DNA of 64,000 bases, from contig JAGCCZ010000005.1 of NCBI GenBank assembly GCA_017651425.1, positions 1-64,000 on the forward strand, given 5' to 3'. Source of the stretch: Bacteroidales bacterium (GTDB lineage: Bacteria > Bacteroidota > Bacteroidia > Bacteroidales > WCHB1-69). This document shows, piece after piece, positions 1-64,000 of the stretch. The notes beneath the pieces were generated by a model that worked only from the letters and a program-made list of their open reading frames with translations, had not been told where the DNA came from and did not search any database. Made by a program: the position numbers and the translations under genes. Every line of letters starts with the position of its first letter. Position 1 is the stretch's first letter.

Positions 1-916
1 AGTAGAAACCCGCATTCGCCAAAAAGTCCATATTGAAGCGGTTGACATCCAGCACTTCCGGAGCCATTTTCAGATGATCGTAATATTCGGTGGTGTCGGG
101 CCATATCAGGCCAGGCATGGAGTACGGACTGCTGACATCGTTATCGTAGCCGGCCATGAAGGTGTACCACGGCATGCGGAGGCGCACGCCGGCGGAGAGC
201 GTCACCCATGTTTTCGGGGAGACGGGCGCGTGAAACTCGAACTTCACCGGCATCGAGAAACCGGTGCTGTATATGCAGTAATAGGTGTTGTTAAAGGGCA
301 CTCTGTTCTCGTTTGCTATCCACGACTCCTCCCAATCATTGCGATTGTGGGAACGGAAAGCCCCTGTGGTGCCGTATTCGAGCCCTGCCGAGAGGCCGAG
401 GTACTTGGCGAAGTGGTAGGCAAACTCCAGCCCAATGTGGCCGCCGATGGAATTCTTGGCCTTCATATACTGCGTATTCGACAACTTTGCCTTAGACAGG
501 ATGTCAGCCTCCAGCACATAACCCAGTTGAAAACCTTTGAAGAAAAGAGGATCTGGCAGGTCCGCATACCACTTCTTCTTAGGTTCTTTCTGGGAGAGAG
601 ACTCTTTCGAAGCAGTGGCTTGGAATGTTTGGGCGGTAGTGTCCAAATTTGTGGCAAATATATTCTCCTCAACATTTTGTTTCCCGGTAACATTATCATT
701 ACGTACCTCTTTATGCAACTGAATCGTATCGTGCAGGAATATCGTGTCACGAGAGACGATGGTGTCGTACACCACCTGTGTCTCGACCACATAGATGGTA
801 TCGCTCTGCTGTGCCTCAACACTTAAGGCAGATATCAGCAAGATACTCAGCAACATTCCATAGCGTATTATTCTCAATAATCCATTGTTCATAGGAAAAA
901 TGTTTTGCTGTTTCAT
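1..916 (-). CDS. Outer-membrane beta-barrel-like protein (C-terminus beyond window)
   Basis: Secreted protein, probably an outer-membrane barrel; no named family recognised. About 305 residues are visible before the frame leaves the window. The N-terminus has a hydrophobic signal stretch (MLLSILLISA) ending near V-E-A-Q-Q. Just after it come DT repeats (SDTIYVV, YDTIVSRDTIF, HDTIQL), then alternating aromatic-rich strands (FQLGYVLEADIL, LGLSAGLEYG, VTLSAGVRLRMPWY) typical of barrel walls. Two in-frame starts exist: ATG 916, with AGGA eight bases upstream (chosen), and ATG 892. It is the last visible gene of the sigma factor/TonB receptor operon, 64 bases after the DUF4249 gene. The DT repeats resemble the tail of the small membrane protein at 4385-4948. 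Confidence 0.75.
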   Translation of the reverse strand, partial: MKQQNIFPMNNGLLRIIRYGMLLSILLISALSVEAQQSDTIYVVETQVVYDTIVSRDTIFLHDTIQLHKEVRNDNVTGKQNVEENIFATNLDTTAQTFQATASKESLSQKEPKKKWYADLPDPLFFKGFQLGYVLEADILSKAKLSNTQYMKAKNSIGGHIGLEFAYHFAKYLGLSAGLEYGTTGAFRSHNRNDWEESWIANENRVPFNNTYYCIYSTGFSMPVKFEFHAPVSPKTWVTLSAGVRLRMPWYTFMAGYDNDVSSPYSMPGLIWPDTTEYYDHLKMAPEVLDVNRFNMDFLANAGFY

Positions 917-980
917 ACTAATATTCCTTGTCGTTTATCTAAAGATGCAGTAATGAAAAAAGGTTACAAACTTTCTGCCC

Positions 981-1880
981 TTAACGACTCACTTTTCTCA
1001 TACAAAAGGCACCGAAAAGTCCGTACCCGTTTTGGATGTTGTTATAGGTGTGCAACGGCTCCAACAGTAGCGAGTTAAGATAGTCCTGCGAGTCGGTCCA
1101 AGTGTTTTCATAAAGATAGCAGTTTTTATCCAAAAAGAGCAGATAGTATGATCCGTTGTCCACTCCGTCGTCTTCCAAAGGCAGGAGCTTGTCTTTCAGC
1201 AGCCGGATGGTTTGTCCGTTCCGTCCCTCATCGGAGAAGGTCTGTAGCCAAGTCTCACCATCTGAAAGAGATTCCAATGTCCATTCCCTGAACCAAAATT
1301 CGGAAGGACCCTCGCCAACCATGCCATAATATGCAATAGCGTAGTAGTTCTCGCTTGTCGGATCATCTCGCCACTGCATATAAACATCGCGATGTGGATT
1401 GTTGCTCACCACACCATCGTGGATGTCGTGCTCCACCACAATTGTATCAAAATGGCAATCCGCTTCATAGCTGTAGGGCACGGTGCAGGAGGCGGTGATA
1501 CCTTCATATCCGGGATAAGAGGCTCTGACGAAGTAGGTTTTCCCTTCCTCAATGGGGAAATCCTGCTTGTGAAAGACATACTTCTTGCGGTTGTTGTCAA
1601 AGACTCCCGTCACCCAGTGCTCGCCATCGCACGAAAGCTCAACGATACCATCCGGAATAATGTGGATGTATTCATTTCTTCCTGCACCATACATCAATTT
1701 ACTGTGAGATAGTACGATGCAAGTACTGTCCAACTGCGGACACAAGCGTCCGTATAACACCAGCTTCGGTGTTTCATCATTAATGTCCCGAATGTTGAGC
1801 GTGTCCTCGCATCCTCCAAACAGGAATCCTATCCATATTATTAATACAATTAACAGTATTGGGTTTTCAGACAATTTCAT
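981..1880 (-). CDS. DUF4249-family lipoprotein
   Basis: Outer-membrane-associated lipoprotein of the DUF4249 type, which in Bacteroidota is usually encoded directly after a TonB-dependent receptor, as here (19 bases after it). The 299-residue product has a signal peptide with lipobox LFGGC around residue 24. After it comes the family-like opening (LVLYGRLCPQLDSTCIVLSHS), a segment resembling an Ig-like fold with a Y-F-V-R strand (GKTYFVRASYPGYEG) and a C-terminal half ending in a Y-L-N-S-L motif. The family's role is not established; by position it is inferred to be an accessory surface partner of the receptor. The family call rests on pattern and context. Confidence 0.8.
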   Translation of the reverse strand: MKLSENPILLIVLIIWIGFLFGGCEDTLNIRDINDETPKLVLYGRLCPQLDSTCIVLSHSKLMYGAGRNEYIHIIPDGIVELSCDGEHWVTGVFDNNRKKYVFHKQDFPIEEGKTYFVRASYPGYEGITASCTVPYSYEADCHFDTIVVEHDIHDGVVSNNPHRDVYMQWRDDPTSENYYAIAYYGMVGEGPSEFWFREWTLESLSDGETWLQTFSDEGRNGQTIRLLKDKLLPLEDDGVDNGSYYLLFLDKNCYLYENTWTDSQDYLNSLLLEPLHTYNNIQNGYGLFGAFCMRKVSR

Positions 1881-1899
1881 AATCGGAAGCTATTGATTT

Positions 1900-4338
1900 T
1901 TAAAACTTAAAGGAGTATGTGAATGTCGGGATAATGGGGAAGATGCAGATCTGTTTGATGACAGGTACGGAGTTCTGTGCCTGCTCATCGTATTCACTTC
2001 CAACAAAATAGAAGAACGGGTTTTTATAGTTGTACACGTTATAGATGCTGACCTCGAAAATGCTCTGGCCCTTGTTTTTCTTGTGCGGTTTCAGGAACTG
2101 GACACCGATGTCAAGATGGTGAAAGGGTTTCATCCTGACATTGTTCTTGTCGCCGTAGTTTTCTGTAAATCCTTGAAAAACGGTGTTGGTTATGTCGTTA
2201 TTGACGTTTTCGGACAAGTTGAGATGATCGGTCATAGTATAGTACATATAGATGGAGCTTGGCAGGGTCACGGCATTGCCGGAGGCAAAAACCCATGAGG
2301 CCGACAGGTTGATCTTCGGTGTAGGGCTGTACATCACCACGATGGACACGTCGTGGCGGCGGTCGTAGCGGGCGAAGTAGGGTTTGCCGAAGTTAAGCTC
2401 GTCGAACTGCTGCTTGGTCCATGAGAGGGTATAGCCTACCCAACCTGTCACTTTCCCGATCTCTTTGCGTACTAAAAACTCCACACCATAGGACCAGCCT
2501 TTTCCTGAAGTGACATTCTGACTCCACCGATTCTGGAAGTTGGTGGTGTTGGCGGGCTGGTTCTCCATCATCGTTTCAATCATATCCATAAAAAAGGAGG
2601 CTCCTTCCTTGTAGGCTAATATATTGTTCATTCTCTTGTAGTAGCCTTCTATGGAGAATGAAAGTCGCGGATTTCTCAAGTCGTAATGCACACCCAAGGC
2701 CACCTGCTGGGAGCGTTGCGGTTTCACCTTGTCGGTGATGGGCACCCACAAGTCTGTGGGCAGTCCTATAGTACTGGTATTCAGCAATGTCATACTTTGG
2801 CTCATCATAGCGTATGAAGCTTTGAGGGCCAAGTTGGGCAAGAAGTTATAACTCATCGACAGTCTCGGTTCCGGAGAAAAATAGGTTTTGTGAGGTACCG
2901 AAAAACAAGTCATTCGGATACCTGGATTGATGCGGAACTTGTTGCCGAAGTTAATCTCATCCTCCACATACAGTGCGTATTCCAGTGCGTTTTCCTTCTC
3001 CACCCGTTTCATTGATGACGTGTCGCTTTTCACAACCATTGCATTGGGACGGGCCACGTGGTAAATGACCGTTGCACCAGCAAGCAGGCGGTGGGTGGGG
3101 TTGAACTGGTAGCTGACATCATATTTCAAGGTGTAGTCTCGGATGCCGGAGGTGAAGTTGGAGGAGAAGGCGGTATTGTCAGCAGGATTGGCGCTGCCTG
3201 TGATCTTGGAACGGTTGTAGGTGTTCATCTGATAGTCGCTGAAGACGAACGACAGGTTGGAGAAGGCCTTGTTGGAGAAGAGGTGGTTCCATCTTGCCGT
3301 GGCGGTGGCGTTCTGCCAGAAGAGCCCCAGTCTCACCTTTTCCCTTTCGCGGCTCGACTGTCGAATGTCGCTTTCCATAGAGAATTTGTCCTGGCCATAA
3401 TAGGCACTAAGGTAGAGTCTGTCTTTTTTACTGATGTTATAGTTAACTTTCCCGTTGATGTCGAAAAAATAATATCCAACCCCAGCACCGTCAAGGGCAT
3501 GTTTCATAATAGGCTTGGCCAACAAGGTGAGATAGGTGGCGCGCCCTGACACCATAAAAGAGGCTTTATTCTTTGCCAAAGGCCCCTCCACCATCAGGTG
3601 AGAGGAAATGAGGCCCACCCCACCCTCACAATGGTAACTATCCTTGTTGCCGTCCTTCATCACCATATCGATTACGGATGAGAGGCGTCCGCCGTAGCGT
3701 GCCGGGAAGCCGCCCTTGATGAGTTCCACCGATTTTATGGCATCTCCGTTGAAGATGGAGAAGAACCCTAATAGGTGGGATGCGTTGTAGATGGTGGCCT
3801 CATCCAGAATGACAAGGTTCTGGTCGGGGCCGCCGCCGCGCACATAGATGCCCGATGTGCCCTCCGAGGCCGACTGCACCCCCGGCATCAGCATCAGGGT
3901 CTTGAAGACATCCTTCTCGCCCAACAAAGCCGGTAGCTGCTGTATCTCCTTGGTGGAGAGCGATAAGCTGCTCATCCGAACCTGCTCGGTATTCCGCTTC
4001 TCAGCCTGGATGACGATTGTCTGCAAAGTGTTGATTTTCGGCAAATGAGCATCATATTCAAATGTGCGGGCCTCCGCTATCCTAAGCGTGTCGTTTTCGT
4101 AACCGAAACTATTGAAAACGAGAAATAAGTTCTCTTGATAGGGCAGCGTGATGGAATAAAAACCATAATTGTTTGTTGAGGTGGACGTTTGCGACACGGG
4201 GTCATAAATCAGACATCCCGGCAATGTCTCCAAGCTACCTTGTTCATACACATAACCACTGATAGTAATGTTAATGTTTTGCCCTTTCAGAATCAGCAAA
4301 CTGCACAAACAAGAGAGCAACAATAGACTTTTTTTCAT
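1900..4338 (-). CDS. TonB-dependent receptor with carboxypeptidase-regulatory-like N-domain
   Basis: Outer-membrane active transporter energised by TonB; substrate unknown. The 812-residue protein has a signal peptide (residues 1-19, ending ILKGQ). A carboxypeptidase-regulatory-like beta-sandwich follows (about 22-105, ISGYVYEQGSLETLPGC). The plug domain (about 120-220) contains LMLMPGVQS, GIYVRGGGPDQNLVILD and GGFPARYGGRLSSVIDM. A long barrel ends in aromatic strands (TFTYSFKF). The organisation matches Bacteroidota receptors paired with DUF4249 lipoproteins rather than SusC, since no SusD follows. Its position behind an ECF sigma factor suggests regulation by that sigma factor, possibly through surface signalling, but no N-terminal signalling (STN) domain is seen. 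Confidence 0.93.
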   Translation of the reverse strand: MKKSLLLLSCLCSLLILKGQNINITISGYVYEQGSLETLPGCLIYDPVSQTSTSTNNYGFYSITLPYQENLFLVFNSFGYENDTLRIAEARTFEYDAHLPKINTLQTIVIQAEKRNTEQVRMSSLSLSTKEIQQLPALLGEKDVFKTLMLMPGVQSASEGTSGIYVRGGGPDQNLVILDEATIYNASHLLGFFSIFNGDAIKSVELIKGGFPARYGGRLSSVIDMVMKDGNKDSYHCEGGVGLISSHLMVEGPLAKNKASFMVSGRATYLTLLAKPIMKHALDGAGVGYYFFDINGKVNYNISKKDRLYLSAYYGQDKFSMESDIRQSSREREKVRLGLFWQNATATARWNHLFSNKAFSNLSFVFSDYQMNTYNRSKITGSANPADNTAFSSNFTSGIRDYTLKYDVSYQFNPTHRLLAGATVIYHVARPNAMVVKSDTSSMKRVEKENALEYALYVEDEINFGNKFRINPGIRMTCFSVPHKTYFSPEPRLSMSYNFLPNLALKASYAMMSQSMTLLNTSTIGLPTDLWVPITDKVKPQRSQQVALGVHYDLRNPRLSFSIEGYYKRMNNILAYKEGASFFMDMIETMMENQPANTTNFQNRWSQNVTSGKGWSYGVEFLVRKEIGKVTGWVGYTLSWTKQQFDELNFGKPYFARYDRRHDVSIVVMYSPTPKINLSASWVFASGNAVTLPSSIYMYYTMTDHLNLSENVNNDITNTVFQGFTENYGDKNNVRMKPFHHLDIGVQFLKPHKKNKGQSIFEVSIYNVYNYKNPFFYFVGSEYDEQAQNSVPVIKQICIFPIIPTFTYSFKF

Positions 4339-4384
4339 AAGAGGTGTAGTTTATGTTAGTGTGTGCGTTAACAAGTGAGCTTTA

Positions 4385-4948
4385 TCAGTTTTCAGTCTCA
4401 TAAACGGTATCCTTGACAATGACCGTTTCGCGAAGATGCACGGTGTCGCGCTGGACGATGATCTTCTTGATGACCACCGGCTCGGATGTTGTGGATGTCG
4501 CCGTGGCTTCGGGAGCAGCTGTTTTGACGGTTTCCTCCTTTTGAGAAGAAATCTTGGAGCTGTTTGAAGCAGTTGATGTTTGGTTCTCCTGTCGGACAAC
4601 AGCCTGCTCAGAGGGTTCTGTTGTATAAAGGACCGTGCTGTCTGTGAAGGGTTCTTCCGCCAAGGAGTCAGTCGTCACCAGGGTAGTTTGTTCGGTGGGA
4701 AGTTGCGAGGGCGCCTTGTCTTGCAGCGCATGGGTGACAGCCAGGGTTCCGCCCACGCCCACGGCGAAAGAGACGGCCCCAATCAAAATCTCCTTGGCGT
4801 GTGCCAGCAGCCAGACACCCGCGCCGGTTTTGGAGGCGGAGGCGGCAGCGGCAACCTGGGCGTCTGTCATCGGGGCCTGCGGCATGCGGGAGACATCGGA
4901 AACGCTCCGCTCAAAAAGACGGTCTATATTCGTATGGTTATTTCTCAT
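4385..4948 (-). CDS. Small inner-membrane protein, possible anti-sigma factor, with DT-repeat tail
   Basis: 187-residue protein with a cytoplasmic-looking N-terminus (about 55 residues, opening MRNNHTNIDRLFERSVSDV), one membrane segment (ILIGAVSFAVGVGGTLAVTH) and an extracytoplasmic Ser/Thr/Glu-rich region. It ends in DT repeats (QRDTVHLRETVIVKDTVYE). The I-D-R-L-F-E-R opening and single membrane pass resemble small membrane proteins that follow ECF sigma genes in this phylum, so an anti-sigma role is plausible but unproven. ATG 4948 overlaps the preceding lipoprotein stop by 11 bases. The frame extends further upstream, but that part lies on top of the lipoprotein gene and is not protein-like. 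Confidence 0.7.
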   Translation of the reverse strand: MRNNHTNIDRLFERSVSDVSRMPQAPMTDAQVAAAASASKTGAGVWLLAHAKEILIGAVSFAVGVGGTLAVTHALQDKAPSQLPTEQTTLVTTDSLAEEPFTDSTVLYTTEPSEQAVVRQENQTSTASNSSKISSQKEETVKTAAPEATATSTTSEPVVIKKIIVQRDTVHLRETVIVKDTVYETEN

Positions 4949-5423
4949 AATGCTCGTCCGTGATGGTAAAGGTGAGTTTCCCATAGAATGGGTGACCGTT
5001 GAACCAGCGGCCATAGTGGTGTTTCTCTTCGTATTTGTAGTGTATGGAGTTGAAATTATAGGGACTGATGCCTGTGGTATCGGTTCTGAAAAAAACAATC
5101 TGCTGTTCCGGCTCCCCGGCAAAGCGGAATGTGACACTGTCGCCGTAATACTGCATAAACGTAGCAATTGCCTCTTCAAGACTGGCACTGCCGATGCCGC
5201 CGTTGCTCTGTATGACCACCTCTTCGCTCGGGGCGAGCGTGTAGGTTTTGTTCCCCACGTCAAAGCCCAGTTCGCTGGTGGCACAGTCGCGAGTGCCCGG
5301 AATGACCGTCACCGTTTGGGACGATTCGTTACGGATGACCATATCCTCGTCGTAGCCTGGGTCGCAGGCGGTGGCCAGCACCGTTAGCAGGATAATTGCT
5401 GTGAATCGTATCGTCAATTTCAT
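4938..5423 (-). CDS. Small lipoprotein of unknown function
   Basis: 161-residue predicted lipoprotein. The signal peptide MKLTIRFTAIILLTVLATAC ends in lipobox LATAC. The mature part is polar, with predicted beta strands (MVIRNESSQTVTVIP, KLTFTITDEHYEK) and no recognised domain. It overlaps the next gene by 11 bases, so the two are probably translationally coupled. It lies within the ECF sigma-TonB receptor operon and may be an envelope accessory to it; no function is claimed. Confidence 0.75.
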   Translation of the reverse strand: MKLTIRFTAIILLTVLATACDPGYDEDMVIRNESSQTVTVIPGTRDCATSELGFDVGNKTYTLAPSEEVVIQSNGGIGSASLEEAIATFMQYYGDSVTFRFAGEPEQQIVFFRTDTTGISPYNFNSIHYKYEEKHHYGRWFNGHPFYGKLTFTITDEHYEK

Positions 5424-5462
5424 ATCTGCGTTATTTGGAATTTACAATCATTTTCTTCTTGT

Positions 5463-5555
5463 TGCCCGCACACCTGCGGCGTGCGAATCTCTATCGACAT
5501 CGTCCTTCCCTACCGAGTCTTGCAGACCTGACGTCCTGCACCGAGGTCTCATATC
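5463..5555. repeat. Two adjacent short palindromic units
   Basis: The space between two lipoprotein genes holds two hairpin units in tandem. Unit 1 is CGCAC/GTGCG at 5467-5485. Unit 2 is TGCAG/CTGCA at 5521-5540 with GACCT/AGGTC (5525-5529 and 5544-5548) nested across it. Each unit starts with TTGC and is followed by a similar tail (AATCTCTATC and GGTCTCATATC). This looks like a degenerate two-copy REP-type element; copy number elsewhere cannot be seen from here. Confidence 0.5.
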
Positions 5556-5556
5556 C

Positions 5557-5580
5557 AACTTCTTAACTTCTCATTTCTTT
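5557..5580. repeat. Octamer tandem array on a stop codon
   Basis: Three 8-base units (AACTTCTT, AACTTCTC, ATTTCTTT) run across the TGA stop (5571-5573) of the lipoprotein gene at 5571-6140. They belong to the same A/G-rich (minus strand) octamer family as the arrays at 6143-6174 and 38920-38959. Confidence 0.5.
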
Positions 5581-6140
5581 AGAAAAGTATAGCAGAAACC
5601 ATCATACATTCCGTCTTCGCACATCGAAAACACCTGCCCCTCTGCCTCGCTGTAACCGAGGGTGGCGAGAAACTTGTGCGGCGTGGCCAACGAAATTTTC
5701 CCGTTGAAGGCATCTGCGATTTTTTTATGTTGCGATTCGGTGAGGCGGAAGCGTATGTTGAACCAGGAATAGAAAGGTTCGTCCTGGTCTCCCTTGTTGG
5801 TGTATAACGTTTCATCCACGTCATAATCAATGTGATAGGTCCCGGAGGTGATTTTCTCGCCATCTTTAAACAGGGTGAAACTGCTGCCGTTGAAGACGAT
5901 TTCGGCCTCGAAGCCTTCGCTCTCGGGAGTGAACCACACGCCGGCGATGCCGCCCGTGGTGGCGGTCCACCGCCAGGTGCCGTCAAGCGCTTTCTTTTCG
6001 GGTTTCGTGCAGGCGGTCATCAGAAAAGCGACAGCCATTACGAGGATGGCCACGCCACACACTGCGCTGCGCTTGTGTGGGGTTACTTGCACTGCGTGCG
6101 TCTTGTCCCTTCGGGACTGCTCAAGGAATAGTGTTTCCAT
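5571..6140 (-). CDS. Lipoprotein of unknown function with repeat-encoded N-terminal extension
   Basis: 189-residue predicted lipoprotein. The hydrophobic stretch VAILVMAVAFLMTAC ends in lipobox LMTAC at about residue 44, so the region before it is unusually long for a signal peptide (METLFLEQSRRDKTHAVQV...). Those extra residues are encoded by a run of three hairpins (6055-6117). The mature part looks like a lipocalin-type small domain (ALDGTWRWTATTGGIAGVWF, then GSSFTLFKDGEKITSGTYHI). ATG 6140 lies 12 bases after the sigma factor stop. The true start may be a GTG nearer the hydrophobic stretch. Operon member; function unknown. Confidence 0.7.
   Translation of the reverse strand: METLFLEQSRRDKTHAVQVTPHKRSAVCGVAILVMAVAFLMTACTKPEKKALDGTWRWTATTGGIAGVWFTPESEGFEAEIVFNGSSFTLFKDGEKITSGTYHIDYDVDETLYTNKGDQDEPFYSWFNIRFRLTESQHKKIADAFNGKISLATPHKFLATLGYSEAEGQVFSMCEDGMYDGFCYTFLKK
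6055..6117. repeat. Run of three hairpins inside a coding N-terminus
   Basis: Three inverted repeats follow one another: CCACAC/GTGTGG (6055-6080), GCAC/GTGC (6089-6099) and GTCCC/GGGAC (6105-6117, loop ttc). They code for the odd extension before the signal peptide of the lipoprotein at 5571-6140. The density of hairpins is unlike ordinary coding sequence and suggests a repeat element that landed at the 5' end of the gene. Confidence 0.5.
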
Positions 6141-6142
6141 AA

Positions 6143-6174
6143 TCTTAGTTTCTTAGTTTCTTAATTTCTTAATT
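6143..6174. repeat. Octamer tandem array supplying the sigma factor stop codon
   Basis: Four 8-base units (TCTTAGTT, TCTTAGTT, TCTTAATT, TCTTAATT on the plus strand). On the minus strand they read as the last codons of the ECF sigma gene (I-K-K-L-R-N) and its TAA stop (6153-6155). Confidence 0.65.
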
Positions 6175-6668
6175 CTCATCGCGGCCAGCATCCCTTGTAA
6201 TTCCGCCCTTGCGCGGGAGAGGAGCACTTTGGAGTTGGCGATGGAGATGTCCAGTTTTTTGGCAATCTGTTTGTGCGACCAGTGTTCTACCGCATAGAGG
6301 TTGAAGACCGTGCGCTGCTTGACAGGCAACTTCCTGATGACCCCCAACAACTCTTCCTGCAAGAAATCCACTTTCACCTCCTGGGGTTCGTCGGCCAGCG
6401 GTTCCTCAACAGCCATCCCCTCGTCCAACTCCACCGTCTCGGGCTGGTTGCGCAGGTACATCAGCGCCTCGTTGACGGCTATCTTCTTGAGCCACCCCTC
6501 GAAGCTGCCCCACGCATGATAGGTACCCGACTTCTCGATGGCGTGCAGGAAAGCATCCTGCGCCAGATCCTCCGCCACCTGCCAATCGCCAACATAGCGG
6601 TAACATGTGCCCACCATCTTGCCGATGTGGCTTCGATATTGTTTCGCCCAGAAGTCAGCTTTCTTCAT
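6153..6668 (-). CDS. RNA polymerase ECF-type sigma factor
   Basis: 171-residue extracytoplasmic-function sigma factor that would direct RNA polymerase to a small set of promoters, probably including its own operon. Region 2 spans about residues 20-70 (CYRYVGDWQVAEDLAQDAFL). Region 4 spans about 105-160 (IRKLPVKQRTVFNLY, then HKQIAKKLDISIANSKVLLS), forming the helix-turn-helix that contacts the -35 element. The last six or so residues and the stop come from an octamer repeat array. It leads a run of seven minus-strand genes to the window edge. A TAnnTTTG promoter lies 30 bases upstream. Confidence 0.93.
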   Translation of the reverse strand: MKKADFWAKQYRSHIGKMVGTCYRYVGDWQVAEDLAQDAFLHAIEKSGTYHAWGSFEGWLKKIAVNEALMYLRNQPETVELDEGMAVEEPLADEPQEVKVDFLQEELLGVIRKLPVKQRTVFNLYAVEHWSHKQIAKKLDISIANSKVLLSRARAELQGMLAAMRIKKLRN

Positions 6669-6697
6669 TCTATCGTTCCTCGTTCAATTGTAGGATG

Positions 6698-6705
6698 CAA
6701 AAATA
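6698..6705 (-). promoter_or_regulatory. Promoter -7 element for the ECF sigma operon
   Basis: TATTTTTG on the minus strand, followed by CATCC; the start codon lies 29 bases downstream. Matches the Bacteroidota housekeeping -7 consensus TAnnTTTG. Confidence 0.6.
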
Positions 6706-6728
6706 GAAAAAAGGTTACAATTTTTTTT

Positions 6729-6736
6729 TATTTTTG
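6729..6736 (+). promoter_or_regulatory. Promoter -7 element for the flippase gene
   Basis: TATTTTTG preceded by a T run and followed by CGCGC, 17 bases before ATG 6754. Divergent from the sigma factor promoter 24 bases away. Confidence 0.6.
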
Positions 6737-6753
6737 CGCGCTGATTAACCGAC

Positions 6754-8271
6754 ATGGGAGTTATCATTCGACAGAGTATCAAAGGCACGCTGGTGAACTA
6801 TTTGGGTGTCGCCATCGGATTCGTTACCACTTTCTTCGTCATCACCAGTTATCTGACGACGGAAGAGGTGGGGCTGACGCGTGTGCTGATAGATGCTGCC
6901 ATACTCTTTTCCAGTTTTGCCCAGATCGGGACAAGCTCATCCATAATCCGGTTTTTCCCCTACTTCAAAGATGAAGAGGGCAAGAACCACGGCTTTTTCT
7001 TCTGGACATTAGTGGTGCCCGTGGTGGGTTTCCTGCTCTTTATGCTGGTGTTCCTGCTGTTCAAGAAGCCTATCATCGACTTCTTCTCGGAGAAGTCGCC
7101 GCTCTTTGTCAACTACTTCCGATTTGTGTTCCCAATGGGGCTCTTTATGCTCTACCAGTCGGTTTTCGAGGCCAACTCCAATGTGCTGATGCGCATTGTG
7201 GTGCCCAAGTTTGTCCGCGAAGTGGGCGTGCGCGCGGGATTGCTGGTCACCTATCTGCTCTTCGGTTATCATTACATTGACTTGGACGGCCTGGTGGTCG
7301 GTTTCTGCATCACCTATCTCTTGGCTGCGTTGGTTGACTTTATTTATCTGCTCTCTCTCGGAAAGATTTCCCTGAAGCCGGATTTCAAGTTCATCACCAA
7401 GCCCCTTGCCCGCGATTTCCTGTTTTATACGCTCTTTTTGTTGCTCGCTGCCATCGCCGGCAACATTACGCCGCTGCTCAGCTCGTTCTTCGTCAGTGCA
7501 AAAATGGGATTGGGCTTCACAGGTGTATTTGCGATCGCCAACTACATTGCTACAGTCATCGAAGTCCCCAACCGCTCGCTTAACGCCATCGCCAACCCGA
7601 AGATTTCGGAGGCCGTCAAGAACGAGGACTGGAAACAAGCAGAGTTGCTCTGTAAGAACGTGTCATTGCACCTGTTCCTTTCCAGTCTTTTTATCTTCTT
7701 GATTATCTGGATCAATGTGGATCTTTTATTTATGGTATTGAAGAACGGGGAAGACTATGTGACCGGTAAGAGCGTCATCTTCATCCTCGGGTTGGCCCGC
7801 CTTTCCAATGCCGTGCTTAGTCCGGGAGCCAGTCCGTTGGCCTACTCGAAATATTATTATATGTCATTGGTATTCACGGTTTTGCTAACATCGTCGGCCA
7901 TTCTGCTGAACTTCTGGCTGATTCCCTTGTACGGGATGAACGGCTCGGCCTTTGCCAATTTCGGATCCTACCTTATCTATTTTATATGTCTGCTGTCGCT
8001 GGTGAAGTGGAAACTCCACATTTCCATCTTTTCGTGGGGGCAACTCAAGTCGCTGGTGGTGGTATTGGCCTTGTACGGATTGAACCTGCTGTGGGTGCGC
8101 ACGCTGACGCCCGTGTTTGCGACGCTCCCGGTGAAGGCCCTCTATGCCGCCCTGCTGGACGGGGTGCTCAAGACCTGCGTCCTGATGGCCATAGGGGTCG
8201 TGGCGGTATATTATTGGAAAATATCACCAGAGGTCAACAGACTGATACTAAAAGTGTTGAAAAAGAATTAA
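6754..8271 (+). CDS. Polysaccharide/lipid-linked oligosaccharide flippase (MOP superfamily)
   Basis: 505-residue inner-membrane protein with about 12-14 hydrophobic segments spread over its length (for example FLLFMLVFLLF and DFLFYTLFLLLAAIAGNITP). The opening IIRQSIKGTLVNYLGVAIGF is typical of Wzx/polysaccharide-export flippases, which move lipid-linked sugars across the inner membrane. It stands alone between the divergent sigma operon and convergent xerD, with no glycosyltransferase neighbours, so its substrate cannot be inferred. Start ATG 6754 follows a promoter closely. Confidence 0.85.
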   Translation: MGVIIRQSIKGTLVNYLGVAIGFVTTFFVITSYLTTEEVGLTRVLIDAAILFSSFAQIGTSSSIIRFFPYFKDEEGKNHGFFFWTLVVPVVGFLLFMLVFLLFKKPIIDFFSEKSPLFVNYFRFVFPMGLFMLYQSVFEANSNVLMRIVVPKFVREVGVRAGLLVTYLLFGYHYIDLDGLVVGFCITYLLAALVDFIYLLSLGKISLKPDFKFITKPLARDFLFYTLFLLLAAIAGNITPLLSSFFVSAKMGLGFTGVFAIANYIATVIEVPNRSLNAIANPKISEAVKNEDWKQAELLCKNVSLHLFLSSLFIFLIIWINVDLLFMVLKNGEDYVTGKSVIFILGLARLSNAVLSPGASPLAYSKYYYMSLVFTVLLTSSAILLNFWLIPLYGMNGSAFANFGSYLIYFICLLSLVKWKLHISIFSWGQLKSLVVVLALYGLNLLWVRTLTPVFATLPVKALYAALLDGVLKTCVLMAIGVVAVYYWKISPEVNRLILKVLKKN

Positions 8272-8279
8272 CCCCTCCA

Positions 8280-8293
8280 TTCTTAATTCTTAA
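8280..8293. repeat. Heptamer pair between convergent genes
   Basis: Two perfect 7-base units (TTCTTAA TTCTTAA) lie in the 27-base space between the flippase stop and the xerD stop. This is a short member of the stop-associated repeat family seen elsewhere in the window. Confidence 0.4.
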
Positions 8294-8298
8294 ATCCC

Positions 8299-9186
8299 CT
8301 AATATCTCGGGTGGAACTGGGCGATGTTGCTACGGATGTAGTCCTTGTCGAGGTGGGTATAGATTTCGGTGGTGGTGATGCTCTCGTGGCCGAGCATCTG
8401 CTGCACGGCGCGAAGGTCGGCGCCGCCCTCCACCAAGTGTGTGGCGAAGGAGTGGCGGAAGGTGTGCGGGCTGATGTGCTTCTCGATGCCGGCGTCCTTG
8501 GCCCACTGCTTGACCAGCATAAAGACCATCTCACGGGTGAGATGGCTGCCCCGCCGGTTCAGGAAGACGTAATCCTCCTCGCCTTTTTTGATTTTCACCT
8601 CTTTGCGTTTCCCATCAACGTACAGGTTCACCATTTTCTGGGCCATTGTGCCTATGGGCACAAAGCGTTCCTTGTTGCCCTTGCCCACGATTTTGACAAA
8701 GCCTTCTTCAAAAAACAGATTAGAAAGACGCAAATTCACCAACTCGCTGACGCGCAGGCCACAGCCGTAAAGAACCTCCGCCATGGCGCGGTTGCGATGC
8801 CCTTCGTTTGTGCTCAGATCGATACCGTTGAGGATAGCCTCTATCTCGGGCAACGTGAGCACATCAGGAAGATGCAGCCCTATCTTAGGGGCATCCAACA
8901 ACTCCGTGGGATCCTCCTTCAGCGTGCCATCGTAAAGCAAAAAACCATAGAAAGATTTCAGGCCGGAGATAATGCGAGCTTGGGAGCGCGTGGACATGTC
9001 GTGTTCATAAAGACTTTTCACAAATGCCTGCAAATCCTCCAGGGTTACATTCTCCACGGGTTTTTCGTCCATAAATTCCTGCAAAAGGCGCACATCGTGC
9101 ATATAGGCCTCCACGCTTTTAGGGCGCAGGGCCTTTTCATAGACCAAATATTGCCGGAAACGGACGATACAGGAATTCTCAGGCAT
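8299..9186 (-). CDS. xerD: Site-specific tyrosine recombinase XerD
   Basis: 295-residue tyrosine recombinase of normal XerC/D length, which resolves chromosome dimers at dif together with a partner. The N-terminal SAM-like core-binding domain spans about residues 1-90. The catalytic domain shows all active residues: Arg in GLRVSEL, Lys in GKGNKER, His-x-x-Arg in HTFRHSFATHL, His in GHESITTT and the nucleophile Tyr in EIYTH. It starts 6 bases after cinA, so the two are probably co-transcribed. XerD rather than XerC is chosen on overall pattern (HTFRHSFATHLVEGGADLRA). Confidence 0.93.
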   Translation of the reverse strand: MPENSCIVRFRQYLVYEKALRPKSVEAYMHDVRLLQEFMDEKPVENVTLEDLQAFVKSLYEHDMSTRSQARIISGLKSFYGFLLYDGTLKEDPTELLDAPKIGLHLPDVLTLPEIEAILNGIDLSTNEGHRNRAMAEVLYGCGLRVSELVNLRLSNLFFEEGFVKIVGKGNKERFVPIGTMAQKMVNLYVDGKRKEVKIKKGEEDYVFLNRRGSHLTREMVFMLVKQWAKDAGIEKHISPHTFRHSFATHLVEGGADLRAVQQMLGHESITTTEIYTHLDKDYIRSNIAQFHPRY

Positions 9187-9192
9187 AAACCG

Positions 9193-10443
9193 CTATCTCA
9201 GATCCTTTTCAATCTCGATGCGCAACATGTTAAGGGCGGCGTGGGCGGCACGTTCCACAATCTGGGCGCGTCCCGTGCGGCTGCCAAAGTGGAAAAGGTT
9301 GGTGGCCAGCCGGGTGGGCGTGGCCACGGCAATCCATACAGTGCCCACGGGCTTCTGCTCGGTGCCGCCGTCGGGCCCGGCAATGCCAGACGTGGCGACA
9401 GCATAGTCCACGTCAAACAAACCCATCGCGTTGAGGGCCATGTCGCTGACAACTTCCTCGCTGACGGCCCCGCGGCGCTTGAGGTTGTCCTCGCGCACGT
9501 TGAGCAGATCGCGTTTCACTTCGTTGCTGTAGGAGACCATCGACCCCTCGAAGTAGCGGGAGCTGCCCGGCACGGAGGTGAGGAGGTTGGCGATGCGGCC
9601 ACCCGTACAACTCTCGGCCGTGGCCACTTTGCGACCGGTCTTCACCAGAAGTTTGCCGACCACCGCCTGCATGGGCAGATCCTCATCGGTAAAGGCATAG
9701 CTGCCAGCAGCCTCCTTGAGCTTGGCAAACTGTTCATCCATGAGAGCGGCAAGCCGTTCCTTGTTGTCGCCCTGTGCAGTGAGGCGAAGACGGATGATGC
9801 CGGGCACCGGCAGGTAGGCCAACTTGAACCCGGCAGGAAGCTGCTGCTCGTAAGGTTCCAACAAGTCGGAGAGGCCGCTCTCGGTGATATTGGTGCATTG
9901 CAACACTTTGTAGAGGATGGCATGATGGCGGGTGTCGCGCTCTTTCAAGCGGGGAAGCGCCTCTTCGTCGAGAAGACGTTCCATCTCGAAGGGCACGCCC
10001 GGCAGCACAATGAGCACCTTGCCCCCCTCTTCGAGCCATAGCCCCGGAGCAGTGCCCAACACGTTGGTCAGCACCGTGCATCCCGACGGCACCAGCGCCT
10101 GCTCGCGATTGGTTTCCGTCAAAGCCATGCCGCGTGCCGCGAAGATGTCGGTAACATGTTTCAGCACAGCCTCGTCCATCACCAACTCGCGGTGAAAGAG
10201 GTCGCACACCACCTTCTTGGTAATGTCGTCCTTCGTGGGACCAAGGCCGCCAGTCATCAGCACGGTGTCCGTATGGCGGAAGGCCTCCTCCAAGGCGGCA
10301 CGAATGGCATCGCCACTGTCGCCCACAGTAACGACCCCGGTCAGTTCAAAACCGGCGGCGGAAAGTTGCCGACCCACGTATGCAGCATTGGTGTTTACCA
10401 CCTGCCCTATCAAGAGTTCATCTCCTATGTTAATGAGTATCAT
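9193..10443 (-). CDS. cinA: CinA family nicotinamide-nucleotide amidohydrolase
   Basis: 416-residue two-domain CinA. The N-terminal molybdopterin-binding-like (COG1058) domain, about 1-170, opens with INIGDELLIGQVVNTNAAYV and contains TGGLGPTKDD. The C-terminal PncC domain (about 250-410) has ATAESCTGGRIANLL and TSGIAGPDGGTEQKPVGTVW and recycles NMN to nicotinate mononucleotide. Full length. The 5' end overlaps the upstream DUF4369 lipoprotein by 14 bases, and xerD follows by 6 bases. Confidence 0.95.
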   Translation of the reverse strand: MILINIGDELLIGQVVNTNAAYVGRQLSAAGFELTGVVTVGDSGDAIRAALEEAFRHTDTVLMTGGLGPTKDDITKKVVCDLFHRELVMDEAVLKHVTDIFAARGMALTETNREQALVPSGCTVLTNVLGTAPGLWLEEGGKVLIVLPGVPFEMERLLDEEALPRLKERDTRHHAILYKVLQCTNITESGLSDLLEPYEQQLPAGFKLAYLPVPGIIRLRLTAQGDNKERLAALMDEQFAKLKEAAGSYAFTDEDLPMQAVVGKLLVKTGRKVATAESCTGGRIANLLTSVPGSSRYFEGSMVSYSNEVKRDLLNVREDNLKRRGAVSEEVVSDMALNAMGLFDVDYAVATSGIAGPDGGTEQKPVGTVWIAVATPTRLATNLFHFGSRTGRAQIVERAAHAALNMLRIEIEKDLR

Positions 10444-11179
10444 ATTGTTGTTGTTTTAATTCCAAAATCTCCTGCTTTTGTTGCATAAAAAGGATGTACG
10501 GATTATCAGGATATTGTTGTTGCACATTTCGGATGATTTCCCTCAACAAATCGGCATTTTCATCATTGTTTAGAAAAATCCTTCGATTATAACTCTGGAA
10601 AAAGGCCATAAAAGAGGCCATGTTGTGCGGATGTTTTTGAATAAAATCCCGCAAGAAATCTGTATGAGCCTCAACAGCCTGCACATAATGAGCTTCGACA
10701 TCGGCCCGCACGGAGTCGTTTTCAATATTTTGCTCATAAACGGCATACCATTGCTCCGCCTTTTGGGCAAACGAGGCCAAAGCACTGTCAAGTTGGCAAA
10801 CCAAGAAGGCCTCCTCACTGCCACTCACACGATAGGTGGAAACAATATCGGCTGCATCCGCGGTGAAATGCAAATGCTCACCACCTCTTGCAATCGTTGT
10901 AAGTGCATTGTTTTCAGAAAGTTTTATCTGATACAACATCGGTGTGGCCATACGTTCCTTTTCCTGATCGGAATGGGCTTTCAATGCAAAGGAGAAGTGG
11001 CCGTTCTTCATGCGGACGGAATCCAGCATCACCGTCTCATCCGTACCGACCAGGGCCAGTCGCACCATTTGGGAGCCGCCACCCTGGAAGTCGCCTTCCA
11101 GCATAATCTCATCACCCCGCTGATGACAGGCAGTCAACAACAGGCACAGTACAACCCAAATTGCAGCAACACGTCTCAT
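10430..11179 (-). CDS. DUF4369-type lipoprotein
   Basis: 249-residue lipoprotein: MRRVAAIWVVLCLLLTAC gives a signal peptide with lipobox LLTAC. The following 100 residues look like the DUF4369 beta-sandwich (IMLEGDFQGGG, MVRLALVGTDETVMLDSV, GHFSFAL), which normally precedes a thioredoxin-like domain. Here a helical C-terminal half follows instead and no C-x-x-C is present, so it is a stand-alone version. ATG 11179 is chosen because it gives a proper signal peptide and overlaps the stop of the upstream small lipoprotein (shared base in TGATG). Function unknown. Confidence 0.78.
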   Translation of the reverse strand: MRRVAAIWVVLCLLLTACHQRGDEIMLEGDFQGGGSQMVRLALVGTDETVMLDSVRMKNGHFSFALKAHSDQEKERMATPMLYQIKLSENNALTTIARGGEHLHFTADAADIVSTYRVSGSEEAFLVCQLDSALASFAQKAEQWYAVYEQNIENDSVRADVEAHYVQAVEAHTDFLRDFIQKHPHNMASFMAFFQSYNRRIFLNNDENADLLREIIRNVQQQYPDNPYILFMQQKQEILELKQQQYDTH

Positions 11180-11364
11180 CAATTCATGCAATAGGAAGAG
11201 GGGGCATGGAGCAGGGAGTCCGCAGAGGCGGGAACGGGCATCTCGCAGCCGCAGTTGCGTTCGCGGCGGTGGGGGGTGTGCCCGATGATCTTTCGCGCAC
11301 AAGAGGTACACATCAAGAGTAACACACTGACAAACAGAATGCCGACCTTTGTTTTGTATTTCAT
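11179..11364 (-). CDS. Very small lipoprotein (61 residues)
   Basis: 61-residue predicted lipoprotein: MKYKTKVGILFVSVLLLMC is followed by lipobox CTSC. The mature part is only about 40 residues, basic, with a C-G-C motif (RRERNCGCEMPVPAS). The stop overlaps the next gene's start in TGATG, pointing to translational coupling. ATG 11364 is preferred over the longer frame upstream, which has no signal-peptide logic. No family recognised. Confidence 0.6.
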   Translation of the reverse strand: MKYKTKVGILFVSVLLLMCTSCARKIIGHTPHRRERNCGCEMPVPASADSLLHAPSSYCMN

Positions 11365-11406
11365 CTCTTCAGTCTCTTTAGAGCGGCAAAAATACGAAAA
11401 AAACGG

Positions 11407-11414
11407 TATTTTTG
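11407..11414 (+). promoter_or_regulatory. Promoter -7 element for the S8 protease
   Basis: TATTTTTG followed by CAGCC, 41 bases before ATG 11456. Confidence 0.6.
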
Positions 11415-11455
11415 CAGCCGTTGATTTTTTACGTTTACCAACAACAACGAACGAT

Positions 11456-13123
11456 ATGAAAAAATATTTCAAGACTGTCCTGTCACTGTTTTTATGTCTC
11501 TTTTTTGCGGGCACTCTGGACGCACAACTCGCGCCCACCTGCTATCGTCTTACATTAAGCGACAAAAACAACTCTCCCTATTCCATCGACAATCCTTCTG
11601 ACTATCTCTCCCCGCGTGCCTTGGAGAAACGCGCCCGTTTCAATATTGCCATCACGGAACAAGACCTGCCCGTCAATCCGCAATATGTGCAGCAGGTGAA
11701 AAACGTAAACGACCACATTCGCGTGCTCTGCAGTTGCAAATGGTTCAACACGCTGACCATCTATTGCCCTGACAGCACAGTGTTGCCGCAACTGTCATCA
11801 TTGCCGTTCGTGACGGACATCCTGCCAGTGGCCAATTACGACCTTGACTCATTAATGCCATTGGTCTCGGCTGCGCCCGAAATCGAATACACCCCATTGG
11901 TCTCCAATAATTCCCGCGACAGTATAACACCCTACGACTACGGTTATGCCATTGGACAGATTGCCGTCCACAACGGCCATTTGCTCCACAACGAGGGTTT
12001 CCGTGGCGACAGCATGCTGATTGCCATCTTCGATGCGGGCTGGATCGGCGTGGACACCGGTGAGTTTTTCCGTGTTTTGTTCGACGAAGGACGTTTGTTG
12101 GGCACCCGCGACCTCATCCCTTTCCGCGACAATGTCTATGACGGGCACCATCATGGAACCATTGTCACCTCGACCATGTCGGGCCTGACCGAACAGGTAA
12201 TGGTAGGCACGGCGCCCCGCGCCAGCTTTTTCCTCATTCGCTCGGAAGAGCCGAATAGCGAGCAGCTTATTGAGGAGGATTTCTGGGCGCAGGCCGCCTG
12301 CATCGCCGACAGCATTGGCGCTGATGTCATCAACTCCTCCTTGGGCTACACCAACTTCGATGATTTTCCGCAACAATGGAACACGTATGAAAGCACAGAC
12401 GGAGTAAGCAGCATTGCCTCTTTGGCCGCCACTGTTTTGGGACAGAAGGGCGTCATCGTCTGCGTCAGCGCCGGCAACGATGGAGCCAACGACTGGCATT
12501 ATATAGGTCACCCCGCCGATGCTTACGATGTCTTGTCTGTCGGAGCCGCCGACATATTCGGCAACATTGCCAATTTCTCTTCCCGAGGTCCCTCTTTTGA
12601 CGGACGCGTGAAGCCCGACATCACCTCCGTGGGCGTGAACACCTTCTGTGTCTATCCCGGGGATCAATTAGGCACCGCCAACGGCACCAGCTTGGCCGGG
12701 CCTGTTGCCGCCGGCCTCTGCGCCTGTCTCTGGCAAGCCCTTCCTGCCGCCAGCGCCTCCCAAGTGATGCAATATATCCGCGAAAGCGGTTCTTGCTACG
12801 ACAATCCCAACGACTCCCTCGGCTATGGCTTGCCCGACTTCTATGCCGCCTATGCCCAGCACGTCGGCATCCCTGAACCTACCGACATCACCCTCTCCGT
12901 CTTTCCCAACCCCTGCACCGACATTCTGCACATCGCCAACGGCGACCAGCAAATCGACAGGGTCGAATTCTATGACATTTCTGGGAAATTAGTGAGAACG
13001 GAACACGTCTCCGGTGATTATCTGGTACGTTTGAACGTACACGACCTGCCCTGCGGACTCTACATGGGAAAAGCCCGCCTTCACAACGGAGGCACACATG
13101 TGTTCAAAATAACAAAGCAGTAA
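11456..13123 (+). CDS. Secreted S8 (subtilisin-like) serine protease with type IX sorting domain
   Basis: 555-residue exported protease. The signal peptide (MKKYFKTVLSLFLCLFFAG, cut near D-A-Q) leads a catalytic domain with the subtilase triad: Asp in LIAIFDAGWIG, His in DGHHHGTIVTSTMSG and Ser in NGTSLAGPVAAGL, with the oxyanion-hole Asn region at VCVSAGNDGAN. The last 75 or so residues are a type IX secretion (Por) C-terminal domain (VFPNPCTDILHI, VEFYDISGKLV, GLYMGKA), so the enzyme is expected at the cell surface or outside. Start ATG 11456 gives the signal peptide; the open frame upstream is not coding-like. Confidence 0.93.
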   Translation: MKKYFKTVLSLFLCLFFAGTLDAQLAPTCYRLTLSDKNNSPYSIDNPSDYLSPRALEKRARFNIAITEQDLPVNPQYVQQVKNVNDHIRVLCSCKWFNTLTIYCPDSTVLPQLSSLPFVTDILPVANYDLDSLMPLVSAAPEIEYTPLVSNNSRDSITPYDYGYAIGQIAVHNGHLLHNEGFRGDSMLIAIFDAGWIGVDTGEFFRVLFDEGRLLGTRDLIPFRDNVYDGHHHGTIVTSTMSGLTEQVMVGTAPRASFFLIRSEEPNSEQLIEEDFWAQAACIADSIGADVINSSLGYTNFDDFPQQWNTYESTDGVSSIASLAATVLGQKGVIVCVSAGNDGANDWHYIGHPADAYDVLSVGAADIFGNIANFSSRGPSFDGRVKPDITSVGVNTFCVYPGDQLGTANGTSLAGPVAAGLCACLWQALPAASASQVMQYIRESGSCYDNPNDSLGYGLPDFYAAYAQHVGIPEPTDITLSVFPNPCTDILHIANGDQQIDRVEFYDISGKLVRTEHVSGDYLVRLNVHDLPCGLYMGKARLHNGGTHVFKITKQ

Positions 13124-13136
13124 TACAGGAAAAGCT

Positions 13137-14372
13137 CTACCGTTCCACCCATTTGTAGAGTTGGTCGCCACGGCGCACCAACCCCTTGACGGGAATGGAG
13201 CACATCGTGCCTTTGACCGCCTTTTTTGCGGGTTCATAATCCACCCTGATTTCCGAAACGGTATCCTCATAGACACCCGTGGTGGATCCGATGATCAGAA
13301 TATCGTCTCCCACGGCCAGTTCATCCTCTTCCACGGCGACTTCCGCCACGGAAAGTTTGGTGAAATAGTTTGTAATTTTGCCGATACGCTGCCTGTAGTG
13401 CGTGGCTTGGGAGCCATAACGGTCGGCCCATTCGCCGGCGGTGTAGCCGAGGTAGTAGCCACCCCAGAAGTCGCGGTTATAGACACTGCGCAACCGGGCG
13501 GTCCATTTCTCCACGCGCTCTTGGGTGTAAGTGCCCTCCCGGATGGCATCGACAGCCTCGTGGTAGCATTGCGTCACCACCTTTACATACTCCGCCGCAC
13601 GTCCCCTACCCTCAATCTTGAGAATGGAAACCCCGGTTTTTAAAATCACGTCAAGATAATTGATGGTACAAAGATCCTTGGGCGAAAAGATATAGGGGTT
13701 CTCCACTTGCAACTCCAAATCTTCGTCAACGGCATGCACCGTATAGGCGCGGCGGCAGGGTTGCAGGCACGCCCCCCGATTGGCGGAGGAGTTGTAGTTG
13801 TGCAAGCTGATGAGGCACTGTCCGGAGACGGCCATGCAGAGGGCACCATGGATGAAAATCTCAATCTTGAGAAGTTCTCCCTTGGGGCCACGGATCCCCT
13901 GGTCGCGGATGGCGGCGCAAATGGCGGCGATCTGCGGCAGCGTACACTCGCGTCCAAGCACCACCACGTCGGCGAATTGCGCGTAATAACGCACAGCCTC
14001 CACATTGGTGACGTTGCACTGTGTGGAGAGATGTATCTCCAAACCGATTTGACGCGCATACTGAATCACCGCCATGTCGGAGGCGATGATGGCGGTAATG
14101 CCGGATGCCTTGGCCGTTTCAAGCAACTGATGCATCTGTTCGAGCTCATCGTTGTAGATGATGGTGTTGACGGTCAAGTAGCTGTTCACATGATGTTCGT
14201 GGCAGAGGGCCGTCACCTTCGGCAGGTCCTCCACCGTGAAGTTCACCGCCGCTCGGGAGCGCATGTTGAGCACGCCCACGCCAAAATATACAGAACCGGC
14301 GCCTGCCTGTATAGCAGCCATCAAAGACTCATACGAGCCTGCCGGGGACATGATTTCTATGGAATCTGACAT
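13137..14372 (-). CDS. Peptidase U32-family protein (TrhP/YegQ-like)
   Basis: 411-residue U32 protein. Signature segments include the start IEIMSPAGSYESLMAAIQAG, the motif IFIHGALCMAVSGQCLIS and conserved cysteines in NRGACLQPCRRAY and DLCTINYL, which in this family hold an iron-sulfur cluster. The close relative TrhP (YegQ) of E. coli works in prephenate-dependent hydroxylation of tRNA uridine 34; that role is inferred here, and several U32 paralogues with other jobs exist. Convergent with the S8 protease gene. Its upstream space contains a long inverted repeat. Confidence 0.85.
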   Translation of the reverse strand: MSDSIEIMSPAGSYESLMAAIQAGAGSVYFGVGVLNMRSRAAVNFTVEDLPKVTALCHEHHVNSYLTVNTIIYNDELEQMHQLLETAKASGITAIIASDMAVIQYARQIGLEIHLSTQCNVTNVEAVRYYAQFADVVVLGRECTLPQIAAICAAIRDQGIRGPKGELLKIEIFIHGALCMAVSGQCLISLHNYNSSANRGACLQPCRRAYTVHAVDEDLELQVENPYIFSPKDLCTINYLDVILKTGVSILKIEGRGRAAEYVKVVTQCYHEAVDAIREGTYTQERVEKWTARLRSVYNRDFWGGYYLGYTAGEWADRYGSQATHYRQRIGKITNYFTKLSVAEVAVEEDELAVGDDILIIGSTTGVYEDTVSEIRVDYEPAKKAVKGTMCSIPVKGLVRRGDQLYKWVER

Positions 14373-14400
14373 TACTGTTTTCTTAATTATTAAACTTGAT

Positions 14401-14451
14401 AAGTTGTTGATTTATAACAAACAAAACATGTTAGTTATAAAACAACAACTT
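14401..14451. repeat. 18-base inverted repeat with one mismatch
   Basis: Arms AAGTTGTTGATTTATAAC (14401-14418) and GTTATAAAACAACAACTT (14434-14451), one mismatch, 15-base loop. Similarity continues imperfectly outward. It lies between the pseudouridine synthase stop and the U32 gene start (both minus strand). It has no T run, so it is not an ordinary terminator; operator or repeat element are the alternatives. Confidence 0.6.
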
Positions 14452-14480
14452 AATAAATTGATGATTCAATAAATCAAAAA

Positions 14481-15641
14481 TCAATCGTTTTGCTTGGTGG
14501 AAAGCATCTTCAGGAACGCGATCTCCTTCTTGGTGAGAAAACGCCAGTTGCCGCGGGGCAGGTCTTTTTTGGTGAGACCGGCAAAGACGACACGGTCGAG
14601 TTTGATGACCTCGTAACCGAGAAATTCAAACATGCGGCGAACAATGCGGTTTTTCCCGGAATGGATGGTCACACCGATATGCTGGCGGCTGTCATCCACA
14701 TATTCCACCTCATCGGGGATGATGACGCCATCGTTGAGTTCCAGGCCGTTGCGCAGGGCCGCCATGTCGATATTGGCGAAGTTCTTGTCGAGTTCCACAT
14801 AGTATGTCTTCTCGATTTGGGAAGAGGGATGGGTGAGTTTCTTGGTAAGGTCGCCGTCGTTGGTGAAGAGCAGCAGTCCCGTGGTGTCGCGGTCGAGGCG
14901 GCCGACGGGATAGATGCGTTCCTCGCAAGCATCGCGCACGAGCTCCATCACGTTGGCGCGGTCGCGCTCGTCATCCGTGGTGGTGATATAGTCTTTGGGC
15001 TTGTTCAGCAGCACATAGACAGGTTTTTCGCGTTGGAGAACCTTGTCGCCATAGCGCACCTCGTCGGTGGGCATCACCTTGTGTCCCATTTCGGTCACCA
15101 CTTCGCCGTTCACAGTGATGGCACCGGAAGCGATGAGCACATCGGCATCGCGGCGGGAACAGATGCCCGCATTGGCGATGTACTTGTTGAGACGGATGGG
15201 GCCATGTTGCTCCTCAAACTCCAGGGAGAGAATCTTTTGCTTTTGCGGAGAGGTACGTCCCTCCATCTTGCGACGATTGACAATCTCGGTCAAAATCTCC
15301 GACTCAGCGGTCACATCGCGGCGACGGGGACGCTTGTCCTGACTGTCAAAACGGCGCTTCGAACGCGAGCCGCCGTCTTTATCGAACTTTCTGCCAAACG
15401 ACTCCTTGCGGCCGCCCTTGGAGCCGCGTTTCTGTCCACGATAGTCTTGGCTATCATTTTCATCATCATAAAAACGGCGTTTGGGACGCGCAAATTTATC
15501 TTCACCATTGCGTTTGAAAGGACGTTTGGCACCGGAGTGCTTTCCTTTGCCGTCGTCGCGACGGGGTGAACGACTGCCGTTGGACTTTCTCTCGAAAGGC
15601 CGCTCGTCGTCGAAATTGTCTTTATTGAATTTTCTTTCCAT
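14481..15641 (-). CDS. RluB-type pseudouridine synthase with long basic N-terminal extension
   Basis: 386-residue RluB/RsuA-family enzyme that isomerises a uridine in rRNA. An S4 RNA-binding domain begins at about residue 150 (GPIRLNKYIANAGICSRRDA). The catalytic domain has YVLLNKPKDYIT and the motif VGRLDRDTTGLLLFTNDG, whose first Asp is the nucleophile. Residues 1-140 are a low-complexity Lys/Arg/Asp/Gly/Ser-rich extension (for example RRDDGKGKHSGAKRPF), typical of Bacteroidota versions and probably disordered RNA-contacting sequence. Promoter about 35 bases upstream; divergent from rubredoxin. Confidence 0.92.
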   Translation of the reverse strand: MERKFNKDNFDDERPFERKSNGSRSPRRDDGKGKHSGAKRPFKRNGEDKFARPKRRFYDDENDSQDYRGQKRGSKGGRKESFGRKFDKDGGSRSKRRFDSQDKRPRRRDVTAESEILTEIVNRRKMEGRTSPQKQKILSLEFEEQHGPIRLNKYIANAGICSRRDADVLIASGAITVNGEVVTEMGHKVMPTDEVRYGDKVLQREKPVYVLLNKPKDYITTTDDERDRANVMELVRDACEERIYPVGRLDRDTTGLLLFTNDGDLTKKLTHPSSQIEKTYYVELDKNFANIDMAALRNGLELNDGVIIPDEVEYVDDSRQHIGVTIHSGKNRIVRRMFEFLGYEVIKLDRVVFAGLTKKDLPRGNWRFLTKKEIAFLKMLSTKQND

Positions 15642-15675
15642 GAAGGCGCTGTTGCGTGGTTTTTTTTAACGGCGG

Positions 15676-15683
15676 CAAAAATA
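15676..15683 (-). promoter_or_regulatory. Promoter -7 element for the pseudouridine synthase
   Basis: TATTTTTG on the minus strand followed by CCGCC; the start codon is 34 bases downstream. Confidence 0.65.
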
Positions 15684-15706
15684 CGAAAAAGAATCCGATT
15701 TTTTAG

Positions 15707-15714
15707 TATCTTTG
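15707..15714 (+). promoter_or_regulatory. Promoter -7 element for rubredoxin
   Basis: TATCTTTG followed by CCCCG, 45 bases before ATG 15760; divergent from the neighbouring promoter 24 bases away. Confidence 0.65.
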
Positions 15715-15759
15715 CCCCGAATTAAAAAACACAACATCACATCTAAAACAACAACTATC

Positions 15760-15921
15760 ATGAAAAAGTACGTTTGCAAAGTTTGCGGTCATGTTTACGA
15801 TCCTGCAGAGGGCGATCCCGACAACGGCATAGTCCCCGGCACCCCGTTTGAGGAGTTGCCCGACAACTGGAGCTGCCCCATTTGTGGCGTCAGCAAGGAC
15901 GATTTCGAACCGGAAGCATAA
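15760..15921 (+). CDS. Rubredoxin
   Basis: 53-residue rubredoxin, a one-iron electron carrier common in anaerobes and used with oxygen- and peroxide-scavenging enzymes. The four ligand cysteines are in [13 protein letters not shown] (VCKVCGH) and [12 protein letters not shown], at the usual spacing; length is the family norm. ATG 15760 is chosen; a longer frame upstream overlaps the promoter. It has its own promoter and a clear terminator, so it is a single-gene transcript. Confidence 0.97.
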
Positions 15922-15931
15922 CAAAACTCAC

Positions 15932-15960
15932 AAAACCAGGACAAAAATCCTGGTTTTTTT
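15932..15960 (+). terminator. Rho-independent terminator after rubredoxin
   Basis: Stem AAAACCAGGA / TCCTGGTTTT with loop CAAAAA, followed by further T residues, 10 bases after the stop codon. Confidence 0.85.
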
Positions 15961-15988
15961 GTACAATAACCCAAACATGCAAATGGAG

Positions 15989-16759
15989 CTACACGAATTT
16001 CTTTTTCACCAAATCCACGACAAATCCGGGCAGCAACAGGCAGCATAATATGAAAAAATGGTTGATGAATCCGGGCACTTTTCGTCTGCGGCCGTTGAAA
16101 AGAGCGCGAGTGGCACGCTTCGCCACCGTCTTGGGCTTCAACATGACGCCAAAACGGCAAAGCCATTTCCGCAGATTGGGCGACAGATTATACAAATCCG
16201 TATCCACCGCACCCGGACAGACACAGCAGACCTTCACACCGTAGTGGCTTAATTCAAACGACAATCCCTTCGAATACTTGAGCAGAAAAGACTTGGTCGC
16301 CTGATACGCTGCGATTGTGGGGAAGGACATATAGGCCGTAATGGAGCTGGCATTGAGGATGTAGCCTTTGTGCCGTGCCTTCATTTCGGCACCGAAAAGG
16401 GCGCAAAGCATCGCGGGCGCATAGTCATGAAGCAAAACCATCTTGCCCGTCACGCCCGCGGGACGGTCCACCACGGCCCCGAAATAAAACATGCCGGCAT
16501 TGTTGACCAACACCTCAACCTCCAAGCCTTTTTCGTGACAATAGTCCAACAACTGCTGCGGCGCGCCCAAATCCGTGAGATCCAAATAAAGCGTATCGAC
16601 AGTGACAGCAGGATACTGCCGCCGCAAAGATTCCCGCGCGGACTGGTTTAGATCCTCGCGATTGCTGACGATGAGCAGGTCGTATCCCCGCTCTGCAAAA
16701 ACTTCAGCGTATGCATAACCGATTCCGGAACTGCCTCCTGTGATTATGGCGTATGGCAT
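15989..16759 (-). CDS. Short-chain dehydrogenase/reductase (SDR)
   Basis: 256-residue classical SDR oxidoreductase with an NAD(P)-binding Rossmann fold. The cofactor motif TGGSSGIG lies at residues 7-14, NNAG at about 87-90, the catalytic Ser in NASSITA and the Tyr-x3-Lys pair in YQATKS. The C-terminus is unusually hydrophobic then basic (FFILCCLLLPGFVVDLVKKKF), which suggests membrane association, as in some DltE-like SDRs. Substrate unknown. Its stop lies just past the rubredoxin terminator (convergent). Confidence 0.88.
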   Translation of the reverse strand: MPYAIITGGSSGIGYAYAEVFAERGYDLLIVSNREDLNQSARESLRRQYPAVTVDTLYLDLTDLGAPQQLLDYCHEKGLEVEVLVNNAGMFYFGAVVDRPAGVTGKMVLLHDYAPAMLCALFGAEMKARHKGYILNASSITAYMSFPTIAAYQATKSFLLKYSKGLSFELSHYGVKVCCVCPGAVDTDLYNLSPNLRKWLCRFGVMLKPKTVAKRATRALFNGRRRKVPGFINHFFILCCLLLPGFVVDLVKKKFV

Positions 16760-16792
16760 AATGATAATCCTATTTTGTCCACATCCTGAATC

Positions 16793-18007
16793 CTACTGCA
16801 CTTTCGCAATATTGATGATCACCTCGGCGGCCTTGACCATCGATTCCATGGGCACATATTCGTACTTGCCGTGGAAATTGTGTCCGCCCGCGAAAATATT
16901 GGGGCAGGGAAGCCCGCGGAAGGAGAGGTTGGCGCCGTCGGTGCCGCCGCGAATGGGTTGCACCACCGGTTTCACACCCGCCTGCTCCATAGCGCGAATG
17001 GCGCGCTCCACCACATGGAAGACAGGCTCCACCTTCTCGCGCATGTTGTAGTACTGGTCCTTGATTTCACACGTCAAGCGATTGTTATACTTGATGTTGA
17101 GGAAATTCACGATATCTTGCATCATTTTTTTCTTATCCTCGAACTTCTGGCGATCGTGGTCGCGGATGATGTAGTTGAGCTGGGATTGCTCCACACTGCC
17201 TTCCATGTGGATAAGAAGGAAGAAGCCCTCATAGTCCTGCGTGTATTGCGGACGCTCAAACTCCGGCAGCATGCCGTTGAGTTCCATGGCGATGAGCTGG
17301 GAATTGACCATTTTGTTCTTGGCATATCCCGGGTGGATGTTGCGGCCCTGGATTTTGATGACGGCGGAGGCGGCATTGAAATTCTCGTACTCCAGCTCGC
17401 CGATGGCGCCGCCGTCCATGGTGTAGGCGAAATCGCACCCGAACTTTTCCGTGTTGAAATACTTGACACCCTGGCCTATCTCCTCATCAGGCGTGAAACC
17501 CACCTTGATGGGGCCGTGCTTGATTTCAGGATGCTGGAGGAGGTATTCCATGGCGCAGACAATCTCGGCCATGCCGGCTTTGTCGTCGGCACCGAGCAAC
17601 GTCTTGCCGTCGGTGGTGAGCAGCGTTTGTCCTTTATAGCCAGCCAATTCCGGGAAGTCCGCCAATGTGAGGCAGGTGTTACTCTCGGCGTCCAAAACAA
17701 TGTCTTTGCCATCATAGTTCTCGATGATGCGCGGGGCGGCGATGCCCGGCATGTCGGGAGCTGTGTCCATGTGGGCGATGAAACCGATGACAGGGGTTTT
17801 CGCATCGGTATTGGCAGGCAACAGTGCTGTCACATAGCCATATTCGTCCTTGGCCACCTCACTCATACCAATGGCCTTGAGTTCCTCAACCATAACGTCG
17901 GCGAAATCCATCAAGGCTTTGGTGGAGGGATATGATTCCGAAGTTTCATCGGAAGTGGTGGCATAAGAAATGTACTTGGAGAAGCGGGAAAGCAGTTTTT
18001 CTTTCAT
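16793..18007 (-). CDS. pepT: Peptidase T (tripeptide aminopeptidase, M20)
   Basis: 404-residue dizinc peptidase that removes the N-terminal residue of tripeptides in the cytoplasm. M20 metal-site motifs are present: IAHMDTAPD (His and Asp), LGADDKAGMAEIV (bridging Asp), TPDEEIGQG (catalytic Glu and ligand Glu), AYTMDGG and a C-terminal His in GGHNFHGKYE. Length matches PepT (about 408). It has its own promoter 52 bases upstream. Confidence 0.96.
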   Translation of the reverse strand: MKEKLLSRFSKYISYATTSDETSESYPSTKALMDFADVMVEELKAIGMSEVAKDEYGYVTALLPANTDAKTPVIGFIAHMDTAPDMPGIAAPRIIENYDGKDIVLDAESNTCLTLADFPELAGYKGQTLLTTDGKTLLGADDKAGMAEIVCAMEYLLQHPEIKHGPIKVGFTPDEEIGQGVKYFNTEKFGCDFAYTMDGGAIGELEYENFNAASAVIKIQGRNIHPGYAKNKMVNSQLIAMELNGMLPEFERPQYTQDYEGFFLLIHMEGSVEQSQLNYIIRDHDRQKFEDKKKMMQDIVNFLNIKYNNRLTCEIKDQYYNMREKVEPVFHVVERAIRAMEQAGVKPVVQPIRGGTDGANLSFRGLPCPNIFAGGHNFHGKYEYVPMESMVKAAEVIINIAKVQ

Positions 18008-18059
18008 ATTATGATATTTTTAAATGAATAATCCAAAAGAATACACTTTTTGAGGGGCG

Positions 18060-18067
18060 CAAACATA
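18060..18067 (-). promoter_or_regulatory. Promoter -7 element for pepT
   Basis: TATGTTTG on the minus strand followed by CGCCC; leader of about 50 bases. Confidence 0.55.
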
Positions 18068-18120
18068 CACAAAAAAATTGGATTTTAGAAATGTTTCTCC
18101 ATCAGGCAAAATGATTTTTG

Positions 18121-18128
18121 TATTTTTG
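18121..18128 (+). promoter_or_regulatory. Promoter -7 element for endonuclease I
   Basis: TATTTTTG followed by CCGCTCC, only 16 bases before ATG 18145, so the mRNA leader must be very short. Confidence 0.65.
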
Positions 18129-18144
18129 CCGCTCCTTGCAAGTC

Positions 18145-19227
18145 ATGGCTATGAAATATCGCATTTTCCTTTTCTGTCTGTTGGCAAGCTGCTTTGTTCG
18201 GGCCCAGGTGCCGTCCGGCTACTACAGCACTGCCGACAATCAGGGCGGCCAAGCCCTTCGCTATTCTCTGTATAACATCATCAAAAGCCACTCCTCACTG
18301 AGCTACAGCGCTTTGTGGGACGCGTTCTATTCCACGGACGCCCGGCCCGACAACGGCAAAGTTTGGGACATATACTCTGACAATCCCACCGGAACCACCG
18401 CCTACTATTATACTTTCGGCAGCGACCAGTGCGGCAACTACTCCGGTGAGGGCGACTGCTATAACCGCGAGCATTCGGTGCCCAAGAGCTGGTTCAACGA
18501 CCAAACGCCCATGTACACAGACCTCTTTCACCTCTACCCCACCGACGGTTGGGTGAACAACAAGCGCGGGAACCTGCCGCTGGGGGAAGTTTCCAACCCC
18601 ACCTGGACCAGCACCAACGGCTCCAAGGTCGGACCTTGCACCACAACCGGATACAGCGGCACTGTGTTCGAGCCCATCGATGCCTACAAGGGCGATCTGG
18701 CCCGCACCTATCTCTATATGACGGTGTGCTACATGGACAAAAAACTGGACTACGAGCAGTCCATGTTCACCAAGGGATCCTTGCAGCCATGGGCACTGCA
18801 GATGATGCTGCGCTGGCACGAGCAAGACCCTGTCAGCCAAAAAGAGATAGACCGCAACAATGCCGTCTATGCCCTGCAAGGGAACCGCAACCCCTTCATC
18901 GATTTTCCAGAGCTTGCGGGCAAGATTTACGGAGCGGATTCCGTCAACCTGTTTCATCCCAACGGCATAGAGGAGTGGGCTAACCCGTCGCGATGGCTGC
19001 TCTATCCCGTGCCCGCCACCGACCATGTCACGCTGGTGCCACCCACGCTTACGGAAACCGATGTGCTGATACAGGTAATAGACATCACGGGGCGGATGAT
19101 GTGGCAGAATACTTTCACACCTGCAGAACGCTACACAATACCCGTCAACACCCTGCCCGCCGGCATCTATGTGCTTCGGGTTTCCAATAATCAGATGCTG
19201 TTTTCCATGAAGATGTTGGTGGATTAA
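18145..19227 (+). CDS. Secreted endonuclease I with type IX sorting domain
   Basis: 360-residue secreted nuclease of the EndA/NucM (endonuclease I) family, which cuts DNA and RNA non-specifically. The signal peptide (MKYRIFLFCLLASCFVRAQ) leads the catalytic domain with the core NREHSVPKSWF (catalytic His) and DLFHLYPTDGWVNNKRGNLP (Asn and metal-ligand region). The C-terminus (LYPVPATDHVTLV, IQVIDITGRMMW, AGIYVLRVSNN) is a type IX secretion sorting domain. ATG 18145 and ATG 18151 are both possible. Likely role: scavenging nucleotides or degrading extracellular DNA. Confidence 0.92.
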   Translation: MAMKYRIFLFCLLASCFVRAQVPSGYYSTADNQGGQALRYSLYNIIKSHSSLSYSALWDAFYSTDARPDNGKVWDIYSDNPTGTTAYYYTFGSDQCGNYSGEGDCYNREHSVPKSWFNDQTPMYTDLFHLYPTDGWVNNKRGNLPLGEVSNPTWTSTNGSKVGPCTTTGYSGTVFEPIDAYKGDLARTYLYMTVCYMDKKLDYEQSMFTKGSLQPWALQMMLRWHEQDPVSQKEIDRNNAVYALQGNRNPFIDFPELAGKIYGADSVNLFHPNGIEEWANPSRWLLYPVPATDHVTLVPPTLTETDVLIQVIDITGRMMWQNTFTPAERYTIPVNTLPAGIYVLRVSNNQMLFSMKMLVD

Positions 19228-19237
19228 CACCTTGTAC

Positions 19238-19747
19238 CTACAGAAGGTTTTTCACCAAGAAGACGGTCATCACGATGCCGAACACCAATTTGATGAAAGT
19301 ACCCGCCATGAAGCCCATGAAGCTTCCAAAAGCGGAGCGCAGGGCAAGCTTGTCATCCACACTGTTGATCCTTTCGCCAATATAAGCACCCGCAAAAGGC
19401 CCCAACAAGATGCCCACAATGCCGAAAGGCCCGATGGTGATGCCCAAAAACGGCAGCAGGAACACGGAGACGAGCAGTCCGATGGTGCTCCCCTTGGTGC
19501 CGGCAGGCGTGCCGCCAAAGCGTTTGGTACCCCAAGCGGGCACCACATAGTCCAACACGGTAATAACAACCGCCAATACGGCTGTGATGATCAAAAAGGC
19601 CGGGGTGAAATCTTCGTCGAACTTGGTAAAGCTCTGCAGCAGAACGGCGAGCCACGCAAAAGGAGGTCCCGGCAGGCCGGGCACAATTGCACCCACAATG
19701 CCGATGATGGCGCAGAGAATGGCGAAAATGACGAGAACAATATCCAT
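19238..19747 (-). CDS. DUF456 membrane protein
   Basis: 169-residue inner-membrane protein with about four or five hydrophobic segments rich in Gly and Pro (IIGIVGAIVPGLPGPPFAWL, then GITIGPFGIVGILLGPFAGA), the DUF456 glycine-zipper pattern. Biochemical role not established. ATG 19747 chosen; the extra 14 residues upstream are unlike the family. Convergent with the endonuclease (10 bases apart) and starting 10 bases after folP, so co-transcribed with it. Confidence 0.85.
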   Translation of the reverse strand: MDIVLVIFAILCAIIGIVGAIVPGLPGPPFAWLAVLLQSFTKFDEDFTPAFLIITAVLAVVITVLDYVVPAWGTKRFGGTPAGTKGSTIGLLVSVFLLPFLGITIGPFGIVGILLGPFAGAYIGERINSVDDKLALRSAFGSFMGFMAGTFIKLVFGIVMTVFLVKNLL

Positions 19748-19757
19748 TTTTAATGTA

Positions 19758-20603
19758 TTATTTGGCCGACGCGCACAGGAGGCCCGCACATACCAATTTC
19801 CTGACTTCCACCGCCTCCTTCACATCATGCACCCGCAAGATGGCGGCGCCGTGTTCGAGGGCGAGGGTGTTGAGCACCGTGGTGCCATTCAAGGCATGTT
19901 CGGGAGTGGTGTTTAATAATTTATAAATCATTGATTTTCTTGAGATCCCAACCAGTATTGGCAAGTCAAAAACCTTGAACGCCTCCAAATTGCGCATCAG
20001 AAAGTAGTTCTGTTCCAATGTCTTGCCGAAGCCAAAGCCCGGGTCGATGACGATGTCGTGGACATGGGCGGCGTGCAACTTGGCGATCTGTTCCCCGAAG
20101 AAACGCAGCATGTCGGCGAGAATGTCATCGTACTGCGTGCATTGCTGCATCTTGTCGGGTTTTGCGGGGGTGTGCATGAGCACGTAGGGCACCTGCATCT
20201 CGCCGATGGCGGGAATCATGTCGGGGTCGAAGGTGCCGCCGGAGATGTCGTTGATCATGTCGGCGCCTTCCCGCACGGCCGTGCGCGCCACGGAGGCACG
20301 CCAAGTGTCGATGGAGACAACGGCCTCCGGGAACGAGGCCTTCACGGTCGCCACCGCTTGCCGGACGCGGTTCTCCTCCTCCTCTGCGGGCAGTTCCTGC
20401 GCCCCGGGGCGCGTGGACATGGCACCGATGTCGATGATGTCGGCACCGTCACGGAGCATCTCCCCCGCACGCTCTGTCATGGCCGATTCAGAACGATAAC
20501 GGCCCCCGTCATAGAATGAGTCATCCGTAACGTTCAGGATACCCATGATCAGCGGAGAGTCCAAAGACTGGAGGGTCTGGGAAAAATTGATGAAATGTGG
20601 CAT
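19758..20603 (-). CDS. folP: Dihydropteroate synthase
   Basis: 281-residue TIM-barrel enzyme of folate synthesis joining p-aminobenzoate to the pterin diphosphate; target of sulfonamides. Pterin-site signature MGILNVTDDSFYDGG and DIGAMSTRPGA near the N-terminus, SIDTWRA, NDISGG, DPGFGFGKT and GISRKSMI further on. ATG 20603 sits 29 bases after its promoter; the longer frame upstream overlaps the pruA end and is not coding. Confidence 0.96.
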   Translation of the reverse strand: MPHFINFSQTLQSLDSPLIMGILNVTDDSFYDGGRYRSESAMTERAGEMLRDGADIIDIGAMSTRPGAQELPAEEEENRVRQAVATVKASFPEAVVSIDTWRASVARTAVREGADMINDISGGTFDPDMIPAIGEMQVPYVLMHTPAKPDKMQQCTQYDDILADMLRFFGEQIAKLHAAHVHDIVIDPGFGFGKTLEQNYFLMRNLEAFKVFDLPILVGISRKSMIYKLLNTTPEHALNGTTVLNTLALEHGAAILRVHDVKEAVEVRKLVCAGLLCASAK

Positions 20604-20631
20604 AGTCCCTAAGGGTTTTCTTCGAAGGCCG

Positions 20632-20639
20632 CAAAAATA
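20632..20639 (-). promoter_or_regulatory. Promoter -7 element for folP
   Basis: TATTTTTG on the minus strand followed by CGGCC, 28 bases before the start codon. Confidence 0.6.
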
Positions 20640-20710
20640 ACAAAAAAGTAGAGGCACACGGTCGTGAGCCTCTACATGATATTTGTGTTTGCAAAATGTG
20701 TACGATGGCG

Positions 20711-22339
20711 TTATTTTGCCAAGAAGGGATAGCCGTAATCGGTGGCAGGGACGAATGTCTCCTTGATGCAGCGGGCGCTGATCCAACGCACGAGGTTGAG
20801 CATGCTGCCGGCCTTGTCGTTGGTGCCGGAAGCGCGTGCCCCGCCGAAAGGTTGGCAACCCACCACGGCGCCGGTCGGCTTGTCGTTGATGTAGAAATTA
20901 CCAGCGGCGTGACGCAGGATGTTTTCGGCTTGGATGATGGCATAGCGGTCGCGGGCAATGATGGAACCCGTGAGTGCATACGGAGAAGTCTCGTCGCAGA
21001 TATGCAGCATCTCCTCATACTTGTCATCCTCATACACATAAACGGTGATAACCGGTCCGAAGATCTCCTCGCGGATAGACTCGTAGTCGGGAGTCTTGGC
21101 CACAATGATGGTCGGCTCCACGAAGTAGCCCACCGTCTTGTCATACAGGCCGCCCAGCACGATTTCGGCATCCGGGGAAGCCTTGGCGCGGTCGATGTAT
21201 CCAGCGATATTGTCGAAGGATTTCTCATCGATGACGGCGTTGATAAAGTTGGAGAAGTCGCGGACATCGCCCATCTTCACGGTGGTCATCATCTCCTTGA
21301 TGTGGTTCAAGGTCTCTTCCCAAATTGACTTGGGCACGTATGCGCGGGAAGCGGCGGAGCACTTTTGGCCCTGGTACTCGAAGGCACCACGGAGGATGGC
21401 CACGGCCAATTCGCGTGCGGGAGCGGTCTTGTGTGCAAAGATGAAGTCCTTGCCACCCGTCTCGCCGACAATCTTCGGATAGGTGTTATAGATGTCAATG
21501 TTCTGTCCGATCAGCTTCCAGAAGCTCTTGAATGTGGAGGTGCTGCCCGTGAAGTGGATGCCGGCCAAGTGCGGAGACTTGAAGGCGACCTCGCTGATGA
21601 CGGAACCGCTGCCCGGGAGGAAGTTGATGACGCCGTCGGGAAGACCGGCCTCTTGCAACAGTTTCATGAGGTAGTAGTTGGAGAGGATGGCGGTGGTGGA
21701 CGGCTTCCAGATGGTCACATTGCCCATCAAGGCAGGAGCCACGTTCAAGTTCAGCGCAATGGAGGTGAAGTTGAACGGCGTGATGGCATACACGAAGCCT
21801 TCCATGCCGCGGTACTCGTTGCGGTTGAGCACCGTATGGTCGGAAATGGGCTGCTGACCGTACAGCTGCGATGCGAAATAGGTGTTGAAACGCAAAAAGT
21901 CGATGGCTTCGCACGGGCAGTCGATTTCGGCTTGGTAAGGGCTTTTGCCCTGACCCAACATGCAGGCGGCGTTCAAGATATATCTGTACTTGGTGGCCAA
22001 CAGTTCGGCAGCTTTCATCATGATGGAAGCTCTCTGAATCCAGGGCATCTCTTCCCAGTCTTTCTTGGCAGCCATGGCTGCGTCAATAGCCATTTGCACC
22101 TCCTTTTTGCCTACCTTGTGGTAGTTGGCCAGCACGTGGGCATGCTCGGTGGGCATGACAACCTTGCCCATGTCGCCCGTTCTCACCTCTTTTCCGCCAA
22201 TGATCAGGGGGATTTCGATGACTTGGTTGTACTGTCTGTCCAATTCGGCCTGGAGCAGCTTGCGCTCCGGAGAGCCAGGTGCGTATGAATAGACCGGTTC
22301 GTTTTTGGGTTCTCTGAACTCGTAATTTGCGTTGTTCAT
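20711..22339 (-). CDS. pruA: L-glutamate gamma-semialdehyde (1-pyrroline-5-carboxylate) dehydrogenase
   Basis: 542-residue aldehyde dehydrogenase of the stand-alone P5C dehydrogenase type, oxidising glutamate semialdehyde to glutamate with NAD in proline or arginine breakdown. Features: N-terminal arm (NEPVYSYAPGSPERK), NAD-site region, catalytic Glu in VGETGGKDF, catalytic Cys in YQGQKCSAASRAYVP and the C-terminal PFGGARASGTNDKAG. Length matches the family. No proline dehydrogenase lies nearby. Confidence 0.95.
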   Translation of the reverse strand: MNNANYEFREPKNEPVYSYAPGSPERKLLQAELDRQYNQVIEIPLIIGGKEVRTGDMGKVVMPTEHAHVLANYHKVGKKEVQMAIDAAMAAKKDWEEMPWIQRASIMMKAAELLATKYRYILNAACMLGQGKSPYQAEIDCPCEAIDFLRFNTYFASQLYGQQPISDHTVLNRNEYRGMEGFVYAITPFNFTSIALNLNVAPALMGNVTIWKPSTTAILSNYYLMKLLQEAGLPDGVINFLPGSGSVISEVAFKSPHLAGIHFTGSTSTFKSFWKLIGQNIDIYNTYPKIVGETGGKDFIFAHKTAPARELAVAILRGAFEYQGQKCSAASRAYVPKSIWEETLNHIKEMMTTVKMGDVRDFSNFINAVIDEKSFDNIAGYIDRAKASPDAEIVLGGLYDKTVGYFVEPTIIVAKTPDYESIREEIFGPVITVYVYEDDKYEEMLHICDETSPYALTGSIIARDRYAIIQAENILRHAAGNFYINDKPTGAVVGCQPFGGARASGTNDKAGSMLNLVRWISARCIKETFVPATDYGYPFLAK

Positions 22340-22407
22340 ATACGATAACTATTTAAGGTTAATAAAATGAGTTTTTAATAACGGATTATTCTTTTTATTA
22401 TGTGAAA

Positions 22408-22917
22408 TCAATAAAGTTTTTGCACATCAGCCTTGAGCAGGGCCATGGCCTGTTGTACGACGGGCTTCTCGGCGGCGGCGGTCAGCAGGGCCTCCGCAAA
22501 CATCAGCGAGTCGGCGTTCGGGTCAAAAGTGCCTGCCACGGCGTTGATGATGTCGATAATGTCATCCTTCGCGTCACTTACCTTGTTCCATACGGGTGTG
22601 GAGATGTAGATCTGCTGCGAAAGGTTGTGCTCAAACTCGGAGCGGATGGCTGTGAGCAGAAGGTTCTGCTCCTGTCCCACGCTCAGCCCCTGGCTGTGGA
22701 TGCGCATCACCAGCTGGTTAGGCTCTATGCGCTCTAAAAAAAGCGCCATGCGCTCGTAGGCCTGCAACCTCAACGGCAGCACCACGCCCATCGCGTCCTT
22801 GTTTTTTTCCATGGACTTGAGTTGCAAGACATGGTTGGACCACATCTTATAGACGGCAACGACGGTGCCGAGCAACAGGGCGGCGACAATCAGGATGACA
22901 ATTGCTGTACTGGTCAT
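22408..22917 (-). CDS. Single-pass membrane protein of unknown function
   Basis: 169-residue protein with one N-terminal membrane segment (AIVILIVAALLLGTVVAVY) and a soluble helical remainder with an Arg/Glu-rich stretch (PLRLQAYERMALFLERIEP) and VGQEQNLLLTAIRSEFEHNL. No domain recognised; similar orphans are common in Bacteroidota. It lies between glutamine synthetase and pruA on the same strand, separated from the former by a perfect palindrome. Confidence 0.75.
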   Translation of the reverse strand: MTSTAIVILIVAALLLGTVVAVYKMWSNHVLQLKSMEKNKDAMGVVLPLRLQAYERMALFLERIEPNQLVMRIHSQGLSVGQEQNLLLTAIRSEFEHNLSQQIYISTPVWNKVSDAKDDIIDIINAVAGTFDPNADSLMFAEALLTAAAEKPVVQQAMALLKADVQKLY

Positions 22918-22931
22918 TGTTTGGGTTTTTA

Positions 22932-22961
22932 TGTAGAGACGGGGCGCGCCCCGTCTCTACA
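22932..22961. repeat. 30-base perfect palindrome (REP-like or terminator)
   Basis: Perfect inverted repeat with no loop: the left half is TGTAGAGACGGGGCG and the right half its exact reverse complement. A/T-rich flanks (T run on one side, A run on the other). It lies between the glutamine synthetase stop and the next gene and could end the glnA transcript. The GC core is unlike the flanks, which suggests a mobile REP-type sequence. Confidence 0.75.
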
Positions 22962-22971
22962 ATATGTTTTT

Positions 22972-24480
22972 TTATCCGCAATAGAAATATTCATTGACCA
23001 TTTGGGTCATGACATCAGGGTTCTTAAGGATTTCCTTACGAATATTCTGATCCTTATAGGATTTGAGCTGTTTGACGATATCGTCGATCATCTCGCGGTT
23101 GAAGACACCGTGAGCCTCGAAGATGGCTCTATTCTTGCTCAGTTCGTCGGCGGAATCCCAGCAGGATGCCGGCAGTTGAGCCAAGCTTTCCACGAGCTTC
23201 TGGTTTTCGGGACGATGGATGTCCACATCGACGTAGGTCTTCTCAGCGAAATTGAGGGCGCCCTCCATCTCGAAGCCATGGCGTGCGGCGCAAGCGAGGC
23301 CGGCGAGCAGCAAGTAGATGTCGGCGGAACCGTCCGGGCAGCGGAACTCCACGGTCTGTTTTTGGGAGCGGTCGGCCTTGACAGCCTTCTCCAGCGGGTT
23401 GAGTTCGGCCACAATGTCGTTCTTGTGCGTCCAGCCGAGGGGCACGCGCACGAGCACAGAGCGATTTCTGTCGCCCCAGCAAATGGAGGTCGGAGCCTCC
23501 TGGTGCGGCACGAGGCGGAAATAGGAGGTTGGGTTGGTATTGCCGAAAGCGGTCAGGGAACCGGCGCAGGCCATGTAGCCCGCGATGGCGGTCTTGGCGA
23601 TGGAGTTGAGCTTGCCCTTCGAGACGTATTGGTTTTTGCCCTTTTCATCCACCACGCGGGTGTGAATGTGCAAACCGCTGCCAGCCTTGCCCGTGGTGAT
23701 CTTCGGAGAGAAGGTCACATCGAGGCCGTATTGGTAGGCAAGGTTGCGGATAATCCACTTGGCCAACACGAGTTGGTCAGCGGCTTCGCAAACATCGGTG
23801 ACGAGGAACTCGATTTCGTTCTGCTCATAGATCTTGCCGTTGAGCGTGAAGTTGCCCACCTCGGAGTGACCATACTTGATGAGACCGCCGGCCTTCGCGA
23901 TGTTGTACATGCACTCGGCACGGAAAGCCTCGAATTTCGTGAACGGGGAGGATTCGTGATACCCGCGCTGGTCGGGAATGGTATAGAGCTCTTCGGCATC
24001 GCCGATGACGTAGTACTCCAACTCGCCCATGGCCTGGAAGTACATGCCCGTGACATCGGTGAACGACTTGGCCGCTTTGCGCAGGATGTACTCCGGAGAG
24101 TTTTCCAGCGGTTGACCGTCTTTGTTATAGTAAGAACAGAGGAAAGAAAGCGTGGGAATCTCCGCGAAAGGATGCACGAAAGCCGTGCAGAAGCGCGGGA
24201 TCACATAAAGGTCGGAAGAACCGGCATGGATGAATGCGGGGAAGATGTTGGAGCCGTCCACACGCTCGCCGTTGGAGAGAATCTGGTCCATGTACTCACG
24301 GCTGTGCAAAACAAAGCCCAGGGTTTTGATACGACCGTCGCCTGCCACATAGTGGAAGTTGATCATTTTAATGTCATTTTCCTCGACATATTTCATGATG
24401 TCGGCCTTTGTAAACTCCTTGGGGGACTTTTTCAGATAGTTGACCAAGGGGTTCATGCTCATTGTCGTGTTTTCTTTCAT
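22972..24480 (-). CDS. glnA: Glutamine synthetase
   Basis: 502-residue glutamine synthetase making glutamine from glutamate, ammonia and ATP. The beta-grasp domain opens with NDIKMINFHYVAGDGRIKTLGF. The catalytic domain shows AMGELEYYVIG, GKAGSGLHIHTRV (metal and ammonia site), NPTSYFRLVPHQEAPTSICW and VEFRCPDGSADIYLLLAG. It differs in detail from E. coli GlnA (no adenylylation-loop Tyr motif seen) and is nearer the class found across Bacteroidota. Promoter 36 bases upstream, divergent from metK. Confidence 0.9.
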   Translation of the reverse strand: MKENTTMSMNPLVNYLKKSPKEFTKADIMKYVEENDIKMINFHYVAGDGRIKTLGFVLHSREYMDQILSNGERVDGSNIFPAFIHAGSSDLYVIPRFCTAFVHPFAEIPTLSFLCSYYNKDGQPLENSPEYILRKAAKSFTDVTGMYFQAMGELEYYVIGDAEELYTIPDQRGYHESSPFTKFEAFRAECMYNIAKAGGLIKYGHSEVGNFTLNGKIYEQNEIEFLVTDVCEAADQLVLAKWIIRNLAYQYGLDVTFSPKITTGKAGSGLHIHTRVVDEKGKNQYVSKGKLNSIAKTAIAGYMACAGSLTAFGNTNPTSYFRLVPHQEAPTSICWGDRNRSVLVRVPLGWTHKNDIVAELNPLEKAVKADRSQKQTVEFRCPDGSADIYLLLAGLACAARHGFEMEGALNFAEKTYVDVDIHRPENQKLVESLAQLPASCWDSADELSKNRAIFEAHGVFNREMIDDIVKQLKSYKDQNIRKEILKNPDVMTQMVNEYFYCG

Positions 24481-24515
24481 ATCTATGGTTTTTAAATTTT
24501 GTCAGAATTGGGCGG

Positions 24516-24523
24516 CAAAGATA
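24516..24523 (-). promoter_or_regulatory. Promoter -7 element for glnA
   Basis: TATCTTTG on the minus strand followed by CCGCC, 35 bases before the start codon. Confidence 0.65.
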
Positions 24524-24639
24524 CTAAAAAAAGTGAACGGGAAACATCTGCAATCGCAAACCTTTCCGTTTCAACCCCACAAGAAAACATAACGGGAAAA
24601 AAAGAAAAATCTTATGGTCCGGAAACCAATTATATTTTG

Positions 24640-24647
24640 TACTTTTG
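24640..24647 (+). promoter_or_regulatory. Promoter -7 element for metK
   Basis: TACTTTTG followed by CCGCCGG. It leaves an unusually long leader of about 115 bases before metK, in which the riboswitch-like structure lies. Confidence 0.65.
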
Positions 24648-24657
24648 CCGCCGGAAA

Positions 24658-24710
24658 TCGTGGACAGATTTGTAATGATTGCAACCACTCAAAAAAATGC
24701 TAAAACATTC
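24658..24710 (+). promoter_or_regulatory. Candidate SAM-II-like riboswitch in the metK leader
   Basis: The leader can form a compact H-type pseudoknot. Stem 1 is GTGG (24660-24663) with CCAC (24685-24688). Its loop contains GATTT, AATG (24674-24677) and ATTGCAA. The 3' tail contains ATGCTAAAA and then CATT (24706-24709), which pairs with the loop AATG. Order and key segments (GAUUU, AUUGCA, GCUAAA) resemble the SAM-II/SAM-V aptamer, and metK makes SAM, so feedback control fits. Stem 1 is only 4 pairs and the comparison is from memory. Confidence 0.5.
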
Positions 24711-24770
24711 CGGCTTTGCCCATGATTTTCCGCGCAATTTATTTATTATAAACACTTTAAAACGTTAGTC

Positions 24771-26006
<1,236 letters not shown>

Positions 26007-26025
26007 TATATTGTATAAGACCATC

Positions 26026-26904
26026 GTGAAAGCAGCGCACATATTCCCTGGCCAAGGGGCCCAGCACCCCGGCATGGGAAAAGAGTTATATGACCAGTAT
26101 CCGCTTGCGAAACAACTGTTTGCGCAAGCGGATGCTTGTTTGGGATTCCCCCTCTCGGAAATCATGTTCACGGGCAGCGACGAGGAGCTGACGCAAACCA
26201 AGGTAACCCAGCCTGCCGTATTCCTGCACGCCTACATCGCCCATCGCTGTTTGGCGAAGGAACAGCCCGACATGGTGGCCGGGCATTCGTTGGGCGAGCT
26301 GACCGCGTTAGCCATCGCCGGCTCCCTCGACTTCGAGGAGGGGCTGCGATTGGTGTCACGACGCGCACAAGCCATGCAACGGGTCTGCGAGCTCCAGCCC
26401 TCCGGCATGGTGGCCGTTTTGAATTTCAACGACCAGGTCACCGAACAGGTGTGCGCATCCATCACCGACGACGTGGTGGTCCCCGCCAACTACAACAGTC
26501 CCAAACAGCTGGTAATTTCCGGCACACAGACCGGATTGGAAAAGGCCATGGAAAAACTTGCCGAAAAGGGTGCCCGACGGCTCCTGCCTCTCAATGTCGG
26601 CGGGGCTTTCCACTCCCCGCTGATGCAATCCGCGCAAGAAGAGCTGGCCGCCGCCATCCGGGAGTGCCACTTCACGGCGCCACACTGTCCCGTTTACCAA
26701 AACGTCAGCGCTGCCCCCTCCATCGACCCGGAGAGCATCCAGGAGAACCTGATCGTGCAGCTCACCCATCCCGTGCGATGGATGCAGTCCGTGCGACAGA
26801 TGGTCGCAGACGGTGCCGGACGGTTCGTCGAATTCGGACCCGGAGCGACACTCCAAGGACTTGTAAAAAGAATCAATTCGGAGGTCGAAATTTGCGCCTC
26901 ATAA
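26026..26904 (+). CDS. fabD: ACP S-malonyltransferase
   Basis: 292-residue malonyl-CoA:ACP transacylase of fatty-acid synthesis. IFPGQGAQHPGMG near the N-terminus, nucleophile Ser in AGHSLGELTAL, catalytic His in GGAFHSPLM, and QLTHPVRWMQS at the end. The GTG at 26026 is chosen because V-K-A-A-H-I-F-P-G-Q-G matches the usual family opening; the frame also has a TTG at 26011, only 5 bases after the metK stop. No other fab genes are adjacent, which is unusual but seen in this phylum. Confidence 0.93.
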   Translation: MKAAHIFPGQGAQHPGMGKELYDQYPLAKQLFAQADACLGFPLSEIMFTGSDEELTQTKVTQPAVFLHAYIAHRCLAKEQPDMVAGHSLGELTALAIAGSLDFEEGLRLVSRRAQAMQRVCELQPSGMVAVLNFNDQVTEQVCASITDDVVVPANYNSPKQLVISGTQTGLEKAMEKLAEKGARRLLPLNVGGAFHSPLMQSAQEELAAAIRECHFTAPHCPVYQNVSAAPSIDPESIQENLIVQLTHPVRWMQSVRQMVADGAGRFVEFGPGATLQGLVKRINSEVEICAS

Positions 26905-27174
26905 TTTTTTTTCCAAAAGTTTTTTTCAAATACTTTATTATCAACAAGAAAAAATATCAACGTCTTTTTGTTGATATTATGTGGAAAATATCGGGTGCAA
27001 GATTGGCACCAATTTCATATTTTAGCGACCTCATTCACTACGTAGTAGAGAGGATTCAAACCACTCAAAATAAGAATGTTGCATTTTTCATTGCGAATTA
27101 TGTTGCGTTTGGTATTGGTATCTCTCGGAAACGGAAGGAATGGAAATTGTCAACACCACTTTTAGAACACGCCT
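26905..27174. other. Intergenic leader before nrdJ with one strong hairpin
   Basis: 270 bases without a gene, A/T-rich. It contains one 9-pair hairpin, AATATCAAC/GTTGATATT (26953-26978), a smaller GGTGC/GCACC stem (26994-27010) and a 10-base palindrome ACTACGTAGT (27037-27046). No TAnnTTTG promoter, NrdR-box pair or cobalamin-riboswitch B12-box was found. Confidence 0.5.
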
Positions 27175-29931
27175 ATGAATAACGAACTATCCCTTTTTGG
27201 AATTTCCGAGAACGACAACTCCAACGTTGATACAGCCGTTCCACAGACCAACGAACAAGGATTGGAGATGCTGCATTCCCGCACGCAAGCCATTCAAGAC
27301 TTGTCTCGAAAGATAGGCGCAGAAGAGCAGGCCGCTCCGCAGGCGAAGGCATCGGAAGAGAGCCCTGAGGAGGTCCGCGAAAAGAAGCCGACCTTCTACA
27401 CCAAGGAGGAGATTTTCCAAGACGTGGTCAAGTATTTCGGCGGCGACGAGCTTGCTGCCGGCGTGTGGATTGACAAATATGCGCTCAAGAACCGCAACGG
27501 GCAGCTGATGGAGCGCACTCCGGAAGACATGCATCACCGCATGGCCCGCGAATTTGCCCGCATCGAGAGGCGCTATGTACACCCCATGGACGAAAAGCTC
27601 ATCTTCGACCTGTTCGACCACTTCAAGTACATCATCCCTCAGGGCAGCCCCATGGCCGGCATCGGCAACACCGACCAGGTGGTGTCGCTTTCCAACTGTT
27701 TCGTCATCGGCAACGATGGCGGGGCCGACTCGTACGGCGGCATCATGAAGCTCGACGAGGAGCAGGTGCAGCTCATGAAGCGGCGCGGCGGCGTGGGCCA
27801 CGACCTGTCCGACATCCGTCCCTCCGGCAGCCATGTGCAGAACTGCGCCCTCACCTCCACCGGTGTCGTGCCCTTCATGGAACGCTATTCCAACTCCACC
27901 CGCGAGGTGGCCCAGGATGGCCGCCGCGGCGCCCTGATGCTCACCATCTCCATCAAGCACCCCGACTCCGAAAAGTTCATCGACGCCAAAATGACCGAGG
28001 GCAAGGTCACTGGCGCCAATGTCTCCGTCAAGATTGACGACGACTTCATGCAATGCGTACAAAACAACAACCCTTATACTCAGCAATATCCCATCGACTC
28101 CAAGCAACCGCAGTACCAGCAGCAAATCGACGCCCAGAAGCTGTGGAAGAAAATCATCCACAACGCCTGGAAATCCGCCGAACCCGGCGTGCTGTTCTGG
28201 GACACCATCCGACGCGAGTCGGTACCCGACTGCTATGCAGACGAGGGATTCACCACTGTTTCAACCAACCCGTGCGGTGAGATTCCGCTCTGTCCCTACG
28301 ACAGCTGCCGTCTCATCGCCATTAACCTGTACAGCTATGTTGAAAACCCGTTCACGGACAAGGCCTACTTCAACATGCCCCTCTTCAAGGAGCATGTCCA
28401 GTATGCCCAACGTCTGATGGACGACATCATCGATCTCGAATTGGAAAAGATCGACCAGATCTTAGCCAAAATAGAGAGCGATCCCGAGAGCGAAAGCGTC
28501 AAGCGCGTCGAGAAGGAGCTATGGCTCAAGATTCGCCGCCAGTCCACCAAGGGCCGCCGCACCGGCCTCGGCATCACCGCCGAGGGCGACATGCTCGCAG
28601 CCCTCAACATCCGTTACGGCTCCGACGAAGGCAACGCCTTCTCCACCGAAGTACACAAGCAACTCGCCCTCGCCGCCTACCGTTCCTCCATCACCATGGC
28701 CAAGGAACGCGGCGCCTTCCCCATCTACAGTTGCATCAAGGAGGGACGCAACCCCTTCGTGCAACGCCTTCGCCAAGCCGACCCCAAGCTCTACGAGGAC
28801 ATGATCCGCTACGGCCGACGCAACATCGCCCTGCTCACCATCGCCCCCACCGGCTCCGTCAGCATCTGCACCCAGACCACCTCCGGCCTCGAACCCGCCT
28901 TCAACGTGGTCTATAAACGCAGACGCAAAATCAACCCCAACGACATGGGCACCAAAAAGAACGTCATCAAAGACGTGGTGGGCGACTCCTTCGAGGAGTA
29001 CCTGGTCTTCCACCAGAAGTTCGTCACCTGGGCCGAAACCAACGGCTACACCTACGAGCAAATGTCCACCATGTCGGAGAAAGAACTCGCCCAGCTCGTG
29101 GAAAAATCCCCCTATTACAAGTCCACCGCCGCCGACACCGACTACATCAAGAAAGTCGAACTGCAAGGCTCCGTCCAGAAATGGGTGGATCACTCCATCT
29201 CTGTGACCGTCAACCTGCCCTCCGACGTTTCCGAACAGGTGGTCGCCGACCTCTACACAAAGGCTTGGCAGGTGGGCTGCAAGGGCATGACCGTCTATCG
29301 CGAAGGCTCCCGCAACGGCGTCCTCGAGTCCCTCAACAAGGACAAGAAAGATGCCGAAAAAGATCAAGCCCCCACTCCCAAGAACTTCAAGCGCCCCAAG
29401 GAACTGCAGGCCGACGTCATCCACTTCAAGAACAACAGTGAAGACTGGGTGGCCTACATCGGTCTGTACAACGGCAAGCCCTACGAAATCTTCACGGGCA
29501 AGACCGGTGACGAGAGCTTCCTGCTGCCCAAATGGGTCGAACATGGCATCATCATCAAAAACCGCAACGAGGACGGGACCAAGTCGTATGACTTCAAATA
29601 TTACGACAAGGCAGGCTATGAGGTTCGCCTGTGTGGTCTTGACCGCTGCTTCGACCAAGAGTTCTGGAACTATGCCAAGATGACCTCCGCTTTACTGCGC
29701 AACGGCATTCCCGTGAACAACATCGTCAACATCATCTCCAGCCTCAACTTCCGGCAGGAGAGCATCAATTCATGGCGCAACGGCGTGTGCCGCGCCCTGA
29801 AGAAATTCATCCAAGACGGCACCAAGCAGAAAGACCAGGAGTGTCCCAACTGCCACGAGAAGGGCTCCATGGAGTTCAAGGAAGGCTGCCTGGTCTGCAC
29901 CAAGTGCGGCTACTCCAAGTGCGGCAACTAA
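27175..29931 (+). CDS. nrdJ: Adenosylcobalamin-dependent (class II) ribonucleotide reductase
   Basis: 918-residue B12-dependent ribonucleotide reductase, which makes deoxyribonucleotides without oxygen. The catalytic barrel includes SLSNCFVIGNDGG (substrate-site Cys), GGVGHDLSDIRPSGS, STNPCGEIPLCPYDSC (thiyl-radical Cys and catalytic Glu) and APTGSVSICTQTTSGLEPAF. The C-terminus ends in a zinc-ribbon-like Cys cluster (ECPNCHEKGSMEF, CTKCGYSKCGN) that probably reduces the active site. Residues 1-60 are a variable acidic extension. The Fe-S CCG protein follows after 12 bases. Confidence 0.95.
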   Translation: MNNELSLFGISENDNSNVDTAVPQTNEQGLEMLHSRTQAIQDLSRKIGAEEQAAPQAKASEESPEEVREKKPTFYTKEEIFQDVVKYFGGDELAAGVWIDKYALKNRNGQLMERTPEDMHHRMAREFARIERRYVHPMDEKLIFDLFDHFKYIIPQGSPMAGIGNTDQVVSLSNCFVIGNDGGADSYGGIMKLDEEQVQLMKRRGGVGHDLSDIRPSGSHVQNCALTSTGVVPFMERYSNSTREVAQDGRRGALMLTISIKHPDSEKFIDAKMTEGKVTGANVSVKIDDDFMQCVQNNNPYTQQYPIDSKQPQYQQQIDAQKLWKKIIHNAWKSAEPGVLFWDTIRRESVPDCYADEGFTTVSTNPCGEIPLCPYDSCRLIAINLYSYVENPFTDKAYFNMPLFKEHVQYAQRLMDDIIDLELEKIDQILAKIESDPESESVKRVEKELWLKIRRQSTKGRRTGLGITAEGDMLAALNIRYGSDEGNAFSTEVHKQLALAAYRSSITMAKERGAFPIYSCIKEGRNPFVQRLRQADPKLYEDMIRYGRRNIALLTIAPTGSVSICTQTTSGLEPAFNVVYKRRRKINPNDMGTKKNVIKDVVGDSFEEYLVFHQKFVTWAETNGYTYEQMSTMSEKELAQLVEKSPYYKSTAADTDYIKKVELQGSVQKWVDHSISVTVNLPSDVSEQVVADLYTKAWQVGCKGMTVYREGSRNGVLESLNKDKKDAEKDQAPTPKNFKRPKELQADVIHFKNNSEDWVAYIGLYNGKPYEIFTGKTGDESFLLPKWVEHGIIIKNRNEDGTKSYDFKYYDKAGYEVRLCGLDRCFDQEFWNYAKMTSALLRNGIPVNNIVNIISSLNFRQESINSWRNGVCRALKKFIQDGTKQKDQECPNCHEKGSMEFKEGCLVCTKCGYSKCGN

Positions 29932-29943
29932 TTCCAAGTACCT

Positions 29944-30678
29944 ATGACAGAGCAAAGCAACATTGTCAACGTTTTCATACCCTGTCAGATGGACATGTTC
30001 CAGCCTAACTCCGCATACAGCGTGATGACGGTACTGGAACGGTTGGGGCTGCATTGCCAATATTTCGACACGCCGACATGCTGCGGGCGCCGCTTCCATT
30101 GGGAAGGCGAAATCGAGTGCGCCAAGAGACTTGGCATTGAGATGCTCGACACTTTCGGACGAAACAAACTGCCTTTCATTGTGCCCGACTGCGGTTGCGC
30201 CGGCTACATGAAGAAATATTACCGCCAACTTCTGGAAAACTCCTTTTCCCCGCCGGAGTTGCGCACCTTCACACAGCATGTCTATGAGATGTGCGACTAC
30301 ATCGTCAACGTGAAGCATATCGAGTGCCTGGACAACACCTTCTCCCACCGTGTGTTCTACTTCCAGTCCTGCTCCGCGCGGAACCTCTACCCTCAAAACG
30401 ACGCACCGGAGATTCTGCTGCGCAACACCCGCGGCCTCGACCTGCTCACCGACCCCGACCTCCAAGGCTGCTGCGGCGCCAACGGCCGCTTCGCCATGGC
30501 CAACCCCGCCGCGGCCGAAGCCATGACGGGTGAAATCGTGCAACGCATCTACAACAAGGGTGCCGAGTATGTCACCTCCACCGACATCCACTGCCTGCAA
30601 ATGATAGACGCCTACAAAGAGGCTCACGATGTGGGCATCGAAGTCATCCACATCGCGGATATCCTCAAAGGACAATAA
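29944..30678 (+). CDS. CCG-domain (Fe-S)-binding protein, LutA/YkgE-like
   Basis: 244-residue protein with two cysteine-rich CCG domains, as in LutA and heterodisulfide-reductase-type subunits that bind Fe-S clusters in electron transfer. First motif: FIPCQMDMFQPNSA with PTCCGRRFHWEGE and PDCGCAGYMKKYY. Second: YFQSCSARNLYP, GCCGANGRFAMANPAA and TDIHCLQMI. LutA normally sits with LutB and LutC for lactate oxidation; neither is here. Placed 12 bases after nrdJ, so co-expressed with it; a functional link is unproven. Confidence 0.88.
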   Translation: MTEQSNIVNVFIPCQMDMFQPNSAYSVMTVLERLGLHCQYFDTPTCCGRRFHWEGEIECAKRLGIEMLDTFGRNKLPFIVPDCGCAGYMKKYYRQLLENSFSPPELRTFTQHVYEMCDYIVNVKHIECLDNTFSHRVFYFQSCSARNLYPQNDAPEILLRNTRGLDLLTDPDLQGCCGANGRFAMANPAAAEAMTGEIVQRIYNKGAEYVTSTDIHCLQMIDAYKEAHDVGIEVIHIADILKGQ

Positions 30679-30710
30679 AGCGATTGGACAATCTTAGTTT
30701 TTGAGAAACA

Positions 30711-30742
30711 AAAAAGGCCCCTTTTCAGAGGCCATTTTTTTT
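30711..30742 (+). terminator. Rho-independent terminator after the CCG protein
   Basis: Stem AAAAAGGCC with GGCCATTTTT around a CCTTTTCAGA loop, ending in a run of eight T residues. Confidence 0.8.
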
Positions 30743-30791
30743 ATATCAGCTGTCCGTTCGATTAGCGATTCGGACAGTTCTGCTTCATATC

Positions 30792-31826
30792 CTATTCAAC
30801 AATTGCAACTTCATGCTGGTTGACTAACTTGTCATCGATGAAAATACGACCGCAGGCTTCGCAAACGATGATTTTCTTGTGCAAAGCAATGTCCAGCTGG
30901 CGTTGGGGCGGGATCTTGCTGAAACAGCCGCCACAAGCATCACGCTCGATCTTGACGATGGCCAATCCATTGTGGGCATTGGTGCGGATCTTTTCGAAAG
31001 CCGTCAAAAGACGCTGGTCAACTTTTTCCTTCAAGACTTCGGCCTTTTCAAGCAGCTCCTTTTCCTCTTTCTCGGTGTCGGCCACGATGACCTCCAACTC
31101 GGCCTTCTTCTGCTTGAGCACTTCTTCCAGTTCGGACAACTTGATCTCAGTCTCCCGAATCAACGCCTCTTTCTCGACGATCTCAGCCTCATATTTTGCC
31201 TTGTGCTTGTCGGCAACCTGGATTTCCAGCTGCTGGTAGTCGATCTCCTTGCTCAAAGACTCGTACTCACGATTGTTGCGCACATTGTTCTGCTGCTCCT
31301 CATACTTCTTGATGGCGGCGATAGACTCCTCTTTCTTGGTGTTCTCACCCGCGATTTTCTGTTTGAGGTTGTTGATTTCCTCATTGAACTTGGCAATACG
31401 GGTACGCTTGCCTTCGCACTCGTCCTCATTGTCGCGAATCTCCTCGGGCAACTCACCGCGAATCATCCGGATATCGTCGATTTTCGTACAGATCTGCTGG
31501 AGATTATAGAGGGAAAGAAGTTTTTGCTCAATCGTGATTTCCTCGGCAGTGCTTTGGGTGTCTTCGTGTTTTTTCACCTCAATGACACCATCGGAGGTTT
31601 TTTCCACAGTGACTTCGCCTTCCACATGGCTCTCCACAACGGGCGTAGGTTCCACGTTTTTCTCCTTCGTTTCTGTGACCTCTACTTTGTCTGCTTTTTT
31701 AGAAGTCGATGATTTGGAGGTTGTTTTCTTTGTCGTCGTTTTCTTAGTCTTAGGGGTCTTGGCTTCGGCGGTTGTCTCTTCAACAGGAGCAACCATTTCC
31801 TCTTCGGTAACTTTTTTCTTTGCCAT
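30792..31826 (-). CDS. Coiled-coil zinc-ribbon protein (zf-RING_7/C4-type)
   Basis: 344-residue cytoplasmic protein. Residues 1-95 are a Lys/Thr/Glu-rich low-complexity extension (KTKKTTTKKTTSK). Residues 100-285 form a long coiled coil (IEQKLLSLYNLQQICTKIDD, then many Lys/Glu heptads). A C-terminal zinc ribbon holds four Cys in ACGGCFSKIPP and IVCEACGRIF. This family is widespread next to nif3-like genes; its role is unknown, with nucleic-acid binding suggested. The long extension is unusual. Driven together with nif3 and also from a promoter inside the nif3 end. Confidence 0.9.
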   Translation of the reverse strand: MAKKKVTEEEMVAPVEETTAEAKTPKTKKTTTKKTTSKSSTSKKADKVEVTETKEKNVEPTPVVESHVEGEVTVEKTSDGVIEVKKHEDTQSTAEEITIEQKLLSLYNLQQICTKIDDIRMIRGELPEEIRDNEDECEGKRTRIAKFNEEINNLKQKIAGENTKKEESIAAIKKYEEQQNNVRNNREYESLSKEIDYQQLEIQVADKHKAKYEAEIVEKEALIRETEIKLSELEEVLKQKKAELEVIVADTEKEEKELLEKAEVLKEKVDQRLLTAFEKIRTNAHNGLAIVKIERDACGGCFSKIPPQRQLDIALHKKIIVCEACGRIFIDDKLVNQHEVAIVE

Positions 31827-31856
31827 GTTGGATATGTAAAAATTTGATAATTAGGC

Positions 31857-32648
31857 TTATAAATATAAAATCTCTAAAATGTCACTTTTAGAAATTGCGG
31901 CGGCAAAGGTAGCAAATTTTTCTTTAAGTGCTTTATAAATAATTTCCTTGATAAAATATTCTCCTTCATAGTGTCCAATGTCGGCGATGAGCATCTGCCG
32001 GTTGGCGCGGAAGAAGTCGTGGTATTTGATGTCGCCAGTGACGTAGGCGTCGGCGCCGGCGGCCATGGCTGCCTCGATGAAGGAGGAGCCGCCCCCGCCG
32101 CACACGGCCACGCGCCGCACAGGCCGAGCCATGTCGCCGTAATAGCGCAGCGTCTGCAAGTTCATGCGCTCCTTGACAAATTGCAGGAATTCCAGGGCTG
32201 GCATAGAGGCGGGCAGGGAGCCCACACGCCCGAGTCCGTTTTGCCCCGGCATATCGCAATCGCTGGCCACCAGCACCTCGCAGTTCTCGAGCCCGAGGCG
32301 CGAAGCAAAAGCATCATTGCCGCCCCCCTCCACGCTGTCGATGTTGGTGTGCATGGAATAGAGTACCAAATCGTGCCGCAAAGCCTTGCAAATAATCTTG
32401 CCCACACGATCCTTGGGCTCTATTTTGCAGATGCCACGGCGCAACATCAAGGGATGGTGCGAAATCACCAAATTGGCACCCATGCCGATGGCTTCGTCGA
32501 TGACCTTGTCGGACATCTCAAAACAGACCAGCGCCCCGGTGATTTCCTGTTCCACATCGCCGCACTGCACTCCGCAGTTGTCGAAGTCCTCCTGAAGACA
32601 AAGCGGGAATTTATCTTCCAAATATCGGGTTACATCAATTATCTTCAT
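31857..32648 (-). CDS. Nif3-like dinuclear metal centre protein
   Basis: 263-residue Nif3/YbgI (DUF34) family protein, a hexameric protein with a two-metal site and uncertain biochemical role (once labelled GTP cyclohydrolase I type 2). Metal motifs: LVISHHPLMLRR (two His), SMHTNIDSVEGGGNDAFA (His and Asp), and ADIGHYEGEYFIKE (His and Glu). The usual DNSGLQVG opening is replaced by DNCGVQCG. Paired with the zinc-ribbon gene 30 bases downstream, an arrangement conserved in many bacteria. Confidence 0.92.
   Translation of the reverse strand: MKIIDVTRYLEDKFPLCLQEDFDNCGVQCGDVEQEITGALVCFEMSDKVIDEAIGMGANLVISHHPLMLRRGICKIEPKDRVGKIICKALRHDLVLYSMHTNIDSVEGGGNDAFASRLGLENCEVLVASDCDMPGQNGLGRVGSLPASMPALEFLQFVKERMNLQTLRYYGDMARPVRRVAVCGGGGSSFIEAAMAAGADAYVTGDIKYHDFFRANRQMLIADIGHYEGEYFIKEIIYKALKEKFATFAAAISKSDILEILYL
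31903..31910 (-). promoter_or_regulatory. Internal promoter -7 element in the nif3 end
   Basis: TACCTTTG on the minus strand followed by CCGCCGC, inside the last codons of the Nif3-like gene and 76 bases before the zinc-ribbon start. It would let the zinc-ribbon gene be expressed on its own. Confidence 0.45.
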
Positions 32649-32668
32649 ATTTCGCTTTTTTTGAGGCG

Positions 32669-32676
32669 CAAAAATA
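32669..32676 (-). promoter_or_regulatory. Promoter -7 element for the Nif3-like gene
   Basis: TATTTTTG on the minus strand followed by CGCCTC, 20 bases before the start codon. Confidence 0.6.
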
Positions 32677-32686
32677 CAATTTTTTG

Positions 32687-32694
32687 TACTTTTG
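32687..32694 (+). promoter_or_regulatory. Promoter -7 element for alkaline phosphatase
   Basis: TACTTTTG followed by CACG, 23 bases before ATG 32718. No PHO-box-like repeat was seen. Divergent from the Nif3 promoter 10 bases away. Confidence 0.6.
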
Positions 32695-32717
32695 CACGAT
32701 TAAATTCTTGTCCTTTT

Positions 32718-34364
32718 ATGAAAAGAACCGTTCTTTTTAACATATTGATATTGTTTGCGTTAGCAACTTTTGCGCAAACCAATGACGTGAAAAACGTCAT
32801 ACTGATGATCACGGACGGCACCTCTACCAGCCTGCTTTCCGCCGCCCGGTGGTACAAGACGTACCACAATCCCCAAGAGAACTATCTTTACATCGATCCT
32901 TATATCACGGGCCTGACGCGCACCCATTCGTCGGACGCCCCCATTGGCGATTCCGCCCCGACGACCTCTTGCTACATGACGGGGCAGCCCTCCCAGACGG
33001 GATTTGTCTCCACCTATCCTGTGAAGACCGACCACGACCTGGTGCCCGTGGACGCCACGCGGGCTTACCAACCGCTGACCACCTTGTTGGAGGCCGCCAA
33101 GCGGCTGCAAGGCAAGTCCACCGGATTGGTTGTCACCTGCGAGTTCCCGCACGCCACCCCCGCCGACTGTGCGGCCCACTCCTACAACCGCAGCAAGTAC
33201 GGCATCATCGCCCCGCAGATGGTTCACAACAAAGTGGATGTGCTCATCGGCGGCGGCACCGCCTGCATACGCCCGAGCGACTCGCTGTTCCTCAAAGAGA
33301 ATGGCTACGCCCTCTATTACGATGACTATGCCGGGATGAAACAGTGCCACAAAGCCCCGATGTGGGCACTTTACAACCGCTACTCCATGCCATACGACAT
33401 GGAACGCGATCCAGAGAAGTACCCCTCGTTGGCCGAGATGACCCAAAAGGCGCTCGATCTGCTATCCTCCGACCCCGACGGCTTCTTCCTGATGATTGAG
33501 GGCAGCAAAGTCGATTGGGCCTCCCACGACAACGATGCCAAGTCCGCCATCACGGACTTTCTCGCCTTTGACGAGGCTTTCCATGTGGCCCAACAGTTTG
33601 CCGAAAAGAACGGGCACACTCTCATCGTGGTGGTTCCCGACCACGGCAACAGCGCGTTGACCATCGGCAACACCAAATCCAATCACGGCTACGACAAGCT
33701 CTCCCTGCAACAAATCATGGAGCCGCTCGATTCCTATAAGATTTCCACCGCCACCATGTCTTCCAAGATGAAGGAGGTGGAAACCGACCAATGGCCTGCT
33801 CTTTTCAAGGAGTATTTCAACATTGACCTTCAAGATGCTGAAATCGAGTATTTGCAGACGGCCAGCGACTACAAGAAATCGCCCATCGCCAAGGAGCAGC
33901 GCAAGAACAACCTTTCGCTCACCAAAATGCTGTCGCAGGTGATCTACGGGCGCACCTACTTTGGCTTCACGACGTTCGGCCATACGGCAGAAGATGTCTT
34001 CACGGCCATGTATCATCCAAAGGGCCGGGAGATGCGCGGCGTACACACCAACATCGAACTGCACCAGTACATCCGTGGACAGATGGGCCTCGCCGACGAT
34101 GCACTTGAGCAGCTCACGCACGACAACTTCGCCGACTACCGCGAGGTGTTCGAGGGCTTCACCTGCACCATCGACAGCCTTGGCCCGTACGAGTACCGCC
34201 TCACCGTGAAAAACAAGAAAAACACACTGGTCGCCGACAGCTACACCAATTATGTGACCTTCAACAAAAAAAAGCAGGAGCTTGCCTCTGTCATCATCTA
34301 TTTCCCCGTCAACAAAACCTTCTATCTGCCCAAGGAACTTCGCAACTTATTGCTGGCAAAATAG
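32718..34364 (+). CDS. Alkaline phosphatase (PhoA family), exported
   Basis: 548-residue exported metal-dependent phosphomonoesterase. The signal peptide (MKRTVLFNILILFALATFAQ) leads the catalytic core: metal Asp in VILMITDGTS, the nucleophile region GDSAPTTSCYMTGQ, metal residues in EGSKVDWASHDNDA and VVPDHGNSALT, and a later His in FTTFGHTAEDV. Ser/Thr in the TTS motif provides the nucleophile. ATG 32718 gives the signal peptide; the open frame runs far upstream but overlaps the Nif3 gene on the other strand. Confidence 0.93.
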   Translation: MKRTVLFNILILFALATFAQTNDVKNVILMITDGTSTSLLSAARWYKTYHNPQENYLYIDPYITGLTRTHSSDAPIGDSAPTTSCYMTGQPSQTGFVSTYPVKTDHDLVPVDATRAYQPLTTLLEAAKRLQGKSTGLVVTCEFPHATPADCAAHSYNRSKYGIIAPQMVHNKVDVLIGGGTACIRPSDSLFLKENGYALYYDDYAGMKQCHKAPMWALYNRYSMPYDMERDPEKYPSLAEMTQKALDLLSSDPDGFFLMIEGSKVDWASHDNDAKSAITDFLAFDEAFHVAQQFAEKNGHTLIVVVPDHGNSALTIGNTKSNHGYDKLSLQQIMEPLDSYKISTATMSSKMKEVETDQWPALFKEYFNIDLQDAEIEYLQTASDYKKSPIAKEQRKNNLSLTKMLSQVIYGRTYFGFTTFGHTAEDVFTAMYHPKGREMRGVHTNIELHQYIRGQMGLADDALEQLTHDNFADYREVFEGFTCTIDSLGPYEYRLTVKNKKNTLVADSYTNYVTFNKKKQELASVIIYFPVNKTFYLPKELRNLLLAK

Positions 34365-34431
34365 GGCGTGGACAATTTTAAAATGTTTTGTCCGTTAATC
34401 GTAAACACGAAAAAATAAAAAACAAATCATA

Positions 34432-35370
34432 ATGGAAAGCACAACCAATTTTTCAGACAAGAATCAAAATCAAGAAACAAATCCGTTGAAGAAATGGGTA
34501 ATCCTCTTGGGTGCGCTGGCAGGGCTTTTCCTGCTCACGACGCTCTATTTCGGATTTTTCGCCAAGCCGATGATGAACAAGGAGTATGTCAAGGTTGAGA
34601 CCCACAACAACGAGCTTCAAAGTGAACTTGACGAGCTCTTGGCGGAGCACGAACGCATCAAGGCCCAATATGGCGACCTCACCAACCAACTGAGCGAGAA
34701 GGACAGCATCATCATGGCCAATGCCGCCGAAATCGAGCACCTCATCAACACGCAGGCCGACTACAACCGTATCAAGAAGCAACTCGCCCGTCTGCAGAAC
34801 ATCTCCCAGGAGTATGTGCAGGAGATGGACAAGCTCTATCAGGAGAACAAGGCCTTGAAGGAAGAGAACACGCAGGTGAAGGCCGACTTGGAGCAGGAGC
34901 GCCAGGACAAGGCCGACATCCAGAAATCCAACGAAGACCTGACCAGCAAGATCAGCAATGCGGCCGTTTACAAGGCCTACAGCATCCACAGCGCCGCCTA
35001 CAACGTCAAAGCCAAGGGTGACGAGGAGGTGACGGACAAGGCCATCCGCGCAAAGCGCATCAAGACCTCTTTTGTGCTGGGTGAGAATCCCCTCATCGAG
35101 CCCGGTCCCGTGAATGTGTATTGCCGTATCGCCGTGCCCGGCTCGGGCAAGGTACTCACACCGGGATCCTCCGAGACGTTCTCCTTCGTACACAACGGGC
35201 AACGACTGCAGTACTCCGCCAAGAAGGTGGTTGACTACGACAAAACGGCTCAGAATGTCACCCTGACCTGGGACATTCCTTCCGACGACAAAGCCATCAA
35301 GGGCCGCTATATCATCCAAGTCTTCACAGACGACCAGATGCTGGGCGAAAGCTCCTTCACTTTGAAATAA
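34432..35370 (+). CDS. Single-pass membrane coiled-coil protein of unknown function
   Basis: 312-residue inner-membrane protein: a short cytoplasmic tail, one membrane segment (WVILLGALAGLFLLTTLYFG, about residues 22-42), a long periplasmic coiled coil (about 55-180, for example LQSELDELLAEHERIKAQYG) and a compact C-terminal beta-rich domain (AVPGSGKVLTPG, RYIIQVFTDDQMLGESSFTL). No named family. It comes 30 bases before nusB and probably starts that operon. The shape suggests an envelope scaffold; this is inference only. Confidence 0.78.
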   Translation: MESTTNFSDKNQNQETNPLKKWVILLGALAGLFLLTTLYFGFFAKPMMNKEYVKVETHNNELQSELDELLAEHERIKAQYGDLTNQLSEKDSIIMANAAEIEHLINTQADYNRIKKQLARLQNISQEYVQEMDKLYQENKALKEENTQVKADLEQERQDKADIQKSNEDLTSKISNAAVYKAYSIHSAAYNVKAKGDEEVTDKAIRAKRIKTSFVLGENPLIEPGPVNVYCRIAVPGSGKVLTPGSSETFSFVHNGQRLQYSAKKVVDYDKTAQNVTLTWDIPSDDKAIKGRYIIQVFTDDQMLGESSFTLK

Positions 35371-35400
35371 TCCTAAAAGAAGGAAAAAGATTCCCGACCT

Positions 35401-36348
35401 ATGATCAGCCGACGTTATCTTAGAACCAAAACCATGCAGGCGCTCTACGCGCACGGGTTCAAGCCTTTCGAGACCGTGGCCGCCGCAGAGGCCAGCCTCG
35501 TACAGACCGTCAGGAACTTCTACCCGCTCTTTTTGTGGCTGTTTTCCATCTTGCCCGAATTAACGTACTACAGGCACAACAAGTTGGAAGACCTCAAGGG
35601 CAAACACAACCCCACCCCGGAGGACCTCAACCCGAACACCAAGTTCGTGGACAACCAGGTGATTGCACAAATAGAACAGAACGTCACCCTGAAAAAGCTG
35701 TTTCCAAAATACCATATCAATTGGTCCGAAGACACCGATTTCATCGTGAAACTCTTCCATATCATCGAGGAGATGGAGGAGTACAAGCGCTATATGGAAA
35801 CGCGCGAAGGCTCTTACGAAGAAGACAAGAAACTGGTCCTTGACATCATCCAGCATGTTTTCTTTGAAGACGAACACATGCGCTGGTTCTTTGGCGAAAA
35901 GGATGTCAACTGGTACGACGACTACGACGAAGCCGTCACCATGCTGTACATGAACATCAGCGACTTCAAACAAAAGAAGGGTGAGGAATGCAAGATTCTG
36001 ACATTGTTCAAAAATCCCACAGACGATGAGAGCTTCTGCCGCAAACTGTTTGTCAAGACTTTGGAAAACGACGACGAATATGAAAAGATCATAGAGTCCA
36101 AAATCCAAAACTGGGAGCTGGACAGGGTGATCGGCATGGACATGCTGCTGATGAAAATGGCCATTTGCGAGCTGACAGAGTTTCCAGAAATCCCCGTCAA
36201 AGTGACGTTGAACGAATACATCGACCTGTCAAAGAACTACTCTTCTGACAAGAGCAAGATTTTCATCAATGGGGTTTTAGATAAAATAATTGTAGATTTG
36301 CGCGACCAGAACAAATTGAACAAGACCGGTCGTGGTTTATTTCAATAA
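35401..36348 (+). CDS. nusB: Transcription antitermination factor NusB (long form)
   Basis: 315-residue NusB, which binds boxA RNA with NusE to suppress termination in rRNA operons. The family hallmarks are RRYLRTKTMQALYAHG at the start and the C-terminal GMDMLLMKMAICELTEFPEI followed by LNEYIDLSKNYSSDKSKIFI with N-G-V-L-D-K-I. Twice the length of proteobacterial NusB because of a charged middle insertion (about residues 45-200), as in other Bacteroidota. Second gene of a five- or six-gene operon. Confidence 0.94.
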   Translation: MISRRYLRTKTMQALYAHGFKPFETVAAAEASLVQTVRNFYPLFLWLFSILPELTYYRHNKLEDLKGKHNPTPEDLNPNTKFVDNQVIAQIEQNVTLKKLFPKYHINWSEDTDFIVKLFHIIEEMEEYKRYMETREGSYEEDKKLVLDIIQHVFFEDEHMRWFFGEKDVNWYDDYDEAVTMLYMNISDFKQKKGEECKILTLFKNPTDDESFCRKLFVKTLENDDEYEKIIESKIQNWELDRVIGMDMLLMKMAICELTEFPEIPVKVTLNEYIDLSKNYSSDKSKIFINGVLDKIIVDLRDQNKLNKTGRGLFQ

Positions 36349-36355
36349 CAAGATT

Positions 36356-36826
36356 ATGAAGAAGTCAACACTATACATCATGGTCATTCTCGGCCTTTTC
36401 GTGGCGGGATCCTGCCACTCCAAGCCCACACAGGAGGGAGATTTCAAGGTGAGCGACGTACACAATCCACAGACAGCGAACGGTCTGTCCAAAAAAGATG
36501 CGGAGAAGATGCCGGTAATCACCTTCGAAAACACCACATACGATTTTGGCGATGTCATTCAGGGCGAACGACTCACTTACTCGTTCAAGTTCAAAAACAC
36601 GGGAAAGTCGAATCTGATCATCTACTCGTCGGAGGCCACTTGCGGCTGCACGACTTCCACGCCGCCCAAAGCGCCCATTCGTCCGGGCGAGTCGGGGGAG
36701 ATCACCGTGACGTTCGATTCCAAGAGTCAAAAAGGCAAGGTCACCAAGCGTATTCTGGTGGCAGCCAACACCTATCCGACCGAGAACATCCTGACCATCA
36801 CTGCGAACGTATCGGTTCCCAAATAA
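36356..36826 (+). CDS. DUF1573 lipoprotein
   Basis: 156-residue lipoprotein with lipobox VAGSC at about residue 21 and a DUF1573 Ig-like domain (about 55-150): YDFGDVIQGERLTYSFKF, FKNTGKSNLIIYSSEATCGC and RPGESGEITVTFDSK. The domain is found next to nusB and yajC in many Bacteroidota; function unknown. ATG 36356 is chosen over the upstream in-frame ATG because it gives the signal peptide and clears the nusB stop by 7 bases. Confidence 0.92.
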   Translation: MKKSTLYIMVILGLFVAGSCHSKPTQEGDFKVSDVHNPQTANGLSKKDAEKMPVITFENTTYDFGDVIQGERLTYSFKFKNTGKSNLIIYSSEATCGCTTSTPPKAPIRPGESGEITVTFDSKSQKGKVTKRILVAANTYPTENILTITANVSVPK

Positions 36827-36859
36827 GCAAATACATTACTAATTTAAAATAACTCTATT

Positions 36860-37210
36860 ATGAATCAACTGTTTACACTATTGCAGGCCGCACCGGCCGC
36901 AGCTCCCAAGGGTGGCGGAAGCATGACCCTGATTTTCATCCTGCTCATCATCCTCATTTTCTATTTCTTCATGATCAGACCGCAACAGAAGAGACAGAAA
37001 CAGGTGGAAGAGTTCCGCAAAAATCTTCAAAAAGGTGACAAAGTGACCACCGTTGGCGGCATTCACGGCAAGATCCGCGAAGTCAAGGAGACCACTTTTG
37101 TCATCGAAATCGCCCATGATGTCTGCATAGAGATCGAGAAGGCCGCTATCAACGTGGACGAGAGCCAGACCAAGGCTCAAGCCAGCAAAGATAATTCCGA
37201 AAATCAATAG
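36860..37210 (+). CDS. yajC: Preprotein translocase subunit YajC
   Basis: 116-residue accessory subunit of the SecDF-YajC complex at the inner membrane. One membrane segment (LIFILLIILIFYFFMIRPQQ) followed by the family core KRQKQVEEFRKNLQKGDKVT and TVGGIHGKIREV. Normal length. In operon between DUF1573 and the YbbR-like gene. Confidence 0.96.
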   Translation: MNQLFTLLQAAPAAAPKGGGSMTLIFILLIILIFYFFMIRPQQKRQKQVEEFRKNLQKGDKVTTVGGIHGKIREVKETTFVIEIAHDVCIEIEKAAINVDESQTKAQASKDNSENQ

Positions 37211-37215
37211 AAAAG

Positions 37216-37626
37216 ATGTCCGCGAATCGTCCGAAACTCAAGTTGCCCTCTTTTGCCTTCCTGGTCTGCCTGGCCATCGCCGCTGCAGGCTGGGTCATTG
37301 TCACCTTTTCCAAAGATTATCGCGTGACCATGGATTACAAGATCCGGTGCTATAATCTTCCCGAAGGCAAAAAAAGCGTGACCGTTTCGGACTCCGTCAT
37401 CTCACTGACATTCAACCAGAAAGGCCTCCGATACCTGATGAAACCCTTTTCCGACAAGGAAAAAGTGGTCTATATCTCGGTCTCCGACCTGATAAAGCCC
37501 AAGAACAAGGTGACTGTTTATACCTTTTCCAATCGCGACATGCGCGAGTATCTCATACACAACACCTTCGGCTCTGAGTTGGTGGCGGTGGAGGCACCAG
37601 AAGTGATCACCTTCTATGTGCGTTAA
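37216..37626 (+). CDS. YbbR-like domain membrane protein
   Basis: 136-residue protein with one N-terminal membrane segment (LPSFAFLVCLAIAAAGWVIV) and a single YbbR-like domain (about 40-136: YKIRCYNLPEGKKSVTVSDS and LTFNQKGLRYLMK). YbbR proteins elsewhere (CdaR) regulate di-adenylate cyclase, but no cdaA is adjacent, so that role is not claimed. Starts 5 bases after yajC and overlaps coaE by 11 bases; the yajC-YbbR-coaE order is conserved in the phylum. Confidence 0.78.
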   Translation: MSANRPKLKLPSFAFLVCLAIAAAGWVIVTFSKDYRVTMDYKIRCYNLPEGKKSVTVSDSVISLTFNQKGLRYLMKPFSDKEKVVYISVSDLIKPKNKVTVYTFSNRDMREYLIHNTFGSELVAVEAPEVITFYVR

Positions 37627-38182
37627 AAAATGCAAAATAGCCCTCACGGGCGGTATAGGAACCGGGAAGACCTATCTCTCGCGCCATTTTGTGGAGATGG
37701 GTATTCCCGTTTTTTATGCAGATGTGGAGGCCAAGAAACTCTATCAAGAACCGGCCTTCATAGCCACCCTATGCGACACTTTTGGACAAGGGATGCTGCA
37801 GGCTGACGGCACGGTAGATCTGCGCAAAATGGGCGCAATGGTGTTTGCCGATGAGGAAAAACTGCAAATCTTGAACAAGCTGATCCATCCCCGGGTGATG
37901 CAGATGTTCGAGGAGTGGGCAGCACAACAATCTTCAACTGCCGTAATCATGGAGACAGCCATTGTCTATGAGGCCAATCTTACCGGGTATTTCGACAAAA
38001 TTATCGTGGCGGACGCTCCCTTGGAGCTGCGCATCCGCCGTATTCAGCAGCGCGACCCCCATCTCACGCGGGAGGATATCCTGCAACGGATAGCGCGCCA
38101 AATGCCGCAGGAGGAGAAATGCTCGCGGGCCGACCTGGTGATCTGCACAGGGGAGACCTATCAGGAGGCGATTGGCTGTTAG
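37616..38182 (+). CDS. coaE: Dephospho-CoA kinase, C-terminus apparently reset by a repeat element
   Basis: 188-residue kinase for the last step of CoA synthesis. The P-loop ALTGGIGTGKTYLS lies at residues 9-22, followed by IPVFYADVEAKKLY, NKLIHPRVM and RIQQRDPHLTREDILQRIARQM. After SRADLVICTGETYQEA the reading frame enters the heptamer array at 38172 and ends at I-G-C-stop; the stop TAG lies inside the repeat. CoaE proteins usually continue 10-20 residues past this point, so the last helix may be lost. The catalytic core is intact, so it is probably functional. Confidence 0.93.
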   Translation: MCVKKCKIALTGGIGTGKTYLSRHFVEMGIPVFYADVEAKKLYQEPAFIATLCDTFGQGMLQADGTVDLRKMGAMVFADEEKLQILNKLIHPRVMQMFEEWAAQQSSTAVIMETAIVYEANLTGYFDKIIVADAPLELRIRRIQQRDPHLTREDILQRIARQMPQEEKCSRADLVICTGETYQEAIGC

Positions 38183-38415
38183 CCGTTGGCCGTTAGTTGC
38201 AAGGGATTCCGCTCAACGCTGGAGCGTTTCGCGGAATGGTGCAGCGAAAGCGGCGGGAAAAAAGAGAGCGGCGGCAGAAAGGGATATCTGTTAGGCACGC
38301 TCCGTGTGCCGCCGCTCATTCCCTCCCTCCCCGTTGGGCACCACCATTCCGCCGCGAACGAAGTGGGCGGCGGAATCCCGAGATATATTAGCTAATAGCC
38401 AACAGCCAATTACTC
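38172..38415. repeat. Composite palindromic element flanked by heptamer arrays
   Basis: The gap between convergent coaE and dtd is one nested inverted repeat. Heptamers TTGGCTG, TTAGCCG, TTGGCCG, TTAGTTG (38172-38199) mirror TTAGCTA, ATAGCCA, ACAGCCA (38388-38408). Inside are GGGATTCCGC (38203) with GCGGAATCCC (38370), GCGGAATGGTG (38231) with CACCATTCCGC (38342), and GAGCGGCGGCA (38266) with TGCCGCCGCTC (38307). No convincing gene lies within. It resembles a MITE- or REP-like element that could also act as a two-way terminator. Confidence 0.75.
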
Positions 38416-38862
38416 TTTCAATTTCGAATCAATAATGATGGTAACCGGTCCGTCGTTGACTAATTGCACCTGCATATTGGCGCCAAAAACTCCTTTTTGG
38501 ACAATTTTCCCGCAATTTTCTGCCAAAAGGTCGCAGTATTTTTCATAGAGCGGCACAGCCAATTCGTGGCCGGCGGCGCGGATATAGGCTGGCCGGTTGC
38601 CTTTGCGGGTGGATGCCGTGAGGGTGAACTGCGACACGGCCAGCAGCTCGCCAGACACGTCTTTGACGGAGAGGTTCATCACCCCGTTTTCATCGTCGAA
38701 AATGCGCAGGTTAGTGGTCTTGGCGGCTAACCAGACGGCGTCGGCCTCGCTGTCGCCGTTCTCCACCCCAACCAAGATGAGCAGTCCTGGCCCAATGGCG
38801 GACACAGTATTGCCTTCGATGGTCACGGAGGCAGAAATTACACGTTGAATGACGATACGCAT
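38410..38862 (-). CDS. dtd: D-aminoacyl-tRNA deacylase
   Basis: 150-residue DTD, which removes D-amino acids (and glycine mischarged on tRNA-Ala) from tRNA. Family segments: [16 protein letters not shown] at the start, the SQFTL motif ([12 protein letters not shown]) and the Gly-cis-Pro motif in [11 protein letters not shown]. Normal length. The stop codon touches the composite repeat element; the upstream side carries heptamer and octamer arrays. Confidence 0.97.
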
Positions 38863-38866
38863 TGTT

Positions 38867-38901
38867 AGTGAACAGTGATCAGTGATTAGTGAACAGTGAA
38901 T
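38867..38901. repeat. Heptamer tandem array AGTGAwY
   Basis: Five 7-base units (AGTGAAC, AGTGATC, AGTGATT, AGTGAAC, AGTGAAT) directly upstream of the dtd start, between dtd and menA. Confidence 0.7.
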
Positions 38902-38919
38902 TGAATTATTTCCTTTTAA

Positions 38920-38959
38920 TTTCTTAGTTTCTTAATTTCTTAGTTTCTTAATTTCTCAC
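38920..38959. repeat. Octamer tandem array on the menA stop codon
   Basis: Five 8-base units alternating TTTCTTAG and TTTCTTAA, the last degenerate (TTTCTCAC) and containing the menA TGA stop (38956-38958). Same family as 6143-6174. Confidence 0.7.
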
Positions 38960-39846
38960 AGCCCCCACTGAATCACACTCAATATTACATACAGTATATT
39001 AAGCAGCAGGGCGCCTAAGAGGCATTGGTTGTATTGGGCTCCTTGGGCGCGGCGGGTAAGGTAGTAAAGCAGCAAGGCTGGAAGGATGATGAGCATCGGG
39101 AGGCTCCACCCGAAGGCCAAGTAGGCCATTACGGGCATCAGCAGGATGACCATCAGCATCCCGATTTCGCCGGCGCGCTTGCCGAAGCGCACGGGGAAGG
39201 TGCGCTTGCCCACCTCGCGGTCATCGTTGATATCGCGCAGATTGTTGGCAATCAGCACACACATAGAACAGAGACCGCACACACCGCCCGCCCAGAAGGA
39301 GGTCATTGAGAAGGTGTGCGTCTGCAGATAGGTGGTGCCCGTGGAGGCGATTACCCCGTAGTATAGGAACACGAAGATGTCGGCGATGCCTAAATAGGAG
39401 AGCGAGTGGTCGGTGGCGGTGTAGAGCCAAGCGAACAGCAATGAGGTAAGCCCAATAAGGAGGATGGGGAGACAGTACACCCAGTTGAAGGTGACCAGAC
39501 ACTCGTGCCGCACGTAACCGGAATGAACCAGCAGGATGGCCCCTGTAATCACAGCGATGGCCAGTGTGACGAGGATGGCGCGCCGGACTTGGACGATAGA
39601 AACTTCGCCTTCGGCCAGGGCGCGCTTGAAGCCCTCGCGTCCGGCTTTGTCGGCTCCGCGCTTGAAATCGTAGTAGTCGTTGATGAGATTCGACATTGCC
39701 TGCAGCGACATCGCACAAATGGCGGTGCAGATGCCGATGGGCACGTTTACGGTGGTGCTCACGAGCAGACCGACGAGCACCGGGCAGAGAGAGGCAAACA
39801 GGGAATGGGCGCGGATGACGCGGAGCCAGAAGAGGATAGTTTTCAT
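38956..39846 (-). CDS. menA: 1,4-dihydroxy-2-naphthoate polyprenyltransferase
   Basis: 296-residue inner-membrane UbiA-family prenyltransferase of menaquinone synthesis. About eight or nine membrane segments. First Asp motif in NLINDYYDFKRGADKAGR, second in NNLRDINDDREVGKRTFPVR. Its start overlaps the menG stop by 4 bases, so menG and menA are one transcript. Confidence 0.94.
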   Translation of the reverse strand: MKTILFWLRVIRAHSLFASLCPVLVGLLVSTTVNVPIGICTAICAMSLQAMSNLINDYYDFKRGADKAGREGFKRALAEGEVSIVQVRRAILVTLAIAVITGAILLVHSGYVRHECLVTFNWVYCLPILLIGLTSLLFAWLYTATDHSLSYLGIADIFVFLYYGVIASTGTTYLQTHTFSMTSFWAGGVCGLCSMCVLIANNLRDINDDREVGKRTFPVRFGKRAGEIGMLMVILLMPVMAYLAFGWSLPMLIILPALLLYYLTRRAQGAQYNQCLLGALLLNILYVILSVIQWGL

Positions 39847-40562
39847 TTTTGGGCTAAATAAAGGATTGTGATGCCGAAGGTCATCGGGTGGAAGGAGACG
39901 TTGCGGAAACCGGCAGCGCGAAGCTTTTCAGCCATTGCCTCGCCCCACACGAACGCCTTGACACTGCGGTTGAGGTAGTCGTAGGCGGTGGGGTCTTTGC
40001 TGACCGTCCGTCCGATGGCGGGCATTATTTTGGTAAAATAGAAATCGTAGAAAAAACGGATGATTTTGTTGTCGGGATAGGAAAATTCGAGGATGAGCAG
40101 TTGTCCCTTCTCGCGGAGCACGCGGTGCATCTCCTGCAGTCCGCGCTCGAGGTCAGAGAAATTGCGGACACCGTAAGCGCAAGTCACAGCATCAAAATAA
40201 CCGTCAGGGTTTGAGAGTTCGAGGGCGCTGCCCTGTTGGAGTGTGATGCGGGAGGCGAGATCTGCTTTCCGGATCTTTTCGTCGCCTAAGCGTAGCATCT
40301 CCTCGGAGAGGTCTATGCCGGTGACGTGCCGGGCTTTGTTCTGACGCACGATTTCAATGGCGAGGTCGGCGGTGCCCACAGCCACGTCAAGGGCCTTGTC
40401 GCACGGCGTAAGCTTGCGCACGGCACGCCTGCGCCACCGGCGGTCGGTATTGAGCGAGAGCAGGTGGTTGAGCCGGTCGTAGGTACCTGCGATGCAGTTG
40501 AAGAGGTGACTTATATCAGTAATGCCGCCCTTGACACACCAATCATTTTTCTCATTTGGCAT
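39843..40562 (-). CDS. menG: Demethylmenaquinone methyltransferase (UbiE/MenG)
   Basis: Class I SAM-dependent methyltransferase (about 239 residues) for the last step of menaquinone synthesis. LFNCIAGTYDRLNHLLSLNT is the UbiE opening, DVAVGTADLAIEIV is motif I (usually GTGD; here GTAD), with VTCAYGVRNFSDLERGLQEM and PAIGRTVSKDPTAYDYL later. ATG 40562 is chosen: it overlaps the upstream gene by 11 bases and fits the family start better than the ATG at 40598. Confidence 0.93.
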   Translation of the reverse strand: MPNEKNDWCVKGGITDISHLFNCIAGTYDRLNHLLSLNTDRRWRRRAVRKLTPCDKALDVAVGTADLAIEIVRQNKARHVTGIDLSEEMLRLGDEKIRKADLASRITLQQGSALELSNPDGYFDAVTCAYGVRNFSDLERGLQEMHRVLREKGQLLILEFSYPDNKIIRFFYDFYFTKIMPAIGRTVSKDPTAYDYLNRSVKAFVWGEAMAEKLRAAGFRNVSFHPMTFGITILYLAQK

Positions 40563-42066
40563 AGTATCCTCCCGTCTTGTCTGAATCTCGATGCTCAATC
40601 AAGCCTTCTTTTATAAGAATGGCAATATGTCGGTCGATTGTAGGAATGCTCTTCCCTGAAATATCGGAAATGCCTTTACGCTGGATACCAGGATTTAAGC
40701 GAATAATTGTGTATGTAGTCTTTACGCTATCATTTAGTGTATCATTTCGACTATCATTTACCCTATCATTTCGACTATCATTTACCTTATCATTTGCATC
40801 ACTATTTCTCTTATTAGGTGTTGGAAGTATCAGCTCCACTTCATCAACTTCAATCTTGTTTTTCAGTTCTGGCTGGCCCCATTGGGAATCTTTCCAAGCG
40901 GATATGATGGTTGGGAAACCTGAACCGACGTTCTCTCCGTAACCAATCATCCGGAGCATATTCTGAATTCTCGGATTACGAGCCTTTGAGTTACCGCCTT
41001 CGTATATCATCTTGATAGGCAGTTTCAGCAGACCCGGATTACGAAAACACAATCGGTCATCGTGCTTTTCAACTCGTAGTATTCCAGCATCCATTAGCAA
41101 GTCAGAGTGTATGATTGCATTTGTAAAGGCTTCTCTGACGGCTTTGTGTTGTGGAGTGTCATCCACTCGCTGAATGCCTTCCATCCGGAACGGTCTCGGA
41201 AGGTCTGCCGTGACTTTAGGTATCACTCTGCTAAAGAACTGGTAGAGGTTGTTTTCCCAACGGCCATCGTAAGTCAGTCTATCACTATAACGCTCTTCAC
41301 CGATGAGGTTGCAAAAATCTATGTAGTCCATACGGAAATTGGCAAAACGTTCTTGCACAGACAATCCCTTGCCGAACATCATCAGGCCTGCCATTGTAAG
41401 ACCTTCTTTGCCCGTTGCCCTGTCAATGATATAGCCACCAAGATTTTTAAGAAACGTTTTGTCATCAACATCATTCCACACATGTCCCTCATTCCTGTAT
41501 TGGAATAGGGTACGATAACGGTGCAGTGTATCTATGTCTATGTCATTCATATCATAGTGCTCCAACAACATACCGTCGTTGCCATCCTCAAATGAGTCTC
41601 GTATCATCGCCCTTACCTGACGTTCAGTACAATGATAATCGCCTTCGTGGTTTCGTCTGTAGGTTCCTTTATACACATTACCGTTCAGATAAATGGGCTT
41701 TATCCTCCAATCCGCTTGTGGCACATGGATACACACTATCTGCACATTGTTTATCTCGACCACATCCACATCTCTACCATTAAGGATATTTTCATTTACC
41801 TTATCACTGTTGATGGTGTTCCAGAAGTCATTGACAATTTTCTGTGCATCATCGACACCCATAATTTTGAAGCGTTTTGTTTCATCGGATTCTTTCTTGT
41901 TTTCCTCAATGCCCAGCAGAATCACTCCACCAATAGTATTGGCAAATGCAGAGTATGTTTCCCAAACAGATTTTGGAACCTCGGATTTTGCACGTTTGCA
42001 TTCCAACGTCACACACTCACCATTCAGCAACATTTCTTTTATTCCGTTCTCGTTCATATCATTCAA
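40552..42066 (-). CDS. AlbA_2/Schlafen-type ATP-binding protein with winged-helix end
   Basis: 504-residue protein with an N-terminal AlbA_2 (Schlafen-like) domain (about 15-130: LECKRAKSEVPKSVWETYSA, GGVILLGIEENKKES), a GHKL-type ATP-binding region (HKAVREAFTNAIIHSD, NPGLLKLPIKMIYEGG, GYGENVGSGFPTII) and a C-terminal winged helix (GISDISGKSIPTIDRHIAIL). A linker of N-D-x-x repeats is encoded by six 12-base units. Such proteins are annotated as transcriptional regulators or defence-related. The gene looks more A/T-rich than its neighbours and splits a menaquinone/guaA neighbourhood, suggesting acquisition. Confidence 0.85.
   Translation of the reverse strand: MNDMNENGIKEMLLNGECVTLECKRAKSEVPKSVWETYSAFANTIGGVILLGIEENKKESDETKRFKIMGVDDAQKIVNDFWNTINSDKVNENILNGRDVDVVEINNVQIVCIHVPQADWRIKPIYLNGNVYKGTYRRNHEGDYHCTERQVRAMIRDSFEDGNDGMLLEHYDMNDIDIDTLHRYRTLFQYRNEGHVWNDVDDKTFLKNLGGYIIDRATGKEGLTMAGLMMFGKGLSVQERFANFRMDYIDFCNLIGEERYSDRLTYDGRWENNLYQFFSRVIPKVTADLPRPFRMEGIQRVDDTPQHKAVREAFTNAIIHSDLLMDAGILRVEKHDDRLCFRNPGLLKLPIKMIYEGGNSKARNPRIQNMLRMIGYGENVGSGFPTIISAWKDSQWGQPELKNKIEVDEVELILPTPNKRNSDANDKVNDSRNDRVNDSRNDTLNDSVKTTYTIIRLNPGIQRKGISDISGKSIPTIDRHIAILIKEGLIEHRDSDKTGGYYAK
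40728..40799. repeat. 12-base tandem repeat inside the ATP-binding protein gene
   Basis: Six units of TATCATTTnnnn at exact 12-base steps (40728, 40740, 40752, 40764, 40776, 40788). On the minus strand they encode the tetrapeptide N-D-x-x six times in the linker before the winged helix. Copy number can change by whole codon blocks without breaking the frame. Confidence 0.85.
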
Positions 42067-42186
42067 AACGTTTTATACACCATAACGTTTGATTTTATTT
42101 AAGGTATCCTTTAAAAACAAACGTATTTGGGACATATCGAACCATTGTTAAGAAAGAAAAGTCATCATCCATTTTTGCCTCGAAAC

Positions 42187-43791
42187 CTATTCCCATTCGA
42201 TCGTGGCGGGCGGTTTGGAGCTGATGTCGTAGCAGACGCGGTTGACGCCCTTGACCTTGTTGATGATGTCATTGGAGATCTTGGCCATAAAGTCGTAGGG
42301 CAGATGGGCCCAGTCGGCGGTCATGGCATCGGTGCTGGTGACAGCACGCAGGGCCACGGCACGCTCGTAGGTGCGCTCGTCACCCATCACGCCCACACTC
42401 TTGATGGGCAGCAGGATGACGCCGGCCTGCCAGATCTGGTCGTAGAGGGAGACCTCAATCTCGCCATTGCTCATATTGGCGGGCACACCGGCGGCCAGCA
42501 CTTTGCGAGCCTCCTCGCCAGAGAGTTTCACCTTCCAGTCGCGCAGTCCTTGGATGAAGATGTCGTCGGCATCCTGGAGGATGCGCACCTTGTCGCGGGT
42601 GATGTCGCCGAGAATGCGCACGGCGAGGCCGGGGCCGGGGAAGGGATGGCGGGTGATGAGATGCTCGGGCATGCCTAACTGGCGTCCCACGCGGCGCACC
42701 TCGTCCTTGAAGAGCCATTTCAGCGGCTCGCAGAGCTGGAGGTGCATCTTCTCGGGCAGTCCGCCCACATTATGGTGGCTCTTGATCACCATTCCGGTAA
42801 TGCTGAGGCTTTCGATGCGGTCGGGGTAGATGGTGCCCTGTGCCAGCCATTTAGCATCGGTGATCTTCTGGGCCTCGGCGTTGAACACGTCGATGAAGCC
42901 GGCACCGATGATCTTGCGCTTGCGTTCGGGTTCGGTGACGCCCTCCAGCTCACGGAAGAACTTCTCGCTGGCATCGACCCCAATGACGTTGAGACCGAGC
43001 CCCTCATAGTCACGCATCACATTTTGGAACTCATTTTTACGCAACAGCCCGTGATCCACAAAGATGCAGGTGAGATTGCTTCCGATGGCCTTATGCAGCA
43101 ACACGGCGCACACGGAGGAATCGACACCGCCGGAGAGACCGAGGATAACGCGGTCGTTGCCGATCTGCTCTTTCAGCTCGGCCACGGTGGTCTCCACAAA
43201 AGAAGCGGGGCTCCAGGTCTGGTGGCCGCCGCAGATGCCCACCACAAAGTTCTTGAGCAGCTGCGTGCCCTGCGTGGTGTGGAACACCTCGGGGTGGAAC
43301 TGCACGCCCCACACCTGCTCACCTCCAAACTGGTAGGCAGCAAACTCCACCTTGTCGGTGGAGGCAATCTTGCGGCACTGTTCCGGCAGGCGGGTGATGG
43401 TGTCGCCGTGGCTCATCCAGACCTGCGTGTGCTCGTCAAGGCCGCGCAGCAGCGGATTGTCGTGCTCAAAAGCGGCAAGATTGGCGCGGCCATACTCGCG
43501 GCTACCAGCGGGCTCCACGCGGCCGCCGTTGGTGTGGGCCATATATTGCGCACCGTAGCAGATGCCCAGTATGGGCAGCCGCCCGCGGATGGCGGAGAGG
43601 TCCACCTTGAAGGCCTTCTCGTCATAGACGCTGAAGGGCGAGCCGCTGAGGATGACGCCGATGACATCGGGATCGTCATGCGGGAACTTGTTGTAAGGCA
43701 CTATTTCACAGAACATGTCTAACTCGCGAACACGCCGTCCGATGAGCTGCGTGGTCTGGGAGCCGAAGTCGAGAATGATGATTTTTTCCAT
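42187..43791 (-). CDS. guaA: GMP synthase (glutamine-hydrolysing)
   Basis: 534-residue enzyme converting XMP to GMP. Class I glutamine amidotransferase domain (about 1-200): Cys in [12 protein letters not shown], His and Glu in [13 protein letters not shown]-pyrophosphatase P-loop [16 protein letters not shown] at about 225. C-terminal dimerisation domain ending in PPATIEWE. Full length. Own promoter 27 bases upstream. Confidence 0.97.
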
Positions 43792-43817
43792 ATAAGTTGT
43801 TACGATAAAAGAGGGTG

Positions 43818-43825
43818 CAAATGTA
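43818..43825 (-). promoter_or_regulatory. Promoter -7 element for guaA
   Basis: TACATTTG on the minus strand followed by CACCC, 26 bases before the start codon. Confidence 0.6.
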
Positions 43826-43848
43826 TCAAAAATCCCGTTATAGGGCTA

Positions 43849-44778
43849 TCATGATTTTAAAGGGGGTTGTGGCCGGGCAGAGCGTCTTTCAAATCGCCAT
43901 ATCTGCCAGCTGTTGAAGAGGTTTTGCCATATAGAATAGAACGCCAGAAAAACCGTAGCGAGCGGATTGAGAAAAACGGTGGCCATCCAGATGCCAAAGG
44001 CGGTGTTCTTCTGTCCCATCAGCTGCCCACCCGCAATCGTGTCGTGATAATGATATCCCACCCATTTGCCCAAGCCAAAATTAAGGGCGCAGACCAGGAT
44101 GGAGGCGATGCCGAGCCACAGGATGTTCAAACCATTGCCCTGTCCATGCAAAAAGACAAAGTCGATGGTACGTCCCAAGGTCAGCAACAGCAAAAATGCC
44201 CATATATAGAAAGTGATGTCTTTGTATCGACTCAGAAAATTATTGGCTTTGGGCCAGCAGAACTGTAGAAATAGTGCGACAAAGAAGGGCAGTGCGATGG
44301 TGGAGCTCACCTTTTTGAAGATCATCCAAAAGGAGGTCCCGAAAGCCATGTCTTGATGCAATCCGATGAAAGAAAAATAAAATGGGGCGATGAGCACAAT
44401 GAGCAGGTTGCCGAAGATGGTGTATTCAGTAATGGTTTCACGGTTGGCACCTAACATGCAGGAAACCACGACCACCGAGGCGGCCACGGGACACAGAATG
44501 CCCATGAAGACACCTTGCGCCAACAACTCATTGTGAAAGATGGCTCGAATGAGAAAATAACTGCCCACACTGGCCAAGGTCTGGTAAACCATGATCCAAA
44601 CATTCAGCTTGGTAAGATGCAGTTTGCGTAAATCCACCGCCACGAAGTTGAGCAACAGAATGGTGAATATCAGATAGGGTGCCAAAAATGCCAATTGTCC
44701 GCACCATTTGTGCAACAAAAGGCCCATCACCATGGCAAACGGAAGTATGTAGCTGCGAAATCTCTCCATGGATGTCAT
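43849..44778 (-). CDS. Bile acid:sodium symporter (BASS/SBF)-like transporter
   Basis: 309-residue inner-membrane transporter with about nine or ten hydrophobic segments. LCPVAASVVVVSCMLGANRE and the late GQKNTAFGIWMATVFLNPLA match the two crossed helices of the SBF fold that bind sodium. Substrate unknown; bacterial members move organic anions as well as bile acids. ATG overlaps the LptF/LptG-type gene stop by 4 bases (ATGA), so the pair is coupled. The last 25 residues are basic and Pro-rich. Confidence 0.82.
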   Translation of the reverse strand: MTSMERFRSYILPFAMVMGLLLHKWCGQLAFLAPYLIFTILLLNFVAVDLRKLHLTKLNVWIMVYQTLASVGSYFLIRAIFHNELLAQGVFMGILCPVAASVVVVSCMLGANRETITEYTIFGNLLIVLIAPFYFSFIGLHQDMAFGTSFWMIFKKVSSTIALPFFVALFLQFCWPKANNFLSRYKDITFYIWAFLLLLTLGRTIDFVFLHGQGNGLNILWLGIASILVCALNFGLGKWVGYHYHDTIAGGQLMGQKNTAFGIWMATVFLNPLATVFLAFYSIWQNLFNSWQIWRFERRSARPQPPLKS

Positions 44779-45887
44779 TTTTGGGCAAACCGCAGCATAT
44801 AAATCATGATGACGAGGAATATGAGATTCGGTATCCAGGTGCCTAATACGGGGGGCAGTCCGCCCGACACTGAAAAGACGGTGGACACCTGCTGTAAAAA
44901 GACAAATGTGAAGGCCAACCCCATGCCGATGAAGATGTGGACGCCCACTCCTCTGGCCGTTTTTCTCGAAGAGACACTCAATCCTAAAAATGAAAGGATG
45001 ATGATGCCCAGAGGATTGGCAATACGCTTGTGCCGCTCGATTTGATAATGCGCCACCAAACTCGACCCTCGCGATTTTTCTTCCTTTATAAATGTGCGCA
45101 ACTCATTGTACGACATGGTTTCACTGACAAAAGCATCCTGATTGAGGTTGATGGGCTTCACGTTGAAAACCGTGTCCATCGTCAGGCCTGTCTCCATCTG
45201 TTCCACTCCATTTACTATACGACGTCGCGTATAATCGTTAAGTGTCCATACCTGTTTTTCATCATCGAAAGTGATGCTCTTGGCGGAAATCTTCTCTTTC
45301 AAATACTTCTCATCGAACACTTCGAAAGTAAAATAGTAACCTGTCTGGGCGGCTCGGTCCCAACGCTCCACAAAAATATAACTGTCAGCGGAATTCTTGA
45401 TATGGAGATAGGTGGTCTGCACGGCCTGCCGCCCCATGTTTTGATACTTGAACTCGTTAAGCCGGGCGTTGGTGCGGGGCACGATGAAGTTTGCCAAAAC
45501 CAACGAAACCAGCACAATGACGATGGAACCCACAAAATAGGGCAGCAAAAACCGCCTGAAACTGACTCCGTTGCCCAAAATCGAGATAATCTCATTGTGG
45601 GAGGAGAGTTTCGAAGTGAACCATATCACGCTGATAAACGTGAACAAGGGGATGAAAAGATTGATGAAGTATGGGATGAAATTGAAATAATATCCCGTGA
45701 TAATCTCCTTGACAGGAATATTCCTGTCCATGAAACGCTGGATATTCTCCGACAAATCGAAGACGACGACGATGGTCATCAGCAACGTCACGGCATAGAC
45801 CACCGACCCGAGGAATTTCTTCAGGATGTAGGAATCGAGGATTTTCCATCCCGTCAACTCCCGAAATCGTTCAATCCAGCGTGACAT
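44775..45887 (-). CDS. LptF/LptG-family permease
   Basis: 370-residue inner-membrane component of the lipopolysaccharide export ABC transporter. N-terminal half: ILDSYILKKFLGSVVYAVTL and ENIQRFMDRNIPVKEIITGY, then a periplasmic beta-jellyroll (about 135-265: TTYLHIKNSADSYIFVERWD, VNGVEQMETGLTMDTVF) and C-terminal membrane helices (GVGVHIFIGMGLAFTFVFLQ). Bacteroidota often have LptF and LptG far apart; this could be either. Start ATG 45887. Confidence 0.9.
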   Translation of the reverse strand: MSRWIERFRELTGWKILDSYILKKFLGSVVYAVTLLMTIVVVFDLSENIQRFMDRNIPVKEIITGYYFNFIPYFINLFIPLFTFISVIWFTSKLSSHNEIISILGNGVSFRRFLLPYFVGSIVIVLVSLVLANFIVPRTNARLNEFKYQNMGRQAVQTTYLHIKNSADSYIFVERWDRAAQTGYYFTFEVFDEKYLKEKISAKSITFDDEKQVWTLNDYTRRRIVNGVEQMETGLTMDTVFNVKPINLNQDAFVSETMSYNELRTFIKEEKSRGSSLVAHYQIERHKRIANPLGIIILSFLGLSVSSRKTARGVGVHIFIGMGLAFTFVFLQQVSTVFSVSGGLPPVLGTWIPNLIFLVIMIYMLRFAQK

Positions 45888-45959
45888 TCAGTGAACTATA
45901 GGTATTGTTGTGTTGCTAAATGATCAGGTTATTGGCTTATCTTCTTATAAATAAAAACA

Positions 45960-46001
45960 CCAACTCCAAGCTCCAATTGCCAACAGCTAACAGCCAACGT
46001 C
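45960..46001. repeat. Heptamer tandem array abutting the S9 peptidase stop
   Basis: Six degenerate 7-base units (CCAACTC, CAAGCTC, CAATTGC, CAACAGC, TAACAGC, CAACGTC) end on the first base of the S9 gene stop codon (46001-46003). Same family as the arrays at coaE and dtd. Confidence 0.7.
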
Positions 46002-48085
46002 TATTTTTTCAACCATTGGTCGAGCCAACGGAAGAACTCGCGCTGCCAGAGCATGGCGTTCTGCGGTTTGGTGACAAAGTGGCATTCATCGGGGAAGAAG
46101 AGGAAGCGGCTGGGGATTCCCTTCATCTGGGCCACGTCGTATGCCTGCATGCCCTCGGTGTAGGGGATGCGGAAGTCGTTGCCGCCATGGATGACGAGAA
46201 TCGGGGTGTCCCAGTTGCCCACGAAATGGTGCGGTGAGAAGTCGTAGCTCTTGGGCGTGGGCTTCTGCCAATAGTTGCCCTCGATGTCATGATTGGCGAA
46301 GAAGAGCTCTTCGGTGGTGCCATACCAGCTCTCGAAATTGAACATGCCGCAGTGGGCGATGAAGCACTTAAAGCGCTTGTCGTGGTGGCCGGCGAGCCAA
46401 TAGACGGAGAAGCCGCCGAAGCTGGCGCCGATGCAGCCGAGCCTGTCCTCATCCACGTATGGCTCCTTGGCAAGCGCATCGATGGCGGAGAGGTAGTCCT
46501 TCATGCACTGGCCGCCGTAGTCCTTGCTGATGTCATCGTTCCACTTCTGGCCGAAGCCGGGCAGGCCACGACGGTTCGGGGCCACGATGATGTAGTCGTG
46601 CGCCGCCATCATCTGGAAGTTCCAACGATAGGAATAGAACTGGCTTACGGGAGACTGCGGGCCACCCTCACAATAGAGCAGCGTCGGGTAGGTCTTGGTG
46701 GAGTCGAAGTTCGGCGGAAGGATCACCCAAACCAACATCTGCTTGCCGTCGGTGGTCTGCACCCATTTTTTGACGGTCTTGCCCAACGTGACTTTGTCAA
46801 GCACGTCCTTGTTGATGAAGCTCAACTGCTTGACCTCCTTGTTTTTCAAGTTTATGCCATAGATCTCGGCAGGATAGGCGTGCGTGGTGCGCGTGGCGAT
46901 AATCTGGTCGCCGGCGACCTGAATGGAGTTGTAGTCATAGTCGCCATCGGTGATTTGCTCAAAAGTGCGGGCGGCAAGGTCGTAACCGTAAACCTGGATG
47001 GTGCCCTCCTTGTCGCTGGTGAAATAGATTTTCTTGCCGTCCTCGCTCCAGGCGAAGTTGGTGGCGTTCTGGTCAAAGTCGGCGGTGCAGTCCTCCCACT
47101 TGCCCGTGCTGAGGTCGCAAAGGGCCATGCGGTGCTTGTCGGACTCGAAGCCGTCGGTTTCCATGCTCCACCAGACGAGCTTGCTGCCGTCAGGGGAGAA
47201 GACGGGAGCCATGTCGTAGCCCATATTGCCCTCGGAGAGGTTGCGCGTGGTCTTGTCGGCAAGATTGTAGAGATAGACATCCGTGTTGGTGCTCTCGGCG
47301 AAAGCCTTGCCGGAAAGTTTCTTGCAGCAGTAGGCGATAGATTTGCCGTCGGGGCTCCATACGAACTCCTCGGCACCGCCGAACGGAGGCGTGGGACAAT
47401 GGAACTTCTGACCCTCCAGCAGGTCAGTGGCGTTGTCGCAAGAGGGATAGTCGGCGATGAAGAGGTGGCTGTAGGTGCCGTCGGCCCAGTAATTCCAATG
47501 ACGGTACATAAGGTCGTCGTAGATCATGGCGTTGGCCTTGGGCAGGTCGGGGTAGCGCTGTTCGATGGTGGGGTCGATCTGCACGTTCATGGCGTAGCTG
47601 ATGTGCTTCATGTCGGGTGCGTAGCTGAAGCTGTTGATGTCGCCCTCCACATGGGTGATTTGTTTGGCGTGGGAGCCGTCGGGGTCGCACTCCCAAATCT
47701 GGGTGCCCTTGTCGTCGCTGTAGAGATAGGCGATTTTCTTGCCGTCGGGACGCCAGACGGGCTGCATCTCGTCGTTGGGGGTGGAGGTCACGCGCGTGGG
47801 TTCGCCACCCTCCACCGGCATGGTGTATAACTCGGCGTTGCCTGTGTTGGCTTTGTAGTCATAATACTTGACACTGTACAGAAGCGTCTTGCCGTCGGGC
47901 GAGACCTGCACGTCGGAAAGACGGCCCAAATACCAGAGTATTTTCTCGTCCATCACTCCCTTGCTGAAGTCGGGAACTTCACGGTTGTCTTTGGAAATCA
48001 CGGTGTTATTGTCTTCTTTGGACTTTTTTGCACAACTGTTGAACAACATGGTGGCGATAAGGGTTACGAACAAAATTTTTTTCAT
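46001..48085 (-). CDS. S9 family (prolyl oligopeptidase-type) lipoprotein peptidase
   Basis: 694-residue membrane-anchored serine peptidase. The signal peptide ends in lipobox LFNSC. Residues 45-400 form a beta-propeller with PD40/WD40-like repeats (VSPDGKTLLYSV, PDGKKIAYLYSDD, SPDGKSIAYCC, SPDGSKLVWWS). The alpha/beta hydrolase domain has Ser in GASFGGFSVYW, Asp in HGGNDFRIPYTEG and His in PDECHFVTKPQN. Such enzymes release dipeptides or cut acyl-peptides in the periplasm, feeding peptide metabolism. Start ATG 48085. Confidence 0.95.
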   Translation of the reverse strand: MKKILFVTLIATMLFNSCAKKSKEDNNTVISKDNREVPDFSKGVMDEKILWYLGRLSDVQVSPDGKTLLYSVKYYDYKANTGNAELYTMPVEGGEPTRVTSTPNDEMQPVWRPDGKKIAYLYSDDKGTQIWECDPDGSHAKQITHVEGDINSFSYAPDMKHISYAMNVQIDPTIEQRYPDLPKANAMIYDDLMYRHWNYWADGTYSHLFIADYPSCDNATDLLEGQKFHCPTPPFGGAEEFVWSPDGKSIAYCCKKLSGKAFAESTNTDVYLYNLADKTTRNLSEGNMGYDMAPVFSPDGSKLVWWSMETDGFESDKHRMALCDLSTGKWEDCTADFDQNATNFAWSEDGKKIYFTSDKEGTIQVYGYDLAARTFEQITDGDYDYNSIQVAGDQIIATRTTHAYPAEIYGINLKNKEVKQLSFINKDVLDKVTLGKTVKKWVQTTDGKQMLVWVILPPNFDSTKTYPTLLYCEGGPQSPVSQFYSYRWNFQMMAAHDYIIVAPNRRGLPGFGQKWNDDISKDYGGQCMKDYLSAIDALAKEPYVDEDRLGCIGASFGGFSVYWLAGHHDKRFKCFIAHCGMFNFESWYGTTEELFFANHDIEGNYWQKPTPKSYDFSPHHFVGNWDTPILVIHGGNDFRIPYTEGMQAYDVAQMKGIPSRFLFFPDECHFVTKPQNAMLWQREFFRWLDQWLKK

Positions 48086-48109
48086 AAAAGATTATTTTTT
48101 ACAGGGCTG

Positions 48110-48117
48110 CAAAAATA
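48110..48117 (-). promoter_or_regulatory. Promoter -7 element for the S9 peptidase
   Basis: TATTTTTG on the minus strand followed by CAGCCC, 24 bases before the start codon. Confidence 0.6.
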
Positions 48118-48126
48118 GCAATTTTG

Positions 48127-48134
48127 TATCTTTG
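48127..48134 (+). promoter_or_regulatory. Promoter -7 element for the cysteine-rich lipoprotein
   Basis: TATCTTTG followed by CCGCTC, 34 bases before ATG 48169; divergent from the S9 promoter 9 bases away. Confidence 0.65.
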
Positions 48135-48168
48135 CCGCTCTTATTTTTATCAACTAAAATTTCAGAAA

Positions 48169-48636
48169 ATGAAGAAACTTATGATTTTGGCAGCTGCGTG
48201 CTGTCTGGTTTTAGCCTCTTGCAACAACCAACCCAAAGAACAGCCCAAGCCCGAATGCCAAGCACAGACCGAATGCCAGAAAGAGAAATCCCCTTGTTGT
48301 GAAAAAAAGCAGAAGGCCATGGAAGACTGGGCCAACTGGGAAAACCTGACCGAAGACCGCAAGGTGGAACTCCTCAACGAGCGCAAGGCTTGCTACGACA
48401 AGCAGAAAGCCGAACAAGCTGAAAGAGAAGCCCAAAAAGCCAAGTTCGAAGAACAAATGAGCAAGTGGGATAATCTCACCACCGAGGAGAAGAAGGCCGC
48501 TTTCGACCTTTGTCCCTGCTGCAAGAAACCTTGCTGCAAAGAGGGTCCAAAAGAGGGCAAATGCTGCAAAGAAGGCAAAGGCGAGTGCAAGAAGGACGGC
48601 AAGTGCCCGAAAGAGGGTGAATGCAAAGGCAAGTAG
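48169..48636 (+). CDS. Cysteine- and lysine-rich lipoprotein of unknown function
   Basis: 155-residue predicted lipoprotein (lipobox LASC at residue 18). The mature protein holds 16 cysteines including the lipidated one. The middle is charged and helical, with a duplicated W-x-N-L-T-x-E motif (WENLTEDRK, WDNLTTEEK), each followed by cysteines. The last 45 residues are almost only Cys, Lys, Gly and Glu (LCPCCKKPCCKEG, GKCCKEGKGEC). The CC pairs suggest metal binding, in the manner of metallothionein, but no family is recognised. purN follows after 6 bases, probably in the same transcript. Confidence 0.78.
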   Translation: MKKLMILAAACCLVLASCNNQPKEQPKPECQAQTECQKEKSPCCEKKQKAMEDWANWENLTEDRKVELLNERKACYDKQKAEQAEREAQKAKFEEQMSKWDNLTTEEKKAAFDLCPCCKKPCCKEGPKEGKCCKEGKGECKKDGKCPKEGECKGK

Positions 48637-48642
48637 TCTTCT

Positions 48643-49215
48643 ATGAAAAAAATCGCAGTTTTCGCTTCCGGCTTCGGCTCTAATTTCCAGGCCATCATTG
48701 AAGCCGTAAAGAAGGGGACGCTTCAGGCCGAAATCGCCCTGTTGGTCTCCGACAAGCCGAATTGCAAAGCAGTGGAACGCGCCAATGAACACCACATTGA
48801 CGCGTTCACTTTTTGCTCCAAGGAGTATGCCGACAAGGCGGCCTACGAGACCGCCATACTGCACGAGTTGCAGAGCCGCGGCGTGGACTATATCGTCCTG
48901 GCCGGTTATATGCGCTACATCGGCGAAGTGCTTCTCACTCACTATCCCATGCGCATCATCAACCTCCATCCCGCCCTGCTGCCCTCCTTCCCCGGCGCAC
49001 ACGGCATCGAGGATGCTTTCAATCACGGTGTGCGTGTCTTCGGCATCACCATCCACTTCGTTGACGAAGGTGTTGACACGGGGAAGATTATCGACCAGTT
49101 CGCTTTCCACAGTGACGGCACCGAAACCCTCGACGAGATCGAGACCCACATCCATCAGCTGGAACACCAACATTACCCCGAAACCATCAATATGGTGTTG
49201 CAGCACGACCAATGA
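48643..49215 (+). CDS. purN: Phosphoribosylglycinamide formyltransferase
   Basis: 190-residue GAR transformylase of purine synthesis using 10-formyl-tetrahydrofolate. IAVFASGFGSNFQAIIEAVK at the start, catalytic Asn and His in IINLHPALLPSFPG, and catalytic Asp in FVDEGVDTGKIIDQ. Normal length. Confidence 0.96.
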   Translation: MKKIAVFASGFGSNFQAIIEAVKKGTLQAEIALLVSDKPNCKAVERANEHHIDAFTFCSKEYADKAAYETAILHELQSRGVDYIVLAGYMRYIGEVLLTHYPMRIINLHPALLPSFPGAHGIEDAFNHGVRVFGITIHFVDEGVDTGKIIDQFAFHSDGTETLDEIETHIHQLEHQHYPETINMVLQHDQ

Positions 49216-49287
49216 ACACCTACCCCTTGATTCCTGAAATCTCCACTACCATAACAAACATCCCATACGAAAACACCACCCATTTCC

Positions 49288-50046
49288 ATGATTATCACCC
49301 TCATCAGCGACTGGCGGCTGCGCGACCCATACGTGGCCATGCTCAAGGGACGGTTGCTCACCACCCATCCCGACGCAAACATCATCGACATCTCCCACCA
49401 CATCGACTTTTTCAATGTGGCCCAGTCGGCTTTTATTATGAAAAACAGCTATCAGAACTTCCCAGAAGGATCAATACATCTGATGCTTACCAACACGGCC
49501 CACACCGCCACCGCTCCCGCCGTGGTGCTGGAACATGACGGCCACTATTTCATCGGGCAGGACAATGGTGTCTTTTTCCTGATGTTCGGGATGAAGGGCC
49601 CCCTGCAGGGACAACGTCTGACCACCGTTCACGACACCACGGTGGAAGGCATGTTCCATTTAGTGCAAGCCATCCACGACGGGAACCTCCATGAAGTCAC
49701 TGAAGAATACCCTGAGTTCGAACGCGCGTTAGGGGCTGAGCCCATCCATATTGTGCCCCAAAGGAGCATCGAAGGCGAGATCGTTTATATTGACGCCGCT
49801 TTCAACGCCATCACCAACATTCCCACCGCCATGTTCAAGGAGGCGGTGCATGGTGGCACTTTTAAAATGACAGTTCATTCCAAAACAGAATGGAAAATCG
49901 AGAAATTCTTTGAACATTACTCCAAAACTGAAGGCATGTTCTTGACGAACAATGCGCTCCATCATATACAAATCTCCATGTATCAAGGAGAAGTGTCGCT
50001 GCTCGCATCCCTGAGCGTCGGCGACAAGGTGGAGATAGAATATTAG
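49288..50046 (+). CDS. S-adenosyl-L-methionine hydroxide adenosyltransferase (DUF62)
   Basis: 252-residue member of the SAM hydroxide adenosyltransferase/fluorinase family, which splits SAM with water to adenosine and methionine. The usual start (LTTDFG...DPYV) is seen as ITLISDWRLRDPYVAML, followed by NIIDISHHIDFFNVAQSAF, YFIGQDNGVFFLMF, VYIDAAFNAITNIP and a C-terminal beta domain. Why cells destroy SAM this way is not settled. Convergent with the S41 protease gene, sharing no intergenic space. Confidence 0.9.
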   Translation: MIITLISDWRLRDPYVAMLKGRLLTTHPDANIIDISHHIDFFNVAQSAFIMKNSYQNFPEGSIHLMLTNTAHTATAPAVVLEHDGHYFIGQDNGVFFLMFGMKGPLQGQRLTTVHDTTVEGMFHLVQAIHDGNLHEVTEEYPEFERALGAEPIHIVPQRSIEGEIVYIDAAFNAITNIPTAMFKEAVHGGTFKMTVHSKTEWKIEKFFEHYSKTEGMFLTNNALHHIQISMYQGEVSLLASLSVGDKVEIEY

Positions 50047-51636
50047 CTACTTCATCACTTCCAACGCCTTTTGAACCGTGTTATCCGTAGTGTTGATCAC
50101 CGGATAAAAGGCCTCCTCGCCATAAAGGTTGCGTCCGATATAAGCCTTGGTCCAAATCTTAAGTTCCTTACGGTCCTTTGCGGTGAGCGTGGGGGCGTTA
50201 TGCCCGCTGAGTTTTTTATAATAACCCAGCATTTCCGTCAGTTGGGCATCGCTAACTTGAAAATTGTCCACAAAAGCCTTGGCATTGGCATATTTTTTCT
50301 TTAGATCCGCCTTGTTTTGAGTGACATAGTGAAATGCATATTGCACCAGGGCGGCCGTGTTCGCGACTTCGGAATAGCCAGGCGTCTCGTCGAGCCGCTG
50401 CAGAGGCACGAAATAGTCGGGCATGATGCCGCCACCGCCATAGACAGTGCGTCCTCCAACAGTCTTATAGGCTTTTGATTTGTCAAGTTTGATGCTGTCC
50501 TCAGACTCCATCTCGCCGTTGATGATGCGTTGGTAGAGCTCTTCGTAGTAGGCCTCTGTGCCCTCTTTGTAGTCGCGTTGGATGCAGCGACCGCTGGGAG
50601 TGTGATAGCGCGCGGTGGTGAGACGGATGGTGGACTCGTCGTTGAGGTTGAACTGCCGCTGCACCAAGCCTTTCCCGAAAGAGCGGCGTCCGATGACGTG
50701 GCCGCGGTCATTGTCCTGCACCGCTCCCGCCACGATTTCGGAGGCGGATGCGCTGAAATCATCGATGAGGATAGCCACTTTACCCGTTTCGAAGTTGCCC
50801 CTACGGGTTGCAAAATAGACCTCCGGACGGACGTTCAGCCCTTCCACGGAGACAATTTTCCGCTTGTTGGCCAACAACTCGTCGCAGACACTGATGGCGG
50901 CATCGAGGAACCCGCCCGCGTTGCCGCGCAAATCAACGATCAACTGCTGCATACCCTGCCCTTTCAGCTTCTGAAGCGCCTTGGCGAACTCCTCGGCCGT
51001 GGTGCTGCCAAACTCGTTGAGCTTGATGTAGCCCGTCTTCTTGTCCACCATATAGGCCACATCCACCGTGTACGTCGGAATCACATCGCGTTTGATGTCG
51101 TAAGTATAAACCTCATCGAACCCCGGCCGCAGCACACCCACCTTGACATGCGTGCCCTTCTTGCCCCTCAACGCTTTGAAAACCTTCTCGTTGGAGGCGC
51201 CCACAAAGGACTTTCCATCCACTGTCACGATACGGTCGCCGGCGCGCACGCCCGCCTTCTCGGATGGTCCTCCCGAGATTGTGGAAATAACCATCACCGT
51301 GTCGTTCATGATGTTGAACTGTATGCCGATGCCTTCAAAAGAGCCTTCCAACGCTTCCATCATGGCCTTGTTCTGCGCTGGGGTGGAATATGAAGAGTGC
51401 GGGTCAAGCCCTTGCAAGATGGCATTGATGGCATTGTCGTAGATAGAATCCACATCGACGGAATCCACATAGTACTTGTCAATATAGTTCATCACTTCAT
51501 TGAGTTTGTACAATTGCGGATTGGCAGGACTTATCTTTTTGGATGGCAGAAAATTGACAGCCACAGATGCTCCTGCAAGGAAAGCAATCAACAAGTATAG
51601 GATAGGGGTGATGATCTCACGAAATTTTCCGTCCAT
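50047..51636 (-). CDS. S41 family C-terminal processing peptidase
   Basis: 529-residue CtpA-like periplasmic protease with one N-terminal membrane anchor (ILYLLIAFLAGASVAVNFLP). PDZ domain at about 85-165 (GIGIQFNIMNDTVMVISTIS, GVRAGDRIVTVDG). Catalytic domain with LIVDLRGNAGGFLDAAISV, the nucleophile Ser in DDFSASASEIVAG and the Lys in RRSFGKGLVQRQF. It trims C-termini of envelope proteins. It ends the operon begun by the PepSY-like gene. Confidence 0.95.
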   Translation of the reverse strand: MDGKFREIITPILYLLIAFLAGASVAVNFLPSKKISPANPQLYKLNEVMNYIDKYYVDSVDVDSIYDNAINAILQGLDPHSSYSTPAQNKAMMEALEGSFEGIGIQFNIMNDTVMVISTISGGPSEKAGVRAGDRIVTVDGKSFVGASNEKVFKALRGKKGTHVKVGVLRPGFDEVYTYDIKRDVIPTYTVDVAYMVDKKTGYIKLNEFGSTTAEEFAKALQKLKGQGMQQLIVDLRGNAGGFLDAAISVCDELLANKRKIVSVEGLNVRPEVYFATRRGNFETGKVAILIDDFSASASEIVAGAVQDNDRGHVIGRRSFGKGLVQRQFNLNDESTIRLTTARYHTPSGRCIQRDYKEGTEAYYEELYQRIINGEMESEDSIKLDKSKAYKTVGGRTVYGGGGIMPDYFVPLQRLDETPGYSEVANTAALVQYAFHYVTQNKADLKKKYANAKAFVDNFQVSDAQLTEMLGYYKKLSGHNAPTLTAKDRKELKIWTKAYIGRNLYGEEAFYPVINTTDNTVQKALEVMK

Positions 51637-51654
51637 AATATCTTACGAGTGCGA

Positions 51655-52677
51655 TTATTGTTGTCTTTTAATGGAATTGATATGGAGCACTTCTAAAAAT
51701 TGTTCTATAAACTCCTGGTATTGAATATCTTGATCAGCTTTCAAATAACGTTTTCGAACCTGCGCCCATTGTTGGGGTTGCACCACGGGCAGATTGTTGT
51801 CGCGCTTGATGCGAGCAATTTCATCGACTATATGGAAGCGCATGGACAAAAGCTCGCTGAGCTGGGTATCGACATTTTCGAGCAAGGCGCGTTGCTTGAC
51901 AAGATCACGGTTGGGGACATTGGTCTTGAAACTCAGTGTTTCAACGAGTTCGGCCCACTGCCGCGGAGTGAGTTGCTGTTCGGCATCGCTGAGGGCCTGT
52001 TCGGGATGGGCATGGCACTCCATCATCAGACCGTCGAAGCCGTATGCAAGGGCTACTTGGGCAATTTGCGCAATCCAGCGGGTGTGTCCGCAGATGTGCG
52101 ACGGATCGCAAAGAATCGGCAAATCGGGAAACTGGACCTTGAGTTCAATCGGGATTTCCCAGCGGGGGGCGTTGCGATACACATTTTCCGTGCTATCGGC
52201 AAAGCCACGGTGTACGGCCATCACCTTCGTCACACCGGCATGGAGAAAGCGCTCCACGTTGCCGGCCCAGAGCTTGAAGTCGGGCACCATCGGGTTCTTC
52301 ACCAAAACAGTGACCGGATCGCCTTTCACTGCATTGGCGATTTCCTGCACGGTCGCGGGGTTCACGCCGGTGCGGGCCCCGACCCAGAATGCGGAGATGC
52401 CATGCTTCCGGCACAACTCCACCTGGTGAGGCGTCATCACCTCCACACACACAGGGAAACCAAATTGACGCTGCACCTCAGCCAACCACGGAAGCGCCGC
52501 CTCGCCCATCCCCTCAAAGCTGTCGGGCCTGCTGCGCGGTTTCCACACACCCGCCCGGTATAATGCCAACTGCCAGCCATGCGCACGAACCTCCTCCTGC
52601 AACTGGGCGGCGGTGTCCAGCAGTTGACGCTCGCTTTCAGCGGCGCAAGGCCCGGCGATCAAAAGCTCAGAATTCAA
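51655..52677 (-). CDS. Bifunctional DAHP synthase / chorismate mutase (type II)
   Basis: 340-residue fusion for the entry of aromatic amino acid synthesis. DAHP synthase domain (about 1-245): LLIAGPCAAESERQLLDTAA, YRAGVWKPRSRPDSFEG, GARTGVNPATVQEIA, LCDPSHICGHTRWIAQIAQV. AroQ-type chorismate mutase helices follow (about 265-335: LLSMRFHIVDEIARIKRDNN). The only start available in frame is TTG 52677, because a stop lies 6 bases upstream. The N-terminus is shorter than usual, and two heptamers (AATTCAA, AGTTCAA) overlie the start, so the 5' end may have been remodelled. Confidence 0.92.
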   Translation of the reverse strand: MNSELLIAGPCAAESERQLLDTAAQLQEEVRAHGWQLALYRAGVWKPRSRPDSFEGMGEAALPWLAEVQRQFGFPVCVEVMTPHQVELCRKHGISAFWVGARTGVNPATVQEIANAVKGDPVTVLVKNPMVPDFKLWAGNVERFLHAGVTKVMAVHRGFADSTENVYRNAPRWEIPIELKVQFPDLPILCDPSHICGHTRWIAQIAQVALAYGFDGLMMECHAHPEQALSDAEQQLTPRQWAELVETLSFKTNVPNRDLVKQRALLENVDTQLSELLSMRFHIVDEIARIKRDNNLPVVQPQQWAQVRKRYLKADQDIQYQEFIEQFLEVLHINSIKRQQ

Positions 52678-52684
52678 AGTTCAA
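52671..52684. repeat. Heptamer pair overlying a TTG start codon
   Basis: Two 7-base units, AATTCAA and AGTTCAA, cover the start codon of the DAHP synthase gene and end 5 bases before the upstream gene's stop codon. Confidence 0.4.
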
Positions 52685-52688
52685 GATA

Positions 52689-55600
52689 TTAATCCTCATC
52701 CTGTTGTTCCTGCACCTCTTCCTCCTCTTCCTCCACATCGGTGAAGTAGTTCTTCACAAATTTGTTTTTCCAACCACGGTTGCCCAGTTTGTAGGAGAAC
52801 GAAGGAAGACCGGCAGCATTGTCAGGAGCTAACGAACGATTCTTCGGTTTAGTATTCTTGATGGCATTGTTGAAGTTCATGTCTGACGAGAAAGCGGAAA
52901 CCACGTTGTTGTCAAACTGGAAATAATAAAAATCGTTGCCCATCTCAAAATAGACATACAGTTTGTTACGTGAGCCGCGTTTCTCCACCACAATACGTCC
53001 CGGCACCATCTTGTAGAGCGTGCGCCCGCCGCAAATAATCAATGGCAGAGTTGTTTGCGACTTGAAAGTCGAGCGGTCCTTATCCCATACGAAGTCAATG
53101 TTGGAGAACATGAACTTCACCTGAAGCGCTTCGGGGAGACGGCGGTTGCTTCCAAGGGTGGCATTCCGCACATAACGCTCGTATTCCGTCTTGCCTAAAA
53201 TGTCGTACAAGGCCTCATCATACGCCTCGTCCCCGGAGACATCCACAAACTCCAGCTCGATGTTGTTTTCCATCGCCTTGTGCATCATGCGCATACAGTC
53301 GTCGTTGAAGAAGAAGTTGATGGAAGTGGTGGCGAACATTTCAGCAGAATCGGCAGACATGTAGTTGATGATGGTACCATTCGTGTTGAAATCGACACGT
53401 CCCAACTTGGCACCGATGTCGATTTTACCCTTGCCGATGGAGACGCAGTCGTCGGTGCGCAAGGTGATGATGTTGCCACGGGCCGTCGAGTCGGTCAGCT
53501 TTTCCTTGGAGGCGGCGCGGAACTCGCGACTCTCCTTGTCGTATGTGATGTAGCCATAGACGGTGATGTAATCGGCGTCATTACGTTGGTGCTTGGCATG
53601 ACCGAAGGCCGTATAGATGCGCCCTGTGACATTGGAGGAGGAGATGGAGACTTTGACAGGAAGCTCCTGCATGTCCTTGGTACGCTCGTGTATCTGTAAC
53701 ATGATGTTGTTGGGATCGACCTGTTGCAGGATTTTCATGCGTGCATGTTGCACGGTGTCGCACCCCGTACGGATCTCGACGCCGCCGAAATAGGAAAGGA
53801 ACGGTTGGGTGCTGTGCAGCTCGGCACGCCCGTCGAATCCGAACTGGTCGCTGAATTGGAAATTCTTCTCCAAGGGAATCTTGGCGTCGCCGACAGTCTC
53901 CTTTATATGATATATGGTATCAAAATAGAGCGTCTGTTTCCGTTGCTCGGCATCAATGTAGTCGTAAAAGCCGTTGGCATAAAAACGGGTGACCGTCTGG
54001 ATGCGAGTGTTGCAGTCGTAAAGCTCATGGTACTTGTTCTCGCGGCCGGCGAGGATGCGCGACTGCTGCAATCGGTCCATGGCCGCCTTCTTTCGAATGA
54101 CAACATCACCGTGCTTGGGCGTGACGGCAGCATCACCCACATTGATATAGCGGACGCCGTGCGCATAGATGACATTCTGGGTAAAATCAAACTCCGCGCT
54201 CAAGGCACCGAAACGGTAGCCGACAGACGGGTCGGCGGCGAAAAGTTCATTGCCCGGCTCAGGGGCCATGTCCACCAAGTCGCGAATGGGCGTGTTGTCA
54301 ATATCGACATCCTTGTGCGGATCATCCCACTGGAAACGCAGCAAGGTGGAGTCAATGGGATCCCAATAGAACTCGTGGGCGTTGGTCTTGATTTCATTTT
54401 TGACAAAATAGACCTCGGAGGCTTTGCCATTGGCCACAAAATGGCCTTTTCGGGTCTTGAAATCAACATGCGAGTTGTAGTTGTCGGTGGTGAAAGCAAT
54501 GTTGTCGTTTCCGTTGCTGATATCGTAAATGCGCAAGTCTGACGTGTCAGCATTGACCTCGTGGTGTTTGAAGGCAAAGAGCTTGGAGGTAATGTCCGCG
54601 CGGTTGAACTTGAAGACCCCCGTGCCGTACATGCCATGCGGAGTGATTTTGGAATTGCCCACCAACTCTGTTTCCCCGAAGATGGCTATGGGATTTTTGC
54701 GGGAATGAATGAACATCTGGTCTTGATAAGGCTCCCAATGGAGATAGGCGTCATCCACAGCGGCAGGCGGAAATTCTGTGCCGGCAAGCTGCTCGTCCAC
54801 GCGATGCTGGTCAGCGGAACCATTGGTGGAATCAAGGTAGAAGACCAAGCTGTCGGACACCGTGTGGGAGGTCACATAGTCAATCGTGCCCTTGCCTCTA
54901 AGTCCCATGTTGCTGAGGTCAATAACACCCTGATAGTTTCCTTTGCCCTCATACATGGGCAAGCCCGAGGTCCTGTGTCGCATACCTAACGAGAAGTCAG
55001 GACGGACCTGCAAAGGCTCCGCTATGTCGGGAAAAATGCCGCCGGAGACCAATGCGCCCGTGAATTTCATGGAGTCAATCTCAAAGTTGTCAAGATTGAC
55101 GATACGGAATTGGTCCACGGCATAGAAGAACCGGTTGCGGTCATAGACACCATTCAGCACATAGGGTTGGTCGTAGAAGACTTTGCCGCCTTTTCGGGCC
55201 TCGAAGATGGGATAGTCGGGATAGTCCACCATGCCGCTCTTGTTGCCGGGCACATCAATATACAGCGTGCCGGAGAGCTCCTCGATCTGGCTGCGCACAC
55301 GCTGCAACTTGTAGTCGCCATACATGTCCATCGGACCATTTTTATCCTCAACATACATGATGAGCGTGTCAATGACATTCATGTCCACCAGGAAACGTTC
55401 ATACTCAAAGCGGCAATTGTGGGTCACAAAATCAAACAAGCCGCCAATAACACGTCCGGAAAAGACCATGTCGCGGTTTTTCTTGACTGTCACCACCTCG
55501 TTCATGGGATAGACGTTCACAATCTGCGGGTCGCTGAGCACGAAAAACTCACAGCCCGTGATGCGCAGGTCATTGGTCAGCATGTCAAGCGAGGCATAAT

Positions 55601-57188
55601 GGCTCTTGGATTCCAGACGAATGTAGTCGTAGTCCTTCTTTTTGACCTGATTGTTGAGATAACGGGAAATTTTACTGCGGTAGTGCAGTTGGTTGTTGTT
55701 GATGTCGTATTCAATAAAGCCGCGTGCGGCAAAGTCCACCATCATGGCCTTGATGTCCAAGGGCGGTTTATTGAACCACAAGATGACATCCTCAATGGTG
55801 ACGGGCTCGTATCCGGCGCTGTTGAAAAGCTGCCAGAGCGTGTATAGCGGATTCACGTTGTTGTAACCCGCTATTTCGTGCATCACCGACTCGTCATAAT
55901 AATTGTAAGACTCGAAAAAAGCGGAATGCTCAGCGGTTTGTCCCACGATGGGGCGGAATTCGATGCGCTTGTCGTTGGTGTTCCACTGCATGGATTCCAC
56001 ATATATGTCCAATTTGTGATAGGAGTCGAAGAAAGGGGAACGGCCCACACCCTGTTTGGGGCGGGAAATGAGGAGGTCTTTGGTCTCGTTGTCGTACTTG
56101 AAATTTGCAGCAGGATGGTAAATAGAGTCTTCTTCGAGGTAGATGCTCACCTTGGCATCCTCAGAAAGAAGGTTGGTGGGCTTGATGAGAAAGCTATGGG
56201 AAAGGGCCCGGATGATGATTTTGCCCTCATTGCGGATTGTGATGGAAGCCAGCGTGTCGCCCTCCGTGGAGCCGAAGATGGAGGCTCCGCGCAGTTCAAA
56301 ACCACCCACATAGTCCACATCGGGGTAGAGATTGGGAATCGCCAACATACGGCTGTTGCTGACAAATCGCGGGTAGGCCGCCTTCTCCTCCGTTGTGGGC
56401 AAGGAAGCCTTGTACTCCACCCGCCCAATGATTGGGCCGCTGAAAAGTGCAGGATAGTGGAATGTGACATTTTCGGCTCTCACATGCGGGTAGCGCAGGT
56501 CTATTTCGTAATTACCGAGCTCGGCGCGCACACTCAGGTCCAGTCCGGCGCGGTCCCAGAACACCTTGCCCCCCTTGGCGGCAAATTTCAGCCGTGCCGG
56601 GAAATAACGCCCGCTCACATCCATCACCTCAAAACTGTCCTTCTTGGAGGAAGCCACCAAATTGATGTCCTTAAAGTCGAAATAGGGCTCCTGGTCAAAT
56701 CCCATCTTGTCGGCATACCCCATGGCAATCCAGCGCACGTTGTCATCATCGTTAAGATAGTTTTTCTTGAAAAAAACTTCGTACAACTTCATTTTGTTCG
56801 GAAACTGTGTCTGCGTGTGAGTGGCATGATACTCGACAAACTGGTTCCAGACACCGATCTCGTCCGCAAAATCGCCGGCCGTGAAAGCCATATAGGCATG
56901 AATGAATGACTCCAACTGCGGGAAAGGACGGAATTTGCGTTTCAGCAGCTTGTTGGCCTCTTCGATAAAAGCCTCCTGCGCATCGGGATTGATGCCCGTG
57001 GTCCAATATTCCGTAAACTCTTTCAAGAGGGCGTCGGCATCCTTCTGCCGGTCCTTGTTGACCGAAGACAAATACTCCTTCATCTCGGCGACAGTCAAGG
57101 CCGGGTCCCGAGAAAATGAAGTGAACCGCTGTGCGTTGACCATCAGCGTCAAGCACAGCAAAATCGGGAAAACAATGTATTTTTTCAT
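52689..57188 (-). CDS. Very large secreted beta-rich protein of unknown function
   Basis: 1499-residue exported protein: signal peptide MKKYIVFPILLCLTLMVNAQ, a helical first 200 residues, then more than 1200 residues of short alternating strands. Segments such as IVGQTAEHSAFFES, GHFVANGKASEVYFVKNEIK, VYGYITYDKESREFRAASKE and VDFNTNGTIINYMSADSAEM recall the repeated strands of OstA/LptA-type beta-taco proteins, but no domain is firmly recognised. It ends in an acidic tail (VEEEEEEVQEQQDED). ATG 57188 is chosen for the signal peptide; prmA ends 2 bases upstream. Envelope role inferred only. Confidence 0.8.
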   Translation of the reverse strand: MKKYIVFPILLCLTLMVNAQRFTSFSRDPALTVAEMKEYLSSVNKDRQKDADALLKEFTEYWTTGINPDAQEAFIEEANKLLKRKFRPFPQLESFIHAYMAFTAGDFADEIGVWNQFVEYHATHTQTQFPNKMKLYEVFFKKNYLNDDDNVRWIAMGYADKMGFDQEPYFDFKDINLVASSKKDSFEVMDVSGRYFPARLKFAAKGGKVFWDRAGLDLSVRAELGNYEIDLRYPHVRAENVTFHYPALFSGPIIGRVEYKASLPTTEEKAAYPRFVSNSRMLAIPNLYPDVDYVGGFELRGASIFGSTEGDTLASITIRNEGKIIIRALSHSFLIKPTNLLSEDAKVSIYLEEDSIYHPAANFKYDNETKDLLISRPKQGVGRSPFFDSYHKLDIYVESMQWNTNDKRIEFRPIVGQTAEHSAFFESYNYYDESVMHEIAGYNNVNPLYTLWQLFNSAGYEPVTIEDVILWFNKPPLDIKAMMVDFAARGFIEYDINNNQLHYRSKISRYLNNQVKKKDYDYIRLESKSHYASLDMLTNDLRITGCEFFVLSDPQIVNVYPMNEVVTVKKNRDMVFSGRVIGGLFDFVTHNCRFEYERFLVDMNVIDTLIMYVEDKNGPMDMYGDYKLQRVRSQIEELSGTLYIDVPGNKSGMVDYPDYPIFEARKGGKVFYDQPYVLNGVYDRNRFFYAVDQFRIVNLDNFEIDSMKFTGALVSGGIFPDIAEPLQVRPDFSLGMRHRTSGLPMYEGKGNYQGVIDLSNMGLRGKGTIDYVTSHTVSDSLVFYLDSTNGSADQHRVDEQLAGTEFPPAAVDDAYLHWEPYQDQMFIHSRKNPIAIFGETELVGNSKITPHGMYGTGVFKFNRADITSKLFAFKHHEVNADTSDLRIYDISNGNDNIAFTTDNYNSHVDFKTRKGHFVANGKASEVYFVKNEIKTNAHEFYWDPIDSTLLRFQWDDPHKDVDIDNTPIRDLVDMAPEPGNELFAADPSVGYRFGALSAEFDFTQNVIYAHGVRYINVGDAAVTPKHGDVVIRKKAAMDRLQQSRILAGRENKYHELYDCNTRIQTVTRFYANGFYDYIDAEQRKQTLYFDTIYHIKETVGDAKIPLEKNFQFSDQFGFDGRAELHSTQPFLSYFGGVEIRTGCDTVQHARMKILQQVDPNNIMLQIHERTKDMQELPVKVSISSSNVTGRIYTAFGHAKHQRNDADYITVYGYITYDKESREFRAASKEKLTDSTARGNIITLRTDDCVSIGKGKIDIGAKLGRVDFNTNGTIINYMSADSAEMFATTSINFFFNDDCMRMMHKAMENNIELEFVDVSGDEAYDEALYDILGKTEYERYVRNATLGSNRRLPEALQVKFMFSNIDFVWDKDRSTFKSQTTLPLIICGGRTLYKMVPGRIVVEKRGSRNKLYVYFEMGNDFYYFQFDNNVVSAFSSDMNFNNAIKNTKPKNRSLAPDNAAGLPSFSYKLGNRGWKNKFVKNYFTDVEEEEEEVQEQQDED

Positions 57189-57190
57189 AG

Positions 57191-58036
57191 TCAGACTTTG
57201 CTGAATTTTGCGGCTGCCCAATTGTCCATCACCCGATGGGAGTCGTACAGTATTCCACATTCCAAACAGCAGCGGCGCAGGATCTCAAGATCCCGTCCGT
57301 TGTAGAATCCGCTGATGAACAGCAGCCCGCCCTCTTTGAGGCATTTTGCATAAACCGGAATGTCGTTCATGAGGATGTTGCGGTTGATGTTGGCGAGAAT
57401 GACATCGTACATCTGGTCTCCAAGCAAGGTGGCATCGCCCAACTTGACCTCAATATCCTCGCAGTGATTGCGGGCGATGTTTTCGAGGCAGTTGCGGTAA
57501 GCCCACTCGTCATTGTCAATGGCGGTGACGGGGCGGGCACCGCATATATGCGCCAAGATTGCCAGCACACCCGTGCCGGACCCCATGTCCAGCACCGACT
57601 TGTTCAGCAAATTCGTCTCCATCACATATTCGGCCATTTGATACGTCGTGGCATGTTTGGCAGTGCCGAACGACATCTTGGGTTCGATGACAATGTCATA
57701 TTCCATGCCAGGGCGTTCCGGGTGGAACGGAGCGCGCACATAGCAACGACCGTCAATGACCACGGGCGTGTAGTTGGATTCCCACTCTTGGTTCCAGTCA
57801 CGATCAGGCATCTCCTGTGCGGACCAGGTAACCTGCACGTCGGGATAACCGTGGTTTTCAACCACCTCCCGAAGCGCCTCCTCGCTGTAGTCCTTGGTGG
57901 GCATATAACAAAGAAGCTCTCCTTCCTGCTCGCCCTCCATGAAACTGTCGCATCCGAGGTCGGCCATCATTGACGTGAAAACATCCACCCACGGGTCGGC
58001 GGGTGTGATGGTGAGTTTTATTTCTGTGTATTGCAT
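57191..58036 (-). CDS. prmA: Ribosomal protein L11 methyltransferase
   Basis: 281-residue methyltransferase trimethylating L11. The N-terminal substrate-recognition domain (YTEIKLTITPADPWVDVFTS) is followed by the SAM-binding domain: SFGTAKHATTYQMAEYV, motif I VLDMGSGTGVLAILA, and the NPPY-like motif read here as VILANINRNILMND. Normal length; its stop lies 2 bases before the start of the 1499-residue gene. Confidence 0.94.
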   Translation of the reverse strand: MQYTEIKLTITPADPWVDVFTSMMADLGCDSFMEGEQEGELLCYMPTKDYSEEALREVVENHGYPDVQVTWSAQEMPDRDWNQEWESNYTPVVIDGRCYVRAPFHPERPGMEYDIVIEPKMSFGTAKHATTYQMAEYVMETNLLNKSVLDMGSGTGVLAILAHICGARPVTAIDNDEWAYRNCLENIARNHCEDIEVKLGDATLLGDQMYDVILANINRNILMNDIPVYAKCLKEGGLLFISGFYNGRDLEILRRCCLECGILYDSHRVMDNWAAAKFSKV

Positions 58037-58069
58037 AGGTTTTTGGTTTCTTTGGTTTTTCGCTCCCCC

Positions 58070-59563
58070 CTATTCGAGAGGACGTCCGGCCGTGGTGAAC
58101 CACAGCACATCTTCCTCTTTCGTTTTCTTGTTGGTAATGAAAACTTTGTAGCAATTCAACCGCTCGGCAACCTTTCGCACTGTGTAGAATTCCGTGGCCT
58201 TGTAGTTTTTGTAGTTCTTCTTGATGTAATCCTGGATTGTAGAGGAGAGATTCTCCAACTTGCCCATGAGCATGGTTTCCACGATTTCACCATAGCTGTT
58301 GAAGACACATACTTCCTTGCCTTTGGCACTGAAAAAGATGGCCTGATAGTTCATGTCGTCATCCTCTTTCCACTCCACGTTGGTGGCACGCGGATATTTG
58401 AGCTTGAAGGCAGCCTTCACCGGTTCGGGAATGCTTTTGTTGTCATCATTCCCGGCTGTCTCGTTCACCCTTACGCTGTACAGGTCAAGGGCGGCATCCT
58501 CGGTTAAACTCTGCGGATTGTTCTCGTCCATCTGGTCTTCCGGATGAATGGTCCGAAGCAACTTGCCCGACTTGTCGAAGATGACAGTGGTCACCTGTTT
58601 GGCCTTGAAGTTGGCTTTCTCGTAGAAGTCAACCAACGTCTTGTCCTGCTTGTCGGCACGCTGTTCACGAATGGCCATCTTGAACTTGAACCCTTTGTAG
58701 AAGTCGTTGAGGTGCTTGAGCATGGGTCCTGTGACAGCCTCCTCCGGCAACACCGTTAAAGTCTTGTTCCAAAATCCGTCAGGCTTGATATAGACGGCCG
58801 TTTTTTTGCCGGAATAGATACATTTGGCCACATAACCGCTGTCCGTCAAAAACCAGTTGAGTTCTTCGGGATGAAGCACTTTCTTGGTCAAAGACTTCAC
58901 AACGATTTCGGGCACCTCGCTCGCGGCGATGGCCTCATTGCCAAACTCGTCGGAGACAACCTCCACAGGTTTTTCCTTCTTGGGCTTCTCGGGTTTAGGC
59001 TCCTTTTCAACGACCTCTTTTTCAGGTTTCGGGGATGGTGTCCGGGCAGCCGGTTTCTCCGCTTCGGCCAAGGGATCCTGGAAATCTTCCGGATCGGTGC
59101 GGCTCAAAAGCTCGTTGCGGCCTATGGTGCTGAACAACAACACCGACGGTTTTGCGCCCACGGCATCGGGCTTCACCTCAAGATAATACTGGGCTTTCTC
59201 GTCCTCTTTTTCCTGAAGACAAGAAACCGAAACGACGAAGTCCGGGTAGTTCGTCTTCACATACTCCGTGACGGTGGGGGGTAGCTCGTTCCGGGGAATG
59301 AAGAAGTGGGTGTAGAGCCACTGGCCCTCCTCTGAAATAACCACCTTGCCGTTAGTGCCTTCGTCCTTGACAGAAGCCACATAATTGTTGCCATCCTTTG
59401 CCCAGCCCACCACTTTGACGTAGGGATACTGAAACTCGAGCGTCTGGGTAACATCGGCTGGCACGTCGGCGGTCTTGAGCTTTTGCGCGGACAATGGGGT
59501 GAAGAAAAACGCAACTACTTGTATTGCAATGACTAAAAGCAGATTTTGGAATGATTTTCTCAT
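58070..59563 (-). CDS. Exported protein with three PepSY-like repeats
   Basis: 497-residue secreted protein: signal peptide ending PLSAQ, then three copies of a PepSY-like (beta-lactamase-inhibitor-like) module. Each has an I/V-P-x-x-V helix start, a Y-P-x-x-x-x-x-W core and a strand with G-x-W-L/F: VPADVTQTLEFQYPYVKVVG; EVPEIVVKSLTKKVLHPEEL; IPEPVKAAFKLKYPRATNVE. A Pro/Lys/Glu linker (about 170-205) separates the first two. Single PepSY-like domains are common in this phylum; triplication with this linker is less so. First gene of the operon; function unknown. Confidence 0.82.
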   Translation of the reverse strand: MRKSFQNLLLVIAIQVVAFFFTPLSAQKLKTADVPADVTQTLEFQYPYVKVVGWAKDGNNYVASVKDEGTNGKVVISEEGQWLYTHFFIPRNELPPTVTEYVKTNYPDFVVSVSCLQEKEDEKAQYYLEVKPDAVGAKPSVLLFSTIGRNELLSRTDPEDFQDPLAEAEKPAARTPSPKPEKEVVEKEPKPEKPKKEKPVEVVSDEFGNEAIAASEVPEIVVKSLTKKVLHPEELNWFLTDSGYVAKCIYSGKKTAVYIKPDGFWNKTLTVLPEEAVTGPMLKHLNDFYKGFKFKMAIREQRADKQDKTLVDFYEKANFKAKQVTTVIFDKSGKLLRTIHPEDQMDENNPQSLTEDAALDLYSVRVNETAGNDDNKSIPEPVKAAFKLKYPRATNVEWKEDDDMNYQAIFFSAKGKEVCVFNSYGEIVETMLMGKLENLSSTIQDYIKKNYKNYKATEFYTVRKVAERLNCYKVFITNKKTKEEDVLWFTTAGRPLE

Positions 59564-59591
59564 AGGATTCCTATATTATAAAAACGAGTGA

Positions 59592-59599
59592 CAAAAATA
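59592..59599 (-). promoter_or_regulatory. Promoter -7 element for the PepSY-like operon
   Basis: TATTTTTG on the minus strand followed by TCACTC, 28 bases before the start codon. The only promoter here without C after the G. Confidence 0.5.
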
Positions 59600-59693
59600 C
59601 AAAAATTAGCAATTAATCAACAGGCTCTCGCCGTTAGTTTTTTCACGATGAATCTCCGACTGTCAAACACTAACGGATAATTGCAATTTTTTG

Positions 59694-59701
59694 TATATTT
59701 G
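59694..59701 (+). promoter_or_regulatory. Promoter -7 element for the alkyltransferase gene
   Basis: TATATTTG followed by CCGCTTC, 21 bases before ATG 59723. Confidence 0.65.
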
Positions 59702-59722
59702 CCGCTTCAAAATTGCTTGACA

Positions 59723-60334
59723 ATGAACGGATTTATGCAAAGTCGCATTTGGGTGGAGCCCATGACCCAGGAGGAGTTCCTGGGCAAAAAGAAACCACTT
59801 GTCATCCATTACAGTTTCCAAACGGTACCGGGAGGACGCGTGCTGGTGGCATCCACGCCCAAAGGGATCTGCTTCCTGATGCCCGCAGCCCGCAAATGGC
59901 TTCCCGAAGAGACCCTCAAGAGCCATTTCCCACACGCCCGTCTTCGGCACAGAAGCGTGGAGCTGCACAAAAAGGCCGCCTGGCTTCTCAAGCAACGCTG
60001 TGACAAGGTCCGCGACCTATGCCTGCATCTCTACGGAACCCCCTTCCAACTCGACGTGTGGCGCGACCTGCTGCAGATTCCCGCCGGCAAGGTGACCACC
60101 TACCTCAACATTGCCAAGAGAATCCATCGCCCGAAGGCGGCACGACCTGTCGGACAAGCCGTGAGCGCCAACCCCGTGATGTACATCGTGCCCTGTCACC
60201 GCGTCGTGTGTACCAACGGCAAACTGGGCGGCTATCACTGGGGTATTGTGCGGAAAGTGAAATATCTCAACATGGAAGCCCACATCGCACCCAAGGAAAA
60301 TGGGCTTAAAAATTGGGAGCCAACGCTATTTTGA
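59723..60334 (+). CDS. Methylated-DNA--protein-cysteine methyltransferase (MGMT/Ogt family)
   Basis: 203-residue DNA repair protein that transfers alkyl groups from O6-alkylguanine to its own Cys. The C-terminal DNA-binding domain has LYGTPFQLDVWRDLLQIPAG and TTYLNIAKRI, then the acceptor Cys in MYIVPCHRVVCTNGKLGGYH. The N-terminal half resembles the ribonuclease-like domain seen before it in Ada. ATG 59723 is chosen since the open frame upstream covers the promoter. MntP follows after 46 bases under its own promoter. Confidence 0.93.
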   Translation: MNGFMQSRIWVEPMTQEEFLGKKKPLVIHYSFQTVPGGRVLVASTPKGICFLMPAARKWLPEETLKSHFPHARLRHRSVELHKKAAWLLKQRCDKVRDLCLHLYGTPFQLDVWRDLLQIPAGKVTTYLNIAKRIHRPKAARPVGQAVSANPVMYIVPCHRVVCTNGKLGGYHWGIVRKVKYLNMEAHIAPKENGLKNWEPTLF

Positions 60335-60341
60335 TTTTGTG

Positions 60342-60349
60342 TATTTTTG
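60342..60349 (+). promoter_or_regulatory. Promoter -7 element for mntP
   Basis: TATTTTTG followed by CCGCTCC, 31 bases before ATG 60381. No yybP-ykoY manganese riboswitch is possible in so short a leader. Confidence 0.65.
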
Positions 60350-60380
60350 CCGCTCCAAATCCAAGCGTATAATTAATCCC

Positions 60381-60932
60381 ATGTCGTACCTCGACCTCCT
60401 TCTCCTTTCCCTCAGTTTAGCCATGGACTGTTTTGCCGTAAGTTGCGCGGCAGGCGTGTTCCAACCCAAGCTGAGAAAAGGCCAGGTACTGCTTTTCGCA
60501 TTCTTTTTTGGCTTTTTTCAAGCCATGATGCCGCTGATCGGCTGGTTTTGCGGAGAAGCCGTGGTCACACACCTCAGCCGTGTGGCCCCGTGGATTGCGT
60601 TTTTGATTTTGCTCTTCATCGGGGGCAAGATGTTGGTGGAAGGCATCCGCAACCGCGAGGAGGACCGCTTCGACATCACAAAGGTGCACACAGTGCTCGC
60701 ACTCTCCGTTGCCACAAGCATCGATGCATTGGCCGTGGGCTTTGGATTCGCCATGATGCAAAATGTCCGCATCGGCTGGGCCATTCTCAACATCGGAGTG
60801 GTCTCCTTCCTGATGTCATTGTTAGGCTATGGGCTCACGAGTCGCTGGAGCACCCGCATCAAGGCCAACATCGCAGAGATTGTCGGCGGCTTGGTGCTGA
60901 TCGGTATTGGACTTAAGATATTGCTGACATGA
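60381..60932 (+). CDS. mntP: Manganese efflux pump MntP
   Basis: 183-residue inner-membrane manganese exporter with six hydrophobic segments. Conserved Asp residues occur in SLSLAMDCFAVSCAAGVF and SVATSIDALAVGFGFAM, the two repeats of the fold. Normal length. Overlaps coaX by 4 bases (ATGA), so the two are co-translated; coaX enzymes need a divalent metal, but a functional link is speculation. Confidence 0.95.
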   Translation: MSYLDLLLLSLSLAMDCFAVSCAAGVFQPKLRKGQVLLFAFFFGFFQAMMPLIGWFCGEAVVTHLSRVAPWIAFLILLFIGGKMLVEGIRNREEDRFDITKVHTVLALSVATSIDALAVGFGFAMMQNVRIGWAILNIGVVSFLMSLLGYGLTSRWSTRIKANIAEIVGGLVLIGIGLKILLT

Positions 60933-61663
60933 AAGAACAGACATATTTAGTCATAGACATCGGAAACACGGCCCAAAAAGCGGCGCTTTTCAATGAAAAA
61001 GGAGCGGAAAAGGCTTGGATGCGCAAATCTTCTTTCTCTTGCGACGACATCGGCGATTTTCTGGTTGGCCATGTCCTGACGGCGGCCATTGTCTCTTCCG
61101 TGGGGGAGGCCCCGACAGCCATAGTGGATTTTCTCCAAACACGGACCCGCACGCTCACCTTCTCGCCGCAATTGCGCCTGCCTGTGCGTTTGAAGTATGC
61201 CACCCCGCACACATTGGGCACCGACCGCATTGCCAGTGCCGTGGGGGCACACGCCCTGTTCCCCGACTGCAACGTGCTCGCCATACAAGTGGGCAGCTGC
61301 TTGGTCGCCGACTTCGTGACAGCAGACGGCGACTACCTCGGCGGCAGCATCGCTCCCGGCCTGCGGATGCGCTTGCGGGCTCTCAACCATTTCACGGCAC
61401 GGCTGCCCCTGCTCGAAGCCAAGCCCATCGACTATCTCGTAGGTGACTCGACCGAAAAGTCCATCCTCTCCGGCGTGACAAACGGCCTGACGTATGAAAT
61501 AGACGGTCTTATTTCTCAGTATCAAACACAATTTTCAGACGTAAAAGCCGTTCTGACAGGCGGCGATTCACCCCTCTTGGCCCATTCGCTAAAAAATAGT
61601 ATATTTGCCGCCCCGAATCTGGTGCTGTCCGGATTGTATGAAATATTGAAACTCAATGTTTAA
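60929..61663 (+). CDS. coaX: Type III pantothenate kinase
   Basis: 244-residue kinase for the first step of CoA synthesis. Phosphate motif YLVIDIGNTAQKAALF at residues 6-21, GTDRIASAVGAHALFPDCNV in the middle and GDYLGGSIAPGLRMRLRAL later. The expected D-A-G-T-A-x-T-x-D segment reads AIQVGSCLVADFV, a clear departure. Otherwise full length. The last codons contain a promoter for the next gene, whose ATG overlaps the coaX stop by 8 bases. Confidence 0.92.
   Translation: MKEQTYLVIDIGNTAQKAALFNEKGAEKAWMRKSSFSCDDIGDFLVGHVLTAAIVSSVGEAPTAIVDFLQTRTRTLTFSPQLRLPVRLKYATPHTLGTDRIASAVGAHALFPDCNVLAIQVGSCLVADFVTADGDYLGGSIAPGLRMRLRALNHFTARLPLLEAKPIDYLVGDSTEKSILSGVTNGLTYEIDGLISQYQTQFSDVKAVLTGGDSPLLAHSLKNSIFAAPNLVLSGLYEILKLNV
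61600..61607 (+). promoter_or_regulatory. Internal promoter -7 element in the coaX end
   Basis: TATATTTG followed by CCGCCCC, inside coaX and 48 bases before ATG 61656 of the outer-membrane protein gene. Confidence 0.5.
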
Positions 61664-62939
61664 AAGACATAATGTACGGTTGTTGTTCGGACTTTTAGCC
61701 CTTGTTCTCACCATTCCCGCAATGGCGCAGAACGTTATCAGCGTGCCCTATTCCAAAATCGGGGTCGGTCTGGTCAACAAGGGTTCGAACGGCATCCTGA
61801 ACGGTATGGGCGGCACATCCTACGCCATGCAGAGCCCCTATTACGTCAACTTCCGGAACCCCGCCTCGTATGCGGCCTTCGATTCACTCTCCTTTGTGGC
61901 GGATGCCGCAGCTTCCATTTATACCGCCATCCTGTCAACAGAAAACGCTGTTCAGAAAAACACGTATGCCCGCCCCGACTACTTAGCTATCGGCCTGCCT
62001 ATCACCCGCCATTGGCGCACCTCCGTCGGCATTGTGCCCTACAGTTCGATGGGCTATGACATGATCGATGGCCGCGAAATCGACAATATCGGCAAAGTGA
62101 ACTACGAATACTCCGGCAAGGGCGGCCTCAACCAACTCTACTGGGGCAATGCCTTCAGGTTGTGCAAAGGTCTCTCCATCGGCCTCAACGCCTCCTATAT
62201 GTTCGGCTCATTCTACCATTACCGCCGCACCGAATTTGAAGGCAGTTATTTCTATAACACCAACATTTCGGATGCCTATCACCTGGACGGCATCCATCTC
62301 ACCGGCGGCATACAGTATCTTTTCAAGGTGAAAGAGAACCACACCATCGGATTAGGTGTGGTATATGGCAACACCGTCCATATCTGGGCCAAGGAAAAGA
62401 TGCTCATCAACTACTTTGAAGGAAGCTATAACGCCGTGACCACATACGACACGGCCTATTTCAACCAAGAGGACATTCGCGGTTCCCTTTACATCCCGCA
62501 ATCTGTCGGCGGGGGAATAAGCTATTCCTTCAAGGACAAGTTCACCGTGGCCGCCGACGTGACGTGGCAGAATTGGGACAAATTCAGATTCATGGGACAT
62601 GGAGATTCCCTCAAAAATGCCATCTCCGGAAGCCTCGGCATGCAATATGTCCCCGACCCGCTTTCTCCCAAGTTCCTAAAACGCATCGCCTTGCGCGTCG
62701 GAACCCGTTTTTCCACAGGAGAAATTATGCTCCACAATAAACCTGTTTCCGAATTTGGAGTCTCTTTGGGCGTTGGTATTCCGCTAACCACGTTCAACAC
62801 ACACTCAAGTATCAACGTCCTCTTCGAATATGGAAAACTTGGAACTACTGCAAACGATCTCATACAACAAAACTTCTTCCGCTTCACACTCAGCTTTACC
62901 CTACAGGAAAAATGGTATCAACGAATGAAAATCGAGTAA
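61656..62939 (+). CDS. Outer-membrane beta-barrel protein (FadL/TodX-like pattern)
   Basis: 427-residue exported protein: signal peptide (LLFGLLALVLTIPAMAQ), then NVISVPYSKIGVGLVNKGSN and NGMGGTSYAMQSPYYVNFRN, an opening shared by Bacteroidota FadL-like barrels. Many amphipathic strands (VGIVPYSSMGYDMID, HTIGLGVVYGNTVHIW, KFTVAADVTWQNWDKFRF) run to a C-terminal aromatic strand (FFRFTLSFTLQEKWY). Ligand unknown. Overlaps coaX by 8 bases and precedes the partial gene by 23 bases. Confidence 0.82.
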   Translation: MFKRHNVRLLFGLLALVLTIPAMAQNVISVPYSKIGVGLVNKGSNGILNGMGGTSYAMQSPYYVNFRNPASYAAFDSLSFVADAAASIYTAILSTENAVQKNTYARPDYLAIGLPITRHWRTSVGIVPYSSMGYDMIDGREIDNIGKVNYEYSGKGGLNQLYWGNAFRLCKGLSIGLNASYMFGSFYHYRRTEFEGSYFYNTNISDAYHLDGIHLTGGIQYLFKVKENHTIGLGVVYGNTVHIWAKEKMLINYFEGSYNAVTTYDTAYFNQEDIRGSLYIPQSVGGGISYSFKDKFTVAADVTWQNWDKFRFMGHGDSLKNAISGSLGMQYVPDPLSPKFLKRIALRVGTRFSTGEIMLHNKPVSEFGVSLGVGIPLTTFNTHSSINVLFEYGKLGTTANDLIQQNFFRFTLSFTLQEKWYQRMKIE

Positions 62940-62962
62940 AAACCAACATAAATAACAAAAAG

Positions 62963-64000
62963 ATGAAAAAACTGATTGTTGCTATGATGCTGCTTGTCTT
63001 CGGCGGCTCCCTTTTTGCACAATGCCCTTACAAGTATGGGGCAACACCTGAAGACTCCTTGAAAAGCCTTGAACAGATCACCGCCTTTAACATGGCGTAC
63101 AAGGCCAAGAATTACCACGATGCTTACGAATCATGGAGATACATTGTCAACAACAGTCCTTGCGCATGGGATGGAATTTTCACCAACTCCCAGAACCTCC
63201 TGCAAAGCCTCATCAAGGAGGAGAAGGATTCTGTGAGAAGAGAACGCCTCATCGACACACTGATCTACTCTTATGAGGTTCGTAACAACTACTTCCCTGA
63301 AAAATTCTCCAAGGGTTACTGTCTCGGTTTCAAGGCTTACAACACCTTGATGTACAGAGGCAAAAATGCGCCCATCGAGCAGTGGGAGCAGATCCACGAC
63401 TGGTTTGTACAATCCGTGGAAATGGAGAAGCAGAACACACAGCCCGCCATTTGGGACAAGTACTTCACGGTGGCCCAGGTTATCACCAAGGCCAAGAAGG
63501 ACACCACCTACGTCATTGATGCTTACGGACGTGCCACCGACTATCTGGACATGTCCATCAACAATGCCCTGGTGCAATACGAGAAGCAAACAGAGAAGCT
63601 TGATGCTTTGAAGGCCGAACTTGGTGCCGATTCATCCAGCATATACAATCACCCGCAAGGCAAGGTGCTCATCGCCGACACCGCCCGCCAGATGAAGCTG
63701 GTCCTGAACTATCGCAGAACCCTCGCCAAGATCGAAAAAGAGGTGACCCCGTATGCCACCTGCGAAATGTTGGAAGAGGTTTATTCCAAGAAACTCGCCG
63801 CCAGCAAGGAGGATCTTTCCGCCATCAACAAGATGGTCATGACCATGTCAAAGGGCGGCTGCTTGGGCAGCCCTGTCTTCAAGGAAGCATTGGAAGTGCT
63901 GCACAAGGCCAACCCGAACCGTAACTCCGCTTACTGGATGGGTAACCTTTCACTGAAGAGCTATGTCACCACCAAGGAAAGCTCCGAACTGGATGCCGCC
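62963..64000 (+). CDS. Exported helical-repeat protein (C-terminus beyond window)
   Basis: 346 residues are visible before the window ends, still in frame. Signal peptide MKKLIVAMMLLVFGGSLFAQ. The body is helical with tetratricopeptide-like spacing (NMAYKAKNYHDAYESWRYIV; RATDYLDMSINNALVQYEKQ; EALEVLHKANPNRNSAYWMG). Cys residues are sparse and paired (CPYKYG, SPCAWDG). No enzyme motif. It follows the barrel protein gene by 23 bases, and a shared envelope role is likely but unproven. Confidence 0.8.
   Translation, partial: MKKLIVAMMLLVFGGSLFAQCPYKYGATPEDSLKSLEQITAFNMAYKAKNYHDAYESWRYIVNNSPCAWDGIFTNSQNLLQSLIKEEKDSVRRERLIDTLIYSYEVRNNYFPEKFSKGYCLGFKAYNTLMYRGKNAPIEQWEQIHDWFVQSVEMEKQNTQPAIWDKYFTVAQVITKAKKDTTYVIDAYGRATDYLDMSINNALVQYEKQTEKLDALKAELGADSSSIYNHPQGKVLIADTARQMKLVLNYRRTLAKIEKEVTPYATCEMLEEVYSKKLAASKEDLSAINKMVMTMSKGGCLGSPVFKEALEVLHKANPNRNSAYWMGNLSLKSYVTTKESSELDAA

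Follow-up and report, generated by a model that had tools for sequence, protein, structure and literature searches.

A SAM-II (long loops) riboswitch ahead of metK in Bacteroidales and a predicted platform that would hide the start codon

Introduction

SAM-II aptamers of the long-loops type have been listed for the Bacteroidetes since 2010 (Weinberg et al., 2010, PMC2864571), and the 2005 alignment of the SAM-II/metA element already contains Bacteroides thetaiotaomicron (Corbino et al., 2005, PMC1273637). How such aptamers act on their genes in this phylum is a separate matter: among the papers open to our search we found no description of an expression platform for a Bacteroidetes SAM-II riboswitch. 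With the aptamer class published for the phylum between 2005 and 2010, the presence of the aptamer at the locus described here is in itself ordinary.

The ribosomes of Bacteroidetes make no use of Shine-Dalgarno pairing. Structure around the start codon does matter to them: in Prevotella bryantii, protein fell to 0.12 of the level of the unstructured control when the region near the start carried a structure of -5.2 kcal/mol (PMC3155529), and in Flavobacterium johnsoniae the structure of this region tunes initiation (PMC6847099). Because Shine-Dalgarno sequences are not used and structure at the start is costly, hiding the AUG region is a plausible OFF state in this phylum. Here we describe the metK leader found in a stretch of 64,000 nucleotides from a Bacteroidales bacterium (the window), and compare it with about 180 related leaders.

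The metK leader and its aptamer

When the whole 64 kb window was scanned against 4227 Rfam families with cmscan, RF01726 (SAM-II long loops) was the sole family above its gathering score. The match lies on the forward strand and covers model positions 1-60 of 60 with 56.8 bits, compared to a gathering score of 44 (E = 3.1e-08). In a permissive Rfam scan of the leader alone, RF01726 was again the only model found at E up to 10, and therefore neither SAM-V (RF01826) nor the proteobacterial SAM-II (RF00521) matches; membership in these two families was dropped. A spermidine-sensing SAM variant was also discarded, as that class stems from SAM-I rather than from SAM-II. It is thus virtually certain that the element is a SAM-II-type aptamer and a member of a known family.

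The sequence-only reading of this DNA had proposed a SAM-II-like pseudoknot in the metK leader and had named both SAM-II and SAM-V as models to search. The SAM-II side of that proposal is borne out by the long-loops family, while the SAM-V and the proteobacterial SAM-II models leave the leader unmatched. The segments that it had picked out (GTGG, GATTT, AATG, ATTGCAA, CCAC, the tail and CATT) are all found in the sequence where it had placed them, and they follow one another as in the SAM-II/SAM-V core, with the pocket residues GAUUU, AUUGC and GCUAAA all present (Table 1). The linker of the aptamer (UCAAAAAAA) is free of hairpins such as the P3 of SAM-V, and no Shine-Dalgarno sequence was seen near P2a in the window.

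Table 1. Features of the metK leader, in positions of the window.
Feature	Position	Strand	Basis or remark
Promoter -7 box TACTTTTG, TAnnTTTG type	24640-24647	+	sequence; consensus from general knowledge
SAM-II (long loops) riboswitch aptamer, RF01726	24654-24713	+	cmscan
P1 5' strand GTGG	24660-24663	+	pairs with 24685-24688; covariation
GATTT, expected to form the third strand of the binding triplex	24667-24671	+	strong conservation in aligned leaders; role by SAM-II/SAM-V core homology
P2a 5' strand AATG	24674-24677	+	pairs with 24706-24709; three of four pairs backed by covariation or conservation
ATTGC, P2 5' strand of the SAM pocket	24678-24682	+	aligned to SAM-V pocket residues A18, U19, U20, G21
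ATTGCAA segment	24678-24684	+	sequence
P1 3' strand CCAC	24685-24688	+	covariation with GTGG
ATGCTAAAA	24697-24705	+	sequence
GCTAAAACATT, P2 3' strand (pocket U, A, A, A) and P2a 3' strand CATT	24699-24709	+	model alignment, covariation, SAM-V homology
GCUAAA pocket core	24699-24704	+	sequence, SAM-II/SAM-V core
P2a 3' strand CATT	24706-24709	+	pairs with AATG
Mid segment M, predicted anti-aptamer and start-codon-capturing strand	24712-24735	+	folding; own versus swapped partners
Translation start region, including the metK AUG (24771-24773)	24759-24776	+	predicted capture by M in the aptamer-locked fold
metK, S-adenosylmethionine synthetase, 411 aa	24771-26006	+	ORF

Upstream of the aptamer there is a TAnnTTTG-type sequence, which we take to be a -7 promoter box of the Bacteroidetes type. 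Judged from its place, transcription would start at about 24649-24654, and the leader therefore comes to about 115-120 nt, in good agreement with the long leader of about 115 bases estimated at first reading. The metK product has relatives in rumen and gut Bacteroidales at up to 77% identity. The intergenic region is shared with a divergent gene (22972-24480, reverse strand) that reads as glutamine synthetase-like.

Distribution in Bacteroidales

The genome that holds the window has one copy of RF01726. The family was matched in 38 of 40 genomes of the genus and in 197 of 295 genomes of the order; the remaining 98 gave no match under sample search filters that were stricter. A true loss of the riboswitch in the two genus members (G010 and G011) was considered and dropped, as no metK was found in the first and the metK of the second is cut by the end of a contig. 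In nearly all members of the genus with an assembled metK leader the aptamer precedes metK, and nearly all the related aptamer loci sit ahead of this gene. We gathered 150 loci, of which 144 could be parsed with metK starting no more than 190 nt past the aptamer tail. A TAnnTTTG-like box was present upstream of the aptamer in 125 of these 144 leaders, mostly 28-32 nt before TTGCAACC, and the distance from GCTAAA to the AUG was 60-120 nt in most of them.

Two loci stand apart. One genome (G121) carries two copies of the aptamer, one before metK (L106, contig 228) and the other (L099, contig 269) before a gene that, from its N-terminal residues alone, reads as the methionine synthase metH. The second case is a record titled as an Alphaproteobacteria bacterium MAG (L157), with a Bacteroidales-like metK (68% identity) and a Bacteroidales-type SAM-II aptamer. 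It is probably a misnamed or mixed assembly, although it may reflect horizontal transfer.

Covariation of the two stems

All four P1 pairs are formed in each of the 144 parsed leaders, and the changes are always found on both sides (GTGG/CCAC in 134 leaders, GCGG/CCGC in 5, ATGG/CCAT in 4 and GGGG/CCCC in 1). For P2a, the statistics were taken over the 101 leaders with an A before TTGC, using 500 shuffles of the tails as a control. The two inner pairs are nearly invariant, being formed in 95% and 93% of the leaders, and the third is paired in 79% as against 45% after shuffling, a value reached by none of the 500 shuffles. The fourth pair has no support in this set (46% paired, 48% in shuffled tails). 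The covariation expected in related metK leaders by the sequence-only reading is hence complete for its stem 1, GTGG/CCAC, and extends to three of the four pairs of its AATG/CATT pseudoknot, the fourth being unsupported. Its idea of a compensatory change in P2a was right in kind: AATG/CATT stands here where other families have ATTG/CAAT or ACTG/CAGT, the change being at the third pair.

In the other 43 parsed leaders (for example L007, L013 and L096) C replaces A just before TTGC. The equivalent position in SAM-V is A18, and the A paired with it holds SAM by its aminoacyl end. P2a pairing departs from the usual register in these leaders, and all three leaders in which the aptamer nearly touches the metK AUG (see below) are of this type.

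A mid segment complementary to both the aptamer and the start region

Segment M, which separates the aptamer tail from the metK start codon, is complementary to the 5' half of its own aptamer, with different letters in different leaders: CGGAAATCGTGG with CCATGATTTTCCG in the window, GATTTGAATTGA with TTCAATTC in L049, GAGTTGA with CTCAACTC in L017 and GAGTAGC with ACTACTC in L095. We compared the pairing energy of own partners with that of partners exchanged between species, taking -22 to +18 as the start region. Between the aptamer 5' strand and M, own partners gave -16.0 kcal/mol and swapped ones -14.7 in the genus (n = 36, p = 0.0003), and -14.65 versus -12.82 kcal/mol in other Bacteroidales (n = 93, p < 1/3000). 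Between M and the start region the values were -8.23 versus -6.89 kcal/mol in the genus and -8.37 versus -7.23 kcal/mol in the others (p < 1/3000 in both). The comparison was repeated on a new set, fetched separately as metK loci from named genomes, with leaders non-identical to the earlier ones and 38 of suitable length; it is independent in sequence and not fully so in phylogeny, the same genera being allowed. Here again own partners were the stronger, both for the 5' strand with M (-15.37 versus -13.51 kcal/mol, n = 38, p < 1/5000) and for M with the start region (-9.75 versus -8.24 kcal/mol, p = 0.0002).

No own-versus-swapped effect was detected between M and the reversed start region (p = 0.87 in the genus, 0.10 in the others and 0.67 in the new set), nor between the aptamer 5' strand and the start region (p = 0.85 in the genus and 0.32 in the others), and the controls of the new set were all null (p = 0.45, 0.67 and 0.93). 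Neither was such complementarity found upstream of the start in metK leaders that lack the riboswitch motif (n = 33, p = 0.15). In the genus one control did show a difference: the 5' strand with reversed M gave -8.47 versus -7.89 kcal/mol (p = 0.013), about half of the real effect; relatedness therefore contributes, and inflates the p values of the genus somewhat. The bases of M used in the two pairings overlap slightly above random placement (0.53 versus 0.49, p = 0.06; 0.40 versus 0.34, p = 0.02).

Predicted folding with and without a locked aptamer

In the free state the window leader is predicted to pair 24652-24672 with 24711-24732 and to leave 24733-24767 open. With the aptamer locked, 24718-24727 would instead pair with 24767-24776, covering the AUG. 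Opening positions -15 to +12 is computed to cost 6.43 kcal/mol in the genus when the aptamer is free and 8.05 kcal/mol when it is locked; in other Bacteroidales the two costs are 4.95 and 6.83 kcal/mol. With M shuffled the change was -0.65 and +0.36 kcal/mol, respectively, and with M swapped +0.46 and +0.87 kcal/mol. For the window itself the change is 2.84 kcal/mol versus -0.71 (sd 1.38) with shuffled M, 1% of the shuffles reaching 2.84. This value is stable across three assumed transcription starts, and drops to 0.2-0.9 kcal/mol once the coding sequence up to 24900 is included. About one third of the leaders have little or no predicted change in opening cost.

Possible modes of control

All of the findings agree with negative feedback on metK, and we consider it probable that the RF01726 riboswitch exerts such feedback, most likely at translation initiation. 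The alternative that survives best is transcription termination, intrinsic or Rho-dependent, which we regard as unlikely. For most SAM-II switches of proteobacteria an intrinsic terminator is predicted at the end (PMC2258182, PMC1273637), and the pyrimidine-rich M could be a Rho site when free. However, the window leader has no terminator-like site, and a terminator-like hairpin follows the aptamer in just 6 of the 144 leaders, for which reason the intrinsic form, though not the Rho-dependent one, was dropped. The U-tract found behind the anti-aptamer helix in some members of the genus would end transcription when SAM is absent, which is opposite to what feedback requires. In three leaders (L147, L213 and L230) only 9-13 nt separate the aptamer from the AUG, too few to hold a terminator, and this too points to translation.

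Somewhat less probable still is a block of the ribosome by the SAM-II pseudoknot itself, with no exchange of strands between aptamer and start. In the window about 60 nt lie between its tail and the AUG, and most leaders keep the distance from pocket core to AUG given above; besides, a direct block would leave the coevolving segment M without a reason. A very improbable third reading is that the AUG conserved within the aptamer (AAAAAAUGCUAAA) opens an upstream frame coupled to metK and is hidden by SAM. The window does have such a frame (24697-24768, 23 codons, with the stop 2 nt before the metK AUG), but a control frame stays open just as often (33/37 for the upstream frame versus 32/37 for the control in the genus, 59 versus 66 of 107 elsewhere), on which ground we reject this reading, and the AUG is missing in 10 of the 144 leaders. 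Finally, a chance resemblance or decayed relic, with nothing but the short stem 1 in its favour, has a negligible probability against the conservation before metK across the order and the covariation in P1 and P2a, since the E value and the recurrence before metK in the genus place the element far beyond chance.

A proposed three-strand platform for translational repression

The reading that we prefer is SAM-dependent translational repression in which, as we infer from the predicted folds, the start codon is hidden rather than a Shine-Dalgarno sequence. Sequence and covariation show a SAM-II pseudoknot aptamer, which would begin at the 5' end of the mRNA or within a few bases of it. By analogy with what is known for the class, binding of SAM would lock P1 and the P2/P2a pseudoknot. 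From the comparison of partners and the folding, without SAM segment M would be held by the aptamer 5' strand and the start region would be open; with SAM the 5' strand would be locked, and M, once released, would pair with the start region, AUG included. As the ribosomes of the phylum work without Shine-Dalgarno pairing and are sensitive to structure near the start, metK would presumably be repressed.

Coevolution and predicted folding together make such a three-strand translational platform fairly likely. That SAM-II metK riboswitches share it throughout the Bacteroidales, with SAM handing M over from aptamer to start codon and both complementary sites coevolving from genus to genus, is in our judgement rather more plausible than otherwise. 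The predicted platform is present in most of the Bacteroidales metK leaders with the aptamer, gut and rumen genera included, and provides a testable account of translational repression by a riboswitch in a phylum that ignores Shine-Dalgarno sequences. If true, other riboswitches of Bacteroidetes may be worth examining for a similar capture of the start codon by one shared strand.

Comparison with known systems

The nearest described system is RF01726 itself (Weinberg et al., 2010, PMC2864571), from the same phylum, with the same layout of P1 and P2 and a model that the window matches over its full length. The P2a of the window is AATG/CATT where we read ACTG/CAGT in the Rfam consensus; otherwise the element is a typical member. 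The SAM-II/metA element of alphaproteobacteria (RF00521; Corbino et al., 2005, PMC1273637) is alike in its H-type pseudoknot, in the GAUUU, AUUGC and GCUAAA core and in a transcription start a few nucleotides ahead of P1. It differs in that P1 has 4 pairs here, the AACC/GG of P2a is replaced, the terminator is absent and its model does not match even at E up to 10. SAM-V (RF01826; structure in PMC6061858) shares the equivalents of A18, U19, U20, G21, U47, A48, A49 and A50 in the pocket, as well as an OFF logic that acts on translation by concealing the initiation site, which for the window is a prediction. However, the window has neither a P3 hairpin in the linker nor a Shine-Dalgarno site in P2a, and the SAM-V model does not match. 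The metA riboswitch of S. meliloti (PMC9373788) has in common with the window a SAM-II aptamer and translational control, which for metK we infer. It masks a Shine-Dalgarno sequence, whereas the switch in the window is predicted to mask the AUG region by means of a separate strand.
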